Shown here: one piece after another, positions 1 to 64,000 of the stretch | Layout: each line of letters begins with the position of its first letter | How positions within the stretch are numbered: position 1 is the stretch's first letter | Assembly (NCBI GenBank): GCA_040755395.1 | Contig: JBFMAX010000002.1 | Span: 186,001-250,000, forward strand | DNA from: Nitrospirota bacterium | GTDB taxonomy: Bacteria; Nitrospirota; Nitrospiria; Nitrospirales; Nitrospiraceae | Direction: 5' to 3' | DNA length: 64,000 nt | Translations under genes and position numbers: made by a program | Notes under the pieces: generated by a model | Seen by the model: the letters and a program-made list of their open reading frames with translations, nothing else | Told to the model about the DNA's origin: nothing | The model's database searches: none

Positions 1-2
1 GT

Positions 3-1469
3 TACCACGAGATTCACCGGACCGTCCTCGCGCGGTTCAGCGGCTCGATTTGCGGCGAGCACGGCGATGGGCGCGTGCGTGCGGAATACGTCCGCGCGAT
101 GTTCGGCGAGGAGCTGTACGAGCTGTTCGTCCGGGTCAAACGTGCGCTGGATCCGGCCGGCGTGCTCAATCCCGGCGTCAAGATCAGCGATGTCCCGTTC
201 ACTGAGCATATCGATTACGTCCGCCTGTCGAAGCCCTGCGCGACCTGCGCCAAGTGCAATTCGGTCTGCCCCGTGTACGATGTCTTCCAGTCTGAGGACA
301 TGAGCTCACGGGGTTGGTTCGAGATCGTCACGTCGAAGGATTATAGTTACCTCAACTCCAAGCGGGTGGTCGAAGCCTGCCTCAACTGCAAGTCCTGCCG
401 GACCATCTGCCCGGCCGGCGTGGACGTGGCCGACCTGATCCTCAAACGCCGAGCCGAGCATCCGAACCGGGCGGCCGGGTTGATCTTCAGGCTGCACGCG
501 CGGCCCTGGTTGTTCGAGCCTCTCCTCAAACTGGCCGCCCGCACCCAATGGCTGTGGGATCGGCCGGCCATGCGGGCCTGGCTGGAGCGCCTCTCGCGCC
601 CGTTCATGCGGCTGATCGCGGACCGCGCGCGGATTCCGCGCGAGATGGTCCTGCCGAAGCTCGCCGGCCGCCACCTGAGAGATCGATATCCGGAACTGGT
701 CAAGAGAGGAAGCGGCGATCAGGGAGGCGTCGCCTACTTTCATGGCTGCGCGGCCAACTATTTCGACGACGGCGTGGGCGATGCCGTCATCGCCGTGCTT
801 CGACGGCACGGCGTGGAACCGGCCCTGCCGCCGCAGCGCTGCTCAGGAACCCCGATTGAGACCTACGGCCATGTGGGGTTGGCCAAGGAAGGGGCGCGGT
901 TCAACCTGCAATCCCTTGCGCCGTATGACACGATCGTCACCGGCTGCGCCTCCTGCACGCTCATGCTGAAGGATTATCCCAAGCTGTTCGCGGAAGAGCC
1001 GGAGCGGCAGGCGGCCGAGCAGTTGGCCGGGAAGGTCATGCACATCTCGGAGTTTGTGGCGAAGTCTCCGAAGGCGCCGGCGGTTCGCGCTCCATTAACC
1101 GAGCCGCGCCGGGTGACCTATCATTCTTCCTGCCACCTGCGGGCGGCCGGCGTGACCAAAGAGCCACGGCGGATTCTCGCGGCGTTGCCCGGCGTCGAGT
1201 TCGTCGAAATGCAGGACGCCGATCGCTGCGCGGGCGGGGCGGGCACGTATGTGCTCAAGGACTACGACACGGCCCAGAAGATTTTCGAACGTAAGCGCCG
1301 GGCGATCGAGGAGAGCGGCGCGGAGATCGTGGCGACCAGTTGTCCGGCCTGCATGATCCAGTTGAACAACGGATTGCGAGGACGGACCCAGGTCAAGCAT
1401 ATAGCCCAGGTGCTTGAGGAGACCTATGACGCGGCGCAGGCTGATGCAAGACGGGAATCAGGGACCTGA
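3..1469 (+). CDS. FAD-binding / Fe-S-binding 2-hydroxyacid dehydrogenase, C-terminal part (5' end outside window)
   Basis: The frame is open from the first bases, so the gene starts upstream; about 488 residues are visible. The window opens in the C-terminal cap of a GlcD/Dld-type FAD oxidase, with the hallmark GEHGDG near base 55. Two [4Fe-4S] ferredoxin motifs follow (CATCAKCNSVCP, about bases 237-275, and CLNCKSCRTICP, about 379-414). Two cysteine-rich CCG domains come next, with the pairs CASC/SCHL and CAGG/SCPAC. This order equals GlcD fused to GlcF, as in YdiJ-like and other D-2-hydroxyacid (lactate/glycolate) dehydrogenases. Those enzymes oxidise a 2-hydroxyacid with FAD and pass electrons through the clusters to a membrane acceptor. 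The substrate cannot be told from this part. The stop codon overlaps the next start (ATGA), implying coupling to the heme peptide. Confidence 0.85.
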   Translation, partial: YHEIHRTVLARFSGSICGEHGDGRVRAEYVRAMFGEELYELFVRVKRALDPAGVLNPGVKISDVPFTEHIDYVRLSKPCATCAKCNSVCPVYDVFQSEDMSSRGWFEIVTSKDYSYLNSKRVVEACLNCKSCRTICPAGVDVADLILKRRAEHPNRAAGLIFRLHARPWLFEPLLKLAARTQWLWDRPAMRAWLERLSRPFMRLIADRARIPREMVLPKLAGRHLRDRYPELVKRGSGDQGGVAYFHGCAANYFDDGVGDAVIAVLRRHGVEPALPPQRCSGTPIETYGHVGLAKEGARFNLQSLAPYDTIVTGCASCTLMLKDYPKLFAEEPERQAAEQLAGKVMHISEFVAKSPKAPAVRAPLTEPRRVTYHSSCHLRAAGVTKEPRRILAALPGVEFVEMQDADRCAGGAGTYVLKDYDTAQKIFERKRRAIEESGAEIVATSCPACMIQLNNGLRGRTQVKHIAQVLEETYDAAQADARRESGT

Positions 1470-1702
1470 TGTTCAAGAAAGCGGATTGGATCTTCGTCGC
1501 CCTGGCCGTCCTGATCGTCGTCGGTGTCTCGCTGTTGCCGTCGCCGCGCGACCAAAACCCTGCGGTGCCCGGCACGCCGGACCACCAGGCGCTGATCGCC
1601 GAACCGGATTGTCTCCGCTGCCACGTCGCCGGCGGTGTCCGACCCTTGCCCGCCCGGCATCCGAAGCGGCAAGATTGCTTTCGGTGCCACCGGCGGATGT
1701 GA
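1469..1702 (+). CDS. small membrane-anchored di-heme c-type cytochrome-like peptide
   Basis: A 77-residue protein has one N-terminal hydrophobic segment (about residues 7-24) that can act as an uncleaved anchor or signal. A short periplasmic domain follows with two heme c motifs, CLRCH and CFRCH. Extra histidines (DHQ, ARH) could act as distal ligands. Its start overlaps the stop of the upstream FAD/Fe-S dehydrogenase by four bases, so the two are probably made together. The peptide may take electrons from that enzyme or hand them to the quinone/cytochrome pool; that role is inferred from position. It resembles an isolated NapC/NrfH-like or cytochrome c7-like fragment but is too short to assign to a named family. 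Confidence 0.7.
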   Translation: MFKKADWIFVALAVLIVVGVSLLPSPRDQNPAVPGTPDHQALIAEPDCLRCHVAGGVRPLPARHPKRQDCFRCHRRM

Positions 1703-1705
1703 GGA

Positions 1706-1852
1706 AGAAGGGTATCGGGGTAGCGGGATAATGAGAGGGATAGCGGGATAACTGGGTAACGGCGTTATGAGGAGGAGACGGTGATAGCGGTATCCCGGTA
1801 GCCCCTTACCCCGGTACCCTGTTATCCGACTACCCCGTTACGCCGATATCGT
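1706..1852. repeat. intergenic degenerate direct and inverted repeats (GGGGTAGCGGGATAA-type units)
   Basis: The spacer between the di-heme peptide and the MoaD-like gene is built of related units. The left half carries GGTAGCGGGATAA-like copies (about 1720-1732 and 1740-1752). The right half carries their reverse complements (about 1797-1806, 1812-1828 and 1829-1840). The whole can fold into a long imperfect hairpin. No protein-coding signal was seen. Confidence 0.6.
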
Positions 1853-1867
1853 TGAAATGGAGTAGAG

Positions 1868-2146
1868 ATGGTGACCGTGTTGTTGTTCGGGCTCACGCTG
1901 CGCGACAGCGTGGGAGAATCGGAACTGGAAGTGGAAATCAGCGGGCCGATGTCCGTGAAAAAGCTGATCGAGGCCAATCAGGAGCGGTTGGCCGGCCTTG
2001 TTCCCTTCATGAACAGAGGGGAACTGCTGGTCACCGTCAACAAGAAAGTCGGGACGCTCGATTCGACCGTGAAAGACGGGGACACCGTCAAGCTCACCCA
2101 TCAATTCAATCCCTCCTACGAAGGCGCCCGCTGGCATAATCCCTAA
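1868..2146 (+). CDS. MoaD/ThiS-family beta-grasp protein without a terminal Gly-Gly
   Basis: The 92-residue product has the pattern of MoaD/ThiS ubiquitin-like sulfur carriers. It begins with a short beta strand (VTVLLFGLTLRD), has a central helix with leucines, then the GELLVTVN strand and the late KDGDTVKLTHQF hairpin typical of the fold. Classic carriers end in GG for adenylation and thiocarboxylation; this one ends in RWHNP. It may therefore be a non-carrier relative or need processing. GGAG lies about 6 bases before the ATG. It stands alone between a repeat-filled spacer and the convergent hrpB gene, with no molybdopterin or thiamin genes beside it. Family level is moderately sure; function is unknown. 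Confidence 0.6.
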   Translation: MVTVLLFGLTLRDSVGESELEVEISGPMSVKKLIEANQERLAGLVPFMNRGELLVTVNKKVGTLDSTVKDGDTVKLTHQFNPSYEGARWHNP

Positions 2147-2190
2147 AGAAAAGCCAGGCGAGAGGCGAAAGGCTAGAGGCTAGGGGCTGA
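2147..2190. repeat. intergenic GGCTAGAGGC-family repeat
   Basis: Purine-rich spacer between convergent genes carrying GGCGAGAGGC and GGCTAGAGGC units. The same units occur at 15087-15150, 20357-20400 and inside hrpB (3281-3327). Confidence 0.55.
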
Positions 2191-2194
2191 GAAG

Positions 2195-4744
2195 CTACGC
2201 GCGGCGTGATGTCCGGCTCGTCGGCCGGGCAGCCAACGGATCGTCGGGCCAGTGGTGTTTGGGATACCTGCCGCGCAATTCTTTCCGCACGTCCCGATAG
2301 CCCGAAGCCCAGAAATTGCCGAGGTCCTGGGTGACCTGCACCGGCCGGCCGGCTGGCGAGAGCAAGTGCACCATGACAGGGACTTTGCCGTCCGCGATGC
2401 GGGGGGTCTCGCGGCAGCCGAACATCTCCTGCAGCCGGACCGGCAGCACAGGGACGTCGCCCGCTTCGTAGTCCAGCCGGATGCGGGACCCGCTCGGCAC
2501 GACGAGATGGGTGGGCGCGAGCCGGTCGAGCCGTCGTTGTTGCTCCCGGGTCAGCAAAGCCTGCAAGGGACCGGCGAGATCGAGGCGCTGTAAGGCATCG
2601 AGCCGGGTCACGCCGTCCAGGAACGGTCCCAGCCAGTGTTCCAGGCCGTCAAACAGCGCCTCGTCGGAAACGTCGGGCCAGCCGGACGCGGCGCCCTCCA
2701 CCCGGCGCAGAAAAGCGACCCGCGCCCGCCATTGCCGCAACTCCTTGGTCCAGGGCAAAGAGGCCAGGCCCATCCGGCGAAGACCCTGCAGCAGCGTCGC
2801 GGTGATCTGCGCAGGGGCGGGATGTGAAATCGGCTGGTCCGCCAGCACCAGTTCGCCGAGCCGGCGTTGCCGCCGGGCCTGCACCGCTTGTGTCCGATCG
2901 TCCCACCACAGGGTCTCCACGTCCCGAATCTGATCGCCGCAGGAGGTTTCGAGATCCTCCCGCGACACGGGCGCGGCCAGATCAATTCTCGCCCACTGGG
3001 CGCCGGCGTCCAAGTCGGCAATGACGAGATAGTCCTCCGACGCGAGGGGCTCCGGTTGCGGAAAAGAGGCGCCACGACCGTTGGCCAACAGGTATCGGCG
3101 ATCGGTCCCGCGCTGGCGTTGCGCGATCCGGTCCGGGTAGGCGAAGGCCAGCAAGACGCCGAGCCGCTCGAGATCGCCGCTCTCAGAGGCCGGCACCCGG
3201 AGTTGTCGTCGCCACTGTTCCGCCACGCGCCGCACGCGTTGACAGGCCGACCGGTCAACGCCGGCGCCGGGCGGCCCTTCCAACTTCCTGTCCCCCCTTG
3301 CCCCTTGCCTCTCGCCCCTCGCTTGGACTTCATGCAACACATCCAGCCGCAGCCGAAGATCCGCGTTTCGCCACCCGGGCTGGCTCCGCAGAAGATCCCG
3401 CTCGCTGAGCAAGGCCGCCACCTCGCAGGCGAGGCCGCCGAGATCGAGGGGGATCGCGTTCAGGATCATGTGCGCGAGGCGCGGATGCAGCCCCAGCTCC
3501 GCCATCTGCCGGCCATGCGGCGTGATCCGCCCCCGGTCATCCAGCGCGCCCAGACGTGTGAGCAGGTCCTTCGCCTGAGCGACAGCTCCGGCCGGCGGAG
3601 AGTCCGGCCAGGACAGGGCGTAGGGATCGGCGGCGCCCCAGGCCGCGAGTTCCAGCAGCATCGGGGCGAGGTCGGCATCCAAGATCTCGGGCGGCCGCCG
3701 CGCGGCCAGCGTCTGCTGCTCTACGGCGGTCCACAGGCGGTAGCATACGCCGGGTTCCAGTCGTCCGGCTCGGCCGCGACGTTGCTCGGCCGAATCCTGG
3801 GTCACCCGGATGGTCTCCAGCCGGGTGAGACCGGTGCGTGGATCGAACCGCGGCGTGCGCAAGAAGCCGGCGTCGATGACGACCCGAATCCCGTCGATCG
3901 TCAGGCTGGTCTCCGCGATTGAGGTGGCCAGGACGATCTTGCGCGCGCCCGGCGCCGCCGGCCTGATCGCCAGGTCTTGCGCTTCTTGCGGCAGGTCGCC
4001 GTGCAACGGCGCAACGACGGCGGTGGGATCGAGGCGGGCTTCCTGCAGGCGCCGTTCCACCCGCCTGATTTCGGCCATGCCGGGTAGGAACACGAGGAGG
4101 CTGCCCTGCTCCTGCTGCAGGGCGCGCCGAATGATCCGAACCATCTCTTGGTCCAGCGGTCCGGAGACCGGACGGTCCAGGTAGCGGGTGTCCACCGGAA
4201 ACAGGCGTCCTTCGCAGGCGATCACCGGAGCGTGGTCCAGCAGGTCTGCGACCTTTTCGCAATCCAACGTGGCCGACATGACGAGCAGGCGAAGGTCCGG
4301 ACGAAAGAGGCGCTGCGCTTCGAGACACAGGGCGAGCCCGAGGTCCGCGTGCAGACTTCGCTCGTGGAACTCGTCGAAGATGACGATTCCATACTCGGCG
4401 AGGGACGGATCGTGCTGCAACAGACGGGTGAGGATGCCTTCGGTCACGACCTCGATGCGCGTCGTCGGCCCGACCTTCGTATCGAGGCGCATGCGATAGC
4501 CGACCGTCCGGCCGACTGTTTCGCCGAGCGTCACGGCCATAAAGTGCGCGGCCGCGCGCGCCGCGAGGCGGCGGGGTTCCAGCATGATGATCCGCCGGCC
4601 CTGCAGCCACGGCTCATCGAGCAAGGCCGGCGGCACGCGGGTCGTCTTCCCCGCGCCGGGCGGTGCGGTCAGGACCGCGGTTCGACCGTTTCCCAACGCG
4701 CGGCGGAGACTCGGGAGGCTGTTCTCGATCGGCAGCGGATCCAT
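2195..4744 (-). CDS. hrpB: ATP-dependent RNA helicase HrpB
   Basis: The 849-residue protein is close to the usual HrpB length. Its helicase core begins at the N-terminus: Walker A APPGAGKTT at residues 27-35, DEFH (DExH box) at 124-127, then a SAT motif and the QRRGRAGR motif VI. The helicase-associated and HrpB-specific C-terminal regions follow. HrpB is a DEAH-type helicase of poorly defined role; E. coli HrpA acts in mRNA processing and rescue of stalled ribosomes, and HrpB is its relative. Residues about 470-490 are an unusual Gly/Arg/Gln-rich insert encoded by DNA of the intergenic repeat type (bases 3281-3327). The gene is convergent with the MoaD-like gene. Confidence 0.93.
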   Translation of the reverse strand: MDPLPIENSLPSLRRALGNGRTAVLTAPPGAGKTTRVPPALLDEPWLQGRRIIMLEPRRLAARAAAHFMAVTLGETVGRTVGYRMRLDTKVGPTTRIEVVTEGILTRLLQHDPSLAEYGIVIFDEFHERSLHADLGLALCLEAQRLFRPDLRLLVMSATLDCEKVADLLDHAPVIACEGRLFPVDTRYLDRPVSGPLDQEMVRIIRRALQQEQGSLLVFLPGMAEIRRVERRLQEARLDPTAVVAPLHGDLPQEAQDLAIRPAAPGARKIVLATSIAETSLTIDGIRVVIDAGFLRTPRFDPRTGLTRLETIRVTQDSAEQRRGRAGRLEPGVCYRLWTAVEQQTLAARRPPEILDADLAPMLLELAAWGAADPYALSWPDSPPAGAVAQAKDLLTRLGALDDRGRITPHGRQMAELGLHPRLAHMILNAIPLDLGGLACEVAALLSERDLLRSQPGWRNADLRLRLDVLHEVQARGERQGARGDRKLEGPPGAGVDRSACQRVRRVAEQWRRQLRVPASESGDLERLGVLLAFAYPDRIAQRQRGTDRRYLLANGRGASFPQPEPLASEDYLVIADLDAGAQWARIDLAAPVSREDLETSCGDQIRDVETLWWDDRTQAVQARRQRRLGELVLADQPISHPAPAQITATLLQGLRRMGLASLPWTKELRQWRARVAFLRRVEGAASGWPDVSDEALFDGLEHWLGPFLDGVTRLDALQRLDLAGPLQALLTREQQRRLDRLAPTHLVVPSGSRIRLDYEAGDVPVLPVRLQEMFGCRETPRIADGKVPVMVHLLSPAGRPVQVTQDLGNFWASGYRDVRKELRGRYPKHHWPDDPLAARPTSRTSRRA
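3281..3327. repeat. intergenic-type repeat lying in frame inside hrpB
   Basis: On the minus strand this segment reads as tandem GCGAGRGGC/AAGGGGC units. Bases 3300-3315 match 15087-15102 exactly over 16 bases (GCGAGAGGCAAGGGGC, opposite strand). It adds a low-complexity stretch to HrpB without a frameshift. Confidence 0.6.
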
Positions 4745-4850
4745 GAAGGGGATTCGGCCACGTCCAGGTCGTCACGGGAGACTGTACCAGAAGTGTCCGC
4801 CTTTCTGCTGCTGAATGAAGGGGCCGGCCGCCGGCACGACGCTGTCGGCG

Positions 4851-4890
4851 CTACCCTCACCCTTCTCCCGCCAGCGGAGAGGGAAAACAT
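4851..4890. repeat. CCCTCACCC / GGAGAGGG palindromic intergenic repeat
   Basis: The hrpB upstream spacer holds a CCCTCACCC-TTCTCCC-gcca-GGAGAGGG palindrome related to elements at 27179-27232 and 28308-28362. From 4929 to 4962 it continues into GGATGGCTGGCGGCTGATGG-type short tandem units. Elements of this look are common in many high-GC bacterial spacers. Confidence 0.5.
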
Positions 4891-4956
4891 TCTACCCCTC
4901 GGGAGCGAGGGATGTATGGGTGGTGAAACGGATGGCTGGCGGCTGATGGCGGATGG

Positions 4957-5598
4957 CTATTTCCGCGATGTTCGGGCCAGGGAGGCCCAAGTCTTGGGAC
5001 CGACAATGCCGTCGGGCTTGAGCCCGTGCGTCCGCTGGAATCGGATCACGGCGGCCCTGGTCGCCGCTCCATAAATTCCATCCGCCTGGACGGGCCTGTT
5101 GTGTTGGCGCAGCCGGGTCTGGACGGCGCGCACGTCGGTCCCGCGCATGGGCGGGGATTGGAGACGCAACAGGCGCGCTCCCGGGAACGCCGCAGCTATC
5201 CGGCCGGCCCTGATTCCGCCGGAACGAAAGCCGTCTGCGCGGGACGAGCGAAGAGAGGCGGGGCGGGTCACCGGGCGATCGGCTTTTGCAGCCGGCGCCT
5301 GTTCGAGGGCGGCCACGCGTCGTTGAAGGTCACGGTTGCGTTGCGCCAGCGTCGCGGCGTGGCGCGTAAGCTCTTTGTGGCGACGATCCGCTTCCCTGAG
5401 CCGCCGGTCCAGGTCGTCCCGCTCATCCCAGGCCTCCTCAACCATACTCCGCAGTTCTTCGATCTGCGCTTGGAGGGCGGGGGGCCAATAGTCACAGCCG
5501 GCAAACACGGTTAGGAGCGGGACGGCAACCGCCAGAGGAAGCCACGGGCGGGCGAACGATTGACGCGACGGCGATGGAAGGGGTCCTGTCCTAGGCAT
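4957..5598 (-). CDS. lipoprotein with coiled coil and C-terminal peptidoglycan-binding domain
   Basis: The 213-residue product starts at the ATG at 5598. It begins with a signal peptide that ends in the lipobox VFAGC, followed directly by DYWPPALQAQIEEL. A strongly charged heptad region (about residues 45-110) predicts a coiled coil, then a basic linker. The C-terminus is a PG_binding_1 domain with DVRAVQTRLRQ, DGIYGAATRAAV and DGIVGPKTW. It is likely an envelope lipoprotein tethering the membrane to peptidoglycan. The sequence after the lipobox Cys is almost identical to that of the lipoprotein at 38678-39097. The start overlaps the end of the upstream 106-residue gene by 8 bases. A longer frame extends to 6003 but lacks gene-like sequence before the signal peptide. 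Confidence 0.75.
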   Translation of the reverse strand: MPRTGPLPSPSRQSFARPWLPLAVAVPLLTVFAGCDYWPPALQAQIEELRSMVEEAWDERDDLDRRLREADRRHKELTRHAATLAQRNRDLQRRVAALEQAPAAKADRPVTRPASLRSSRADGFRSGGIRAGRIAAAFPGARLLRLQSPPMRGTDVRAVQTRLRQHNRPVQADGIYGAATRAAVIRFQRTHGLKPDGIVGPKTWASLARTSRK

Positions 5599-5911
5599 GG
5601 ACCGGCCCTGTGCCGGACGGGTTCGCAGCGGTTGCGACGGCGTTCTTGGTCGGATGGGAGCGGGTCGTATAGCGGACAGCCAGGATGGAGGACAGAGGAC
5701 AGGCGAACCATTCGTCGCCTGCCGGATTTCTCCAGGTCGCGCCGAGCTCGGAAAGCCGGGAGGCGGCGCCGCCGCCGAGCACGGTTCTGTCGCCCGCCTT
5801 GAACTGATAGGTGCCGATCTCGAACGAGGATGGTTCGACTGGATGCCAGTTTCCGTCCGCCAACAGCACGGCCGCAATCCGGTCCGCCTCGATCGCCAAA
5901 CGCTCTCCCAT
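5591..5911 (-). CDS. conserved-looking hypothetical protein, 106 residues
   Basis: This soluble protein of unknown function is rich in alternating hydrophobic residues (RIAAVLLADGNWHPVEPSS), which suggests a small beta-rich domain. It has no signal peptide or membrane helix and no known motif. Its last codons overlap the ATG of the downstream lipoprotein by 8 bases, which supports real translation and coupling. It heads the short minus-strand pair with the peptidoglycan-binding lipoprotein. Confidence 0.6.
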   Translation of the reverse strand: MGERLAIEADRIAAVLLADGNWHPVEPSSFEIGTYQFKAGDRTVLGGGAASRLSELGATWRNPAGDEWFACPLSSILAVRYTTRSHPTKNAVATAANPSGTGPVHA

Positions 5912-6009
5912 TCTGTCTCTCCCTGACGTGTCGTCGTCATCGTTCCGACCGCCTCGATCTGCTCGGGAGCAAGCCGGTTCGTTGGGTGCCTGGTGAGCAA
6001 CATGCCTGT

Positions 6010-6093
6010 TCAGGGGTCCCTGGTCGGCGCCCGGCTCTTCCGGCGGTACAGGATCAAGAGGAGCAAGGCCACGGTGACAACCACGATCACCAT
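6010..6093 (-). CDS. possible 27-residue single-helix membrane microprotein
   Basis: An ATG one base after the FKBP stop codon opens a 27-codon frame. It encodes a hydrophobic segment (VIVVVTVALLLLILY) followed by a positively charged tail (RRKSRAPTRDP). This fits the positive-inside rule for a one-pass inner-membrane microprotein. There is no separate ribosome binding site, so it would rely on translational coupling to the FKBP gene. Evidence is composition and position only. Confidence 0.35.
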   Translation of the reverse strand: MVIVVVTVALLLLILYRRKSRAPTRDP

Positions 6094-6094
6094 G

Positions 6095-6580
6095 TCAGGA
6101 GACCCGTGACGGAGACCGGCCGTTGCCGGGGGCTCCCGATACCGGCCTATCCGGGATGGCGAGCAATTCGACATGCAGGATCAGGTCCTGGCCCGCCAGC
6201 CGATGGTTGGCGTCAAGGGTCACGGTGTCTCCGTTCAGTTCCACGATCCTCATGTGGATCACTTCGCCGTCGGTTCGGCGGACCTCCAGACCCAGCCCGA
6301 CCTCCGGCTTCACGTCCTGCGCCAGGAGCCACGAGCGTTCGACTCTGCATCGAAGCTCTTCCCGATACGGTCCGAACGCGAGTTGGCAGGGGACCTTTTC
6401 GGTTTTGGATTCACCCGGCGTCATGTCGAGCACCAGGTGTTCCAGGCCAGCAAGAACCTTCCCCTGTCCGACGGTAAAGAGCAAGGGACCGCTCAGCAAG
6501 GACGAATCGACGAGGGTGCCGTCTTCCAACCATCCGGTGTATTCGATTTGCACCGTGTCTCCCCAGTTCACGCGTTGCAT
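6095..6580 (-). CDS. FKBP-type peptidyl-prolyl cis-trans isomerase, SlyD-like
   Basis: The 161-residue protein has the SlyD/FKBP layout: VNWGDTVQIEYTGWLEDGTLVDSS at the start, LLFTVGQGKVLAGLEHLVLDM, an insert-in-flap region, and the VTLDANHRLAGQDLILHVELL end shared by SlyD-type FKBPs, where ANHPLAGK/D is the signature. It catalyses proline isomerisation and may act as a chaperone. There is no signal peptide, so it is likely cytoplasmic. The His-rich metal-binding tail of E. coli SlyD is missing. The start at 6580 is chosen because GGAGGAGG precedes it; 16 more upstream codons are possible but lack a site. Confidence 0.88.
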   Translation of the reverse strand: MQRVNWGDTVQIEYTGWLEDGTLVDSSLLSGPLLFTVGQGKVLAGLEHLVLDMTPGESKTEKVPCQLAFGPYREELRCRVERSWLLAQDVKPEVGLGLEVRRTDGEVIHMRIVELNGDTVTLDANHRLAGQDLILHVELLAIPDRPVSGAPGNGRSPSRVS

Positions 6581-6646
6581 GGCCTCCTCCTGCACTCTGG
6601 CGACGGCCCGGCCGGGATGAATGAACACGCAACGGGCGCGCCGGGC

Positions 6647-6868
6647 TCAGCATTCTTCTCCTTCGTCCAGGTGGTGCTCGAAACAGGTCTTGTGCCACAG
6701 GCGCGTAGAGGGCGATGGTCCCGAATCCCCTGTGTTCCGCTCCTCGATCTCTTCAACCTCTTCAACGGCCGATTGGTCGCCGGGGCTGACAGGCTTTCCG
6801 CAAAAGACACAGGATCGGAGACGCGCACGATCCTGGCGCGCGCTGCTGCGACGAGTGGTGATGGCCAT
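6647..6868 (-). CDS. small zinc-ribbon-like protein
   Basis: A 73-residue protein carries CVFCGKP near residue 20 and a distal WHKTCFEHH near the C-terminus, giving a plausible C2-CH or C3H zinc site. An acidic linker (EEVEEIEER) lies between them. The start at 6868 has AGGAG about 9 bases upstream; earlier in-frame starts look spurious. It lies between the FKBP gene and the degenerate response regulator on the same strand. The function is not recognised. Confidence 0.6.
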   Translation of the reverse strand: MAITTRRSSARQDRARLRSCVFCGKPVSPGDQSAVEEVEEIEERNTGDSGPSPSTRLWHKTCFEHHLDEGEEC

Positions 6869-6998
6869 CAGGATGCTCCTTCCCCTCCCGGACCGGTGGA
6901 TTTCAATTGCCGTCTGTGTCGAGCGCCGGACCACGGCAGCGGCGACGCAGGCCGGATCACACGGCGGCGATCCGGGGCCGCGACGTCGAACGTTCAAG

Positions 6999-7631
6999 CT
7001 ACCGTGACCTGCGTGCGAGGTATCGTGACAACCCTCGTCTGGTCTTGGCGCCGAGCTGTTTCATCAGACGCGCGATGTATTCGCCGACGGCTTCCGCCGA
7101 AAGGTGGAGTTTCTCCGCGATCGTCTTTGCGGAGTACCCCCGGCCGATCAGGCGAAGCAGTTCCTTCTCGCGCCCGGGGAACCGTCGCGGCGGCACGGTC
7201 TCCGGTTGAGCATGAACGATCAACCCGCGTCTCCGCCCGGCCAACGAGCTGAGATACCGCCGCCCGCGCAACACCGTCTGAACGGCGCAGGGCAACTCGG
7301 TCGGAACGGTCGGTTTGACGAGGTAGGCGGACGCTCCTGAGCGGAACGCATCGATGATAAACGCCGGGTCTGTCCGCCATGAGGCCACGATGACTTTGGT
7401 GTCGTGCGAAGCCGCTCTGAGCCGGCGCACGACGTCGAGACCGGCACGGGATTGCGCCGGGAGATCCAACACCACGGCGTCGGGGCGTGTTCGGCGCACG
7501 GTCGTCACCAGCGTGTTTCGATCCCCCGGCGCCGAGATCAGATCATACCGGTCCTCGAACTGAAGACGGACATCTTCCATCAGGAGCGGATGCAGACCGG
7601 CCAAGAGGATCTGTGCGTGTCCCATCGTCAC
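6999..7631 (-). CDS. NarL/FixJ-type regulator with degenerate receiver domain
   Basis: The 210-residue protein has a receiver fold then a LuxR-type helix-turn-helix (ELLRLIGRGYSAKTIAEKLHLSAEAVGEYIARLMKQLG pattern). The phospho-acceptor position is kept (D56 in VVLDL), as are Ser in VIVASW and Lys in AYLVKP. The acidic pair that binds Mg2+ is absent: the usual DD is G12-L13 in ILLAGLHP. Phosphotransfer is therefore doubtful and the protein may act as a pseudo-receiver. The last helix of the DNA-binding domain is Arg-rich. It lies 120 bases downstream of a complete kinase-regulator pair on the same strand and may modulate that pathway. Confidence 0.85.
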   Translation of the reverse strand: MTMGHAQILLAGLHPLLMEDVRLQFEDRYDLISAPGDRNTLVTTVRRTRPDAVVLDLPAQSRAGLDVVRRLRAASHDTKVIVASWRTDPAFIIDAFRSGASAYLVKPTVPTELPCAVQTVLRGRRYLSSLAGRRRGLIVHAQPETVPPRRFPGREKELLRLIGRGYSAKTIAEKLHLSAEAVGEYIARLMKQLGAKTRRGLSRYLARRSR

Positions 7632-7751
7632 GACCCACTGCTCGCATGGAACAGACGGGGGTCATTGTCTCAGTAACGAGGCCGAAGCGGAACTAGGAAC
7701 GTCCCTGGAGGATGGTGATCGATTTCCCTAGCGCTCGTCAGAATGAGGCGG

Positions 7752-8393
7752 CTAGGTGGAGACCAATCCATGGGTCATCGCGTACTTCGTCAGCTCGGCG
7801 GTCGTGCGCAGGCCGAGCTGTTTCATGATCCGCGACTTGTGAAATTCCACGGTCTTGACGGACACGTTGAGCACGGCGGCGATTTCTTTCAGCGAGCGGC
7901 CCTCGGCGACGAGTTGAAGCACTTCGCGCTGTCGAAGCGTCAGCTCGCTGTGCAGGACCGGGGGCCGCCCGGTGCGCTGCAGCAACGGGTCGAGGATGTC
8001 TTTGGCCAGCAGCGGCGACACATAATACTGGTTCCGGAGCACCGTGCGGACCGCTTGGATCAGTTCCGCTGCCGTCGAGCGTTTGAGGACATAGGCGGAC
8101 GCTCCGGCGCGGAACGCTTCCGTCACGTACGTCGGGTCGGCGTGCATGCTCAGGAACACCAGGCGCGTATCCGGCACCAGGCGGCGTAACTGCCGCGCGG
8201 CGTCGATCCCGTTCAGCAGCGGCATGGAGAGGTCCATCAGGATGACGTCTGGACGAAGGCGGGTGGCCGCGTCCAGGAGCGCGCGTCCGTCGGCGACCTG
8301 GCCGACGAGATCGAACTCCGGCTCCAGCACTTTCTGGATGGCCTCCAGAAACATCGTGTGATCGTCGGCGAGGAGAAGGCGGGCCCGTTTCAT
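7752..8393 (-). CDS. NarL-family response regulator
   Basis: The 213-residue regulator has an intact receiver domain: acidic pair D10-D11, phospho-acceptor D54 in VILMDLSMP, and Lys in AYVLKRS. A LuxR/GerE helix-turn-helix follows (LTLRQREVLQLVAEGRSLKEIA, then VKTVEFHKSRIMKQLG). The start at 8393 overlaps the end of the histidine kinase gene as ATGA, so both proteins are coupled and almost surely form a two-component system. A longer frame that opens upstream is an artefact of overlap with the kinase gene. Target genes are unknown. Confidence 0.92.
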   Translation of the reverse strand: MKRARLLLADDHTMFLEAIQKVLEPEFDLVGQVADGRALLDAATRLRPDVILMDLSMPLLNGIDAARQLRRLVPDTRLVFLSMHADPTYVTEAFRAGASAYVLKRSTAAELIQAVRTVLRNQYYVSPLLAKDILDPLLQRTGRPPVLHSELTLRQREVLQLVAEGRSLKEIAAVLNVSVKTVEFHKSRIMKQLGLRTTAELTKYAMTHGLVST

Positions 8394-9478
8394 GGCTGAT
8401 CCATCGTCAACGGAAGGCGGACCGACACTTCCGTCCCCTGCCCCGGCCGGGAACGAAGCTCGACCGAGCCGTTGAGGAGCCGCACGCGCTCCGTCATGCT
8501 GAGCAGTCCCAAGCCGCGACTTCGCTGGCGGACCGCCTCGACATCCATGCCGACGCCGGAATCGCGAACGGTCAGGCGGATTTCGTCGTCCGAGCCGATC
8601 AGCTCCAACGTCACATGGGAGGCCTTGGCGTGGGCCGCGACGTTCCCCAGGCTCTCCTGGGCGACCCGATACAGGCACGTGGCGACGTCCTGAGCGAGGA
8701 ACTCTGGCACGCGGCGTTTGATGAACCGGGCCTTGACGCCGGTCCGCCGGACGAAGTCGTTCACATACCGCTGCAGGGCGACGACCAGCCCCAGGTCCTC
8801 CACGATGGTTTGATGAAATTGATAAGCCAGGTGGCGCAGATCGTCGGACAACCGGACGACTTGTTTGTGGATCGCGCGGAGTTGGCGCTTGAACGGCGAG
8901 GACGAAGACCGAAGGCTTCCGTACACCGCCTCCAGTTCCAGGCCGATGACGGCCAACCGTTGGCTGACATCGTCGTGGAGGTCGCGCGAGATCCGCCGGC
9001 GTTCCTCGTCCTGCACGGTCAGCAGTTTCCCCGCCAGCGCGCGCAATTCCTCCCGGCTCCGCTCCAGTTCGGCGCGACTGGCTTCCAACTCGGCCTCCGC
9101 GGCCTTGCGCTTGGTCACGTCCATCCAGAGTCCGGCGAGGCGGCGATCGCCGGCGCCGCTTTCCCGGGTGAAGACGGCCGTATCCAAAAACCAGCGGTAG
9201 GTTTGGTCCGCCATGAGCCACCGGTACTCGACCGTGCACGCGCCGTCAGGGGGAAGCTTGAGGAACTCGGCCAGCACGCGCTCCCGGTCATCGGGATGGA
9301 GCCGGGAGACCCAGAGCCCGGGGTCCGAGGCAAATGCCTCGGGGGTGAAGCCGGTGATGCGCGCCGAATTCTGGCTGACCCAGGGACGGTCAAGACGTTC
9401 GTCGGGCGCGGCGGCGTAGAACACCACGGGAAGCGCGGTCAAGATCAGATCCTGATGCTTGTCGGCTCCGGCGATCAT
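8390..9478 (-). CDS. PAS-domain sensor histidine kinase, NarX/HPK7 type
   Basis: From the ATG at 9478 the product has 362 residues and no membrane helices. An N-terminal PAS domain (about 15-125) ends in a PAC-like VTKRKAAEAELEA. A short coiled coil leads into the HisKA_3 dimerisation helix with phospho-His H168 in RRISRDLHDDVSQ. An HATPase domain follows, with its N box region and VRDSGVGMD. The DHp type pairs with NarL-family regulators, and the gene overlaps such a regulator by four bases. It should sense a cytoplasmic cue through PAS; the ligand is unknown. The start is uncertain: a TTG start at 9562 is also possible, and neither has a good ribosome site. Confidence 0.88.
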   Translation of the reverse strand: MIAGADKHQDLILTALPVVFYAAAPDERLDRPWVSQNSARITGFTPEAFASDPGLWVSRLHPDDRERVLAEFLKLPPDGACTVEYRWLMADQTYRWFLDTAVFTRESGAGDRRLAGLWMDVTKRKAAEAELEASRAELERSREELRALAGKLLTVQDEERRRISRDLHDDVSQRLAVIGLELEAVYGSLRSSSSPFKRQLRAIHKQVVRLSDDLRHLAYQFHQTIVEDLGLVVALQRYVNDFVRRTGVKARFIKRRVPEFLAQDVATCLYRVAQESLGNVAAHAKASHVTLELIGSDDEIRLTVRDSGVGMDVEAVRQRSRGLGLLSMTERVRLLNGSVELRSRPGQGTEVSVRLPLTMDQP

Positions 9479-9639
9479 GTCATGCCGCTTGGCGAGAGCA
9501 TAGAAGGGCCCGGCGCGAGCCGGGTTCGTGTTTACGGTACTCCCCGGGCGGCGCTTACACAAGTGCCGATGGGGGTGGTGTTGATGGAGACGGGACGGAC
9601 AAGCGGGGAAACGGAGCGTCTCATGGGTTGGGTGGATCG

Positions 9640-10482
9640 TTACGGAGAGAGCGGGGTGAACGATTCCTGAAGGATGCGCTGGCCCTCCCGTGAAACAGCG
9701 AACCGGACGAAGGCCTCGGCGACCGGGATCGGCTGCTTGCCGAGCAACAGAAAGACGGGACGGCGGAGCGGGTACTGTCCGTTCCGCACCGTCGGATGGC
9801 CCGCTTCGACCCCGTCGATCAACAGGATCTTGATCGGGGTGCCGTACTCGGTCGCGTCGAGCGCGGCGCGCAACGACAGATAGCTCACGGCGCCGATCCG
9901 CCCCGAGACGCGCCTGAGTACGCGCTGATCCGAACGGATGACCGTCGCGGCCTTCGGGATCTGTCCGTTGATGCCGAGGGCCCGCTCAAACCCTTCATTG
10001 AGATGTTGGTCGGCGGGCCGTCGAATCAGTTCGACGTTGCCGGCGCCGCGCTCGTGCAAGGCGGACCAGTTCGCGATCCGACCCGAAAACAACTGCGCCA
10101 CCTGTTGCGAGGTGACTTCGGTGACGGGATTCGTAAAGTTCACGATCACCGCGATGCCGTCCCAGGCGATCTGCGTCGCGGTGAGGCCGGGATATTCCTG
10201 GGCGCTCACGGCGACATCGGCTTCCCCGGCCTGGAGCATCTGCGCGGCGTGGAAATTCCGATTCCAGCGGATCTCGATCGCCGTCCCGAGGTAGGCTTTC
10301 TCAAACGCGCGGGCGAGGCGCTCGATGACGCGCCGTTCGGGGCCGGTGCCGATCACGGTGATCGCGCCGGTCACGCCGGCCGGCGGCGCCGGGCAGACAC
10401 TCGTGGGCGCTGCGAGGAGAAGACAGAGCGAGAGCGGTCCTGCAGGCCCGCGTCCCGGTAATCGTTTCACAACAGCGCTCAT
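9640..10482 (-). CDS. periplasmic substrate-binding protein, PstS-like
   Basis: The 280-residue product starts with a signal peptide (SLCLLLAAPTSVCPAP). The PBP-like domain begins AITVIGTGPERRVIERLARAFEKAYLG. Segments such as VTSQQVAQLFSGRIANWSAL and IRSDQRVLRRVSGRIGAVSY are typical of PstS-like binding proteins of phosphate or molybdate ABC importers. No ABC permease genes lie beside it. It sits upstream of the sensor kinase operon on the same strand and might feed signal to it, although the kinase has no periplasmic domain. The start at 10482 was chosen for the signal peptide; upstream in-frame codons look non-coding. A weak promoter with TTGACA lies near 10616-10621 on the minus strand. 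Confidence 0.75.
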   Translation of the reverse strand: MSAVVKRLPGRGPAGPLSLCLLLAAPTSVCPAPPAGVTGAITVIGTGPERRVIERLARAFEKAYLGTAIEIRWNRNFHAAQMLQAGEADVAVSAQEYPGLTATQIAWDGIAVIVNFTNPVTEVTSQQVAQLFSGRIANWSALHERGAGNVELIRRPADQHLNEGFERALGINGQIPKAATVIRSDQRVLRRVSGRIGAVSYLSLRAALDATEYGTPIKILLIDGVEAGHPTVRNGQYPLRRPVFLLLGKQPIPVAEAFVRFAVSREGQRILQESFTPLSP

Positions 10483-10504
10483 GAACCTGCGGCTTGCCCT
10501 GTAG

Positions 10505-10575
10505 AACAGAACATAGCTAACAGCCGGCAGCGAATCGCTCACAGCTATTAGCTCGTGAGCGCCGGCTGCTCGCTA
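10505..10575. repeat. inverted repeat, AGCCGGC...GCCGGCT, in spacer
   Basis: A 40-60 base palindromic spacer element: AGCCGGC (from 10522) pairs with GCCGGCT (ending 10568), with inner GCTCAC/GTGAGC arms. It lies in the 5' leader region of the binding-protein gene. Its AGCTAACAGCC/AGCTATTAGC units resemble spacers at 4929-4962, 27143-27176 and 28269-28305. Confidence 0.5.
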
Positions 10576-10770
10576 TTTTCTCGCAGAAGTCGGTGTAGGC
10601 CGATTCACCGTGCCTTGTCAACTATCGGAAGGGTCGTCCGCGACCAAAACGTATTCAATTGCCAACCTGGTCGTGGTAGGGTTCGGTGTCGGCCCGCTGT
10701 GCGACGGGAATGCGATCGCACGGCTTGGGCGTTTCAGGCTGCGGAGCGGAAAAAAAGCGGAGATCGACCC

Positions 10771-10971
10771 ATGGCCAGACTCACATGGGCAAAGACACAC
10801 CCGACGGCAGCAGGCTGGTATTGGTACCGAGGCGAAGCCCACGAAGCGGATCCGTTCATCGTTCTGGTGGACGAACTCGGCCAATTCCAGTGGCCGGACG
10901 GCGGCTTTCAGGAAGTCACGCTCGTCCAAGGGGAATGGGCCGGCCCGATCGAGCCGCCGGAAGAGCCGTGA
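10771..10971 (+). CDS. small hypothetical protein, 66 residues
   Basis: A short acidic, Trp-rich protein with the pattern GWYWYRGEA ... DPFIVLVDELGQFQWP ... GEWAGPIEPPEEP. Widely spaced aromatic residues and a WxGPI-x2-P ending resemble small beta-strand proteins of unknown function, including DUF551-like proteins. It has no signal or membrane segment. It is read toward the MFS transporter but 80 bases separate them. A weak CGGAG precedes the ATG. Confidence 0.55.
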   Translation: MARLTWAKTHPTAAGWYWYRGEAHEADPFIVLVDELGQFQWPDGGFQEVTLVQGEWAGPIEPPEEP

Positions 10972-11051
10972 TGACTCTCCGTCATCCACGGTCCGGCGAA
11001 CGGCCGGCGCGTCAGCCGGGGTATTGAATCTGTCGATCGGAACGCGGCGTC

Positions 11052-12338
11052 ATGGGCGCTCGGCTGCACAAGATTCTGATCGCGGGCTCGGTGGGCAACA
11101 TCCTGGAGTGGTACGACTTCGCCCTCTACGGTTACTTCGCCCCGGTCCTCGCTTCGCTGTTTTTCCCCGGTGACAATGCGGTGGCGTCGCTGCTCTCGAC
11201 ATTCGGTGTCTTCGCCGTCGGATTCCTCGCGCGGCCGCTGGGCGCTATCCTGTTCGGGCATGTGGGGGACACGCTCGGCCGAAAGACGGCGCTCGTGCGG
11301 TCCGTCATGCTGATGGCGGTGCCGACCTGTCTGCTGGGCTTGCTGCCCACGCACGAAGACATCGGCGTCGCCGCGCCGCTCTTGCTGACGCTCCTGCGAC
11401 TGCTGCAGGGCCTCTCAGTCGGCGGCGAGTTTGCGGGGTCCATGGCGTTTCTGGTCGAACACGCTCCGGTCGGCCTGCGCGGCTACGCAGGGAGCTGGAG
11501 CGAATTCAGCGCCCAAGTGGGCATTTTGCTCGGCTCCGGCACGAGCGCCCTCCTCACCGCGACGCTGTCTCAAGAGGCGCTCTATACCTGGGGCTGGCGC
11601 GTGCCGTTTCTCCTGGGCGTGCTTGTCGCGCTGGTGGCCGTGTACATGCGGACCGGTATCGAGGAGTCGCCGGAATTTGAACGGCTCACGAAGGTCGGAG
11701 CGGTGCCGCGGTTTCCCCTCCGCGAGGTGATGCTCCGTCGGCGGACCGAACTCGCGCAGGCCGTAGGGATCATCCTGCTCTATGCCGCCTCGTTCTACCT
11801 CGCGTTCGTCTACCTGATCACCTACGTGTCGCGCGTACTGGACTATCCGCTCGGCCCCGCCATGGTGAGCAACACCATCGGGCTTGCGGCCTTCACGATC
11901 CTCGTCCCCGTCATGGGCGCGCTGTCGGACCGCATCGGCCGGCGCGCACCGCTGCTGGCCGGAGCCGCCGGGCTTGCGCTGCTGGCCTATCCGCTGTTCA
12001 CGTTGCTGGGCCGGCAAACCTTCGCCCCGATCCTGGCGGCCCAACTGGTTTTCGCGGTGCTGGTGGCCTGTTACGCCGGTCCGATGTGCGCCACCGTGGT
12101 GGAACTATTTCCCCCGCAAGGGCGCTATACAGGCGTCTCGGTCGCCTACAACCTGGCGCTGGCGCTGTTCGGCGGCACGGCCCCCTTGGTCGCGACCTTC
12201 CTGATCAAGCACAGCGGCAGCGTGACGGCGCCAAGCTGGTATCTGGCCGCCTGCGCGCTGGTGTCCGGCGCGACCGTGCTTTATGCGGTGCAACCCTCCC
12301 TGCGCCGGGAGATGGCCAAAAAGCCTGTGCCGGAGTGA
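11052..12338 (+). CDS. MFS transporter, metabolite:H+ symporter (ProP/KgtP-like) family
   Basis: The 428-residue protein has about 12 hydrophobic helices. Near the start it carries the MHS-family signature GNILEWYDFALYGYFAP, and between helices 2 and 3 the MFS loop motif GHVGDTLGRKTAL. LLRLLQGLSVGGEFAGS and DRIGRRAPLL complete the family pattern. MHS members import osmolytes, dicarboxylates, sialic acid or aromatic acids with protons at the inner membrane; the substrate cannot be chosen from sequence. It is monocistronic, followed by a cytochrome gene with its own strong ribosome binding site. Confidence 0.9.
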   Translation: MGARLHKILIAGSVGNILEWYDFALYGYFAPVLASLFFPGDNAVASLLSTFGVFAVGFLARPLGAILFGHVGDTLGRKTALVRSVMLMAVPTCLLGLLPTHEDIGVAAPLLLTLLRLLQGLSVGGEFAGSMAFLVEHAPVGLRGYAGSWSEFSAQVGILLGSGTSALLTATLSQEALYTWGWRVPFLLGVLVALVAVYMRTGIEESPEFERLTKVGAVPRFPLREVMLRRRTELAQAVGIILLYAASFYLAFVYLITYVSRVLDYPLGPAMVSNTIGLAAFTILVPVMGALSDRIGRRAPLLAGAAGLALLAYPLFTLLGRQTFAPILAAQLVFAVLVACYAGPMCATVVELFPPQGRYTGVSVAYNLALALFGGTAPLVATFLIKHSGSVTAPSWYLAACALVSGATVLYAVQPSLRREMAKKPVPE

Positions 12339-12479
12339 GGTGAAGAGAGCGGCGACCCCTCCTGGACTCTGGTCTCAAGTTGAGTCCCTCTCCCGCCGGC
12401 CGTAGAATTTGATGCGAGCAGAAGCCTTCTCTCCGAAACGGACCGATGTTTCAGGCTGTGGAGCGAAGGAGGTGGGCGT

Positions 12480-13019
12480 ATGATACGGGTGAGAGCATGG
12501 AGAGGCTGTCTCTTCTGGTTGAGCGCATTGAGCATCGCGACCGTCTGCCTCGCCGGATGGGGGAGCGCCGAGATGGCCGGTGGAACGGGCCTGGCGCTCG
12601 ATCCGTGGCCCGCGGCGAACCTCCAGAACGGATGGCGCATCTTCATGTACGGCGTCACGGCGCAGGGTCGGATCGTTCAGAACAGTCACGGCATGGAGGG
12701 GGTCGGCTGCGCGATGTGCCACGGGGAGGACGGCCGAGGCGGCAGTATGCACGGCATGTTCGCGCCGAACATCACGTTTGCGTTTCTCAGCGATCCGCGG
12801 GGCTACCAAGACCCGCGCGGACGCCGGCGGCCGGCCTATAACGAAGAATCGGTCAAAGCGGCCATCGTGGCGGGGATCGATGCCGGGGGCAATACACTCG
12901 ATCCTGAAATGCCGCGCTGGACGGGTCTGACGGCCACGGATCTGGAGGACCTGATCGACTACCTCAAACGACTGGGTCCGCCGAGCAGAGATCAGGGTTT
13001 CGGGTCGGAGGGAATCTAA
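12480..13019 (+). CDS. periplasmic monoheme cytochrome c
   Basis: The 179-residue protein starts with an N-terminal signal (FWLSALSIATVCLAGWGSA). One heme motif, CAMCH, lies in GVGCAMCHGEDGRGG. A likely distal Met ligand follows in LDPEMPRWTGLT, ahead of a final helix LTATDLEDLIDYLKRLG. This is the pattern of class I cytochromes c such as small electron carriers or oxidase/dehydrogenase subunits. The AAGGAGGTG site before the ATG is very strong, implying high expression. The PIG-L gene starts 18 bases after the stop. Confidence 0.85.
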   Translation: MIRVRAWRGCLFWLSALSIATVCLAGWGSAEMAGGTGLALDPWPAANLQNGWRIFMYGVTAQGRIVQNSHGMEGVGCAMCHGEDGRGGSMHGMFAPNITFAFLSDPRGYQDPRGRRRPAYNEESVKAAIVAGIDAGGNTLDPEMPRWTGLTATDLEDLIDYLKRLGPPSRDQGFGSEGI

Positions 13020-13037
13020 CATGGAAGCGCCCAGGCC

Positions 13038-13697
13038 GTGAGCCGCACGATCCTCATTGTCAGCGCGCACCCCGACGACATGGAAATCGGCATGGGCGGG
13101 ACGGTCGCGATGCTGGCCGAAGCACAGGCCGTCATCACGTCGGTCGTCGTGACCAATGGCGGGCGGGCGTCGAATCCCTTCGGATGGACCGAGCAACGGA
13201 TGGCCGAGGTGCGAAGGGAAGAAGCCCTGCGGTCGGCGCGCATTCTCGGTGTCAAGGATGTCCTGTTCTTCGACCAGCCGGATTCGGCGGACGAGATCAA
13301 CATCAACACGGTCAAGCGGAAACTGAAAGAGTTTTTTCAGCGACTCGGGCCGGTTGAAGTCTATACGTTGCATCCGGAACAGGATCGGCATCCGGCGCAC
13401 CGCTTAACCGGCAAACTGGTGCGCGAAAGCCTCGTCGAGGTCGGTTTTACACCGAGCGGCGGCCTCTGGGCCTACGAAGTCTGGGGGCCGTTCGCCGCGT
13501 GGGATCGCCTCGAATACATTGACGCTACCGTGGCCAAGAAGATGCTGGCGATCGCCGAGCATCGGAGCCAAGTGGCGACCATTCCGTATGGGGAAGGCGT
13601 CCTGGGATTGGACCGCTGGCGCGCCGTGTTCGCCGATCCCAAGGCCAGCGCGCCGGCCGGCGCATACGCGGAGGTCTTCCTCAGGGTCACGCTCTAA
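13038..13697 (+). CDS. PIG-L (LmbE) family N-acetylglucosaminyl deacetylase-like protein
   Basis: The 219-residue protein carries the zinc motif AHPDD (residues 10-14). The late His of the family is in LHPEQDRHPAHR, with Asp and His positions as in BshB and MshB enzymes that remove acetyl from a GlcNAc conjugate. It begins at GTG, since an earlier ATG at 13021 is out of frame and stops after six codons. It is just downstream of the cytochrome and probably cotranscribed. The cognate thiol or sugar conjugate pathway is not in the window; the substrate is unknown. Confidence 0.85.
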   Translation: MSRTILIVSAHPDDMEIGMGGTVAMLAEAQAVITSVVVTNGGRASNPFGWTEQRMAEVRREEALRSARILGVKDVLFFDQPDSADEININTVKRKLKEFFQRLGPVEVYTLHPEQDRHPAHRLTGKLVRESLVEVGFTPSGGLWAYEVWGPFAAWDRLEYIDATVAKKMLAIAEHRSQVATIPYGEGVLGLDRWRAVFADPKASAPAGAYAEVFLRVTL

Positions 13698-13864
13698 CCG
13701 AACGAGCCACTATCCCATGCTGACTCATTAATTGTCTGGTGGGAGGTTCGTTTGGGAAGTTCTTGTTCGGCCCATCGCTGCCCGGGGAACTACGCTTCGT
13801 CTGGTCGGATGGTCTGATTCGGTTCTCTGAGGGCTGAATATTGTTTCAATAGTGGGAGGACGCC

Positions 13865-14275
13865 ATGGCCATGAATCTCACGAGTACCCTCATCGGCGTT
13901 TCTTTTGGCATTATCTTCTGTGCCGGGCCAGGCCTGGCCGCGGAGCCGGCTGAGGTGGAAAAATTCGTGAACGCCCGCGTCGAGATCGGCGAGATGATGA
14001 CGAATTATTTCCAGGGCGGGGAGCGGTTTGGGCAAGGGCAGCGGCCGTCGCCTGAGCAAATGCGCGAGATGGGCGCGGACATCAACGCGAAACTCAGCAA
14101 GCTCTTGGCGAAGTACGGTTTGACGGTCGAAGAGTACCGGCGCCGCAGCCCGGAGGTGTTCGCCGATGACGCGGCCGTCAAGCGGTATCTCGACCAACAT
14201 CCTGACCTGAAGCGAAGATATGAGGCGCTGCCACTGGATCGGATGGGACGCGGCGGCAGCGGGAGGGGGTACTGA
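13865..14275 (+). CDS. secreted alpha-helical hypothetical protein
   Basis: The 136-residue product has a signal peptide (IGVSFGIIFCAGPGLAAEP) and a mature domain of charged amphipathic helices (AEVEKFVNARVEIGEMM, EQMREMGADINAKLSKLLAKYGLTVEEY, VKRYLDQHPDLKRRYEAL). It ends in a Gly/Arg-rich tail. The late part looks like a short DUF4168-like helical domain. GGGAGGA precedes the ATG. It is flanked by a convergent CPBP-like gene. No function is known. Confidence 0.7.
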   Translation: MAMNLTSTLIGVSFGIIFCAGPGLAAEPAEVEKFVNARVEIGEMMTNYFQGGERFGQGQRPSPEQMREMGADINAKLSKLLAKYGLTVEEYRRRSPEVFADDAAVKRYLDQHPDLKRRYEALPLDRMGRGGSGRGY

Positions 14276-14333
14276 ACAGGATGTGTTTGCTGATTTTGAT
14301 CGGTGATAAGTCGGAAGTGGCTTTGAGGGAATT

Positions 14334-15005
14334 CTACAGGCTTCCGAGGAAGGCGCTCCATCGGCTTGCCAGGTCGTGGCCGTACACCCAATAGTAAAAC
14401 GTGGTGCCTACGAGGGCGTGCGACACGGCCAGAGGCCAGAGCCGGCGGTAGCGGAGATACAGCAAGCTCCACATGGTCCCGCCCAGCGCCGCCAGAAACA
14501 CGATCTCGAGATCGGTGGTGTGGACCGCGCCGAAGGCCAACCCATTCAGCGCGGACGATGCGAGCGGATGGAGCGACGGGCAGAGCGTGCGCACGCGGCC
14601 GAGCAAGTAGAACTGAAAGAGGGTTTGCTGGAGCAAGGCCCAGGGTAAGTACAACAGGACGGCGGTGGGAATGTAGGGATGGAGAATTCTCGCCCTTGCT
14701 CCGGGCCAGCTTGCTCCCTGATAGCCGATCGCCATTCCCACAAACAAAAAGAGGAATATCGCCGGCGTCGTGAGGGCCATCGTCGCCGCCGCGCACCGCC
14801 ACCACTCTAGCTGTTTCCCTTCGACCGGCCACTGTCCCCAGATTTGGGTTCTGGTGTAGTTGGCATTAAGGAGAACGAGACTCAACGCAAAGAGGGCGAG
14901 GCCGAGATCCACGGAGATGGGTCTTCGTGGAAACAGCATCAGGAAGCCGCTCGACAGGACCCCCAAGACCAACAGCTCAGCCGCCACCCTTCGCCGTTGA
15001 GGCAT
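14334..15005 (-). CDS. CPBP/Rce1-like intramembrane protein with altered catalytic motif
   Basis: The 223-residue membrane protein has six to eight predicted helices. The family motif that is normally EExxxR is QQTLFQFYLL here. Motif 2 (FGAVH) and the late SHALVG are kept. In active Rce1/CPBP proteases the paired glutamates activate water; both are glutamine here, so protease activity is unlikely. The alternative is a non-proteolytic membrane relative. The start at 15005 fits because upstream in-frame codons are repeat DNA. It is convergent with the secreted helical protein. Confidence 0.7.
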   Translation of the reverse strand: MPQRRRVAAELLVLGVLSSGFLMLFPRRPISVDLGLALFALSLVLLNANYTRTQIWGQWPVEGKQLEWWRCAAATMALTTPAIFLFLFVGMAIGYQGASWPGARARILHPYIPTAVLLYLPWALLQQTLFQFYLLGRVRTLCPSLHPLASSALNGLAFGAVHTTDLEIVFLAALGGTMWSLLYLRYRRLWPLAVSHALVGTTFYYWVYGHDLASRWSAFLGSL

Positions 15006-15086
15006 ACGACCGCCTTCGCCCGCTCGAAAAACAGAATAGCCCTCCTTGCCCTTTGGGCCGCCCCGCAGCATGAAAATCATGGCTGA

Positions 15087-15150
15087 GCGAGAGGCAAGGG
15101 GCTCAGGGCGAGGGGGAAGCAACTCCGGCCTCTAGCCTCGCGCCTATTTT
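15087..15150. repeat. intergenic repeat, 24-mer shared with 20357-20380
   Basis: The spacer holds GCGAGAGGCAAGGGGC (15087-15102), also found inside hrpB. Bases 15127-15150 are the exact reverse complement of the 24 bases at 20357-20380. It lies between the CPBP-like gene and the end of the 202-residue membrane protein gene. Confidence 0.7.
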
Positions 15151-15154
15151 TCCC

Positions 15155-15763
15155 CTACTCCTGACCATCGACCTGATCAGCCTGCTTCAGTCGCTGTCCT
15201 TTTTTCTCCGCCATGTCTTTACCTTTTTCTTGGAACTGATGCACCAGACTGCCCTGACTCTTCTCGCCGGCACGGGCGGCCACCTTATCGCTGAGATCCG
15301 ACACGAACATGAAGTAGATGGTGGCGACGGCCAGAAAGCCGATCGCCCACGGCATGAACATCCGCCAGAACGGACTGCCGGTCAGCTTGCCGGCGCCATA
15401 GACCAGCAGGATGGCGAGGAAGCCGGCGCCTAGCGTGACCGTCTGATAGGCGGTGAGTCCCGGAATCATGGTGCTCGGCACCCGGTCAATCAGGCGAACG
15501 AGCAGGTCTTTGCCGAACGCCGGCGGCGGAGAACCCCGGCGTGAACGAGGAGTCTCAGGCTGAACCAGGCTTTCGGTGACTTTGACCCGGCTGCGATAGC
15601 GAGCTGGAATGTCCTCCAAGCGGTCCGTGGCCACGAGATTTCCCCGCTCATCCAAGTAGGAATAGATGGGCTTGCCGGCCCACGAGTCCGGCTGCCCTCC
15701 CGGCACAGAGGCGGCGGCGAGGACGGTCATCACGAGCCAGACGCCGATACGATATCGAGCCAT
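15155..15763 (-). CDS. DUF4124-like envelope protein with two membrane helices
   Basis: The 202-residue product begins with a signal peptide (IGVWLVMTVLAAASVPGG). A short segment typical of DUF4124 proteins follows (PIYSYLDERGNLVATDRLEDIPARYR). A Pro/Arg linker leads to two hydrophobic helices (YQTVTLGAGFLAILLVYGAG and PWAIGFLAVATIYFMFV). The charged C-terminal tail (EKGKDMAEKKGQRLKQ) may be coiled. The start at 15763 is chosen by the signal peptide, as upstream in-frame sequence is not gene-like. Function is unknown; it is probably anchored in the inner membrane with a periplasmic domain. Confidence 0.65.
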   Translation of the reverse strand: MARYRIGVWLVMTVLAAASVPGGQPDSWAGKPIYSYLDERGNLVATDRLEDIPARYRSRVKVTESLVQPETPRSRRGSPPPAFGKDLLVRLIDRVPSTMIPGLTAYQTVTLGAGFLAILLVYGAGKLTGSPFWRMFMPWAIGFLAVATIYFMFVSDLSDKVAARAGEKSQGSLVHQFQEKGKDMAEKKGQRLKQADQVDGQE

Positions 15764-16039
15764 AGGTAGGCGCCTCCGGTGCGGCTTTCCCGCGCCCCTC
15801 TCAAGGATAGCACCCGGCATTCTGCAAGCCGCGTAGGTCAGACGTGATCGCCCAAGACATCGGTAAGGACCTTCGTATCGAAATCGATCATCTTGCGTAT
15901 CCTTTTCGATAACGCTCAGGACCCTACGCTCGGGCACGGCACGCCCTCTTAGCTTCTTTACACGCGCGCCCTTCCGTTTTCGCTCTGTAAATCCATCAGT
16001 TCCTGATCTGCACGCGCGGCCGCTCGTCGTTACACAACT
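15764..16039. other. intergenic stretch, no gene seen
   Basis: Region upstream of the minus-strand 202-residue gene and ahead of the candidate sigma-54 site. No open frame with gene-like sequence, no repeat and no clear RNA fold was noticed. Confidence 0.5.
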
Positions 16040-16055
16040 TGGCATATCCGTTGCT
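16040..16055 (+). promoter_or_regulatory. candidate sigma-54 promoter (TGGCAT-N5-TTGCT)
   Basis: GG and GC are separated by exactly ten bases, as required for the -24/-12 elements, with TGGCA and TTGC both matched. The start would be near 16066, 53 bases before the ATG of the 53-residue membrane protein. This implies enhancer-dependent control; no activator gene lies next to it. Confidence 0.5.
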
Positions 16056-16118
16056 CATGCTGGTGTGTGGGCGCGCAGGTGCTGCAACGACTCACCACCA
16101 ATCCAGGAGGGAAAGGTC

Positions 16119-16280
16119 ATGGAAGCATGGGGTATCGCGATGGCGGCATTCTCATTGTTCGGTATGCTGGCGCTGTGGGTCGCGTGTGAAAACATGGAGG
16201 ACCAGCCGACGGCCACTTCTTCGAAGCGTACGTCCTGCGAAGGCTCGGAAGAGCGCGTCGAGTACAGGAAAGCCGCGTGA
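16119..16280 (+). CDS. single-pass membrane microprotein, 53 residues
   Basis: N-terminal hydrophobic helix (IAMAAFSLFGMLALWVAC) then a charged hydrophilic tail. AGGAGG lies just ahead of the start. It is followed after 43 bases by another single-helix small protein with its own ribosome site, so the two form a probable operon behind the sigma-54-like site. No family is recognised. Confidence 0.6.
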   Translation: MEAWGIAMAAFSLFGMLALWVACENMEDQPTATSSKRTSCEGSEERVEYRKAA

Positions 16281-16323
16281 TCGGTTGAACCGGCCGTTCA
16301 CAAAACAGTCACAGGGAGAGGTC

Positions 16324-16464
16324 ATGACAAAGCTACTCGACCGGTTCAACTACCAGAGTCGGCTCAGCCAACGCGTCGGAGTGCTGATTCTCTTGCTGAT
16401 TTTGCCGTTGCCCCTCGGCCTTGCAGCCGCCGTGTGGATGACAAGGCCGGAGAGATTCCGGTGA
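16324..16464 (+). CDS. single-pass membrane microprotein, 46 residues
   Basis: A basic amphipathic N-terminus (TKLLDRFNYQSRLSQR) precedes one helix (VGVLILLLILPLPLGLAAAVW) and a short basic tail. GGGAGAGG lies 5 bases before the ATG. The layout is that of a small inner-membrane regulatory peptide, but the role is unknown. Second gene of the two-gene unit. Confidence 0.55.
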   Translation: MTKLLDRFNYQSRLSQRVGVLILLLILPLPLGLAAAVWMTRPERFR

Positions 16465-16509
16465 GGTCGTCTTGAATCGGCGAGAGGGCGCAGGAGACCA
16501 GGAACTTGC

Positions 16510-16538
16510 TTGACTCACTCGGACCAAAGGGCTATGGT
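16510..16538 (+). promoter_or_regulatory. sigma-70 promoter of the candidate 6S-like RNA
   Basis: TTGACT at 16510-16515 and TATGGT at 16533-16538 are separated by an optimal 17 bases. The start falls at about 16545, the first base of a perfect 10-bp closing stem. Confidence 0.65.
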
Positions 16539-16544
16539 CGAAGC

Positions 16545-16700
16545 GTGGGAGGAGTGAAACGCCCCGAGGGAATATGGTCCATCAGGGGGTCGAGCGCTGA
16601 GGATGGTGTGCAGGCCCAGCTTCGACTGGGAAGCCTAAAGTCCTCCCGAGACCTCCGCCGTACCTAACCGCTCTCGGTAGGTGCGTGCTCCTCCCACCCT
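16545..16700 (+). ncRNA. ssrS: candidate 6S-like regulatory RNA
   Basis: A transcript of about 156 bases starting at the predicted promoter would be closed by a perfect 10-bp stem: GTGGGAGGAG (16545-16554) with CTCCTCCCAC (16688-16697). Inside are further helices (GGGGGTC near 16584 with GACCTCC near 16651; GAGGA near 16600 with TCCTC near 16640). A clear apical hairpin has stem CCCAG/CTGGG around 16615-16630. A small hairpin (CCTAA...TTAGG-like, CCTA/TAGG, 16662-16682) lies on the 3' side of the central loop. A long rod with an open middle and a 3'-side mini-hairpin is the 6S RNA design, which mimics an open promoter and binds sigma-70 polymerase. No primary-sequence match was verified; other structured RNAs are possible. 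Confidence 0.6.
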
Positions 16701-16996
16701 AACTTTCCGTTCTCAATGCCGGCCCCATAGCCGCTCGCGAAGACTCACGGCACAACGTTCCCAGTAGTGGCTCATCTCCTGCGCGAGCGACCTCAGCTTG
16801 CCGGTGCCCAAACGGAAAACGTCGCGCAATCGCACCAGGACCCGTTCCGTCGCGACCTCCGTAGTTCGAATGATGAACAGCGGGGAGAGCGCTCCATTCC
16901 GAGACGACACTCAGCGGCGAAACCGTCGAAACGCGGTGGGACCACGAGGGTATTTCCCCACTCTGATTTGCCGGTCCATCTCGAAGACGCCTTCGC

Positions 16997-17158
16997 CTAT
17001 GCCGCCTTGGAGAGATCGGTTCCTGTAGCCTTCTCCTCTGCCCGAGTCTTCACGCTTGTCCGCGACGAGAAGAAGGATGCACTCATGACGATCAGCGTCG
17101 CCAGGACGATGAACCCGATCGTGCTGTCCATGATGAAGCCGAGAACGTCCCCGCTCAT
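16997..17158 (-). CDS. single-pass membrane microprotein, 53 residues
   Basis: A hydrophobic helix (FIMDSTIGFIVLATLIVMSASFF) is followed by a basic then mixed tail (SSRTSVKTRAEEK). The ATG at 17158 has GGGAGG about 11 bases upstream; longer in-frame starts would add non-hydrophobic codons. It is on the same strand as and downstream of the secreted 136-residue protein, separated by a spacer with a 7-bp CG hairpin (17210-17225). Unknown function. Confidence 0.55.
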   Translation of the reverse strand: MSGDVLGFIMDSTIGFIVLATLIVMSASFFSSRTSVKTRAEEKATGTDLSKAA

Positions 17159-17254
17159 CTTCCGGTCACCTCCCTTCAAGCGGGCTGAGCGATGGACAAC
17201 CGCACACGCCGCCGCTTCAGCGGCGCTCTGAGCGACACTTCCCACGCCTGTTGC

Positions 17255-17665
17255 TTAGGCGGCCGGTTTCACCGGGACCGTGTTTTTGATGAACGCGATG
17301 ATCGGGTTGATGTCGTCCCGCGAGTAATAGCTTTTCCGCACGCCGACTTCCAGGACCTCGATCGCTTCACGCACGAGTTCGGAGGCCAGCGTCTCGTTTT
17401 TGTCATTGTAAGCTCTTGCGGCCCGATCGAGCAGACGAAGTACGGACGCTTGAGGCGTTCGAGGATCATTGAGGAACACGGCCCGATATTCCTTCTTGTT
17501 CAACTCCTGCTCGATTTGCTTGACCCACTGCGCTTGGTAACTGTCGTCTCCGGCGACCCAACCGATCCAATCGGCAGCCCAAGCACTCGACGAGATCAAT
17601 GACGGCGCGGCCAGCAGCAATGACAACCCGCACCACACCGCGACCGCCTGAACCGTTCTCGACAT
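17255..17665 (-). CDS. secreted helical hypothetical protein, 136 residues
   Basis: A signal peptide (WCGLSLLLAAPSLISSSAWAA) precedes a mature domain with charged helices (AQWVKQIEQELNKKEYRAVFL, ASVLRLLDRAARAYNDKNETLASELVREAIEVLEVGVRKSYYS). The repeated helix pattern with AR/AY-NDK resembles one and a half TPR-like hairpins. AAGGAGGG precedes the ATG. It is divergent from the BON-domain gene across a 376-base region. No known family was identified. Confidence 0.7.
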   Translation of the reverse strand: MSRTVQAVAVWCGLSLLLAAPSLISSSAWAADWIGWVAGDDSYQAQWVKQIEQELNKKEYRAVFLNDPRTPQASVLRLLDRAARAYNDKNETLASELVREAIEVLEVGVRKSYYSRDDINPIIAFIKNTVPVKPAA

Positions 17666-17748
17666 ACAGATCCCTCCTTTCTCCTGGGCCGTTCCTCGCG
17701 CTCCGGCCAATGGCCTGGGGACGAGAAACACGTGCAGGTTCTGCAGTA

Positions 17749-17776
17749 CGGATAAATACCCGTGACGAAAAGTCAA
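17749..17776 (-). promoter_or_regulatory. possible sigma-70 promoter of the secreted 136-residue protein
   Basis: On the minus strand TTGACT (17771-17776) and TATCCG (17749-17754) are 16 bases apart. The start would be near 17742 with a 77-base leader. The -10 is a weak match. Confidence 0.35.
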
Positions 17777-17848
17777 GCGTCGGCGCCTGAGCGCGCGCCA
17801 TGCGCCTGCCGCGCCAGCCCGTTGACAAGACAAGCGGGGGTGTTAATG

Positions 17849-17865
17849 CCCATATCACATATGGG
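17849..17865. promoter_or_regulatory. perfect palindrome CCCATAT-N3-ATATGGG in divergent spacer
   Basis: Seven-base arms with a 3-base centre lie 21 bases after a TTGACA (17822-17827). The site is in the 376-base region between the secreted helical protein (minus) and the BON protein (plus). Size and symmetry fit a dimeric repressor operator; a wider AATGCCC/GGGCATT pair (17845-17876) encloses it. Confidence 0.4.
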
Positions 17866-18041
17866 TCGAGGGCATTCGCGCCTCGACGGGCGACGCGTGT
17901 GCTGTGGTCGTCCGGCGGAGGCGCACGTTCCGAATTGCCTCGGAAACTCCGGCGGAGCGGTTCGGCGACATCGAGTCGCGCGCTGTGTGAGCCGGGGCAT
18001 TCCTGTTCGAAGTCGATAGCAAAGGAGGAGGTGAGGAGACC

Positions 18042-18803
18042 ATGATTCGCAATTCTCGAATACTCATGATCGCCGCCTTGTTGGGCGCCGCGGTCGGCCT
18101 TGTGGGCTTTCGAGGGGACGTGACGCAGTTGAGCGACCAGCAGATCGAAGCGGCGATTCGGCAACGATTGGCCATGGACGGGCGTCTCGACGCCAAAAGC
18201 GTGTTGGTGAAGGTAGAGCAGGGGGCGGTGACGCTCAGCGGGACGGTGATGAATCTGGATGATAAGTTACTGGCGGAGGCCATCGTCAGCGGCACGATGG
18301 TCGGCATCAGATCCTTGAAAAACGACATCACGGTCGTTCGCCCCTCGACTAAAGACGACGATATCCGAAAGGCGGTCGAGGCCGCGTTACGGTCGGTGCC
18401 GGTGCTGCATGAGAGCAAATTGAACAGAATCGTTGTCCTCGTCCATGAAGGCGACGTGGTGCTGAAGGGCGCGGTGGAAAAGCCGCTGTATAGCCGCGTG
18501 GCGCAGAAGGCGGCGGAAGCCGTCCGCGGAGTCGTCTCAGTGGCGAACTTGCTGAAAGTGGTCGGCAAGCCGCGTCCCGATAGCGCGATCGAGAAGGATG
18601 TGGTGACCTATCTCGAGTGGGCTCCCTATGCGGACTTGGACCGGATCGAATATAAGGTCGAGGAAGGGATCGTGAAGCTCAAGGGGACGGTCCACCACCT
18701 CGCGGACAAGTATGCGCTCGCCAACGATATCGAAAAAATCCAGGGGGTGACCGGGGTGGACGTGTCCCAGGTTGTGGTGACTAAGGTTCAGCAGAAGGGA
18801 TGA
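18042..18803 (+). CDS. periplasmic protein with three BON domains
   Basis: The 253-residue product has an N-terminal hydrophobic signal (MIAALLGAAVGLVGF). Three BON repeats follow (about 30-100, 106-175, 180-250), each with the Gly-rich VEQGAVTLSGTV / VHEGDVVLKGAV / VEEGIVKLKGTV core. BON domains bind phospholipid surfaces, as in OsmY and BamE-linked partners, and such proteins protect the envelope in osmotic or other stress. GGAGGTGAGG precedes the ATG. Gene-order links to the nearby secreted proteins suggest an envelope-stress group. The mature protein should be periplasmic. Confidence 0.88.
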   Translation: MIRNSRILMIAALLGAAVGLVGFRGDVTQLSDQQIEAAIRQRLAMDGRLDAKSVLVKVEQGAVTLSGTVMNLDDKLLAEAIVSGTMVGIRSLKNDITVVRPSTKDDDIRKAVEAALRSVPVLHESKLNRIVVLVHEGDVVLKGAVEKPLYSRVAQKAAEAVRGVVSVANLLKVVGKPRPDSAIEKDVVTYLEWAPYADLDRIEYKVEEGIVKLKGTVHHLADKYALANDIEKIQGVTGVDVSQVVVTKVQQKG

Positions 18804-18987
18804 GCCTGATCGAGGCGAGCGACCGGCACATGGCGGGCGATGGTCGCTCTACAGCCGTTCACGGAGACTCATGGGGTACCGTCCTCGGCTGTGGTTCACC
18901 TCCCTGCGGAAGACCGAACGGGTGGATCCCTCGCCGCAACGAGGGCATTGGTTCCGCGGTCGGATTCAGCTAGACTCGCGGTAGACC

Positions 18988-19683
18988 ATGGAGGCGAGCG
19001 GAGCCTCAACGAGCCGATTGGCGTTCGTCTTTGATTTGGACGGGACGCTGGTGGACAGCGTCTATCAGCACGTTCTGGCATGGCGGGAAGCCTTTCAGGC
19101 CGCCGGGATCGAGTTGGCGGTCTGGCGCATTCATCGGCAGATCGGCATGAGCGGCGGACTGCTCCTCAACGCGCTGTTGAGAGAGATCGGACGTCCGGTC
19201 ACTCAGGACGAGGTCGAGCGGATCCAGCAGCGGCACGCGGAGGCCTATGCGCGGCAGGTTGGGTCGATTCGTCCGCTTCCGGGCGTGCGCGAACTGCTGG
19301 ACACCCTGTCGCGGTACGACGTGCCGTTTGCGATCGCCACGAGCGGGCGCATGGAGAGCGCGGGGAGGACCCTAACGCTTCTCAACCTTGACGCTCGCGT
19401 GCCCGTCGTCACCCGAGACCAAGTCCTCCACGCGAAACCGGATCCGGACGTCTTTATCGCCGCGGCGCAACGCCTCGGCGTTCCCGTCAATCACTGTGTG
19501 GTCGTCGGAGACAGCGTCTGGGACATGCTCGCCGCCCGGCGGGCTTGGGCCTTGGGCGTGGGTCTGCTGTCGGGGGGCTATGGGCAGGACGAACTGGAAC
19601 GCGCGGGCGCCTACCGGGTGTACCAGGATCCCGCCGATCTCCTCCACCATCTCGATGAAGTCGGGGTGCGGCTCGTTCGATAA
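18988..19683 (+). CDS. HAD-superfamily hydrolase, phosphoglycolate phosphatase / beta-PGM-like
   Basis: The 231-residue protein has all HAD motifs: DLDGTLVDS (nucleophile Asp and acid Asp), TSG for motif II, a Lys in HAKPDPDVF (motif III) and VVVGDSVWDMLAARRA (motif IV). A helical cap (about 30-90) makes it subfamily I. Such enzymes dephosphorylate phosphoglycolate, sugar phosphates or nucleotides; the substrate is not decided by sequence. It starts at an ATG with weak ribosome binding signal. It stands alone between the BON and SmbP-like genes. Confidence 0.88.
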   Translation: MEASGASTSRLAFVFDLDGTLVDSVYQHVLAWREAFQAAGIELAVWRIHRQIGMSGGLLLNALLREIGRPVTQDEVERIQQRHAEAYARQVGSIRPLPGVRELLDTLSRYDVPFAIATSGRMESAGRTLTLLNLDARVPVVTRDQVLHAKPDPDVFIAAAQRLGVPVNHCVVVGDSVWDMLAARRAWALGVGLLSGGYGQDELERAGAYRVYQDPADLLHHLDEVGVRLVR

Positions 19684-19766
19684 GCGGGAAACCGCATAGC
19701 GATACCCAGAGCCGTCCGTTCACGCCGGAAGGATGACGAGTGCTTCAGAAAGGAGGGACCCCGTAT

Positions 19767-20147
19767 ATGAGGTGCGAATATGTCTTGACGGTCGGGGGAA
19801 CCGTGCTCCTGTTCGCAACTACGGTGGCGCTGGGCCAAAGCCGGCATTTGACCGATGCCATCACCCATACCCAAGCGGCGATCGCGCAAGGTAAGCAGGG
19901 ATATCCGGATGCGCTTGCGGCACAGGCGCGCGAGGCGCTCAGACATGCGGAGGCGGCGAAGAAGGAGGCTGCGGCTCCGCACCTGGATGAGGGCATTCGC
20001 TGGTTGAAGCAGGCGATCGAGCAGAGCACGCAAGGGCAGGGGGAAGCGGCGACCCAAGCGGCGGAACGCGCACTCGTGCAGTTTTCCGGGGACGGTCCGC
20101 CTCCGGCCCAATCCGCCCAGTCCCCACAGGAAGAAGGCGGATATTAG
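19767..20147 (+). CDS. SmbP-like secreted helical protein with few histidines
   Basis: The 126-residue protein has a signal peptide (GTVLLFATTVALGQS). The mature part repeats helices of the SmbP type: HLTDAITHTQAAIAQGKQG then ALRHAEAAKKEAAAPHLDEGIRWLKQAIEQ. SmbP from Nitrosomonas binds copper and other metals through many His spaced by seven. Here most of those are Gln, Ala or Lys, leaving about four His, so strong metal binding is doubtful. AAGGAGGG precedes the ATG. A Pro/Gln-rich acidic tail ends the protein. The closest family assignment is SmbP-like, but the function may have changed. Confidence 0.6.
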   Translation: MRCEYVLTVGGTVLLFATTVALGQSRHLTDAITHTQAAIAQGKQGYPDALAAQAREALRHAEAAKKEAAAPHLDEGIRWLKQAIEQSTQGQGEAATQAAERALVQFSGDGPPPAQSAQSPQEEGGY

Positions 20148-20155
20148 CACTGGTA

Positions 20156-20314
20156 TGAAAATGCGGGTCCTGTCACCGACCAGCCGGGTACCCGTTGCTC
20201 CTCTCCGTTTGCAACGGGTGCAAGCTCGCACCCCGCCCACACCCGCCAGGCGGGTACCCGAGGGACCCCGCTGCGCGCGGACAGGCGCCCAGGTCGGTGC
20301 CACCCGCATTTTCA
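20156..20314. repeat. long hairpin repeat element, copy 1
   Basis: A perfect 13-base terminal inverted repeat (TGAAAATGCGGGT at 20156-20168; its complement at 20302-20314) encloses a second paired arm (20174-20181 with 20292-20299). Inner hairpins follow, such as CCCGTTGC/GCAACGGG around 20190-20217. A GC-rich core GGACCCCGCTGCGCGC is shared with copy 2 at 33705-33807. Arms differ between the copies in compensating ways. Not protein-coding. Confidence 0.75.
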
Positions 20315-20356
20315 TGCTCCAGGGTGGCCACTTGGTGGCCATGAATTACTGCTTTG

Positions 20357-20432
20357 AAAATAGGCGCGAGGCTAGAGGCCCGCGGCTAGAGGTCTGAGTC
20401 TCTCCCCTTTGCCCCGAGCTCCTTGCTTCTTG
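20357..20432. repeat. GGCGCGAGGCTAGAGGC-family repeat
   Basis: The first 24 bases (20357-20380) are the reverse complement of 15127-15150. A second GGCTAGAGG unit and a pyrimidine-rich part follow (GCCCCGAGCTCCTTGCTTCTTGCC, two pieces). Confidence 0.65.
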
Positions 20433-20538
20433 CCCGTTCATGATGTTCATCGTGCGCGGGTGAGCCATCGCTCATGAGCACTGTGGTGGACAAGACGACG
20501 GAATAACCGAAAGAGACAACCGCTTCGCGTGATTCGGA

Positions 20539-20967
20539 TCAGGGGACGGAAACGGCGGTCACGATCCGGAGCCCTCCGGGGGGCGGCGGAGGTGCAGGCG
20601 CAACCGGCGGTCCCGATGTGGGCGGAGAGGGTGGTGGAGTGGGCGGCGGTGATGCGGCGGAAGGCGTGTAGGTCGCGATGTTGCTTTCGCTCGATTCGTT
20701 CCCAGCGTCGTCGAAAGCGGTGACCACATAATGCTGCACGACGGCCGGGGTGCCGATATTGAACGAAGTCGTGGTTCGGCCGACCGTGGTCAACAGCAAG
20801 GCGCCGGCCGACCCTTTCGTGCAGGGCAGTTGGCTGCATCGATAGATGTGGTACCCGGCCAGATCCGGCTCGGTATTGGCGTTCCAGAGCAAGGTGGCCC
20901 CTAGGCTCACGGCATGCCAAAAGACTGTGACCGCAACCAGCATGACCGACCGTCCGCGGCGCATCAT
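20539..20967 (-). CDS. secreted fibronectin type III domain protein
   Basis: The 142-residue protein has a signal peptide (VMLVAVTVFWHAVSLGA) and one FN3-like domain (ATLLWNANTEPDLAGYHIYRC ... HYVVTAFDDAGNESSESN). The closing YxVtAxDxAGNES pattern is typical for FN3. Two Cys (YRCSQLPC) may form a disulfide. A Pro-rich tail (ASPPPTPPPSPPTSGPP) follows. Such proteins bind polysaccharide or proteins outside the cell. No enzyme domain is attached, so its job is unknown. It is followed downstream by repeat DNA. Confidence 0.8.
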   Translation of the reverse strand: MMRRGRSVMLVAVTVFWHAVSLGATLLWNANTEPDLAGYHIYRCSQLPCTKGSAGALLLTTVGRTTTSFNIGTPAVVQHYVVTAFDDAGNESSESNIATYTPSAASPPPTPPPSPPTSGPPVAPAPPPPPGGLRIVTAVSVP

Positions 20968-21318
20968 CGCACGAGGCTCCCACTCGCTCGTGTTTGTAGC
21001 AACGTCCGGGCCGGAGCGCTTACGGATGACAACACGGCGATGTCCGGCGTGGACGACTGAGGTGAGCTCGGCCTTGTGTTGGCCTTCGCGGCCGGCGAGT
21101 GTAGGGTTTGAGCAGCAACCGCACCCTGTGCCAAACCGCCAACGCTAGGTCAGGGAGGGAATTTTCGGCCTGTCGGGCTCCGGATGGTCTAACCTACAGC
21201 CCAGACAGTTTCTTGGAAAAGTCCGCGGCTTGGATGTCGGCCCCATGCAGGCAGTCGGCGCTGTTGATCTGACCGCTTTCTGTTGGGCGGTCGGAAGGGG
21301 GCTCGCCGCACGGCACGT
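20968..21318. other. intergenic stretch, no gene seen
   Basis: Region between the FN3 gene start and the PagL-like gene end. It has no gene-like open frame. A GACCGC/GCGGTC hairpin (21271-21292) lies just past the PagL-like stop and may help end transcription, but no T-run follows on the minus strand. Confidence 0.4.
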
Positions 21319-21966
21319 TCAGAACCGGTACCCAAGTTCGATGATGTGCAGATCGACGCCCAGGCTGGTGGGACCGTACACGCCGGCATCGGAGAAGTGC
21401 TGGAATCGGTAGCCGGCATGGAACATCGGAAACGGGTCGAGGCCGATGCCGGCCGTGCCGATGATCTGCGCCGGGCCGCCGAAGTTCTGGACGCCGAATT
21501 TGTGATTGGTGAAAAAGGCGAGGCCGGGTCCGGCGTCCACGGAAAGCAGGCCGTTGGGGCTGCTCACGGCGAGGGCCGGAACCACCGTCGCCATGAGGCC
21601 GCTGGTGCCTGCCGCCACAAGCTGCCCCGCGCTGGCGATCAATCTCGTTTCGAACGTCCAATCCGAGGGCCGATGCCGCCATCCCCAAGGAAGCCTTAGA
21701 TGCGCCGCGACGTCGTACATCTGGAAATTTTCCTTTTGTTCCTCGCCTAATGGCGAGTTGCCTCCCAAACCGTACCGCGGGCCGACCCACAGCAGAGCCA
21801 TCGGCTTGGCATATTCGTCCGCAAACGGTGTCTCGACCTTGGTCCCGGTTCGGGGACCAGCACCGACAAAGGCCATGGGGTCCGCCCAACCGGGAACCGA
21901 GACGAGCGTGGCAAGCAAAAGGGTGATCGGCAGAGCGTAAGCGAAGGAAGGCCGGTAGGCTTTCAT
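21319..21966 (-). CDS. outer-membrane acyloxyacyl hydrolase, PagL-like
   Basis: The 215-residue protein has a signal peptide (ALPITLLLATLVSVPGWA) and alternating beta strands that fit an eight-strand barrel. Near the end GYRFQHFSDAGVYGP matches the PagL signature GYRxxHxSNAG, with catalytic His and Ser two apart (H-F-S) and an acidic partner close by. It ends ELGYRF, with a C-terminal Phe as usual for outer-membrane barrels. PagL removes the 3-O-acyl chain from lipid A and tunes outer-membrane recognition. The Asn of SNAG is Asp here. The family match is good; activity is untested. Confidence 0.75.
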   Translation of the reverse strand: MKAYRPSFAYALPITLLLATLVSVPGWADPMAFVGAGPRTGTKVETPFADEYAKPMALLWVGPRYGLGGNSPLGEEQKENFQMYDVAAHLRLPWGWRHRPSDWTFETRLIASAGQLVAAGTSGLMATVVPALAVSSPNGLLSVDAGPGLAFFTNHKFGVQNFGGPAQIIGTAGIGLDPFPMFHAGYRFQHFSDAGVYGPTSLGVDLHIIELGYRF

Positions 21967-22295
21967 ATGGCCTTTTGACCCTTTCTGCTGGTGCCCACGG
22001 GTACGACGAGGCCGGGGATTGAAGGCACGGTCACCGGATGGAGTGGTGACGGCTCAATCGCAGTCTGAGTCAAACGTGGGGAAGCACGGGGAAATGAGCA
22101 TTGAGCATGCCAGGGCGTTCCAGGAAGAGCGATCGTTCGATTCCTGGGGAAGACCGGATGTTTGCGTAGCGCCGAGGCCGGCTGTGGGAATGTTGGGCGT
22201 CAAGGATTGGTCAAAAATGTTCATGCCCGTCAGAATTCTGGCTGCTCCACCGCCTGAGCCTTCCCTCTTGAACGGGAAGAGGAGGGTGGAGGAAG
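21967..22295. other. intergenic stretch, divergent control region
   Basis: Spacer between the PagL-like gene (minus) and the triple-domain enzyme (plus). It has no convincing gene. A short CTTCCC...GGGAAG hairpin lies just ahead of the GTGGAGGAAG ribosome site at the right end. Confidence 0.4.
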
Positions 22296-25200
22296 ATGCA
22301 GCTTGTTATGAGCGCTGCCATCCCTGAGACTCCGCCGCCGCGGTTTACGGCCCAGGAAGCTCGCGTGATCGCGCGCGAGCGCTTCGGCGTGAGCGCGACC
22401 CCTATCGCCCTGCCCAGCGAACGTGATCAGAACTTTTTGCTGGAGACCGAAACCGGGCCGGCGTTCGTGCTCAAGATCGCAAACGCCGCCGAAGCACGGG
22501 CGGTCCTCGAGGCGCAGCAGGCGGCGTTGGAGTTTCTGGCGGAGAAGGCGCCGGCTCTGCGCTGTCCGCGGGTGCAACGGACCACGACGGGCGAGACGAT
22601 CACGGTTGTACAATCGTCCGACGGGACTTCGCACTTCGTTCGACTGGCGACCTATCTGCCCGGCCATCTGCTGGTGGAGGCCGCCCCGCATTCGCCCGAA
22701 CTGCTGCGGAGTCTGGGCGCCTTCTTCGGCCGACTGGACCGGATCCTGACGGGCTTTACCCATCCGGCGCTCAAGCGCACGCATCTCTGGGATCTCCGAC
22801 GCGCTGGGGCTGTCGTAGCCGAGCACGCGTCCTACATTGCTGATGGGTCGCGCCGCGCCCTGGTCGAGCGCTTCGTGGCGCGGTTCCGTGAGTGCGTCGA
22901 ACCGGTGCTGCCGGATCTGCGGGTCAGCGTCATTCATCACGACGGCAACGACTACAACATCCTCGTTACCGGCATCGAGACCGGGGGCGAGGTCACCGGC
23001 CTCCTCGATTTCGGCGACCTGATCGAGTCGTGCACGGTCTTCGAGCCGGCCGTCTGTGCGGCCTATACGATCCTCGGCAAGCCGGATCCGGTGTATGCGG
23101 CGGCGCAAGTCATCGGCGGATATCATACCGCCTTTCCGCTGACCGACCAGGAACTGGGGCTGCTCTACGATCTGGTCGCCGTGCGCCTCTGCACGAGCCT
23201 GGCGCTGGCATCGTACCGGAAGATGCGGTTCCCCGAAAACGCCTACCTGACCGTCTCGGAAACGCCGGCGTGGGCGGCACTGGAACGGCTGGCCGGGATC
23301 AGCCCGCGGCTCTTCCAGTATGCGGTGCGGGACGCCTGCGGCCTGCCCGCCTGCCCGCGGACCGTTACGGTGGTGCGATGGCTGGAGACGAACGCGGAGA
23401 CCTTCGCCCCGGTGGTCGAACCGGATCTCCGCAAGGGCGACTACACGGTCGTGGACTTGGCTGCCGGATCCCCCGACTTCGCCGAGATCGGGGATCTGAC
23501 GGATACGCCGCGGTGGACCGATGCCATCTTCGGGCGGATGACGGCCGCGGGTGTCGGCGCCGGCATAGGACGCTACGGCGAATCCCGGCGGAGCTACACG
23601 AGCGCGGCCTATCGGCCGGCCGGGACCGAAGTCGAGGCGTGGCGCACCGTGCACCTCGGCGTAGACGTGTTTCTCGCGCCCGGCTCGCCCGTGTTCGCCC
23701 CGCTGGACGGGACGGTCCACAGTGTCGCCGACAACACGCAACCGCAAGACTATGGGCCGACGATCATCCTGCGACACGCCGCGCCGGGCGCGGGCGAGTT
23801 CTTTACCTTGTACGGCCACTTGAGCCGGGCGTCGCTCGAGGGGCTCGCGCCCGGCCGACGGATCGCCAAAGGCGAACGAATCGGGTGGATCGGCGACTCA
23901 TCCGCCAACGGCAATTGGCCGCCGCACGTGCATGTTCAGCTTATCGTGGACCTGCTCGATCAGGCCGGCAACTTCCCCGGTGTCTGCGCCGCGCGCGACC
24001 GCCGGCTCTGGCAGAGTCTCTGCCCGGATCCCAACCTGGTACTGCGGATTCCCGATCTGCCGCCGCCGGACTCCGGGCGGAGCATCGGGGCGCTCGTTGA
24101 CGCGCGGCGGCGCCGTCTCGGCCCGAACCTGAGCCTCAGCTACCGGCGTCCGCTCAAGCTCGTCCAGGGGTGGAAGCAGTATCTTTATGACCACCTGGGT
24201 CGCGAATACCTCGACTGCGCGAACAATGTGGCGCACGTGGGGCATGGCCATCCGGCGGTGGTCCGGGCGGCGGCGCGGCAGATGGCCCTGCTTAATACGA
24301 ACACGCGCTACCTGCACGATCTGCTGGTGGAGTACGGGGAGCGTTTGTGCGCAACCCTGCCGGAGCCGCTGCGCGTCTGCTATTTTGTCTGCTCCGGCAG
24401 CGAAGCGAACGAGCTGGCGTTACGCCTGGCGCGAGCCCACACGCGGGGCACCGACGTGATCGTGCTGGAAGATGCCTACCACGGCAATACCACGTCGCTC
24501 GTGGACATCAGCCCCTACAAGTTCAACGGTCCCGGCGGCGCAGGCGCGCCGTCGCACGTCCACACGGTGCCGATGCCGGATGTCTATCGGGGACCCTACC
24601 GAGCCGGCCCGGATGCCGGCAAACAGTACGCCGCGCATGTGCGGGCGTCCCTGGAGCGGATCAAGCGGGGAAACCGGCGCCTCGCGGCGTTCGTCTGTGA
24701 GTCGCTGCCGAGTTGCGGCGGGCAGATCGTCCCGCCCTCCGGCTATCTGCAGGAAGCCTATCGCTTCGTCCGAAAGGCCGGCGGGGTCTGCATTGCCGAC
24801 GAGATCCAGGTCGGGTTCGGGCGGGTCGGCTCGCACTTCTGGGGCTTTCAACTGCAAGGCGTCGTGCCCGACATCGTGACCCTGGGCAAGCCGATCGGCA
24901 ACGGCCATCCGATCGGCGCGGTGGTGACGACAGCGGAGATCGCGGCCTCGTTCGCCAACGGGATGGAATATTTCAACACGTTCGGCGGCAACCCTGTGTC
25001 CTGCGCCGTGGGATTGGCAGTATTGGATGTGATCGCGCGGGAAGGATTACAGGAACACGCGCGGTCCGTCGGGGCCTCGCTGAAGGAAGGGCTGGCCGCG
25101 TTGATGGCCCGGCACGCGTTGGTCGGGGATGTCCGGGGCGAGGGGCTGTTTCTGGGCGTCGAGTTCGTCCGTGACCGGGACACTCGTGAGCCGGCCGGTC

Positions 25201-25391
25201 CGGAAACGGCGTACATTGCGGAGCGGCTGAAGGACCTGGGAGTGCTGACCGGCACCGACGGGCCGTTCCGCAACGTGCTGAAGATCAAACCCCCGATGGT
25301 CTTGACGATTGCGGATGCCGATCGACTGATTACCTGCCTTGACCGGGTCCTGGCCGAGCCGCGGCTCGGGCTCCTCCGCAGACCGCTCTAA
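22296..25391 (+). CDS. fused APH kinase - M23 peptidase - class III aminotransferase
   Basis: A 1031-residue protein has three domains. Residues about 20-330 are an APH/choline-kinase fold with [10 protein letters not shown] (catalytic Asp D216, Asn D+5) and a DFG-like LLDFGD. Residues about 430-590 are an M23 lysostaphin-like domain with all zinc residues: HLGVD (H453, D457) and HVH (H544, H546). Residues about 600-1020 are a class III PLP aminotransferase with PLP lysine K865 in [11 protein letters not shown]. Vertebrate hydroxylysine kinase and its phospholyase are separate APH and class III proteins, so the fusion might phosphorylate an amino alcohol and then eliminate phosphate. The M23 role is unclear. 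It has no signal peptide and is monocistronic; GGAGG precedes the ATG. Confidence 0.88.
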
Positions 25392-25414
25392 CCGCGCGAC
25401 GCCGCCCGACGTGC

Positions 25415-26149
25415 TCAGGAAAAGATCCAGTCCCAGAGCGACGAGAACCAGTTCAGAATGGACGACAGCCAGGACTCATCGGCTTCCGCCGGGGGCGGCT
25501 GCGGTTGAGCCGGTGGCGCCGGCTGTGCGGAAGGTTGGACTTGAGGAGGCGGCTGCGGCGGGGGCGAGGGCGCTACGGCGACCGTTTCCGGTGGCGGGGT
25601 CGCGGCCGGCGGAGCTGTCGCGGCAGGTCCTGGGCCAGAGCTCAGATCAGGCTGCGGGGGCGTTTGCGCCGGAGTCGGCTCGGAAGCAGGCTCCGGCGTT
25701 CTGAGTTCTTTCTGGTAGCGGGCGACGAGGGCCTGGAGGGCGCTGCGTTGTTTTTTCGCCTCGGTGACCTCCCGGACCAGCGCCCGGTGATCGTTCTGCA
25801 ACGCGGCGAGCTTCGCTTGGAGCGACGTCACCCTGGTCCGAAATTCGTGCTGGAAACGGTCGGCGGCATCTTTTTCGGCCTGGAGCTTCGCCAGGAGCTC
25901 TTTGAGTCGTCGGTCTTCCTGGTCGTTGAGCGCTTGCAACGCCTCCGCCTGCTGCGCCAACGCCTTGACCTCGGCTTGTGCGCGTTCCAGTTCGGCCTGG
26001 AATCTGTCGCGTTCCGCCGTCGCCAGTTCGTAGGTGCTTTGTGTCACGCATCCAACCGTTGTGAAAAGCAGGCTGCAGAGCAGTCCGGTGAGGACGTTCA
26101 GACCGCAGCAAGGAGCAAACGGGAATGCCTGCGCAGAACTCTTCGTCAT
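25415..26149 (-). CDS. coiled-coil lipoprotein with Pro-rich linker
   Basis: The 244-residue protein has a lipobox (FTTVGC) at about residue 30. A long charged coiled coil follows (about 35-160; runs such as ERDRFQAELERAQAEV). A proline/alanine/glutamine-rich linker of about 60 residues precedes a hydrophobic C-terminal end (SWLSSILNWFSSLWDWIF). The ATG at 26149 has ACGAGG upstream and gives the signal peptide. It is presumably an envelope lipoprotein whose aromatic tail touches a membrane. The coiled part resembles other lipoproteins of this genome. It is convergent with the three-domain enzyme gene. Confidence 0.75.
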   Translation of the reverse strand: MTKSSAQAFPFAPCCGLNVLTGLLCSLLFTTVGCVTQSTYELATAERDRFQAELERAQAEVKALAQQAEALQALNDQEDRRLKELLAKLQAEKDAADRFQHEFRTRVTSLQAKLAALQNDHRALVREVTEAKKQRSALQALVARYQKELRTPEPASEPTPAQTPPQPDLSSGPGPAATAPPAATPPPETVAVAPSPPPQPPPQVQPSAQPAPPAQPQPPPAEADESWLSSILNWFSSLWDWIFS

Positions 26150-26395
26150 GTCAGTCCTCGTCTTTTCGATCATCGGCACCCTCGTGGACCGCGTCCTTTC
26201 TCCGCATGACCACACATCCGCTTCGCCATGCTCCGTGATCCGCCACCGGCTGGGTTCCACCTCGCATGCCGGCTGGAGGACCAACCATAACCGCGCCGGG
26301 AACTGCTTACGTGAAGGTTCGAATCACCGGCGAGGATATGCCGTGATCACGCAGAAGTCAACGAACGGCTGAAACGGCGCGGGATGTGAGAGCGA

Positions 26396-27118
26396 TTACC
26401 TGGTCGCGGGATCGGCGCCTAGCACCAAGCGATGCATGCCGAGCCAGAGACCGTGCCATTTCTCCATCGCCATCAGCGCGGCCGCGCGAATCGTTTCGCG
26501 GTGCTCCTCCAGCTCCGCGTACCCGGCCAGGGCGGCGCGGAGCCAGTCGCCGTGCTGCAGTTCCTCGAAAAGATGGGTTTCGAAAAACTTGATGTCCCGC
26601 AGCGAGAGCTGGGGAAAGGCGAGCAGGCCGCTGTAGAGATAGCGATAGGTGAGGCCGGCCGTCGTCTCGATGCCGAACGAGGCGCCCAACGCCGACGGCA
26701 TGTCGCCGTGCAGGAACATCTCACCGACGCGGTCAATATACTCCTGCGCCTCCGGGCACAGCCGTTCCTGCGCGAGGACTTGGCGATCGATGCCCAAGCG
26801 ATCGGTCAAGCGCAGCATCTGCGCGGCATGAACGTCCTCCGGCACCCCGTTTCCGTATTCCGAAAAGAGCACCCGCGCCAATTCCAGCCCGATCGTTTCG
26901 TCCTTGTCCGACAGGTTGTAGAGCAGGCCGATCAGAATCTTGCGGAATTGAATCCCGAACCGGTACCACTGGCGGACGAACCGCCGAAGTTGCGCCTCCG
27001 TGACGCCGCGCTGGAACGCTCGGAAGAACGGATTCGTGTGGGCGGGATGGGCTTGTAGCTCTCGCTCCAATGCGTCAAGGAAGGCCGAACCGGACCGATG
27101 CGTCACGGAGTGCGACAT
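26396..27118 (-). CDS. TenA/CADD-like di-metal oxidase-family protein
   Basis: The 240-residue soluble helical protein of the heme-oxygenase-like fold has six likely metal ligands at E87, H97, E151, H182, E186 and H189. Their spacing (THLFEELQHGDW) closely follows the Glu/His/Glu/His/Asp/His set of Chlamydia CADD. CADD and homologues in ammonia oxidisers replace PabABC in making 4-aminobenzoate. It could thus be a self-sacrificing pABA synthase or another iron-dependent oxidase (PqqC/TenA group). The start at 27118 has AAGGAG upstream. No folate or PQQ genes are adjacent, so the job is not proven. Confidence 0.65.
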   Translation of the reverse strand: MSHSVTHRSGSAFLDALERELQAHPAHTNPFFRAFQRGVTEAQLRRFVRQWYRFGIQFRKILIGLLYNLSDKDETIGLELARVLFSEYGNGVPEDVHAAQMLRLTDRLGIDRQVLAQERLCPEAQEYIDRVGEMFLHGDMPSALGASFGIETTAGLTYRYLYSGLLAFPQLSLRDIKFFETHLFEELQHGDWLRAALAGYAELEEHRETIRAAALMAMEKWHGLWLGMHRLVLGADPATR

Positions 27119-27142
27119 GGTTTCTGGTTCCTGCTCCTTAAG

Positions 27143-27232
27143 AACAGCTATCAGCCACCAGCCATTAGCCGCCGGCTTCACCCTCACCCGCCCCTCCCCC
27201 TTCAAGGGGGAGGGTCTCGGGGAGGGGGGTTA
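27143..27232. repeat. AGCCATTAGCC tandem units plus CCCTCACCC / GGGGGAG palindrome
   Basis: The 268-base spacer upstream of the CADD-like gene has short AGCTATCAGCC-ACCAGCC-ATTAGCC units (27147-27172). A strong palindrome CTCCCCC-TTCA-AGGGGGAG lies near 27194-27214. Both types recur at 28269-28362. Confidence 0.6.
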
Positions 27233-27386
27233 CATCCTGCACAGGTAAGCCGCCGGCTCATCACGACCGGAAGGGGATCTTTCCCGCCGCGTCAATGGCG
27301 CCGATCAGCGGACAGTTGCGGGCAGAGACGCCACGCGTGACCGCTTGCCTCGCCGCTCGGAGGAAGAGAGCCTAGCGCGTACCCCC

Positions 27387-27848
27387 TCAGGCCGCTCGGC
27401 GTGCCGCCCCGGCTGTGCCCGGCAGCGGTTCTTGATACAACCAGGCACCCGCTACGGTGGCGGCCACCATTTCAATCAATCCGATCAGCATGGCGACGGA
27501 CACCAGGCCGGCAGGGAACAAGCCCATGGGCATCCACGTGAGCGTCGGCAGGCAGTAGCCCAGCAACCAGACGGCGGCGCCTGCGTACAAGGCCGTGACC
27601 GGGCCGGCTCCGTACCGCGGCCGAATGGACGCGTAGAACCAGACCGCAAGAATCCCGTACACCAACCCCAGCAGCACATAGAACAAACTTCTGGCCGGGT
27701 TCTCTTGGACGGGTTTTCCCAGGGCCTGCATGGCGTCGCGCCACTCCGAGCCCAGCAGCACTCCGTTGATCAGCCACTGGACCACGTCGATGATCAGCCC
27801 GGCGACCAGGCCCCCCAAGAGAAGGCGATTCCAATTGATCTCTTTCAT
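27387..27848 (-). CDS. four-helix integral membrane protein of unknown function
   Basis: The 153-residue protein has four hydrophobic helices (LLLGGLVAGLIIDVVQWL, FYVLLGLVYGILAVWFY, ALYAGAAVWLLGYCLPTL, GLVSVAMLIGLIEMVAAT). The start KEINWNRLLLGGL resembles small inner-membrane proteins with a conserved WNR near the first helix. AAAGGAGG precedes the ATG. It stands in a group with the CADD-like, GYD and ferritin-like genes, but no shared operon is seen. It has no known family. Confidence 0.6.
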   Translation of the reverse strand: MKEINWNRLLLGGLVAGLIIDVVQWLINGVLLGSEWRDAMQALGKPVQENPARSLFYVLLGLVYGILAVWFYASIRPRYGAGPVTALYAGAAVWLLGYCLPTLTWMPMGLFPAGLVSVAMLIGLIEMVAATVAGAWLYQEPLPGTAGAARRAA

Positions 27849-27953
27849 GGCCGTCCTCCTTTCCTCACTTGTGTGGCGACGCGCCCATCCAGATGTTCTT
27901 GGCGCGTCGAGAAGCACCGTCATGCGAGTCTTGTTCGATTTCGGACGATCACC

Positions 27954-28250
27954 TCACACTTCTTTGGCGAGTTGGACATAGCGGTGATAGGGAAGCAGCG
28001 TCCAGGTTTCCGCGGACAGCGCGCCCAGCGACAGGCTGATCATCGCCACCTTCGCGGCTTCCTCTTCGTTCGCCGCCTCGTAAAGGTCCAGGAAGTCGTG
28101 CGGCCCCAGCACTAAGTAATGGGAGAGCCACTTGACGCCGGGGCACTTCACCTTGACCTGATTCATCCACTGTTTCCCGTGTTCTTCCCGGAATTTGGGA
28201 TCACGCGCCTCGTCCGGCGCCAGCTTGGTGAGTAACGCAAAGGTCGGCAT
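27954..28250 (-). CDS. GYD-domain protein
   Basis: The 98-residue protein is of the GYD family: it begins PTFALLTKLAPDEARDP and has a conserved middle VKWLSHYLVLGPHDFLDLYEAANEE then an AKVAMISLSLGAL core. GYD proteins are small alpha+beta folds often near stress or electron-transport genes; no activity is established. GGAGGACGCC precedes the ATG. Monocistronic. Confidence 0.75.
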   Translation of the reverse strand: MPTFALLTKLAPDEARDPKFREEHGKQWMNQVKVKCPGVKWLSHYLVLGPHDFLDLYEAANEEEAAKVAMISLSLGALSAETWTLLPYHRYVQLAKEV

Positions 28251-28552
28251 GGCGTCCTCCCTGCTCAGAACACAGCCGTCAGCGGTCGGCCATCAGCCGT
28301 CAGTTCCCCTCATGACTCTCCTCTCCCACTCCCAGGGGGAGGATTAAGGTGAGGGGGTGAGCGCTTCAGCGAAAGCAAATAAAGAACAGCGCTAGCTGGT
28401 GGTTTTCTTTCTTGCTTCAGGGAACGGTACGAGTATGCTACGCCGGATCGCTGCGGAAGCCAAGAGGCGCATGCTGTGGACCGTGTCGGCGGCGGCCTGA
28501 CGGGCAAACGGGAAGGTTGGTTCCGACCGCTCGGTTCAGCTAGACTGGCCCT
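28251..28552. repeat. spacer with AGCCGTCAGC tandem units and CTCCC/GGGAG palindrome
   Basis: The 302-base region between divergent GYD and ferritin-like genes holds short AGCCGTCAGCGG units (28269-28305) and a CTCTCCCACTCCCAGGGGGAGG palindrome within 28308-28362, both kin to 27143-27232. No gene seen. Confidence 0.55.
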
Positions 28553-29140
28553 ATGTCCCTTGTGCTTCCTCAGTCCTGTGAACGCGCGCTACTGGAACGC
28601 TTCCTCAGAGCCGAGGCCATGGCTCTCCGGTCGGTCCGATCCGCGCAGGCCCAGGCTGTGCCGCCGCATGTGCTGGCGTTCCTGCGGCGGCACGAGGAGG
28701 ATGAACAGGCGCACCTCCGACGGTTCGAAGCGCTGTTGGGTACGTCGTCGTGGGACCGGATGGCGCCGCCGCAGGTGCCGAGCCAATGGTGGGCGTTGGC
28801 GGTGCATCTCTATGGATACGAAGCGCTGGGACTGGAGTTCGCTAAGCTCCTGGCCGGTGTCCGTCCGGATTTAGCGTCGATTCTGGCGGACGAGGAAACG
28901 CACGTCGGGTTTTTTGAGCGGGAGATCCGTGCCATCCTGGCCGGCGGGGGCGGGGTGGCGACGGGCGCTCGCCTGGCCGCTCGGGCGTGGTGGAAGCGGC
29001 TGCCGCGGACGGTGGACCGCTATCTGGGAGACGAGAGCCTGGCCCCGTTTCGGGCCGATCTCCGCCGCGTGATTCTCCATTCCATCGAACGGCGTTTTGT
29101 TGCGCTCGGATTGCTGGCAGGGTCCTTCGAGTGGTCCTGA
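28553..29140 (+). CDS. ferritin-like helical protein
   Basis: The 195-residue protein has the ferritin-like four-helix pattern with carboxylate/His sets: RRHEEDEQAHLRRFE in helix 2 and ILADEETHVGFFERE in helix 4. Helices 1 and 3 carry Glu (LRAEAMALRSV, GYEALGLEF). This makes a di-iron site likely, although a catalytic role is not assigned; relatives include COQ7-like and rubrerythrin-like proteins. It has no signal peptide and a weak ribosome site. It is convergent with accA. Confidence 0.7.
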   Translation: MSLVLPQSCERALLERFLRAEAMALRSVRSAQAQAVPPHVLAFLRRHEEDEQAHLRRFEALLGTSSWDRMAPPQVPSQWWALAVHLYGYEALGLEFAKLLAGVRPDLASILADEETHVGFFEREIRAILAGGGGVATGARLAARAWWKRLPRTVDRYLGDESLAPFRADLRRVILHSIERRFVALGLLAGSFEWS

Positions 29141-29161
29141 GACAGAGACGGTACGATCGAA

Positions 29162-30130
29162 CTACGCGCTCGCCGGCGTGAGTCCGCTCACCGCGCCCAT
29201 CTTGCGATATTTCTGTTCTCGTTGGGCCAGAAGCTGATCGACGGGGATCGTCTCGAGTTCGCTGAGGCAGGCGGTGAGGGCTTTGGCGATACGGTCGGCG
29301 ACGAAGCGGGGGTCCCGATGGGCGCCGCCCAGCGGTTCCGGAACGATGCCGTCGATCACGCCCAGTTGCATCAGATCGGCGGCCGTCATCTTCAAGGCGG
29401 CGGCCGCATCGGGCACCTTGGCCGGATCGTCCCACAGGATGGCCGCGCAGCCTTCCGGCGAGATCACCGAATAGACGGCGTGCTCCAGCATCAGCACCCG
29501 GTCGGCGACGCCGAGCGCCAACGCTCCGCCGCTCCCGCCTTCGCCGATGACGATGGAGACGATCGGGACCGCCAGTCGCGACATCACGTACAGGTTTCGG
29601 GCGATGGCCTCGGCCTGGCCCCGTTCCTCGGCCCCGATCCCGGGATAGGCGCCGGGCGTGTCGATGAACGTGACGATCGGGCGCCCGAATTTCCCGGCCA
29701 TCTTCATCAGACGCAACGCCTTCCGATAGCCCTCCGGGTTCGGCATCCCGAAATTGCGCTGCATCCGTTCTTTCAGCGTCTTGCCCTTCTGGTGTCCGAT
29801 GACCATGACGGAACGGCCGTTGAACCGCGCGAAGCCGCCCACGATGGCGCGGTCGTCGCCGAAGAGCCGGTCGCCGTGGAATTCCACGAATTCCCGGCAG
29901 AGGTCGTTCACATAGTCGAGGGTGGTCGGGCGCTGGGGATGGCGGGCGAGCTGGGTCCGCTGCCAGGGGGTGAGATGGCCGTACAGCTCGTGCTCGACCT
30001 GGGCCAGCTTGGCCCGGAGTTTGCGGACCTCTTCCTGCGTCGAGGACTTCGGCCCGTTGGCCGCGGCCAGCTTTTCGATCCGTTCTTCGATCTCGCGGAT
30101 CGGCTTTTCAAATTCGAGATAGTCTCTCAT
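29162..30130 (-). CDS. accA: acetyl-CoA carboxylase carboxyltransferase subunit alpha
   Basis: The 322-residue protein is the expected AccA length. Its N-terminal helical part (LEFEKPIREIEERIEKL) is followed by the biotin carboxyltransferase core: GDRLFGDDRAIVGG, IGHQKGKTLKER, FIDTPGAYPGIGAEERGQ and IGEGGSGGALALGVADRV. It pairs with AccD to move carboxyl from biotin to acetyl-CoA, the first step of fatty acid synthesis. accD is not in the window. It lies directly downstream of dnaE on the same strand, 47 bases apart, and the two are probably cotranscribed. Confidence 0.97.
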   Translation of the reverse strand: MRDYLEFEKPIREIEERIEKLAAANGPKSSTQEEVRKLRAKLAQVEHELYGHLTPWQRTQLARHPQRPTTLDYVNDLCREFVEFHGDRLFGDDRAIVGGFARFNGRSVMVIGHQKGKTLKERMQRNFGMPNPEGYRKALRLMKMAGKFGRPIVTFIDTPGAYPGIGAEERGQAEAIARNLYVMSRLAVPIVSIVIGEGGSGGALALGVADRVLMLEHAVYSVISPEGCAAILWDDPAKVPDAAAALKMTAADLMQLGVIDGIVPEPLGGAHRDPRFVADRIAKALTACLSELETIPVDQLLAQREQKYRKMGAVSGLTPASA

Positions 30131-30177
30131 AGGCCCTCGGGGGATTTGAGAAGGATCACTGAGGGCAAGAAGCCTGC

Positions 30178-33633
<3,456 letters not shown>

Positions 33634-33704
33634 GGGGTGACTCAGCGGCGGATTCTAGTCGGGAGGGTGGGGGATGTCAAATTGAGGGGAAGGGGGATAA
33701 GAAA

Positions 33705-33807
33705 CTTGCGGGTCCTGTCGCTGACCAGCCCAGCCGTGCTCGCACCCCGCCCGGTGTAGGGACCCCGCTGCGCGCAGCTGAGCGCCCTGGTCAGCGCCAC
33801 CCGCAAG
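33705..33807. repeat. long hairpin repeat element, copy 2
   Basis: Shorter copy of the element at 20156-20314. Its arms CTTGCGGGT (33705-33713) with ACCCGCAAG (33799-33807), and CGCTGACC (33719-33726) with GGTCAGCG (33789-33796), pair perfectly. The core GGACCCCGCTGCGCGC is shared. It is in the region upstream of dnaE. Confidence 0.75.
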
Positions 33808-33870
33808 TCGCAGAACACGCCGACGCCTTCAGTTTGATGGAGAGGTGGAGGATGCCCCGTGTACTCTCTG

Positions 33871-34038
33871 GGGAAAAGGAAAAGGGGTCGGGGAAAAGGA
33901 AAAGGGGTCGGGAGTCGTTTCGTTACGTATGACATGATAGGCGAGAGCACCAGCGGCCACGCGGGGACGACAGCGCCCGGATGCGCTCCTACGGGAATCG
34001 CGGACCTTCTGTCAAGAATCGACTCCCGACCCCTTTTC
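33871..34038. repeat. two tandem 20-bp copies plus 19-bp inverted copy
   Basis: GGGAAAAGGAAAAGGGGTCG occurs twice in tandem (33871-33890, 33891-33910). GAAAAGGGGTCGGGAGTCG (33899-33917) is repeated as its exact reverse complement at 34020-34038, 102 bases away. The inverted copy runs into the last codons of the PIN toxin gene. Confidence 0.8.
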
Positions 34039-34446
34039 TTGCTCGTTACCCGTAAGAAGCTCGAGGAAGTCGGTCAACCGGATCAGCCGCACACCTTTGT
34101 AAGTCCCAAGTATCAGGAGATGCCGATCGCCTGTGACAATGGAGTCCGCATGGGCGTGAACCGCGCACTCGAGGATGCGATTGTCGGGTTCATCTTCTAC
34201 GACACGGAGACGGGAAGTGGTCCTGACGACGATGGCCACGCGGCTGATCGCTTGCACGAATTCCCGCGTCTTCTCCTCCGCCCAGTCGAACTTGCTCTGG
34301 AGGACCGTCGCCGTCTCGGTGAGGATCGGGACTGAAGTGAAGAGTTCGAATCTTCCGCGGAGGGCGCCGAGGTAGGCTTCTTCCGCCCGGCCGCCGGGAA
34401 TCCCCAAGGCTGACACATAGATGTTCGTGTCGAAGACGACGCGCAC
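34012..34446 (-). CDS. PIN-domain toxin (putative RNase)
   Basis: The 144-residue protein has the PIN pattern: VVFDTNIYVSAL with the first Asp (D5), a middle Glu (LTETATVL), then EDEPDNRILECA and ADSIVTGDRHLL with the later aspartates. PIN toxins are Mg-dependent RNases of type II systems. The start is 2 bases after the stop of the small ribbon-helix-helix gene, so this is the toxin half of a TA operon. The last residues (EKGSGVDS) are encoded by a copy of the 19-bp repeat, suggesting that the original C-terminus was changed by repeat insertion. Confidence 0.85.
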   Translation of the reverse strand: MRVVFDTNIYVSALGIPGGRAEEAYLGALRGRFELFTSVPILTETATVLQSKFDWAEEKTREFVQAISRVAIVVRTTSRLRVVEDEPDNRILECAVHAHADSIVTGDRHLLILGTYKGVRLIRLTDFLELLTGNEQEKGSGVDS

Positions 34447-34448
34447 GG

Positions 34449-34694
34449 TCAGCGGTCCTGGAAGACCAGGGCTTCGACATCGGCTTCCGTCAGCACCCCT
34501 TTCTTGCGCGCCTGTCTGGCACCATAGCGCTGAAGTGCGAGAAACTCCTCCTCCCGCCGGCGCTGCTCGTACACGGAGACCATCTCACGGAAGAGCTGGC
34601 TCTTGTTCTTCGCCTCAGCCTTGGCCAGCTTCTCGAACTTGGTCGCCAACTCGGAGGGGACCGAGACTGTGAGTGGCACGCGTCCACGCTTCAT
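34449..34694 (-). CDS. ribbon-helix-helix antitoxin
   Basis: The 81-residue protein has an RHH (CopG/MetJ-like) N-terminus: VPLTVSVPSELATKFEKLAKAEAKNKSQLFREMVSVY. A helical tail follows that should wrap the PIN partner. The start at 34694 has GAGGAGGAG upstream. It precedes the PIN gene with 2 bases between, the usual antitoxin-first order. The promoter and an overlapping palindrome just upstream fit autorepression. Confidence 0.85.
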   Translation of the reverse strand: MKRGRVPLTVSVPSELATKFEKLAKAEAKNKSQLFREMVSVYEQRRREEEFLALQRYGARQARKKGVLTEADVEALVFQDR

Positions 34695-34707
34695 TTTCTC
34701 CTCCTCA

Positions 34708-34748
34708 CTGTATGACAAAATTATACAGTCGCTCGGGGCATCGGTCAA
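34708..34748 (-). promoter_or_regulatory. TA operon promoter with overlapping operator palindrome
   Basis: On the minus strand TTGACC (34743-34748) and TATAAT (34720-34725) are 17 bases apart. A palindrome CTGTAT-N9-ATACAG (34708-34713 / 34723-34728) covers the -10 and start. This is a typical site for RHH antitoxin repression. Two direct copies of GAGGGAATTTAA (34760-34771, 34776-34787) lie farther upstream. Confidence 0.7.
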
Positions 34749-34901
34749 CGTTTAACTGTGAGGGAATTTAACGGGGAGGGAATTTAAGGAGACATTCTGC
34801 TTTTCTTGCCGTACGACGTGAATCACCGGCTGCGGAAGTTCGGATCGACAGGACAGGACCTGCCAGACCGCTCGGCACTCCTTTCTGCGCCCGGCGTTGC
34901 C

Positions 34902-34930
34902 TTGAACTTCATAGAGGCATCTGTTATTCT
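34902..34930 (+). promoter_or_regulatory. possible sigma-70 promoter of purH
   Basis: TTGAAC (34902-34907) and TATTCT (34925-34930) are 17 bases apart. The start would be near 34937 with a 62-base leader to the purH ATG. No riboswitch-like fold is evident. Confidence 0.4.
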
Positions 34931-34998
34931 GCGCCCGCTTTTTCATCGTGCGTATTATTTTTCGAACCCCATCCAACGCGCAGCACAAGGAGCAGGCC

Positions 34999-36552
34999 AT
35001 GGCCGGCATCGAGCGGGCATTGATCAGCGTGTCGGATAAGACCGGTGTCGTCGAGATGGCGAAAGGTCTGGCCGCGCTGGGCGCGGAGATTCTGTCCACC
35101 GGCGGGACGGCCAAAGCCCTGCGGGAGGCCGGCGTGGCGGTGACGGACGTGGCGGCCTACACCGGGTCGCCGGAAATTCTGGACGGCCGGGTCAAGACGC
35201 TCCATCCGAAGATTCACGGCGGGTTGCTCGGTCGCCGCAGCGTGCCGGCGCACGTGGCGCAGATGCAGGAACATGGGATCGGGCCGATCGATGTCGTCGT
35301 CGTGAATCTCTACCCCTTCGAGGCCACGATCTCCAAACCCGACTGTTCCTTCGACGACGCGATCGAGAACATCGACATCGGCGGGCCGTCGATGCTGCGC
35401 TCGGCGGCGAAGAATCACGAAGATGTCGTGGTGGTCGTCGATCCGTCCGACTATACGCGCGTGTTGGAGGCGCTCAAGGCGGGGGCCGTGACGCGGGAAC
35501 TCCGGCGCGAGTTGGCGATGAAGGTCTTCCAACATACGGCGCGCTACGACAGCCTCATCGCCGACTATCTGGAAAAACAGGTGCAGGGGAACGAGGTCAA
35601 GTTCCCCGCGATCCTCTCGCTCCAGTTCGAACGGGTGGAATCCCTCCGCTACGGGGAGAATCCACATCAGCAGGGGGCGTTCTACCGCGAGCTCCTTTCG
35701 CGGGAACCGTCCGTGTCGCGCGCCAAGGTGCTGCACGGCAAGGCAATGTCGTACAACAACTATCTCGATGCGAACTCCGCGCTGGAGCTGGTGAAGGAGT
35801 TCGACGAGACAGCCGTCGTCATCATCAAACACAACAACCCCTGCGGCGCGGCGCTCGGGGCGACGCCTGTGGAGGCCTATGTGAAGGCGCGGGAGACCGA
35901 CCCTGTGTCGGCCTTCGGCGGGGTGATCGCGTTCAATCGGTCGGTCGATCTGGCAGCGGCGAAAGAGATCACCTCGACCTTCGTCGAAGTGGTGGTGGCG
36001 CCGGGCTATGCGGACGATGCGCTGGTGGAGCTGAAGCGGAAGAAGGATTTGCGCTTGCTCGATGTAGGGCCGTTGGCGAAAGCCATGCAGGAGGGGCTGG
36101 ATCTCAAAAAGCTGGTCGGCGGGTTGATCGTGCAGGATCGGGACCTTGGCAGTCTCGGCGACCTCCTGGCGTTGAACGTGCCGACGATGCGGAAGCCGAC
36201 GGACGAGGAGTATGCGGCCTGCGCCTTCGCCTGGAAAGTCTGCAAGCACGTTAAATCGAATGCCATCGTCTACGCGAGGCCGGGCCAGACGGTCGGCATC
36301 GGAGCCGGCCAGATGAGCCGGGTGGATTCCGTGAAGCTCGCCGGCATGAAGGCGGTCCTGCCGGTGAAGGGCTGCGTGATGGCCTCGGATGCGTTCTTTC
36401 CGTTCCGTGACGGCATCGACGCGGCTGCCCAGGCCGGCATTACGGCGGTCATCCAACCCGGCGGCTCGATCCGGGATCAGGAAGTGATCAAGGCGGCGGA
36501 TGAACATCAGATGGCGATGATTCTCACGGGGATGCGCCACTTCCGCCACTGA
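34999..36552 (+). CDS. purH: bifunctional AICAR transformylase / IMP cyclohydrolase
   Basis: The 517-residue protein matches PurH. Its N-terminal MGS-like IMP cyclohydrolase domain ([42 protein letters not shown]) is followed by the transformylase domain ([41 protein letters not shown]). It performs the last two steps of purine synthesis from AICAR to IMP in the cytoplasm. The start at 34999 has AAGGAG; the longer frame upstream is leader. purD follows after 105 bases, so they are likely one unit. Confidence 0.97.
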
Positions 36553-36657
36553 GCACGCCGTTGGGGATTGGAGCATTTTCCCATGTGATCATTGCCGCAT
36601 TGATTGATTACTCTCGTCTTCGTCCCAACTTGTTTCACTCACGCAATCCTTCAATTT

Positions 36658-37935
36658 ATGAAAGTTTTGGTCATCGGTAGCGGCGGGCGCGAACATGCGC
36701 TGGTGTGGAAGCTTGCGCAGAGCCGGCGCGTGGCCCAGCTCTACTGCGCGCCGGGCAATGCCGGCATCGAAACGCTGGCGACCTGTGTGCCGATCAAAGC
36801 CGAGGCGATCGCCGAGTTGAAGGCGTTCGTCCAATCCGAACGGATCGATCTGACCATTGTCGGCCCCGAAGCGCCGCTCGCGATGGGGATCGCGGATGAA
36901 TTCCGGAAGGCCAAGCTGAAGATCTTCGGCCCCACCAAAGGCGCGGCCCGCATCGAGTCCAGCAAGGTTTTTGCGAAAGAGGTGATGGCGGCGGCCGGCA
37001 TTCCCACGGCGGCCGCGCGGAGCTTCGACAAGGCCGGCCCGGCGCTGGAGTATCTTGACCGGCATGCGCTTCCGGTTGTCGTGAAGGCGGACGGGTTAGC
37101 GCAGGGCAAAGGCGTGGTGGTGGCCGCCACGCGCGAGCAGGCGCAACAAGCGGTGACGGATATCCTGGAGAAACGGGTCTTCGGCGAGGCGTGCCGGCAA
37201 GCGCTGATCGAAGAGTTCCTGGACGGCGAAGAGCTCACCATCATGGCCTTTACCGACGGCAAGACGGTCGTCCCTATGCTACCGGCACAGGATCATAAAC
37301 GGGTCGGCGATGGCGACACGGGTCCGAACACCGGCGGCATGGGCGCCTATGCGCCGGCGCCGCTCGGCACTCCGACGCTGCGGGATGCGGTGATAAAGCA
37401 GGTCCTGCTGCCGGCCGTGGAGGCGTTGCTACGCACGGGCTGTCCGTTTCAAGGCGTGCTCTATGCCGGACTCATGATCGTCAACGGCCGGCCGTATGTG
37501 CTGGAGTTCAACGCCCGGATGGGCGATCCGGAAACGCAAGCGGTGCTGCCGCTGCTGAAAACCGATCTGGTGGATGTCGCGGAAGCGGTGGTCGAACACC
37601 GCCTGGATCAACTCGCCGTCCAGTGGCATGACGACGCGGCGGTCTGCGTGGTGCTGACGTCGGCCGGCTATCCCGGTTCCTATCGGATCGGGTTCCCGAT
37701 TCGTGGATTGCCGGGGCGCAGCGCCTCTGACGAAACCATCGTGTTCCACGCCGGAACCAAACGGCAGGGGCAGGAGATCGTCACGGCGGGAGGACGTGTC
37801 CTCGGTGTGACCGGCAGGGGAACGAGCTTAGCGCAGGCTCGGGATCGGGCCTATTGCACGGCCCGCGCTATCTCGTTTGAAGGCTGTCATTTCCGGACGG
37901 ACATCGCCGCGCGCGCGTTGCCGGCCGGCGTGTGA
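36658..37935 (+). CDS. purD: phosphoribosylamine-glycine ligase
   Basis: The 425-residue ATP-grasp enzyme starts KVLVIGSGGREHALVWKLAQS, the PurD N-terminus, and has VVKADGLAQGKGVVVA, EEFLDGEELTIMAF and LEFNARMGDPETQ. It joins glycine to phosphoribosylamine, step 2 of purine synthesis. No ribosome site is visible before the chosen ATG, so it may be weakly expressed or coupled. A longer frame upstream starts at 36604 but lacks family sequence. Confidence 0.96.
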   Translation: MKVLVIGSGGREHALVWKLAQSRRVAQLYCAPGNAGIETLATCVPIKAEAIAELKAFVQSERIDLTIVGPEAPLAMGIADEFRKAKLKIFGPTKGAARIESSKVFAKEVMAAAGIPTAAARSFDKAGPALEYLDRHALPVVVKADGLAQGKGVVVAATREQAQQAVTDILEKRVFGEACRQALIEEFLDGEELTIMAFTDGKTVVPMLPAQDHKRVGDGDTGPNTGGMGAYAPAPLGTPTLRDAVIKQVLLPAVEALLRTGCPFQGVLYAGLMIVNGRPYVLEFNARMGDPETQAVLPLLKTDLVDVAEAVVEHRLDQLAVQWHDDAAVCVVLTSAGYPGSYRIGFPIRGLPGRSASDETIVFHAGTKRQGQEIVTAGGRVLGVTGRGTSLAQARDRAYCTARAISFEGCHFRTDIAARALPAGV

Positions 37936-37941
37936 GCAACC

Positions 37942-38610
37942 ATGATCGGTTCCATGGCAACCAAGGCTCGCGTGCTTCCGTGCCCGCAAGACTGTCCCGA
38001 AGAGATTGCGCGGGAGGTCGCGCGGGTCGTCCGAGCCGGCGGTGTCGTGGCCGTTCCGACCGAGAGTTTTTATGGTCTCGGCGTCGTTCCGACCGATGCG
38101 ACGGCGGTCGCCCGCGTCTGCCGGATCAAGGGCGAGCGGGACCATAAGCCGATTCTCGTGCTGATCGCCGACCGCGCGCAGTTGGACGGGCTGGCCGCCG
38201 ATATTCCCCCGGCCGCCCAAGTGCTGATGGACCGGTTCTGGCCGGGGCCCTTGACGATTATTTTTCCCGCGTTGCCGTCCCTGCCGGCGTTCCTGACGGC
38301 GGGCACAGGCTCGGTCGGCATCCGGTTGACGGCCTATCCGCTCTTGGCTGCGCTGCTGCGTCGAGTCGGCCCGTTGACGGGCACCAGCGCCAATCGCTCC
38401 GGTCAGTCGCCGTTTGAGACGGCACAGGCGGTGCGCAATGAACTAGGCGCAGACGTCGACCTGATTCTCGACGGCGGGCCGACGCCGGGCGGATTGCCGT
38501 CCACGGTCGTGGATGCGCGCGGCCCGATCAGCGTGGTGCGGGAGGGACGAGTTCCCCGGGCCGAGCTGGTGGCGGCGCTGGAACGTGCCGGCTTTCAGTT
38601 GAACGGATAG
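37942..38610 (+). CDS. tsaC: Sua5/YciO/YrdC-family L-threonylcarbamoyladenylate synthase
   Basis: The 222-residue protein has the YrdC fold: VAVPTESFYGLGV (the PTET.GL.. motif), IKGERDHKPILVLI (KxR...KP), FWPGPLTII and TSANRSGQSP. These enzymes make threonylcarbamoyl-AMP for t6A37 of ANN-decoding tRNAs. No Sua5 C-terminal domain is present, so it is the short TsaC type. The start could be 37942 or 37954, as both give MxxK-like N-termini. It follows purD by 6 bases and is likely cotranscribed. Confidence 0.88.
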   Translation: MIGSMATKARVLPCPQDCPEEIAREVARVVRAGGVVAVPTESFYGLGVVPTDATAVARVCRIKGERDHKPILVLIADRAQLDGLAADIPPAAQVLMDRFWPGPLTIIFPALPSLPAFLTAGTGSVGIRLTAYPLLAALLRRVGPLTGTSANRSGQSPFETAQAVRNELGADVDLILDGGPTPGGLPSTVVDARGPISVVREGRVPRAELVAALERAGFQLNG

Positions 38611-38677
38611 CGGTCCGCGCGGAGGGAGGGGCGAGAGGCGCTCTTCTTCAACCGGCTCTGATGAACAGGAGGTGCCA

Positions 38678-39097
38678 ATGCACGCGATGATGTCATGGAG
38701 GTTCGCGGCGAGTGTGATGCTCGCCGTGGTGGTGGGAGGAGGGTTGAGCGGGTGCGATTACTGGCCGCCCGCGCTCCAAACCCAGATCGAACAGCTCAAG
38801 ACCGAGCTGCAAACCGTGACCATGGAACGAGCGCAATTGCAGAGCCAGTTGTCCGCCGCCGCGAAGGCCCGTGAGGAGTTGCAAGCTCGGGTGGACGAAC
38901 TCACCCGCCTGAATCGAGAAAAGACCGCGATGATCGCCACACTCGAGCACGGCCTGGCCGCCGAGCGCGACAAGCTAGCTAAATTGACCAAGGCCGGTGC
39001 AACCAAGGCTGCCGCAAAGGCGACGGCGAAATCCGCCGGCAAGAGCACGACGACTAAGAAGAAGACCACGAAGTCCTCAGGGACCAAGCGCAACTGA
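38678..39097 (+). CDS. coiled-coil lipoprotein with Lys/Thr-rich tail
   Basis: The 139-residue lipoprotein has the lipobox LSGC at about residue 27, immediately followed by DYWPPALQTQIEQLKTEL. A charged coiled coil extends to about residue 105. The tail is a low-complexity Lys/Ala/Thr/Ser run (AKSAGKSTTTKKKTTKSS). The DYWPPALQ-QIE motif right after the lipid-modified Cys is nearly the same as in the lipoprotein at 4957-5598, which has a peptidoglycan-binding domain instead of the basic tail. The basic tail could bind acidic wall or nucleic acid, as in histone-like tails. AGGAGG precedes the ATG. Confidence 0.75.
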   Translation: MHAMMSWRFAASVMLAVVVGGGLSGCDYWPPALQTQIEQLKTELQTVTMERAQLQSQLSAAAKAREELQARVDELTRLNREKTAMIATLEHGLAAERDKLAKLTKAGATKAAAKATAKSAGKSTTTKKKTTKSSGTKRN

Positions 39098-39111
39098 AGT
39101 CCTGGTCGGAG

Positions 39112-39477
39112 TTATGACGAAGAGGACGTGGAAGAAGGTGAGGCGGGGTTCGCCGATCCCGCCGCTGCCGGGGCGGCGCTTGTGCTTTGGCCCGCGGGGG
39201 CCGGGGCTGATGCACCGGTGGTCTGGGTCGCCGGCGCGCCGTCTTTCTTGCCGTCGGCCGCCCCGTTGCCGGATTCGGGTGAGGCGGGGGGCTTGAGCTT
39301 GTCGGAGTAATCGGTAATGTACCACCCGCTGCCTTTGAACATGATCGCCGGCGCGGAGATGACCTTGCTTACCCCGTTGCCGCAACGGCTGCAGGTCGTC
39401 AGCGGGGGGTCGCTGACTTTCTGTTGCACTTCAAATCGATAATCGCAGGTTCCGCAGAGGTATTCATAAATCGGCAC
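39112..39477 (-). CDS. FmdB-family zinc ribbon protein with Ala/Pro/Ser-rich tail
   Basis: The 121-residue product starts at GTG with GGAGG upstream. Its first 60 residues are the FmdB/CxxC zinc ribbon: PIYEYLCGTCDYRFEV ... TTCSRCGNGVSKVISAP, four Cys in two CxxC pairs, then FKGSGWYITDY. The remainder is low-complexity (APATQTTGASAPAPAG, TSSSS end). FmdB-type proteins are small cytoplasmic zinc proteins whose regulatory role is not firmly shown. It is convergent with the lipoprotein gene. Confidence 0.8.
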   Translation of the reverse strand: MPIYEYLCGTCDYRFEVQQKVSDPPLTTCSRCGNGVSKVISAPAIMFKGSGWYITDYSDKLKPPASPESGNGAADGKKDGAPATQTTGASAPAPAGQSTSAAPAAAGSANPASPSSTSSSS

Positions 39478-39623
39478 GGGTTTTGTCCTCCTTTTCCTCG
39501 CCCCACCTCTCGGCAATCGCGTGTCAGCCCGAATGCAGATACTACTAACACAGCGTTCGGCGAAATCAAGGCCGGCGAGCGTTTCGATCGGGTGACAAAC
39601 AGCGCTCCGCCAGCGGATCGCGC

Positions 39624-40817
39624 TCAGCCGAGTTGCCGCAGGGCGGCTTCCATGCGGTCCAGTCCGCGGAGAATGGCGTCCATCCCGGTGGCGTAGGACA
39701 GGCGGATATGGGCCATGCTGCCAAAGGGCTCCCCCGGCACCACCGCGACCTTGGCTTCCTCCAGCAGGTAGGTGGCGAGGTCCGAGGCGCTGGCGATGCG
39801 CCTGTCTTTCCAACGGCGAGGGAACAGGCCGCTGACGTTGGGGAAGGCGTAGAAGGCGCCGGTCGGGACCCGACAACTCACGCCCGGCATTTTATTGAGT
39901 CGTTCGACCATGACCCGCCGCCGCCGGTCGAATTCCGCGACCATCTGCGTGGTGAATGAGTCATCCAAGCGGAGCGCAGCCACCGCGGCTTTCTGCGAAA
40001 TCGAGCAGGGGTTGGACGTGCTTTGGCTCTGGATGTTGGCCATCGCGGTGATCAGCTCTTTGGGGCCGGCCGCATACCCGATGCGCCATCCGGTCATGGC
40101 ATACGCTTTGGACACGCCGTTGATGATCACCGTCCGCGCGGCGACGTCCTCGCCGAGCGTCGCGATGCTGCAATGCCGGACGCCGTCGTATACGATCTTG
40201 CCGTAAATCTCGTCGGAGATGACCACGAGGTCGTGGCGAAGCGCCACCGATGCGATGCCTTCGAGCGCGGCGCGGTCATAGGTGGCGCCCGTGGGGTTGC
40301 AGGGGCTGTTGACGATGATGGCCTTGGTCCTCGGCGTGATGCGCCGTTCCAATTCGGCCGGGTCAATCGCATAGCCTTCCTCTTCGCGCGTCTCCAGCAG
40401 GACCGGTGTCGCGTCGTTGAGCAGCAACTGATCCTGGTAGGAGACCCAGAAGGGCACCGGGATGACGATTTCGTCGCCGGCTTCGAACAGCGCCTCCGCG
40501 AGGTTGTAGAGCGAATGTTTGGCGCCGCAAGAGACCAGGATCTGCGACTTGTCGTACCGCAGCCCTGCTTCGGTTCGGAGTTTCTCGGCGATGGCGGTCC
40601 GTAGCTCGTCGATCCCGGACGACGGCGTGTATTTCGTGAAGCCGGCTCGAATGGCGGCTTCCGCCGCGGCCTTGATCGGCTCCGGGGTGTCGAAATCGGG
40701 CTCGCCCGAGGCGAAATCGATCACGTCGATCCCTTGAGCCGCCATGGCCTTGGCGGTGGCGGTGATCCCGAGCGTGGGAGAAGGCACGATGCGTCCGGCG
40801 CGCGCGGCAAGTTTCAT
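39624..40817 (-). CDS. class I pyridoxal-phosphate aminotransferase (aspartate / prephenate type)
   Basis: The 397-residue fold-type I enzyme starts LAARAGRIVPSPTLGITATAKAM and has IDFASGEPDFDTP, the NSPCNPTGATY loop, VISDEIYGKIVYD and the PLP Lys in SKAYAMTGWRIGYA. It ends with a conserved Arg in HIRLSYATGMD. The pattern is subgroup 1b, which transaminates aspartate and sometimes prephenate. The exact substrate needs biochemistry. It overlaps coaD by four bases (ATGA), so coaD and rsmD are cotranscribed upstream. Confidence 0.9.
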   Translation of the reverse strand: MKLAARAGRIVPSPTLGITATAKAMAAQGIDVIDFASGEPDFDTPEPIKAAAEAAIRAGFTKYTPSSGIDELRTAIAEKLRTEAGLRYDKSQILVSCGAKHSLYNLAEALFEAGDEIVIPVPFWVSYQDQLLLNDATPVLLETREEEGYAIDPAELERRITPRTKAIIVNSPCNPTGATYDRAALEGIASVALRHDLVVISDEIYGKIVYDGVRHCSIATLGEDVAARTVIINGVSKAYAMTGWRIGYAAGPKELITAMANIQSQSTSNPCSISQKAAVAALRLDDSFTTQMVAEFDRRRRVMVERLNKMPGVSCRVPTGAFYAFPNVSGLFPRRWKDRRIASASDLATYLLEEAKVAVVPGEPFGSMAHIRLSYATGMDAILRGLDRMEAALRQLG

Positions 40818-41302
40818 GGTTGGAAGTTTCGTAGTCGCTGATCCAGGCGCTTGGCGACCTCGGGATGGAGGAAGTCGGTCAGGGGGCCGCCGTGTTTCGC
40901 GATGTCTTTGATGATGGTCGACGTCAGATACGAATACTCTTCACTCGGCATGAGGAACACGGTCTCAATGGTGTGTTCCAGCTTGCGATTGGTCAGCGCC
41001 ATCTGAAATTCAAATTCGAAGTCCGAAATCGCCCGCAGCCCTCGGATCACTGCGTTGGCTCCGCGTCGTTTGACGTACTCGACGAGTAACCCTTCGAAGG
41101 TGGCGACCTCGACCCGCGGCATGCCCTCGGTGACCAAGTGCACCATCTCCAGCCGTTCGGATAAGCTGAACAGGGGATGTTTGCTCGGATTCGGCGCGAC
41201 GGCCACGATCACGTGGTCGAAAATCCGGAGACTGCGGGTAATGATGTCGGTGTGCCCGTGCGTGATCGGGTCGAATGTGCCGGGGTAGACCCCTACGTTC
41301 AT
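40814..41302 (-). CDS. coaD: phosphopantetheine adenylyltransferase
   Basis: The 162-residue protein is a nucleotidyltransferase with GVYPGTFDPITHGHTDI (HxGH) and late ISDFEFEFQMALTNR, SSTIIKDIAKHGG-like SSTI sequences. It makes dephospho-CoA from phosphopantetheine and ATP. Its start overlaps the end of rsmD and its end overlaps the aminotransferase start, both by four bases, forming a tightly coupled rsmD-coaD-aminotransferase operon. Confidence 0.96.
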   Translation of the reverse strand: MNVGVYPGTFDPITHGHTDIITRSLRIFDHVIVAVAPNPSKHPLFSLSERLEMVHLVTEGMPRVEVATFEGLLVEYVKRRGANAVIRGLRAISDFEFEFQMALTNRKLEHTIETVFLMPSEEYSYLTSTIIKDIAKHGGPLTDFLHPEVAKRLDQRLRNFQP

Positions 41303-41871
41303 GAGACGCGCCCCATCTTGTCTTGCCCGCGGTAAACGGTGAGGGACGTGTCGCCGTATCGATAGCAGCGGGTCCGGGTCAACGGCCCCAGCGTGTCCGG
41401 CACCGGCGTCCTGGACGCGTGCTCCACAATCGCAATGGCGTCGCCTGCGATCAGTCCTTCATCGAGCCACTTCGCCAACCCGGTCAATTCCTCCTCCGCG
41501 GCGTACGGCGGGTCCGCGAAGACCACATCGTAGGGTCCATCCCATGACGCGCGGCGGCGGAGAAACCGATCGACACGGCCGGCATGGATTCCCACCCCAT
41601 GCGTCAGGGCGCACCGCTCGAGATTGGCGCGGAGAACCCGAAGCGCGGCAGGATCGGACTCGACGAACGTCACGCGCCGGGCGCCACGGCTGAAGGCTTC
41701 GATCCCGATCGCGCCCGTTCCCGCGTACAAGTCCAGGACGGCGGCGTTCGGAATCCAGGCCCCGGCGATCGAAAAGAGCGCTTCCTTCACTTGATCAGAC
41801 GTGGGACGCAACTCGGACCGTCGAGGGCCCAGCAGCCGGCGTCCCTTCAGGGAGCCAGCAATGACGCGCAT
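41299..41871 (-). CDS. rsmD: 16S rRNA (guanine-966-N2) methyltransferase
   Basis: The 190-residue SAM-dependent methyltransferase starts MRVIAGSLKGRRLLGPRRSELRPTSDQVKEAL. It has VLDLYAGTGAIGIEA (SAM loop) and VVFADPPYAAEE, the DPPY catalytic motif. The start at 41871 matches the family; a longer frame upstream is not RsmD-like. rsmD-coaD is a widely conserved pair. It overlaps coaD by four bases. Confidence 0.95.
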   Translation of the reverse strand: MRVIAGSLKGRRLLGPRRSELRPTSDQVKEALFSIAGAWIPNAAVLDLYAGTGAIGIEAFSRGARRVTFVESDPAALRVLRANLERCALTHGVGIHAGRVDRFLRRRASWDGPYDVVFADPPYAAEEELTGLAKWLDEGLIAGDAIAIVEHASRTPVPDTLGPLTRTRCYRYGDTSLTVYRGQDKMGRVS

Positions 41872-42018
41872 GGTGTTTGTTGACGACGCGATGCGAGCGG
41901 CAGACTCTAACACAGCGTTTTTGAGAGGGTCAAGGCGGAGAACCTGGAGCGCAACGGCAGAGGAGTATTCAACCGTGAACGTGAGACTCGGAAAGACGAT
42001 GGGGCTGCAGGGAACGCT

Positions 42019-42079
42019 TTGACGCCTCTTCGACCACTTGGCTATAATGACCCGCACGCGGCGGCTTTGTGCGGGTCAT
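42019..42079 (+). promoter_or_regulatory. sigma-70 promoter followed by an 11-bp perfect hairpin
   Basis: TTGACG (42019-42024) and TATAAT (42043-42048) are 18 bases apart on the plus strand. ATGACCCGCAC (42047-42057) and GTGCGGGTCAT (42069-42079) form a perfect 11-bp inverted repeat with an 11-base loop, overlapping the -10 and covering the start. A transcript would begin with this hairpin and run antisense to the zinc-ribbon gene toward radC. It may serve an RNA, radC or a repressor; the target is unknown. Confidence 0.5.
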
Positions 42080-42161
42080 GCCGATCGGTTCAGAGCAGCG
42101 ACCGAACAGCCGAACGATTGAGACAATGATGCGCGAGCAGTCAAGCGGTATGAACGGACCC

Positions 42162-42335
42162 TTAGCGGGTCCCGACTGCGTGAGCTTCGCGGACCGCCAA
42201 GCTCTTTCTCCGGTTCGTCGAAATGGTGCGATCGATGATCGCGCCGCAGTTAATACACTTCCACGCGTAGAAGATGAGGAAAAAATCAGAAAACCGTTCC
42301 AGCATCATCAGCCCTTTGCACTTCGGACATTCCAT
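42162..42335 (-). CDS. two-CxxC zinc ribbon microprotein
   Basis: A 57-residue protein starts MECPKCKGLMMLERFSDFF and has FYAWKCINCGAIID, giving two CxxC pairs for one zinc. The ATG has AGGAGGG upstream. Similar small ribbon proteins appear in Nitrospira-like genomes, a memory-based comparison not checked here. Ends in a basic tail (STNRRKSLAVREAHAVG). The role is unknown. Confidence 0.75.
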   Translation of the reverse strand: MECPKCKGLMMLERFSDFFLIFYAWKCINCGAIIDRTISTNRRKSLAVREAHAVGTR

Positions 42336-42530
42336 CGCTCCCTCCTGGGTGTCAGCGCTCACTGCTGCGGTTGGGTGCAAGCAAGTCCTGAACCGATCCT
42401 GAACAGAATTGACGGCTATTGGAAATTCAATGGGTTATGATTTTGTGAGGCGAGGATCGCGGAAAGAAGGTGTCCGGCGCTCGGTACAAAAACGTCCATC
42501 ACATCAGTTTTTTGACCCGAGCAGGGGCGT

Positions 42531-43247
42531 ATGATAGGGAAAAAGCGGGGCAATGGAATCGCCCATTGGCCGGCGACCGAGCGTCCTCGTGAGCGGCTGC
42601 TGCAAGAAGGCGCGACCGCGTTGTCGGATGCGCAGCTCCTGGCCATCTTGCTCCGGGTCGGTCGGCAGGACGCCTCGGCGGTCCAGGTCGCCATGGAGCT
42701 GCTGCGCCATCTCAGGGGTTTGCAGGGGTTGGCGCACTGCGGGCTCGACGAGCTCTGTGCGATCCCCGGCGTGGGAGCCGCGAAAGCAGCCCAACTCAAG
42801 GCCGCCGTCGAACTGGGGCGGCGTGTCCTGGCAGCGCCGCTCTCCACCGGCACCCGAATCCGTTCCAGCGCCGATCTGTTCAAGCACTACCATCCCCACC
42901 TGCGTGATCTCCGGCACGAAATCTTCAAGGTCATTCTGCTTGACGCCAAGAACACGGTGATCCGGGAAGAGACGGTTTCCGAAGGCAGTCTGACGCTCAG
43001 CATCGTCCATCCGAGGGAAGTGTTTACGCTCGCGGTGCGCGAATCCGCGGCGGCCGTCATTTTTCTGCACAATCATCCCAGCGGCGATCCTTCGCCCAGC
43101 CAAGAGGATCACCACTTGACCGCGCGCCTGGTGGCGGCGGGAGAGGTGCTGGGGATTCGTGTGCTGGATCACCTCGTGGTCGGCGACGGTCGCTATGTGA
43201 GCTTTGCGGATCAGGGCTGGCTCAAGGAGGCCGGCGGCATGGCATGA
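42531..43247 (+). CDS. radC: RadC-family JAMM-domain protein
   Basis: The 238-residue protein has an HhH-like N-terminal half (ALSDAQLLAILLRVG, CAIPGVGAAKAAQLKA) and a C-terminal MPN+/JAMM domain with FLHNHPSGDPSPSQED. This is the zinc motif (HxH...D) of RadC/YeeS proteins. The activity is debated; RadC is a presumed metal-dependent hydrolase and not a proven repair enzyme. No clear ribosome site precedes the chosen ATG. Confidence 0.92.
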   Translation: MIGKKRGNGIAHWPATERPRERLLQEGATALSDAQLLAILLRVGRQDASAVQVAMELLRHLRGLQGLAHCGLDELCAIPGVGAAKAAQLKAAVELGRRVLAAPLSTGTRIRSSADLFKHYHPHLRDLRHEIFKVILLDAKNTVIREETVSEGSLTLSIVHPREVFTLAVRESAAAVIFLHNHPSGDPSPSQEDHHLTARLVAAGEVLGIRVLDHLVVGDGRYVSFADQGWLKEAGGMA

Positions 43248-43343
43248 ACGCTTCGGCTCTATCGGCCGGAGGAGGGACCGGGAACTCGCCAATGTTGTGA
43301 TCTGAGAGGGTCCTTCACGGCCACATCAGCGGAGGAGGACATC

Positions 43344-45443
43344 ATGAAAGAATCCCGCGTCGAGTCGGTCAGGAATGTCGCAGTCGTGTCGAACACCGGG
43401 GCCGGGAAAACTTCCCTGACGGAAGCGCTCCTCTTCACGGCGGGTGCTATCCCGACGATGGGATCGGTCGCAAACGGGACGACGGTATCGGATTTCGAAC
43501 CCGAGGAAATCCATCGGCGGATCTCGGTCAGCACCAGCGTGCTTCATTTCGGATGGAAGGACACGACGGTGAATCTGCTCGACACACCGGGCGCCCTCAG
43601 CTTCCTGGGTGAAACCCAGACGGCTCTCCGCGCCGTCGACGGCGTGGTGCTTGTCGTCGGTGCGGCGACCGGGGTCCGAACCGAGTTGCGGCGGATGTGG
43701 CAGAGCATTCGAGAGCTTCGCCTGCCGTGCCTCGTGTTCGTGAACGAGTTGGACAAGGAGGGGACATCGTATCGCGCCGTCATCGAGGAATGCGAACGGA
43801 CCTTAGGCCTGACCGCCTTGCCGATTGCGGTACCGATCGGAGAGGGTCAGGCGCTGGAGGGTGTCGTCGATCTGTTGCAGGGCGCGGCGATCCGGTCGCG
43901 AAGCGACAGCCCCAAGGTGCAGGCGGGGAGCGTGCCGGCCGACCTGGCCGGTGTCGTCGCCGAGGCGCGCAAGAAACTGATCGAGGGCGTGGCCGAAGTC
44001 GATGATCGATTACTGGAAAAGTATCTGTCGGAAGGCGATCTCGATGCGGTCGAGTTGCTGCAAGGCCTCCGGAACGGGGTGCTCACGAGCAAGTTCGTGC
44101 CTGTGCTCGGCGGCTCCGCCGTGCGGACCGTCGGAGTCGCGACGCTGTTGGACGCGCTGGGTTCCCTGCTGCCGTCGCCGGTCGACAGCGCCACGTTGCG
44201 GCCGCTGGAGGGGGCACATCCGTATAACGGCGAACGGGTCATGCGTCAACCTTCTCCGTCCGACCGTTTTTCGGCGTTCGTGTTCAAGACTCTCATCGAT
44301 CCGTTCCTGGGACGGATGACCTATGCCCGCATCCTGTCCGGAACCCTGGCGGCGGACTCGGGATTCTTCAATGCGACCAAAAAGGTCAAGGAAAAAGGCG
44401 GGCATCTGTTTACGATTTTGGGGAAGAAATACGCGCCGGTGCCGTCGGCGGTCGCCGGCGACATCGTGGCGATCGGGAAACTGAAAGACACCCAGACCGG
44501 CGACACGCTCTGCGACGAGCACGACCCGATTCTCTATCCGGGGCTTCAATTGGCGCGGCCGGTCATGTCGTTCGCCGTCGAACCCAAGTCCAAAGCGGAC
44601 GTCGAGAAGGTCAGCCTCGGACTCCATAAGCTCATCGAGGAAGATCCGACGTTGGAGTTCACCCGCAATGCCGAGACGAAGGAAATGGTGCTCAGCGGGA
44701 TGGGGCAGCTCCATATCGACGTCACCTTCGAAAAGCTCCGGCGCAAATACGGGGTGGAGGTGACGATCCATACGCCCAAGGTGCCCTATCGCGAGACCAT
44801 CAAGACCGTGGCCCAGGCGCAAGGGAAGTACAAGAAACAAACGGGCGGCCACGGGCAATATGGAGACTGCTGGCTCCAGCTCACGCCGCTCCCGCGCGGG
44901 AAGGGATTCGAGTTCGAAAACAAGATCGTGGGCGGCGCGATCCCGCGGAATTTCATTCCCGCCGTCGAGAAAGGCGTGGTGGAGGCCATGCACGAAGGCG
45001 TGTTGGCCGGATTTCCGGTCGTGGACGTGCGCGTGACCGTGTACGACGGGTCGTACCACGTGGTAGATTCGTCGGAACTCGCCTTCAAGATCGCCGCATC
45101 GATGGGGTTCAAGAAGGCGATGGAGGCCGCGCATCCGGTGCTGTTGGAACCGATGATGAGCGTCGAAGTCAACGCCCCGGAAGATTACGTGGGCGCCGTC
45201 ATCGGTGATCTGAACTCGCGGCGGGGACGCATTCTGAACGTGACGGCGACCGGGGGGATGCAGTCCATCAAGGCCGTCGTGCCGCTGGCCGAGATGCTGA
45301 AGTACGATCCGGCCTTGAATTCCATTACGGCCGGCCGAGGGACGTACACCATGGAGTTCCTGAATTATGAGGAGGTCCCTCGTGAACTGGCGGGACGGAT
45401 CATCGACGAACACAAGGCGGTGAAACACGCCGTCGCACAGTGA
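43344..45443 (+). CDS. elongation factor G-like GTPase, EF-G2 type
   Basis: The 699-residue translational GTPase has G1 in SNTGAGKTS, G3 in LLDTPGALSF, EF-G domains II-V (e.g. TYARILSGTLAADSGFF, LSGMGQLHIDV, PEDYVGAVIGDLNSRRGR). The N-terminal start (ESVRNVAVVSNTGAGKTSLTEALLF) and the FVNELDKE in place of NKxD at G4 show a second-type EF-G, related to EF-G2/TetM-like proteins. This may act in ribosome recycling, tetracycline-like protection or another role instead of ordinary elongation. It is convergent with the protease gene with three bases between. Confidence 0.85.
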   Translation: MKESRVESVRNVAVVSNTGAGKTSLTEALLFTAGAIPTMGSVANGTTVSDFEPEEIHRRISVSTSVLHFGWKDTTVNLLDTPGALSFLGETQTALRAVDGVVLVVGAATGVRTELRRMWQSIRELRLPCLVFVNELDKEGTSYRAVIEECERTLGLTALPIAVPIGEGQALEGVVDLLQGAAIRSRSDSPKVQAGSVPADLAGVVAEARKKLIEGVAEVDDRLLEKYLSEGDLDAVELLQGLRNGVLTSKFVPVLGGSAVRTVGVATLLDALGSLLPSPVDSATLRPLEGAHPYNGERVMRQPSPSDRFSAFVFKTLIDPFLGRMTYARILSGTLAADSGFFNATKKVKEKGGHLFTILGKKYAPVPSAVAGDIVAIGKLKDTQTGDTLCDEHDPILYPGLQLARPVMSFAVEPKSKADVEKVSLGLHKLIEEDPTLEFTRNAETKEMVLSGMGQLHIDVTFEKLRRKYGVEVTIHTPKVPYRETIKTVAQAQGKYKKQTGGHGQYGDCWLQLTPLPRGKGFEFENKIVGGAIPRNFIPAVEKGVVEAMHEGVLAGFPVVDVRVTVYDGSYHVVDSSELAFKIAASMGFKKAMEAAHPVLLEPMMSVEVNAPEDYVGAVIGDLNSRRGRILNVTATGGMQSIKAVVPLAEMLKYDPALNSITAGRGTYTMEFLNYEEVPRELAGRIIDEHKAVKHAVAQ

Positions 45444-45446
45444 TGG

Positions 45447-46844
45447 TCAGCGGTCTGAGGGTTTCAAGACGACGTAGAAAGCCCGGCTCTCGCGGAGCAC
45501 GCGTAGCAGGATCGTCTCACCGCGTTTGATCTTCGCGACGGCGGCGGTGAACTCATTGACGGTGGAGACTTCCGCCCGGTTGACTTCCTTGATCAGGTCT
45601 CCTTCGCGGAGCCCCTCGGCCTGAGCCAGGCTGCCCGCTTCCACCTTGGCGATCAGGACGCCTTTGTGGTCCTTCAACTTGAACTTTTCGGCCAGCGCGG
45701 CCGTCAAATCCTGCACATCGATGCCTAACTTCAGCTCGCTCCGAGACTGCGGCAGCGAGGCGACGATCGCGTTTTCCCGGCGCTCGGTCAACGCGACATC
45801 CAGCAACACACGCTTCCCGTCGCGCACGACCTCGATTTTCGCGACCGCACCGGGAGGCAGCGCGGCGATCAGGCGCGAGAGCTTGTTGGGCGTCTCGATC
45901 GCCGTCCCGTCGATCTTGGTGATGATGTCGCCCGGCTTGATGCCGGCCGCCGCCGCCGGATCGTTCTCGAACACTTCGTTCACGAGGACGCCTTCCCCTT
46001 CGTTGACGCCGAATTTCTTGGCCAGATCCGCCGTCACCGGCTGAATGCCGACGCCCAGCCACCCGCGCACGACCTTGCCTTTGACCAACAACTGCTGGAT
46101 CACCTGCTTGGCCATGTTCGCCGGAATCGCGAAGCCGATCCCTTGGGCGAAATTGATGATGGCGGTGTTGATGCCGATGATCTCGCCGCGCAGGTTGAAG
46201 AGCGGTCCGCCCGAATTGCCCGGGTTGATGGAGGCGTCGGTCTGGATGAAATTCTCATAGCGGGACAGGTTGATGTTATCCCGCCCGATTCCGCTCACGA
46301 CCCCCAGGGTCACGGTCCGATCCAACCCGAAGGGATTGCCGACGGCGAGGACCCACTGGCCCACCTTCACGGTGTTGGAATCTCCGAAGCGCGCGTAGGG
46401 CAACGGGCGCTCGCTGGTCACTTTCAGCACCGCCAGGTCCGTGTCCGGATCCTTGCCGACGACTTGGGCGATCAATTTCGTCTTATCGGATAACCGGACT
46501 TCCACCTCGTTTGTGTCGCCCACGACATGGTTATTGGTGACGATGTGCCCTTCAGGATCGATGATCACGCCGGACCCGGAACCAGGAGAATTGGGCAGCC
46601 GTTCTCCGGGGAGGTCCTTGGAGCGACCGGGGCCTGAGACCGGAAAAATACTGACCACAGACGGCTTGGCTTTTTCGGCCAACTCCGTGATGACACTCTG
46701 GATTTCTTCCAAAAGGCGAAGACCGCTCGGTCCGGACGAGGACTCCGCGGCGTTCCCAACAACACACGGCAGCACAATCGCGAGTATCGTGACCACCCAA
46801 AGTACCGGAAGTCGGGTTTTGGAAAAGACGATGTTGCGCGTCAC
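45447..46844 (-). CDS. periplasmic serine protease, DegP/HtrA family
   Basis: The 465-residue protein has an N-terminal signal segment (VLWVVTILAIVLPCVVGNA). The trypsin-like domain has H106 (VTNNHVV), D136 (DPDTDLAVL) and S211 (NPGNSGGPL). Two PDZ domains follow (about 275-365 and 375-460). It degrades misfolded envelope proteins. It is convergent with the EF-G-like gene and downstream of the RCK_C protein gene on the same strand. Confidence 0.94.
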   Translation of the reverse strand: MTRNIVFSKTRLPVLWVVTILAIVLPCVVGNAAESSSGPSGLRLLEEIQSVITELAEKAKPSVVSIFPVSGPGRSKDLPGERLPNSPGSGSGVIIDPEGHIVTNNHVVGDTNEVEVRLSDKTKLIAQVVGKDPDTDLAVLKVTSERPLPYARFGDSNTVKVGQWVLAVGNPFGLDRTVTLGVVSGIGRDNINLSRYENFIQTDASINPGNSGGPLFNLRGEIIGINTAIINFAQGIGFAIPANMAKQVIQQLLVKGKVVRGWLGVGIQPVTADLAKKFGVNEGEGVLVNEVFENDPAAAAGIKPGDIITKIDGTAIETPNKLSRLIAALPPGAVAKIEVVRDGKRVLLDVALTERRENAIVASLPQSRSELKLGIDVQDLTAALAEKFKLKDHKGVLIAKVEAGSLAQAEGLREGDLIKEVNRAEVSTVNEFTAAVAKIKRGETILLRVLRESRAFYVVLKPSDR

Positions 46845-46907
46845 GGGAGCACCATCACAGAAAAAGACAAAGGGACGTATTCGATCCGCTGAGCCAAGGT
46901 AGCAGCG

Positions 46908-47648
46908 TCACGCTATTGTAACCGATCGCCGACCCCAAAAGCGGGGCAGGACCTCCGCGAGATCGTCCTGCGGGCCGAGCAGGATGACCACGTCGTCTGT
47001 TCGAACGGTCAGGCTCTCGGTTACAGGCAACAAGAACGGGCCTCGCAGGATCGCGGCGACTCTGACGCTGGGCGGCAACTCGAACTCCTGAACAGACCGG
47101 CCAACCAGCAGCGACTCTCTCGCGACCGTGACACGTTTCATCGTTGCCGAGCGAAGTGCCAAGTCTTGATGAATTCTAATCATATCTTCATGCGCCGCTT
47201 CAAGTTTCAATTCCCGAATCAGGCTATCCAGACGCGCGAGGAGGTGCTTCAGGTGCCGGACTTGTCGAGCGGAAGCCTCGAGAGTTCGTTTGACCTCGTC
47301 GATTTCTGGCGGTGGCGACGCAGGGCGGTCGTCCATGTGCGTCCTCCTGTCCAGGGTGTCGGAGAGGCGCCGGCCCAAGTCCTGATAGATCGCTTCTAGT
47401 CGATGCGCCATGGAGGCGGCTTGCCAATGGAAGCGGAGGATCTGGACCTTCCGATTGACACGCTCGGAGATCGCCAGGGTGATTTCCTGCAGGGCTTTCG
47501 CGGTGACGGTGAGTTCTTTGCGGATGCGGGATAGGAATTCGAAGATCATGAGCGGTGCAGCACAGAAAGTAAACGCCAATAGTCCGATAAGGGAGATTCT
47601 GTTAACTAATAACTGTTGGCCTCTGTCCGATCTTCGGCTCGGTTCCAC
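46908..47648 (-). CDS. membrane-anchored protein with coiled coil and RCK_C (TrkA-C) domain
   Basis: The longest frame gives 246 residues. A hydrophobic helix (VNRISLIGLLAFTFCAAPLMIFEF) is followed by helical coiled segments (about 55-160) and a C-terminal RCK_C-like domain (LLVGRSVQEFELPPSVRVAAILRG ... DDVVILLGPQDDLAEV). RCK_C domains bind small ligands and gate K+ channels or transporters, as in TrkA. Here no channel is adjacent. The ATG at 47648 overlaps the plsY gene by 47 bases; a shorter ATG start at 47549 would lose the helix. The start is uncertain. Confidence 0.6.
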   Translation of the reverse strand: MEPSRRSDRGQQLLVNRISLIGLLAFTFCAAPLMIFEFLSRIRKELTVTAKALQEITLAISERVNRKVQILRFHWQAASMAHRLEAIYQDLGRRLSDTLDRRTHMDDRPASPPPEIDEVKRTLEASARQVRHLKHLLARLDSLIRELKLEAAHEDMIRIHQDLALRSATMKRVTVARESLLVGRSVQEFELPPSVRVAAILRGPFLLPVTESLTVRTDDVVILLGPQDDLAEVLPRFWGRRSVTIA

Positions 47649-48216
47649 TCCATAGCCGGTTGAGGTTTTCTCGATGCTTCAACCAAATGAGCCCACAGAG
47701 GATCAGCGAAAACCCCACAAACTCCCAACTGCGCTGGAACGCGCCGCCCAGAACCGGTAGAAGCCCGAACGCGACCAGTGCTCCTACGGAGGAATACTTC
47801 CACACCGCGACGGTCAGCAGCCAGACCAACGTCGCTGCGAACCCAACGGTCGGCGCGACGCCGATCACTGCTCCCAAGGCCGTCGCCACGCCTTTGCCTC
47901 CGCGAAACCCCAGAAAGGCCGAAAAGACATGTCCCACCACCGGACACAGGGCCACCGCCAGCGCGACGGCTTCCGGCTCCAAGCTCCGGGCGGCAACCCA
48001 CCCGACCAGCCAGCCTTTTCCCAGATCGCCGGCAAGGGTCAACAACCCGGCTTTCTTGCCCGCGACCCGGAGCACGTTGGTGAACCCGACGTTTCGGCTT
48101 CCTGCGGTGCGCGGATCGACCGTTCCCAGCCATTGACACACCACGATGCCGAAGGGAATCGCCCCGAGCACGTATCCTGCTGCTCCCATGCCGACGGCGA
48201 GCCAAATCTGTTCCAT
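47602..48216 (-). CDS. plsY: acyl-phosphate:glycerol-3-phosphate acyltransferase
   Basis: The 204-residue membrane protein matches PlsY. It has GAIPFGIVVCQWL, the GSRNVGFTNVLRVAGKKAGLLTLAGDLGKG loop (GS.N.G.TN..R..G) and FLGFRGGKGVATALG. It makes lysophosphatidic acid from acyl phosphate. The pgsA gene lies upstream by about 40 bases on the same strand, so phospholipid genes sit together. The stop is followed at once by the RCK_C gene region. Confidence 0.95.
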   Translation of the reverse strand: MEQIWLAVGMGAAGYVLGAIPFGIVVCQWLGTVDPRTAGSRNVGFTNVLRVAGKKAGLLTLAGDLGKGWLVGWVAARSLEPEAVALAVALCPVVGHVFSAFLGFRGGKGVATALGAVIGVAPTVGFAATLVWLLTVAVWKYSSVGALVAFGLLPVLGGAFQRSWEFVGFSLILCGLIWLKHRENLNRLWSGTEPKIGQRPTVIS

Positions 48217-48255
48217 GAAGCAAACGGCGAACGGCGCAAACGTTCGAGGGCGTGC

Positions 48256-48876
48256 TTACAATCCCTTGAGGGTGACTTGGCGCCAGAAGTTGAACAGGTA
48301 TTTGGCTCCCGAGACGTAGCCGAGCACCAGGGAGACATACAGCGTGACGGTTCCTGCCGCGTGCAGGTTGCCGAATGTGGCCAAGACGGTGTCCTCGAGC
48401 ACCAGGAACACGACCGCCACGACCTGCAGGGCCATCTTATACTTGCCCGTCAACTCCGCCGACAGAATCATGCCCTCGGTCGCCGCAATAGCCCGGATCC
48501 CGGTCACGGCGACTTCGCGGGCGATGATGAGAATAGCCACCAGCGCGCTCACCCGGTCGTATTGCACCAGCAAGATCAAGGCGGAGAGAACTAACAATTT
48601 GTCCGCGATCGGATCGAGCAACCGGCCCAACCGGGTAATCTGCGATCGTCGGCGGGCGAGATATCCGTCCAACATGTCCGTGACCGCCGCCACGACAAAC
48701 ACCACGGCCGCCGCCAGCGACCGCGCAGGCGTCGGCGTCGCAAACAGCATCACAAAGACAGGGATCAACAGAATGCGGGAGACCGTCAGGAGATTCGGCA
48801 GGTTGATGTTGGTCTCCTGCGCGGCCGATTTGGCCAGACCGATCCCCGCTTGCTTCCACACGTCGCTGACGCGCAT
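48256..48876 (-). CDS. pgsA: CDP-diacylglycerol-glycerol-3-phosphate 3-phosphatidyltransferase
   Basis: The 206-residue membrane enzyme has the CDP-alcohol phosphotransferase motif D-G-x2-A-R-x8-G-x3-D-x3-D in DGYLARRRSQITRLGRLLD...D. It starts NLPNLLTVSRILLIPVFV. It makes phosphatidylglycerophosphate for PG and cardiolipin. The start at 48876 has GACGAC-like upstream only; a 36-codon extension is possible but is low-complexity. It is followed by plsY. Confidence 0.93.
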   Translation of the reverse strand: MRVSDVWKQAGIGLAKSAAQETNINLPNLLTVSRILLIPVFVMLFATPTPARSLAAAVVFVVAAVTDMLDGYLARRRSQITRLGRLLDPIADKLLVLSALILLVQYDRVSALVAILIIAREVAVTGIRAIAATEGMILSAELTGKYKMALQVVAVVFLVLEDTVLATFGNLHAAGTVTLYVSLVLGYVSGAKYLFNFWRQVTLKGL

Positions 48877-48976
48877 ACAGGCTGCCTGCTGGTTCCGCTT
48901 CTCCAGGTTCGAGAACCGCCGCCGGCGAGCCTCCATCAGTCCGCGGCTGCGGCGGATCGGCGCTCCTTTACACCAT

Positions 48977-49936
48977 TTACACAATGCCGTGTTTGAGCAG
49001 ATCGTGCAGATGAATCACCCCGACGATCTGCCCCACCGTATCCACCACCACAAGCGAGGTAATGGAGAAACGCTCCATCAGATGCACCGCGGCGGTCGCC
49101 AAATCGTCCGGGGCGATGGTCTTGGGATTCCGGCTCGCGAGGTCCCCCGCCGTCACGTTGCCCAGATCTCCGCCGCGCTGAAGGAAGCGCCGCAGGTCGC
49201 CATCGGTAATGACCCCCAGCAGCCGGCCCTCCCCGTCGACGACCGTGGTCATCCCCAGTTTCTTGGCCGTCATTTCCAGGATGGCGTCGTGACCGGACGA
49301 CTGGACGCCGACGCGAGGCAGGGCCTCCCCGGCATGCATCAGGTCACGCACCTTCACCAACAGCCGCCGGCCCAACGTGCCGCCCGGATGAAACAGCGCG
49401 AAGTCCTCTTGTTTGAACCCGCGCTTCTGGAGCAGCGCAATGGCCAGGGCGTCACCCATGGCTAATGTCGCGGTCGTGCTGGCGGTGGGCGCCAAGCCCA
49501 TCGGGCAGGCTTCCTCTTTGACCGACACGTCCAGCACCACGTCGCTGTTTTTCGCCAAGGTGGACTCGGGGCGGCCGGTCATGGCCACCACCGGGATGCC
49601 CATCCGCTTCACGAACGGCAACAGGTGAAGCACTTCTTGAGTTTCCCCGCTGTTCGAAATGGCGACCAGGACATCCTTTCTCGCCAGCATGCCCAGATCG
49701 CCGTGAATGCCTTCGGCCGGGTGCAGAAAAAAGGCGGGGGTCCCCGTGCTCGCCAGGGTCGCGGCGATCTTTTGACCGATCAGCCCGGATTTGCCCATGC
49801 CGGACACGACGACCTTGCCGGCGCACCGCTGCAAGAGATCGACGGCTTCCGCGAAGCGATGATCGATCCGATCCACGAGCGCGCGGATCGCCTCCGCCTC
49901 GATTTCCAAGACGCGTTTCCCCTGCTCAATGCTCAT
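48977..49936 (-). CDS. kdsD: arabinose-5-phosphate isomerase (SIS + CBS)
   Basis: The 319-residue protein has a SIS sugar isomerase domain (GKVVVSGMGKSGLIGQKIAATLASTG, ISNSGETQEVL) and two CBS domains (DLMHAGEALPRVG ... GMTTVVDGEGRLLGVITDGDLRR). It turns ribulose-5-P into arabinose-5-P, the first step to Kdo. The start at 49936 has GAGG upstream. It follows kdsA by 7 bases and forms the end of the Kdo run in this strand order. Confidence 0.94.
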   Translation of the reverse strand: MSIEQGKRVLEIEAEAIRALVDRIDHRFAEAVDLLQRCAGKVVVSGMGKSGLIGQKIAATLASTGTPAFFLHPAEGIHGDLGMLARKDVLVAISNSGETQEVLHLLPFVKRMGIPVVAMTGRPESTLAKNSDVVLDVSVKEEACPMGLAPTASTTATLAMGDALAIALLQKRGFKQEDFALFHPGGTLGRRLLVKVRDLMHAGEALPRVGVQSSGHDAILEMTAKKLGMTTVVDGEGRLLGVITDGDLRRFLQRGGDLGNVTAGDLASRNPKTIAPDDLATAAVHLMERFSITSLVVVDTVGQIVGVIHLHDLLKHGIV

Positions 49937-49943
49937 ATCTGCC

Positions 49944-50768
49944 TCAGGCTTTGGGACCGACGGCGTCACAGATGCGCAGGATTCGCTCAAGCAACGCTTT
50001 CAATTCCGAAAGGGGCACCATGTTCGGGCCGTCCGAGAGCGCCGAATCCGGATCGGGATGGACTTCCATGAAGAAGCCGTCGCATCCGGCCCCTGCCGCA
50101 GCGCACGCCAGCGGCGCGACGAATTCCCGCTGACCACTGGATTTCGTCCCGGCTCCGCCGGGTAATTGGACGCTATGCGTGGCATCGAACACGACCGGGT
50201 AGCCAAGCCGTCGCATGATCGGCAACGACCGCATGTCGACCACCAGATTGCTATAGCCGAACGAGGAGCCCCGCTCGGTCAAAAGAATGTTCCGATTGCC
50301 GCTGTCTTCGAGCTTCTTGACGACGTTGCCCATTTCCCACGGCGAGAGAAACTGTCCCTTCTTTACATTCACCGCGCGTCCGGTTCGGGCCGCCGCGATC
50401 AATAGATCCGTCTGCCGGCATAGAAAGGCGGGAATCTGTAGCACGTCTGCGACGTCGGCTGCGGCCTGCGCTTCTTCGACCGTGTGGACGTCGGTCAGCA
50501 CGGGAACGCCGACCTGCTCTCTCACCTTCCGCAGGACAGCCAACCCCTCCCGGAGCCCGGGACCGCGGAAGGAATCGATCGAGCTGCGATTCGCCTTGTC
50601 ATAGGAGGACTTGAAAATATACGGCATGCCGAGCGTCTTGGTGATCTCCGCGATCCGCTCGGCAGTCTCCATTGCCAAACGCTCGCTCTCGATCACGCAG
50701 GGACCGGCAATCAAAAACCGGCGGTGCGCCGCGCCAACTTTGAACGGCCCCAGATCTACCTCATACAT
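49944..50768 (-). CDS. kdsA: Kdo-8-phosphate synthase
   Basis: The 274-residue TIM-barrel enzyme has [55 protein letters not shown] and [12 protein letters not shown]. This is the KdsA fold that joins PEP with arabinose-5-P. The Cys in FLCRQ suggests the metal-dependent class II type, where Cys binds the metal instead of Asn. It lies between pyrG and kdsD on the same strand. The start at 50768 fits the family. Confidence 0.96.
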
Positions 50769-50855
50769 CGCATCGCCTCGTGTGTCTCGTCCGATGTCCG
50801 GCGTTCCAATCCACAACCGGCGCTGTGCGGCGACCCACCATGCCGATCTTCCCGT

Positions 50856-53242
<2,387 letters not shown>

Positions 53243-53250
<8 letters not shown>

Positions 53251-54289
53251 GTTCCAACGCGTCCGAGAGTTGCTGAGGGGTCACCGTCGCGGTGCCGACC
53301 ATGCCGACCACGATCCCGGCGGCATAATTCGCCAGTGTCGCCGCCTCGCGCATGGAGGCGCCGGTCGCCAGGGCCAGAGCCAGGGTCCCGACGACGGTGT
53401 CGCCCGCGCCCGTGACATCATAAACCTGCCGCGCGCGGGTGGGAATATGCCAACTCGCGCCGTCGGCCTCATACAGGCTCATTCCCCGTTCCCCGCGGGT
53501 GACGAGGACCGACCAGCACCCCAGGCGTTGTCGAATCATCGCTCCGGCTTCGTTGACGGCCTGGTCGTCGTCGCCGTGCACGCCCGCGGCTTGGGTGGCT
53601 TCGAGATGATTCGGGGTGACGACCGTCACGCCCTTGTAGTAGCCGAAGTGTTCGACTTTGGGATCGACGATGATCGGGATGCGGCGCAGCGCGGCCAGTC
53701 TGGTGAGTTCGGCCATCAAGGGCGCGGTGACGACGCCTTTGGCGTAGTCCGACACGACCAAACAGGAGATCTCCCGCAGTCGCGACTCGACATACCGGAC
53801 GATCCGTTTCTGGAGCGGGGCTTTCAATTCTGTTCGCCGCTCGACGTCGTACCGGACCACCTGCTGGTTGTGGGCGATGACCCGGCTTTTTCTGGTCGTC
53901 GGCCTGTCGGCGTCGATGATCACGCCGCCCCGTCCCTGCCGGCGCAGACCGAGCTCTTTGAGCAGGAGCCGGCCGCTCTCGTCCGCGCCGATGACCCCGC
54001 AGAGATCCGCCCGGCCGCCGAGCGACAGGATATTGTTGTAGACGTTCGCCGCTCCGCCGAGTTTCAGCGATTCGGATTCGACATGGACGACGGGCACCGG
54101 GGCTTCGGGTGAGATCCGGTTGACGCGGCCCCAGATGTAATGGTCCAGGATCAGATCCCCGACGACCAGCACGCTGGCGTGGGGAAAGCGCTGGATGTGC
54201 CGCTGAAGCGCTTGAAGGGAGGCGCCGGATTCGCCACGCTCGGTTTCCGAAACCGTGCCGGCGCGCGCGGACCGGCGCGCACTGCTCAT
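53243..54289 (-). CDS. rfaE1: heptose-7-phosphate kinase (HldE kinase half)
   Basis: The 348-residue PfkB-type kinase has VLVVGDLILDHYIWGRVNRISPEAPVPV, LKLGGAANVYNNILSLGG and the late VYDVTGAGDTVVGTLALALA with GAGDT. This is the kinase half of HldE, which adds phosphate to C1 of D-glycero-D-manno-heptose-7-P. The cytidylyl/adenylyltransferase half is missing here and must be encoded elsewhere. The ATG at 54289 overlaps lepB's stop as ATGA. Upstream frame extension is not needed. Confidence 0.93.
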
Positions 54290-55077
54290 CGAACGGCCTG
54301 GCCGAGTCGTTCCCATCGCACCCACTCCGTCCATTTGCCCTGTCCGCTCCATGACCAGTAGATGCGGAAGGCTTTTCCCCGGATTTTGTCCGCGCGCACA
54401 TATCCCCAGAACCGGCTGTCGAGGCTCTGGTCACGGTTGTCACCCATCACGAAATAGGAATCTTCGGGGACCGTGACCGGACCGAAATTGTCGCGCGGGT
54501 TGATGGTGCTGTCGATCACTCCCGGGTCCACCCGTTGGGTATAAGCCTTGTCGTCGAGCGGAGCGCCGTTTACGTACACGATCTTATTGCGGATCTGGAT
54601 CGTATCGCCGGGCAGCCCGATGATCCGTTTGATGAAATCCTTGTCTTCGTCCTCCGGGTAGCGGAACACGATGATATCGCCGCGCTGCGGCTGCCCGAAG
54701 CGGATCAGCGTATACGAGGAATAGCAGGTGATCGGAGGAAAGCTCAGGTGCGCCTTGCAGTTCGTCGGCCACTGCAGGCCGTACGCCAGTTTGCTGACCA
54801 AGATGTGATCGCCGATCAGCAAGGTGGGAATCATCGAGCCCGACGGAATCTTGAAGGCCTGGACGACGAACACGCGGATCGCGAAGGCCAGAATCATGGC
54901 GACGACGATGGCCTCCACGTATTCGCGGAGGACGGATTTTCTGGCCTGTACCGGTTCGCGGGAGGCCGAGACCGCGTCCTCTTCCAGGAGCGGCTTGGAG
55001 ATCGGCGGTTGCGACGCGACCTCGGTACGGGGCGAGGAGGTGTCCTCCAGGCCCGGGCGATTGGGGTCCATGGTCAT
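54286..55077 (-). CDS. lepB: signal peptidase I
   Basis: The 263-residue protein has a cytoplasmic Pro-rich start, a membrane helix ([18 protein letters not shown]) and the S26 motifs: catalytic S81 in [11 protein letters not shown] and K150 in [29 protein letters not shown] is box E. It cuts signal peptides from exported proteins. Both ends overlap neighbours by four bases (lepA before, rfaE1 after), giving a coupled lepA-lepB-rfaE1 string; lepA-lepB is a classic pair. Confidence 0.95.
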
Positions 55078-56885
55078 TCGTCGGTCACCTTCAGCAGGGC
55101 GAGAAACGCTTCCTGCGGCACTTCGACCCGGCCCACCTGTTTCATCCGCTTCTTGCCTTCCTTCTGTTTCTCCCACAGCTTGCGTTTGCGGGTGATATCG
55201 CCGCCGTAGCATTTCGCCGTGACGTTCTTCTTCAGGGCGCCGATCGTTTCCCGTGCGATGACTTTGTTGCCGATCGCGGCCTGGATGGCGATCTCGAACA
55301 TCTGCTTCGGAATCAGTTCTTTCATTTTTTCGGCCAACTGTCGTCCACGGTGATAGGCCCGCTCGCGATGGGTGATGAACGACAGGGCGTCGACCGGCTC
55401 GCCGTTGAGCAGGATGTCCAGCTTCACGAGGTCCGATTCCCGGTAGCCGATCACTTCGTAATCCAATGAGGCGTAGCCTTGGGTCTTGGACTTCAACCGA
55501 TCGTAGAAATCCAGGATGACCTCGTTGAGGGGCAATTCGTACGTAAGCATGACGCGGGTCGGATCCAAGTACTGCAGGCTTTTCTGAATTCCGCGCCGTT
55601 CCTGGCACAGCCGGAGGAGGCTCCCGACGTACCGTTCCGGCGTGATGATCGTCGCCAGGATGAACGGCTCCTCGAACAGTTCGATCGCATTGGGAGGCGG
55701 CAGCTTCGCGGGATTGTCGATTTCCAGCACCTCGCCCGCGGTCGTCAGGACGCGATACACCACGGTCGGCGCGGTGGTGATCAACGTAAGCCCATATTCC
55801 CGTTCCAGCCGTTCCTGGATGATCTCCATGTGCAGGAGGCCGAGGAATCCGCACCGGAAGCCGAATCCCAGCGCCAGCGACGTTTCCGGTTCATAGACGA
55901 ACGAGGAATCGTTCAAGCGCAGCTTCTGCAGCGCATCGCGCAGGTCTTCGTACTTCGCCGTGTCGGTGGAGTACAGGCCGCAGAAGACCAGCGGTTTGAC
56001 TTCTTTGTATCCGGGGAAGGGAGAGTCGGTCGGACGGACCGCGTCGGTGATCGTGTCGCCGATCTTGACGTCCGCGACTTCCTTCATATTGGCGCTGAGG
56101 TAGCCGACTTCGCCGGTCAGAAGCTGCGCGGTTTTGGTCCGCTTGGGCGTGAACTGCCCCACCTCGGTCACCTCGAAGATCCGGTCGTTGGACATGACCT
56201 TGATCTTCATGCCGGGCCGCACCGACCCGTCGATGATGCGGATCAACACGATGACCCCCTGGTAGTTGTCGAACCACGAGTCGAAGATCAGCGCCTTGAG
56301 CGGCTTGTCCGGCGAACCCGAGGGCGGCGGAATCCTGGCGACGACGGCTTCCAGCACATCCGGCACCCCCCTCCCCTCCTTCGCGCTGACCAAGAGGGCG
56401 TCGGCAGCTTCAAGCCCGAGGACTTCCTGGATCTGCTGCTTCGTGGCCTCGATGTCGGCGCTCGGCAGATCGATCTTGTTGATGACCGGAATGACGACCA
56501 GGTTGTTCGCCATCGCCAGGTGCACGTTGGCGATCGTCTGGGCCTGCACGCCCTGACTGGCGTCCACCAGCAACAAGGCTCCTTCACAGGCCGCCAGGCT
56601 GCGCGACACCTCGTAGGTGAAGTCGACATGCCCGGGCGTATCGATCAGATGGAGGGCGTACGTCTGCCCGTCTTTCGCCTGATACCGGATGGCGACCGCA
56701 TGGGCCTTGATCGTGATCCCGCGCTCACGTTCAAGGTCCATCGCGTCGAGGATCTGTTCTCGGAACTCACGGGCTGTGATGGCGCCCGTGGCTTCTAGGA
56801 ACCGGTCAGCGAGGGTCGATTTGCCGTGATCGATATGCGCGATAATGGAGAAGTTCCGGATGAGACTTTGCAAATCCCGGCTCAT
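55074..56885 (-). CDS. lepA: elongation factor 4
   Basis: The 603-residue GTPase has [18 protein letters not shown] (G1), DTPGHVDF (G3) and NKIDLPSAD (G4), and ends with the LepA-specific C-terminal domain ([29 protein letters not shown]...). It binds ribosomes and can back-translocate or help biogenesis. The start at 56885 fits the family, while the longer frame begins in the divergent bioA region. lepB overlaps it by four bases. Confidence 0.96.
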
Positions 56886-57035
56886 GCCTTGCGAAATCGG
56901 CCCATTATATGCGCTCGGTTCCGGGTTGTCAAAGAGAACACCCCTCATTATAATCCGGCATTCGCTCGTCGTTCCGAGCGCTCGATCGCCTCGACCGCCG
57001 TTCGGCGGTCGGCACGCCTGGGCCGATTCCCGTTC

Positions 57036-58415
57036 ATGAAGTCACGTTCCGACGCTGATCAACTGACCCGGTGGGATCGGAGGTATCTGTGGCATCCCTT
57101 TACCCAAATGCGGGAATGGGAGCGCGAGACGCCGATCATCATCGAGCGCGGCAAGGGGCCCTACCTCATCGACGCGCATGGGCGCCCCTATCTGGACGGC
57201 GTGTCGTCCATCTGGGTCAACGTCCATGGTCATCGCCACCCGGTGTTGGACCGGGCGATCCGCGACCAACTCGCGCGCATCGCGCACAGCACGCTGTTGG
57301 GGCTCAGTCATCCGCCGGCCATCAGGCTCGCGCGCGAGTTGGTCCGTCTCGCGCCCCGCGGCTTGACCCGCGTGTTCTACTCGGACGACGGCTCTACGGC
57401 CGTGGAAGTCGCGCTAAAGATGGCGGTGCAGTATTGGCAGCAACGTCGACCCCGCGTCCGTCCGAAGAACACCTTCCTGCATCTGACGCTGGCCTACCAC
57501 GGCGATACGGTCGGCGCCATGAGCGTGGGCCGGATCGAGACGTTTCACGCGCGGTTCACTCCGCTCCTCTTTCCCACGCTGACCGCCGATGCGCCTTACT
57601 GTTATCGGTGCCCGTTGAAACTCGCCTATCCGTCTTGCGGGATGGCCTGTCTCGACCCGATCGAGCAGGTGCTCAAGGCGCGACACCGGGACATCGCCGG
57701 TTTCGTCATCGAGCCGCTCGTGCAGGCGGCGGCCGGGATGATTACGGCGCCGCCCGGTTATCTGAAACGCGTCCGCGACCTCTGCACGAAATATCGCGTC
57801 CTCTTGATCGCCGATGAGGTGGCGACGGGCTTCGGCCGGACGGGGACGATGTTCGCCTGCGAGCAGGAGAGCGTCACGCCGGACCTGATGGCGATCAGCA
57901 AAGGTCTGACCGGCGGCTATATGCCGCTGGCGGCGACCTTGGCGACGGAGGAGATCTATCGGGCGTTCTTAGGCCGGTACGAGGACTGGAAAACGTTCTT
58001 TCACGGACACAGCTACACCGGCAATCCGCTCGGCTGCGCCGCGGCCCTGGCGAATCTGGAGGTCTTCCGCGAGGAACGGACGCTGGCTCACCTGCGCTCG
58101 AAGATCGCGGCGCTGAAGCGGTTGCTGCGCCCTCTGGCGAAGCTGCCCCATGTCGGCGACATTCGCCAACGGGGATTCATGGTGGGAATCGAGTTGGTCA
58201 AGGATCGCGCAACGCGGGAACCCTACCCGTTGGAGATGCGAATCGGACATCGGGTCGCAATGGAGGCCCGCCGGCGCGGACTGCTGATCCGCCCGCTGGG
58301 GAACGTGGTCGTGTTGATGCCGCCGCTCTCGACTCCTCGCGCGGCGTTGGTCCGTATGGTGTCGATCATCGGCGCATCCATCCGAGCGGTGGGTGGTGCG
58401 ACCGGCAAGGGTTGA
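57036..58415 (+). CDS. bioA: adenosylmethionine-8-amino-7-oxononanoate aminotransferase
   Basis: The 459-residue class III PLP enzyme has [23 protein letters not shown], the BioA N-terminus that begins with a Trp/His motif for the KAPA pocket. It also has [44 protein letters not shown] and PLP Lys in [14 protein letters not shown]. It makes DAPA in biotin synthesis. No other bio gene is near. The start at 57036 gives standard length; a weak ribosome site precedes. Divergent from lepA. Confidence 0.95.
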
Positions 58416-58444
58416 GCGGCGGCGATCGCCTCGGGGATGGCGGC

Positions 58445-59644
58445 ATGGTGACGAGCGATTTTCTGGTGATCGGCGGCGGCATCATCGGATTAAGTATCGC
58501 GCGGGAACTGCGCCGGCGGTTTCCTGACGCCCGGGTCGTCCTGATCGAGAAAGAGCCGGTGTGCGGCGTGCACGCCAGCGGCCGCAACAGCGGCGTGCTC
58601 CATGCCGGGTTTTACTACTCCCCGGACAGTCTCAAGGCCACATTCACCAAGCTGGGGAATGAACACCTGACGGCGTACTGCGAAGACAAGAAGCTGCCGC
58701 TCAACAAATGCGGCAAGCTCGTGGTGGCCAAACAGGAAGGCGAACTGGCTGCGCTGGACGAGTTGCTCCGGCGCGGCCGCGCGAACGGGATCGCGCTGGA
58801 GGAGGTGACCGAACAGGAGGCGAAGACGATCGAGCCGCGTGTCAAGACGTACCGACGGGCGCTGTTCTCGCCCCGGACCTCGACCGTCGATCCCGCGGCG
58901 GTCGTGAACGCCGTGCAAGCGGACGCGGTGGCGGAAGGGATTCAGATTCATCACGGCACGGCGTATGTGGGCCGGAACGATCGGCAGGTGCGCACGAATC
59001 GGGGGACGTACGAGGCCGGGTACCTGGTCAATGCGGCGGGTCTCTACGCCGATAAGATCGCCCGGGACTTCGGGTTCTCGGAACACTACCGGATTCTGCC
59101 GTTCAAAGGCTTGTACCTGTATTCGAGCGAGCCTCCCGGGGCGATTCGCACCAACATTTATCCCGTGCCGGACTTGCGCAATCCCTTCCTCGGGGTGCAC
59201 TTCACCGTGACCGTATCCGGCCGGGTCAAGATCGGGCCCACCGCGATTCCGGCCCTCTGGCGGGAACACTATCGGGGGCTCGCCAATTTTCGGCCGGGCG
59301 AGTTGCTCGAAGTGACGTGGCGAGGACTTGGACTGCTGATGCACTCCCGGTTCGATTTCGCGCGGCTGGCGCTGAGCGAGATGGCGAAATATTCCCGCTC
59401 ACGCATGGTCGCCTTGGCGGCCGAGTTGGTCGAAGGCGTCGAGTGGCGCCATTTCCGGCAGTGGGGAGATCCGGGTATTCGCGCGCAACTGTTGGATGTC
59501 CGAAAGAAACGCTTGGAGATGGATTTTGTCGTGGAAGGCGATCATCGTTCCGTCCATGTGTTGAACGCCGTGTCTCCGGCCTTTACCTGCGCGCTGCCGT
59601 TCTCCGGCTACGTGTGCGATCGGATTCGCGCGCTGACCGGCTGA
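58445..59644 (+). CDS. lhgO: L-2-hydroxyglutarate oxidase / dehydrogenase
   Basis: The 399-residue FAD protein starts DFLVIGGGIIGLSIARELRRR (Rossmann GxGxxG) and has ASGRNSGVLHAGFYYSPDSLKA, LNKCGKLVVA, VNAAGLYADKIARDFG and ends with a GYVCDRIRAL. This pattern fits the L-2-hydroxyglutarate dehydrogenase/LhgO family of the DAO superfamily, which oxidises L-2-HG to 2-oxoglutarate. The start at 58445 gives family length. It follows bioA by 29 bases, so may be cotranscribed. Confidence 0.92.
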   Translation: MVTSDFLVIGGGIIGLSIARELRRRFPDARVVLIEKEPVCGVHASGRNSGVLHAGFYYSPDSLKATFTKLGNEHLTAYCEDKKLPLNKCGKLVVAKQEGELAALDELLRRGRANGIALEEVTEQEAKTIEPRVKTYRRALFSPRTSTVDPAAVVNAVQADAVAEGIQIHHGTAYVGRNDRQVRTNRGTYEAGYLVNAAGLYADKIARDFGFSEHYRILPFKGLYLYSSEPPGAIRTNIYPVPDLRNPFLGVHFTVTVSGRVKIGPTAIPALWREHYRGLANFRPGELLEVTWRGLGLLMHSRFDFARLALSEMAKYSRSRMVALAAELVEGVEWRHFRQWGDPGIRAQLLDVRKKRLEMDFVVEGDHRSVHVLNAVSPAFTCALPFSGYVCDRIRALTG

Positions 59645-59664
59645 AGGCCGCGGCTGGTGCGCGG

Positions 59665-60462
59665 TCAGAACACGTCGACCCGTTCGCCTCTGCCCACCTT
59701 CAGCCGCTCGGCGGCGCTGGCTTCTTTGAGGAAGATTTCAAGTTGGCCGTTGCTGTTGATCAGCGCGCGGGGTTGGTCCGGCGTGCCTTCGCTGTAGCTG
59801 TCGACCAGGCCCTCGATGGTGATTCCGGCGAGGCGGATGATCGGATCGCGTTTGGTTACCCCTCGGACTTCTTTCACGTGCGCGGACGAAAGATTGGAGA
59901 TCAGGTTGCCGAACCGGTCGACATAGACGATCCGCCCCGTCATGACCTGTTGGTCCCAGGCCGGCTCGACGATCGGGAGCCGGACAGGGTCGCGAATCAG
60001 CCGGCCGAATGACCCGAGGGCCATACCCTTCGTCAGCCACGCCGCCGCCGGGGCGAAGAGATCGCGGCCGTCGAATGTCGCCCCTTCCGACTCCAGCCGG
60101 TACTGTCGATTCTCGATCTGCCGCACTTCGACGTTCGTCTCTTCCTGATAGATATAGCTGAGCAATCCGTTGTCCGGAGCGACGAAAAAGTAGCGCGAGC
60201 TGCTGACCAGCAACGGCCGTCGACGGCTGCCGACGCCTGGATCGACCACGGCCACGTGCACGGTCCCCTCGGGAAAGTAGCGGTAACAGGACTTCAACAG
60301 ATACGCCGCTTCTTCGATCTGGTGGGAGGTGACCTGGTGGGACAGATCGACGATCCGGGCCTGCGGGTTGATCCCGAGGATGACCCCTTTCACGCTGGCG
60401 ACGAAGTAGTCACGGTCACCGAAGTCGGTGAGCAGTGTGATGATGGAAATGGCAGGAGGCAT
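59665..60462 (-). CDS. S-adenosyl-L-methionine hydrolase (adenosine-forming), DUF62 family
   Basis: The 265-residue protein starts ISIITLLTDFGDRDYFVASVKGVI and has IVDLSHQV, VVDPGVGS, FVAPDNGLLSY and YVDRFGNLISNL, all SAM-hydroxide adenosyltransferase family marks. It is related to fluorinases and chlorinases but the family usually hydrolyses SAM to adenosine and methionine. It is convergent with lhgO and 38 bases downstream of greA. A 12-bp palindrome GTGACGCGTCAC (60482-60493) lies before its start. Confidence 0.9.
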   Translation of the reverse strand: MPPAISIITLLTDFGDRDYFVASVKGVILGINPQARIVDLSHQVTSHQIEEAAYLLKSCYRYFPEGTVHVAVVDPGVGSRRRPLLVSSSRYFFVAPDNGLLSYIYQEETNVEVRQIENRQYRLESEGATFDGRDLFAPAAAWLTKGMALGSFGRLIRDPVRLPIVEPAWDQQVMTGRIVYVDRFGNLISNLSSAHVKEVRGVTKRDPIIRLAGITIEGLVDSYSEGTPDQPRALINSNGQLEIFLKEASAAERLKVGRGERVDVF

Positions 60463-60499
60463 CGTCTTAAGACCGTGACGCGTGACGCGTCACACCTGT

Positions 60500-60976
60500 T
60501 TACAGTTCGTCGAATCGAATCTCGATGATCTCGTACTCCACGAGGCGGGCGGGCGTTTGTACTTCGACCAGCTCGCCGACACGGCGGCCGATGAGCGCCT
60601 TGCCGACGGGCGATTGAACCGAAATTTTCCCGTTCTTGAGATCCGCCTCATCCTGGCCGACGAGGATGTATTGCTTTTTTTCCCCGGATGCCTGTTCGAT
60701 CAGGACGACGGTCGCGCCGAAGACGACAGTGTCGCCGGACAGGTTCGCGGTGTCGATGATCCGCGCGTCCGCCAGCTTGCGCTCCAGCTCCGCAATGCGC
60801 GCTTCGATGAACCCCTGCCGCTCCTTCGCGGCCTCGTATTCGGCGTTTTCGCTGAGATCGCCGTGCCCTCTGGCTTCGGCGATCGCTTCGATGACCTTCG
60901 GCCGCTCGACCTTGCGCAGCCGGTCCAGTTCGGCTTTCAGCGCCTCATACCCTTTTTTGGTGATCGGTGTCGGCAT
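60500..60976 (-). CDS. greA: transcription elongation factor GreA
   Basis: The 158-residue protein has the GreA coiled coil ([38 protein letters not shown]) with the two acidic tip residues DLSENAEY, and a C-terminal FKBP-like domain ending [18 protein letters not shown]. It stimulates cleavage of backtracked RNA by polymerase. The start at 60976 has GGAGGG upstream and gives the family N-terminus. It is separated from carB by a hairpin terminator. Confidence 0.96.
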
Positions 60977-61030
60977 GCTCCCTCCGGACCTTGACGCCCA
61001 GCTATCCCTCAAGCCGGCGAGACGTGCGCG

Positions 61031-61063
61031 AAAAGCGAGACTTGCCAGTCGCGCCAGTCTCGC
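61031..61063 (-). terminator. rho-independent terminator after carB
   Basis: In the minus direction, GCGAGACT (complement of 61056-61063) and AGTCTCGC (complement of 61035-61042) form a perfect 8-bp stem with a 13-base loop, followed by TTTTC. It lies 4 bases past the carB stop and ahead of greA. Confidence 0.65.
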
Positions 61064-61066
61064 GTT

Positions 61067-64000
<2,934 letters not shown>

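What the first reader, a model, noticed from the sequence alone, without database searches (positions are those of the whole stretch)
20156..20314. Two-copy hairpin element with compensatory arm changes
Copies at 20156-20314 and 33705-33807 share core and outline, but paired arm positions differ together: CACCGACC/GGTCGGTG versus CGCTGACC/GGTCAGCG, and ATGCGGGT/ACCCGCAT versus TTGCGGGT/ACCCGCAA. At least three base pairs changed on both sides. This means the fold is kept, as RNA or as extruded DNA, not just the sequence. Both copies lie in spacers. No transposase is near.
Basis: seen in the sequence. Interest (0 to 1): 0.7.

Follow-up and report, generated by a model that had tools for sequence, protein, structure and literature searches.

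The report
Widespread hairpin repeat with co-varying arms
The two hairpins belong to a previously unlisted family of roughly 100-base DNA repeats, found in at least ten bacterial phyla and usually just behind the end of a gene, whose unpaired letters stay fixed while the paired arms change together, so cells or the element itself must read its folded shape.

Summary
The two window copies belong to a family with at least 28 copies in this genome. The family is present in 76 of 147 sampled Nitrospiraceae genomes and recurs in about a dozen other phyla, including Acidobacteriota, Omnitrophota, Aminicenantes, Krumholzibacteriota, Rokubacteria, Actinomycetota and several CPR groups, at 1 to 35 copies per genome. 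The anatomy is one long hairpin: invariant base stem GCGGGT/ACCCGC, invariant internal loop CCTGT/CC, and two stems whose sequence is free but whose pairing is kept (354 double-changed cells against 88 expected). In one genome 12 copies differ in 2 of 67 columns outside stems 1-2 but in 8 of 16 stem-2 columns, almost always on both arms at once. Copies sit just behind stop codons in sense orientation (59 versus 22 after removing related loci). At orthologous nuoA-nuoB spacers the loops are conserved far better than synonymous sites, so copies are constrained in place. It is not in Rfam, carries no gene, is not next to a transposase, and is not associated with RAYT/Y1 transposase genes or full-length integron integrases. 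Best reading: a new REP/MITE-like family read by shape and kept as an intercistronic hairpin. Whether RNA or DNA is read, and by which factor, is open.

The parts
20157..20313 (+). Copy 1, whole hairpin incl. outer arms GAAAAT/ATTTTC
20163..20168 (+). Copy 1 stem 1, left (GCGGGT)
20169..20173 (+). Copy 1 invariant internal loop, left side (CCTGT)
20174..20181 (+). Copy 1 stem 2, left (CACCGACC)
20185..20260 (+). Copy 1 upper part enlarged by nested palindromic inserts (CGGGTACCCGTTGC..GCAACGGGTGCAAG and ACACCCGCC..GGCGGGTACCCG); limits approximate
   Evidence: comparison with the 97-nt copies
20292..20299 (+). Copy 1 stem 2, right (GGTCGGTG)
20302..20307 (+). Copy 1 stem 1, right (ACCCGC); CC loop at 20300-20301
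33704..33808 (+). Copy 2, whole hairpin incl. outer arms ACTT/AAGT; core 33708-33804 (97 nt standard form)
33719..33726 (+). Copy 2 stem 2, left (CGCTGACC)
33789..33796 (+). Copy 2 stem 2, right (GGTCAGCG)
19740..20147 (+). Upstream gene of copy 1, small metal-binding protein (PF16785); its stop lies 15 nt before the core
30178..33633 (-). dnaE-like gene (1151 aa; named from its sequence, not scanned) starting 75 nt to the left of copy 2

Best explanation
This is a dispersed, REP/MITE-like palindromic element that is recognised as a folded hairpin. A base stem (GCGGGT/ACCCGC) with an adjoining CCTGT/CC loop, plus conserved upper-loop letters (CTCGC...CTGCGCGC, [G/C]CCC), are the parts that are read; the two inner stems only have to pair. 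Shown: family, fold, covariation, copy number, position behind stop codons in sense orientation, constraint in place. Inferred: copies multiplied by copying of a short non-coding unit into spacers, through an unidentified trans-acting factor. Inferred: after insertion a copy is retained as a 3'-boundary (intercistronic) hairpin of the upstream gene, most simply by slowing 3'-to-5' mRNA decay and uncoupling neighbouring cistrons, as the malE-malF REP does. The conserved loops would be the contact points of the factor. Whether that factor meets RNA or folded DNA is not settled.
For: Copies: 28 in own genome, 76/147 family genomes, 1-35 per genome in 15 genomes of other phyla. Folding: (354 two-sided cells vs 88.5 shuffled; slides give 25-44). 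Within one Krumholzibacteriota genome, 12 copies have 2/67 variable columns outside stems 1-2 but 8/16 in stem 2, 11 of 12 fully paired. In place: ZnDH, AIM24-like and nuoA-nuoB orthologs keep the element across genera with paired changes such as CAGCGAGG/CCTCGCTG to CAGGGAGG/CCTCCCTG. At nuoA-nuoB the CCTGT/CC loop differs 0.00, the apical part 0.053 and stem 2 0.231 per site, against 0.331 at nuoA third codon positions. Position: 69 copies 0-40 nt behind a co-directional stop vs 22 in the opposite orientation; 59 vs 22 after removing related loci, p = 5e-5. Protective intercistronic hairpins are a known mechanism (PMC5927463).
Against: G.U pairs are not favoured on the mRNA strand (6 G.T vs 44 A.C; 37 vs 49 distinct cases, p = 0.24), which does not fit selection on an RNA stem. 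The hairpin is deleted, truncated or replaced by unrelated palindromes in many nuoA-nuoB spacers, so it is dispensable. No factor was found: no adjacent gene, no association with Y1 transposase genes (54/76 vs 45/71), full-length integron integrase in only 6/60 genomes.
Confidence: 0.45

Rival explanations
1. DNA-level site: the folded single strand or extruded cruciform is the functional form, bound by a nucleoid, gyrase-like or recombination protein (as BIMEs or attC sites are); the sense bias reflects replication or transcription direction.
For: Only Watson-Crick pairs are favoured; G.T and A.C are both rare and A.C at least as common. Double changes of the C-G to G-C kind are frequent. Outer flanks also pair (99/155 and 100/155 at the first two positions vs about 39 by shuffling).
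Against: Tight placement 0-40 nt behind stop codons in one orientation is most simply a transcript-level property. No DNA-binding partner was identified.
Confidence: 0.3
2. Purely selfish non-autonomous mobile element (MITE/REP) moved by a transposase encoded elsewhere; the arms pair because the transposition intermediate is a folded single strand.
For: Near-identical copies with shared flanks at unrelated loci. Acidobacterial copies sit inside a TA-flanked long inverted repeat, TA|CAGGCGGTTTCATAACCT..AGGTTATGAAACCGCCTG|TA. Copies in own genome lie inside a larger repeat unit.
Against: Loops of vertically inherited copies stay conserved across genera while nearby synonymous sites diverge, which a dead selfish copy would not show. 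No parent element with a gene, no plasmid or phage hits, one viral contig, no link to Y1.
Confidence: 0.15
3. The co-variation is produced mechanically: template switching at hairpins copies one arm onto the other, so pairing is restored without selection.
For: Scarcity of wobble intermediates; copy-specific palindromic flanks reaching into coding ends, e.g. GAATGGGATTGA/TCAATCCCATTTC at nuoA in L330.
Against: It does not explain why the mispaired internal loops never become perfect palindromes, nor why stem 2 varies and stem 3 does not in the same genome. Hence at best a contributor.
Confidence: 0.1

Closest known systems
REP elements / BIMEs (GTAG and CGTC super-families)
   Same: Multi-copy palindromes in spacers, mostly behind genes, in many phyla; retained in operons (PMC3733652).
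   Different: REPs are 20-40 bp with an unpaired GTAG or CGTC tag; this is 92-145 nt with internal loops, no such tag, and is not associated with RAYT genes.
MITEs such as ERIC, NEMIS, YPAL (from general knowledge)
   Same: About 100-150 bp non-coding hairpins in transcribed spacers.
   Different: Those are confined to narrow groups with mostly fixed arm sequence; here the arms are free and the loops fixed, across at least ten phyla.
Integron attC sites (from general knowledge)
   Same: Recognition of a folded hairpin with a conserved base box and free inner stems, placed behind the stop codon of a gene.
   Different: No RYYYAAC/GTTRRRY boxes, no cassette arrays, full-length IntI mostly absent.
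Intercistronic protective hairpins (malE-malF type)
   Same: Hairpin between co-transcribed genes, no U-tract needed (PMC5927463).
   Different: Those are not one sequence family; here a single family recurs at many unrelated genes. Effect on mRNA not tested.

Membership tests
REP (GTAG/CGTC) | 20-40 bp palindrome tagged by unpaired GTAG or CGTC | tested here: not met
   core 92-145 nt, no tag at either end
REP (GTAG/CGTC) | high-copy, extragenic, palindromic | tested here: met
REP mobilised by RAYT | association with Y1 tyrosine transposase genes | tested here: not met
   Y1 in 54/76 genomes with and 45/71 without the element; elements not beside Y1 genes except one locus about 1.1 kb away; own Y1 gene has a different terminal repeat
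MITE | terminal inverted repeats, non-coding | tested here: met
   stem 1 plus outer arms
MITE | target-site duplication | tested here: inconclusive
   TA/TA at three of four acidobacterial copies with both flanks read; none recognised by eye elsewhere; no systematic test, no empty site found
MITE | cognate autonomous element in the genome | tested here: not met
   no split halves flanking a gene in held loci; whole genomes not scanned for this
attC | RYYYAAC/GTTRRRY boxes and integron integrase | tested here: not met
   ends GCGGGT/ACCCGC; IntI over cut-off in 6/60 genomes
intrinsic terminator | GC stem followed by U-tract | tested here: not met
   flanks differ per copy and mostly lack T runs; only the ATTTTC-flanked subfamily of this genome comes near
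Rfam families | score above gathering threshold | tested here: not met
   no hit in the window; lax search of five related loci gave only chance-like hits
mRNA-stabilising intercistronic hairpin | raises stability of the upstream mRNA | not testable with these tools
   no expression data

The most novel reading that the evidence does not exclude
A structured nucleic-acid element shared by at least ten phyla, including CPR bacteria, in which each genomic copy is individually under selection for its loops and its fold, implying a conserved but unknown factor that reads this hairpin at the 3' ends of ordinary housekeeping genes.
Probability: 0.35. Interest if true: 0.85.

Novelty: new variant of a known kind. 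Interest (0 to 1): 0.62.

Why it matters
Short palindromic repeats are usually treated as lineage-specific debris of transposases. A single family with invariant loops and freely co-varying stems, shared from Nitrospira to CPR bacteria and conserved in place between genes such as nuoA and nuoB, points to a common reader of hairpin shape. It also gives a ready experimental system, because many natural copies differ only in the stems. It makes testable whether dispersed bacterial repeats are kept for a function in mRNA or chromosome biology.

Tried and rejected
RAYT/Y1 transposase as mobiliser: no association in 147 genomes, and no Y1 homolog found in about 119 cross-phylum loci. Integron integrase: 6/60 genomes over cut-off. 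Autonomous parent element: none in held loci. Plasmids and phages: none; IMG/VR: one contig. Rfam: none. Strand test by wobble pairs: the A.C excess in the covariance alignment (44:6) is largely shared within lineages and is not significant when mismatches are accepted symmetrically (49:37), so no strand is assigned. Minus-strand folding energy is lower in 116/151 copies, but this is confounded by the C-rich loops of the plus strand. Empty version of the TTGAAAAT-X-ATTTTCA host repeat: not found. Literature search for the motif string: none. The first ORF-based context count was discarded because spurious ORFs ran through the GC-rich element; one search replaced it. nuoB codon comparison was misaligned and is not used.

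Full report
Check of the observation. The two hairpins are present at the stated places. Their three paired differences are real, and both copies fold with z near -4 to -5. A pattern search of the genome gave at least a dozen exact left halves. A covariance model built from 17 copies finds 28 copies at E <= 1e-3 in the genome and hits in 76 of 147 Nitrospiraceae genomes. The remaining 71 genomes of the same family give none and serve as a negative control of the model.

Spread. Of these, 98 also pair in stem 2, which the pattern did not ask for. They come from Nitrospirota, Acidobacteriota, Actinomycetota, Omnitrophota, Rokubacteria, Aminicenantes, Krumholzibacteriota, Elusimicrobiota, Chloroflexota, Myxococcota and several CPR groups. 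None of the 98 is assigned to Bacillota, Bacteroidota or Pseudomonadota in the phylum field, although one is titled Deltaproteobacteria; the Pseudomonadota matches do not pair. A broader model (81 sequences) finds 29 copies in an Aminicenantes genome, 31 in a Krumholzibacteriota genome, 35 in a Solirubrobacterales genome, 22 in a 1.2 Mb Omnitrophota genome and 8 in a 1.1 Mb CPR genome.

Anatomy. Stem 1 GCGGGT/ACCCGC (99.6% paired) and the adjoining loop CCTGT/CC are near invariant, partly because the collection search fixed them. Stem 2 (8 pairs) and stem 3 (9 pairs), which the search did not fix, are free in sequence but paired in 94.6% and 91.1% of cells. In all, 354 cells carry changes on both sides against 88.5 in shuffles, and sliding the partner gives 25-44. 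Stem 2 was pre-filtered for pairing in the cross-phylum set; stem 3 was not. Upper-loop letters such as CTCGC...CTGCGCGC and the CCC of the right side are conserved too. In the Krumholzibacteriota genome 12 full-length copies differ in 2 of 67 columns outside stems 1-2, but in 8 of 16 stem-2 columns, with 11 of 12 fully paired. So within one genome stem 2 is nearly free, while stem 3 and the loops are fixed.

Flanks. The first flanking bases also pair: 99/155 and 100/155 at positions 1-2 against about 39 expected, fading by position 8-9. These extensions are often copy-specific. At nuoA the left outer arm is the coding end with its stop codon, and the right flank complements it (GAATGGGATTGA/TCAATCCCATTTC in L330). 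In this genome a subfamily sits inside a larger repeat, TTGAAAAT-X-ATTTTCATGCTGC..GGTGAGCCGAAGGCTCATG, where X can be this hairpin or other palindromic repeats. No empty form was found.

Position. With genes called on both sides of the element, 69 copies lie 0-40 nt behind the stop of a gene reading in the same direction, and 22 behind the stop of a gene reading the other way. After collapsing related loci it is 59 vs 22 (p = 5e-5). The upstream genes are diverse; from their sequences they include NuoA, EF-G, GatB, DNA polymerase I and PurC (named by recognition, not scanned). All three stop codons occur.

Evolution in place. Orthologous copies keep the element next to the same upstream gene while the downstream gene may differ. 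In nine nuoA-nuoB spacers from three genera, mean pairwise difference is 0.000 in the CCTGT/CC loop, 0.053 in the apical part, 0.231 in stem 2 and 0.331 at third codon positions of nuoA. Loops are therefore constrained at the site, while stem 2 changes at a rate not far from synonymous sites but with partners changing together. The element is nevertheless dispensable: other nuoA-nuoB spacers carry truncated copies, unrelated palindromes or short plain spacers.

RNA or DNA. Placement and orientation suggest a role in the transcript. The mismatch spectrum does not: G.U is not favoured. I therefore leave the molecule open. My preference for an intercistronic RNA boundary rests on position, and is tempered by the lack of wobble pairs.

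Machinery. No coding parent was found in held loci, no plasmid or phage copies, no association with Y1 transposases (54/76 vs 45/71), and full-length integron integrase is rare. The genome's own Y1 transposase has a different terminal repeat, AAAAGGGGTCGGGAGTC, which happens to form a miniature element beside copy 2.

Placement among known things. It works like a REP/BIME or MITE and like protective intercistronic hairpins. It fails the defining tag and RAYT tests of REPs and the box and integrase tests of attC sites. It is best filed as a new, unusually widespread family of structured dispersed repeats.

Noticed in passing
33880-34040: Miniature element with inverted ends AAAAGGGGTCGGGAGTC identical to the terminal repeat of a Y1 (TIRYT-type) transposase gene elsewhere in this genome (L087); probably a non-autonomous derivative, next to copy 2.
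   Followed up: partly
20355-20490 and inverted at 15087-15150: Second palindromic repeat (AGGCGCGAGGCTAGAGGCC...) directly behind copy 1, part of a mosaic host repeat ending in a GGTGAGCC..GGCTCATG..ACTG hairpin with about 35 matches in the genome.
   Followed up: partly
L299-L388 (nuoA-nuoB spacers of about 90 Nitrospiraceae genomes): The nuoA-nuoB spacer is often filled by long palindromes of at least eight unrelated sequence families; 31 of 81 fold with z < -3. A spacer that repeatedly acquires or exchanges hairpins.
   Followed up: partly
L305, L308, L321-L323; L306, L310, L320; L324, L336-L339, L374-L380: Related-looking hairpins that share TGCTCGC...GCGCGC upper-loop letters and sometimes GGCCACCCGTCC ends, with quite different stems: possibly sister families of the element.
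   Followed up: no
34012-34748: Minus-strand PIN-domain gene preceded by a CopG-type ribbon-helix-helix gene, the usual make-up of a VapBC toxin-antitoxin pair.
   Followed up: no
L432-L434, L437, L438 (Aminicenantes genome G163): Five copies carry in their apical loop another palindrome, AAAAAGGGGACACAGAAC..GTTCTGTGTCCCC, of the type that flanks Y1 transposase genes: nested insertion of one repeat in another.
   Followed up: no
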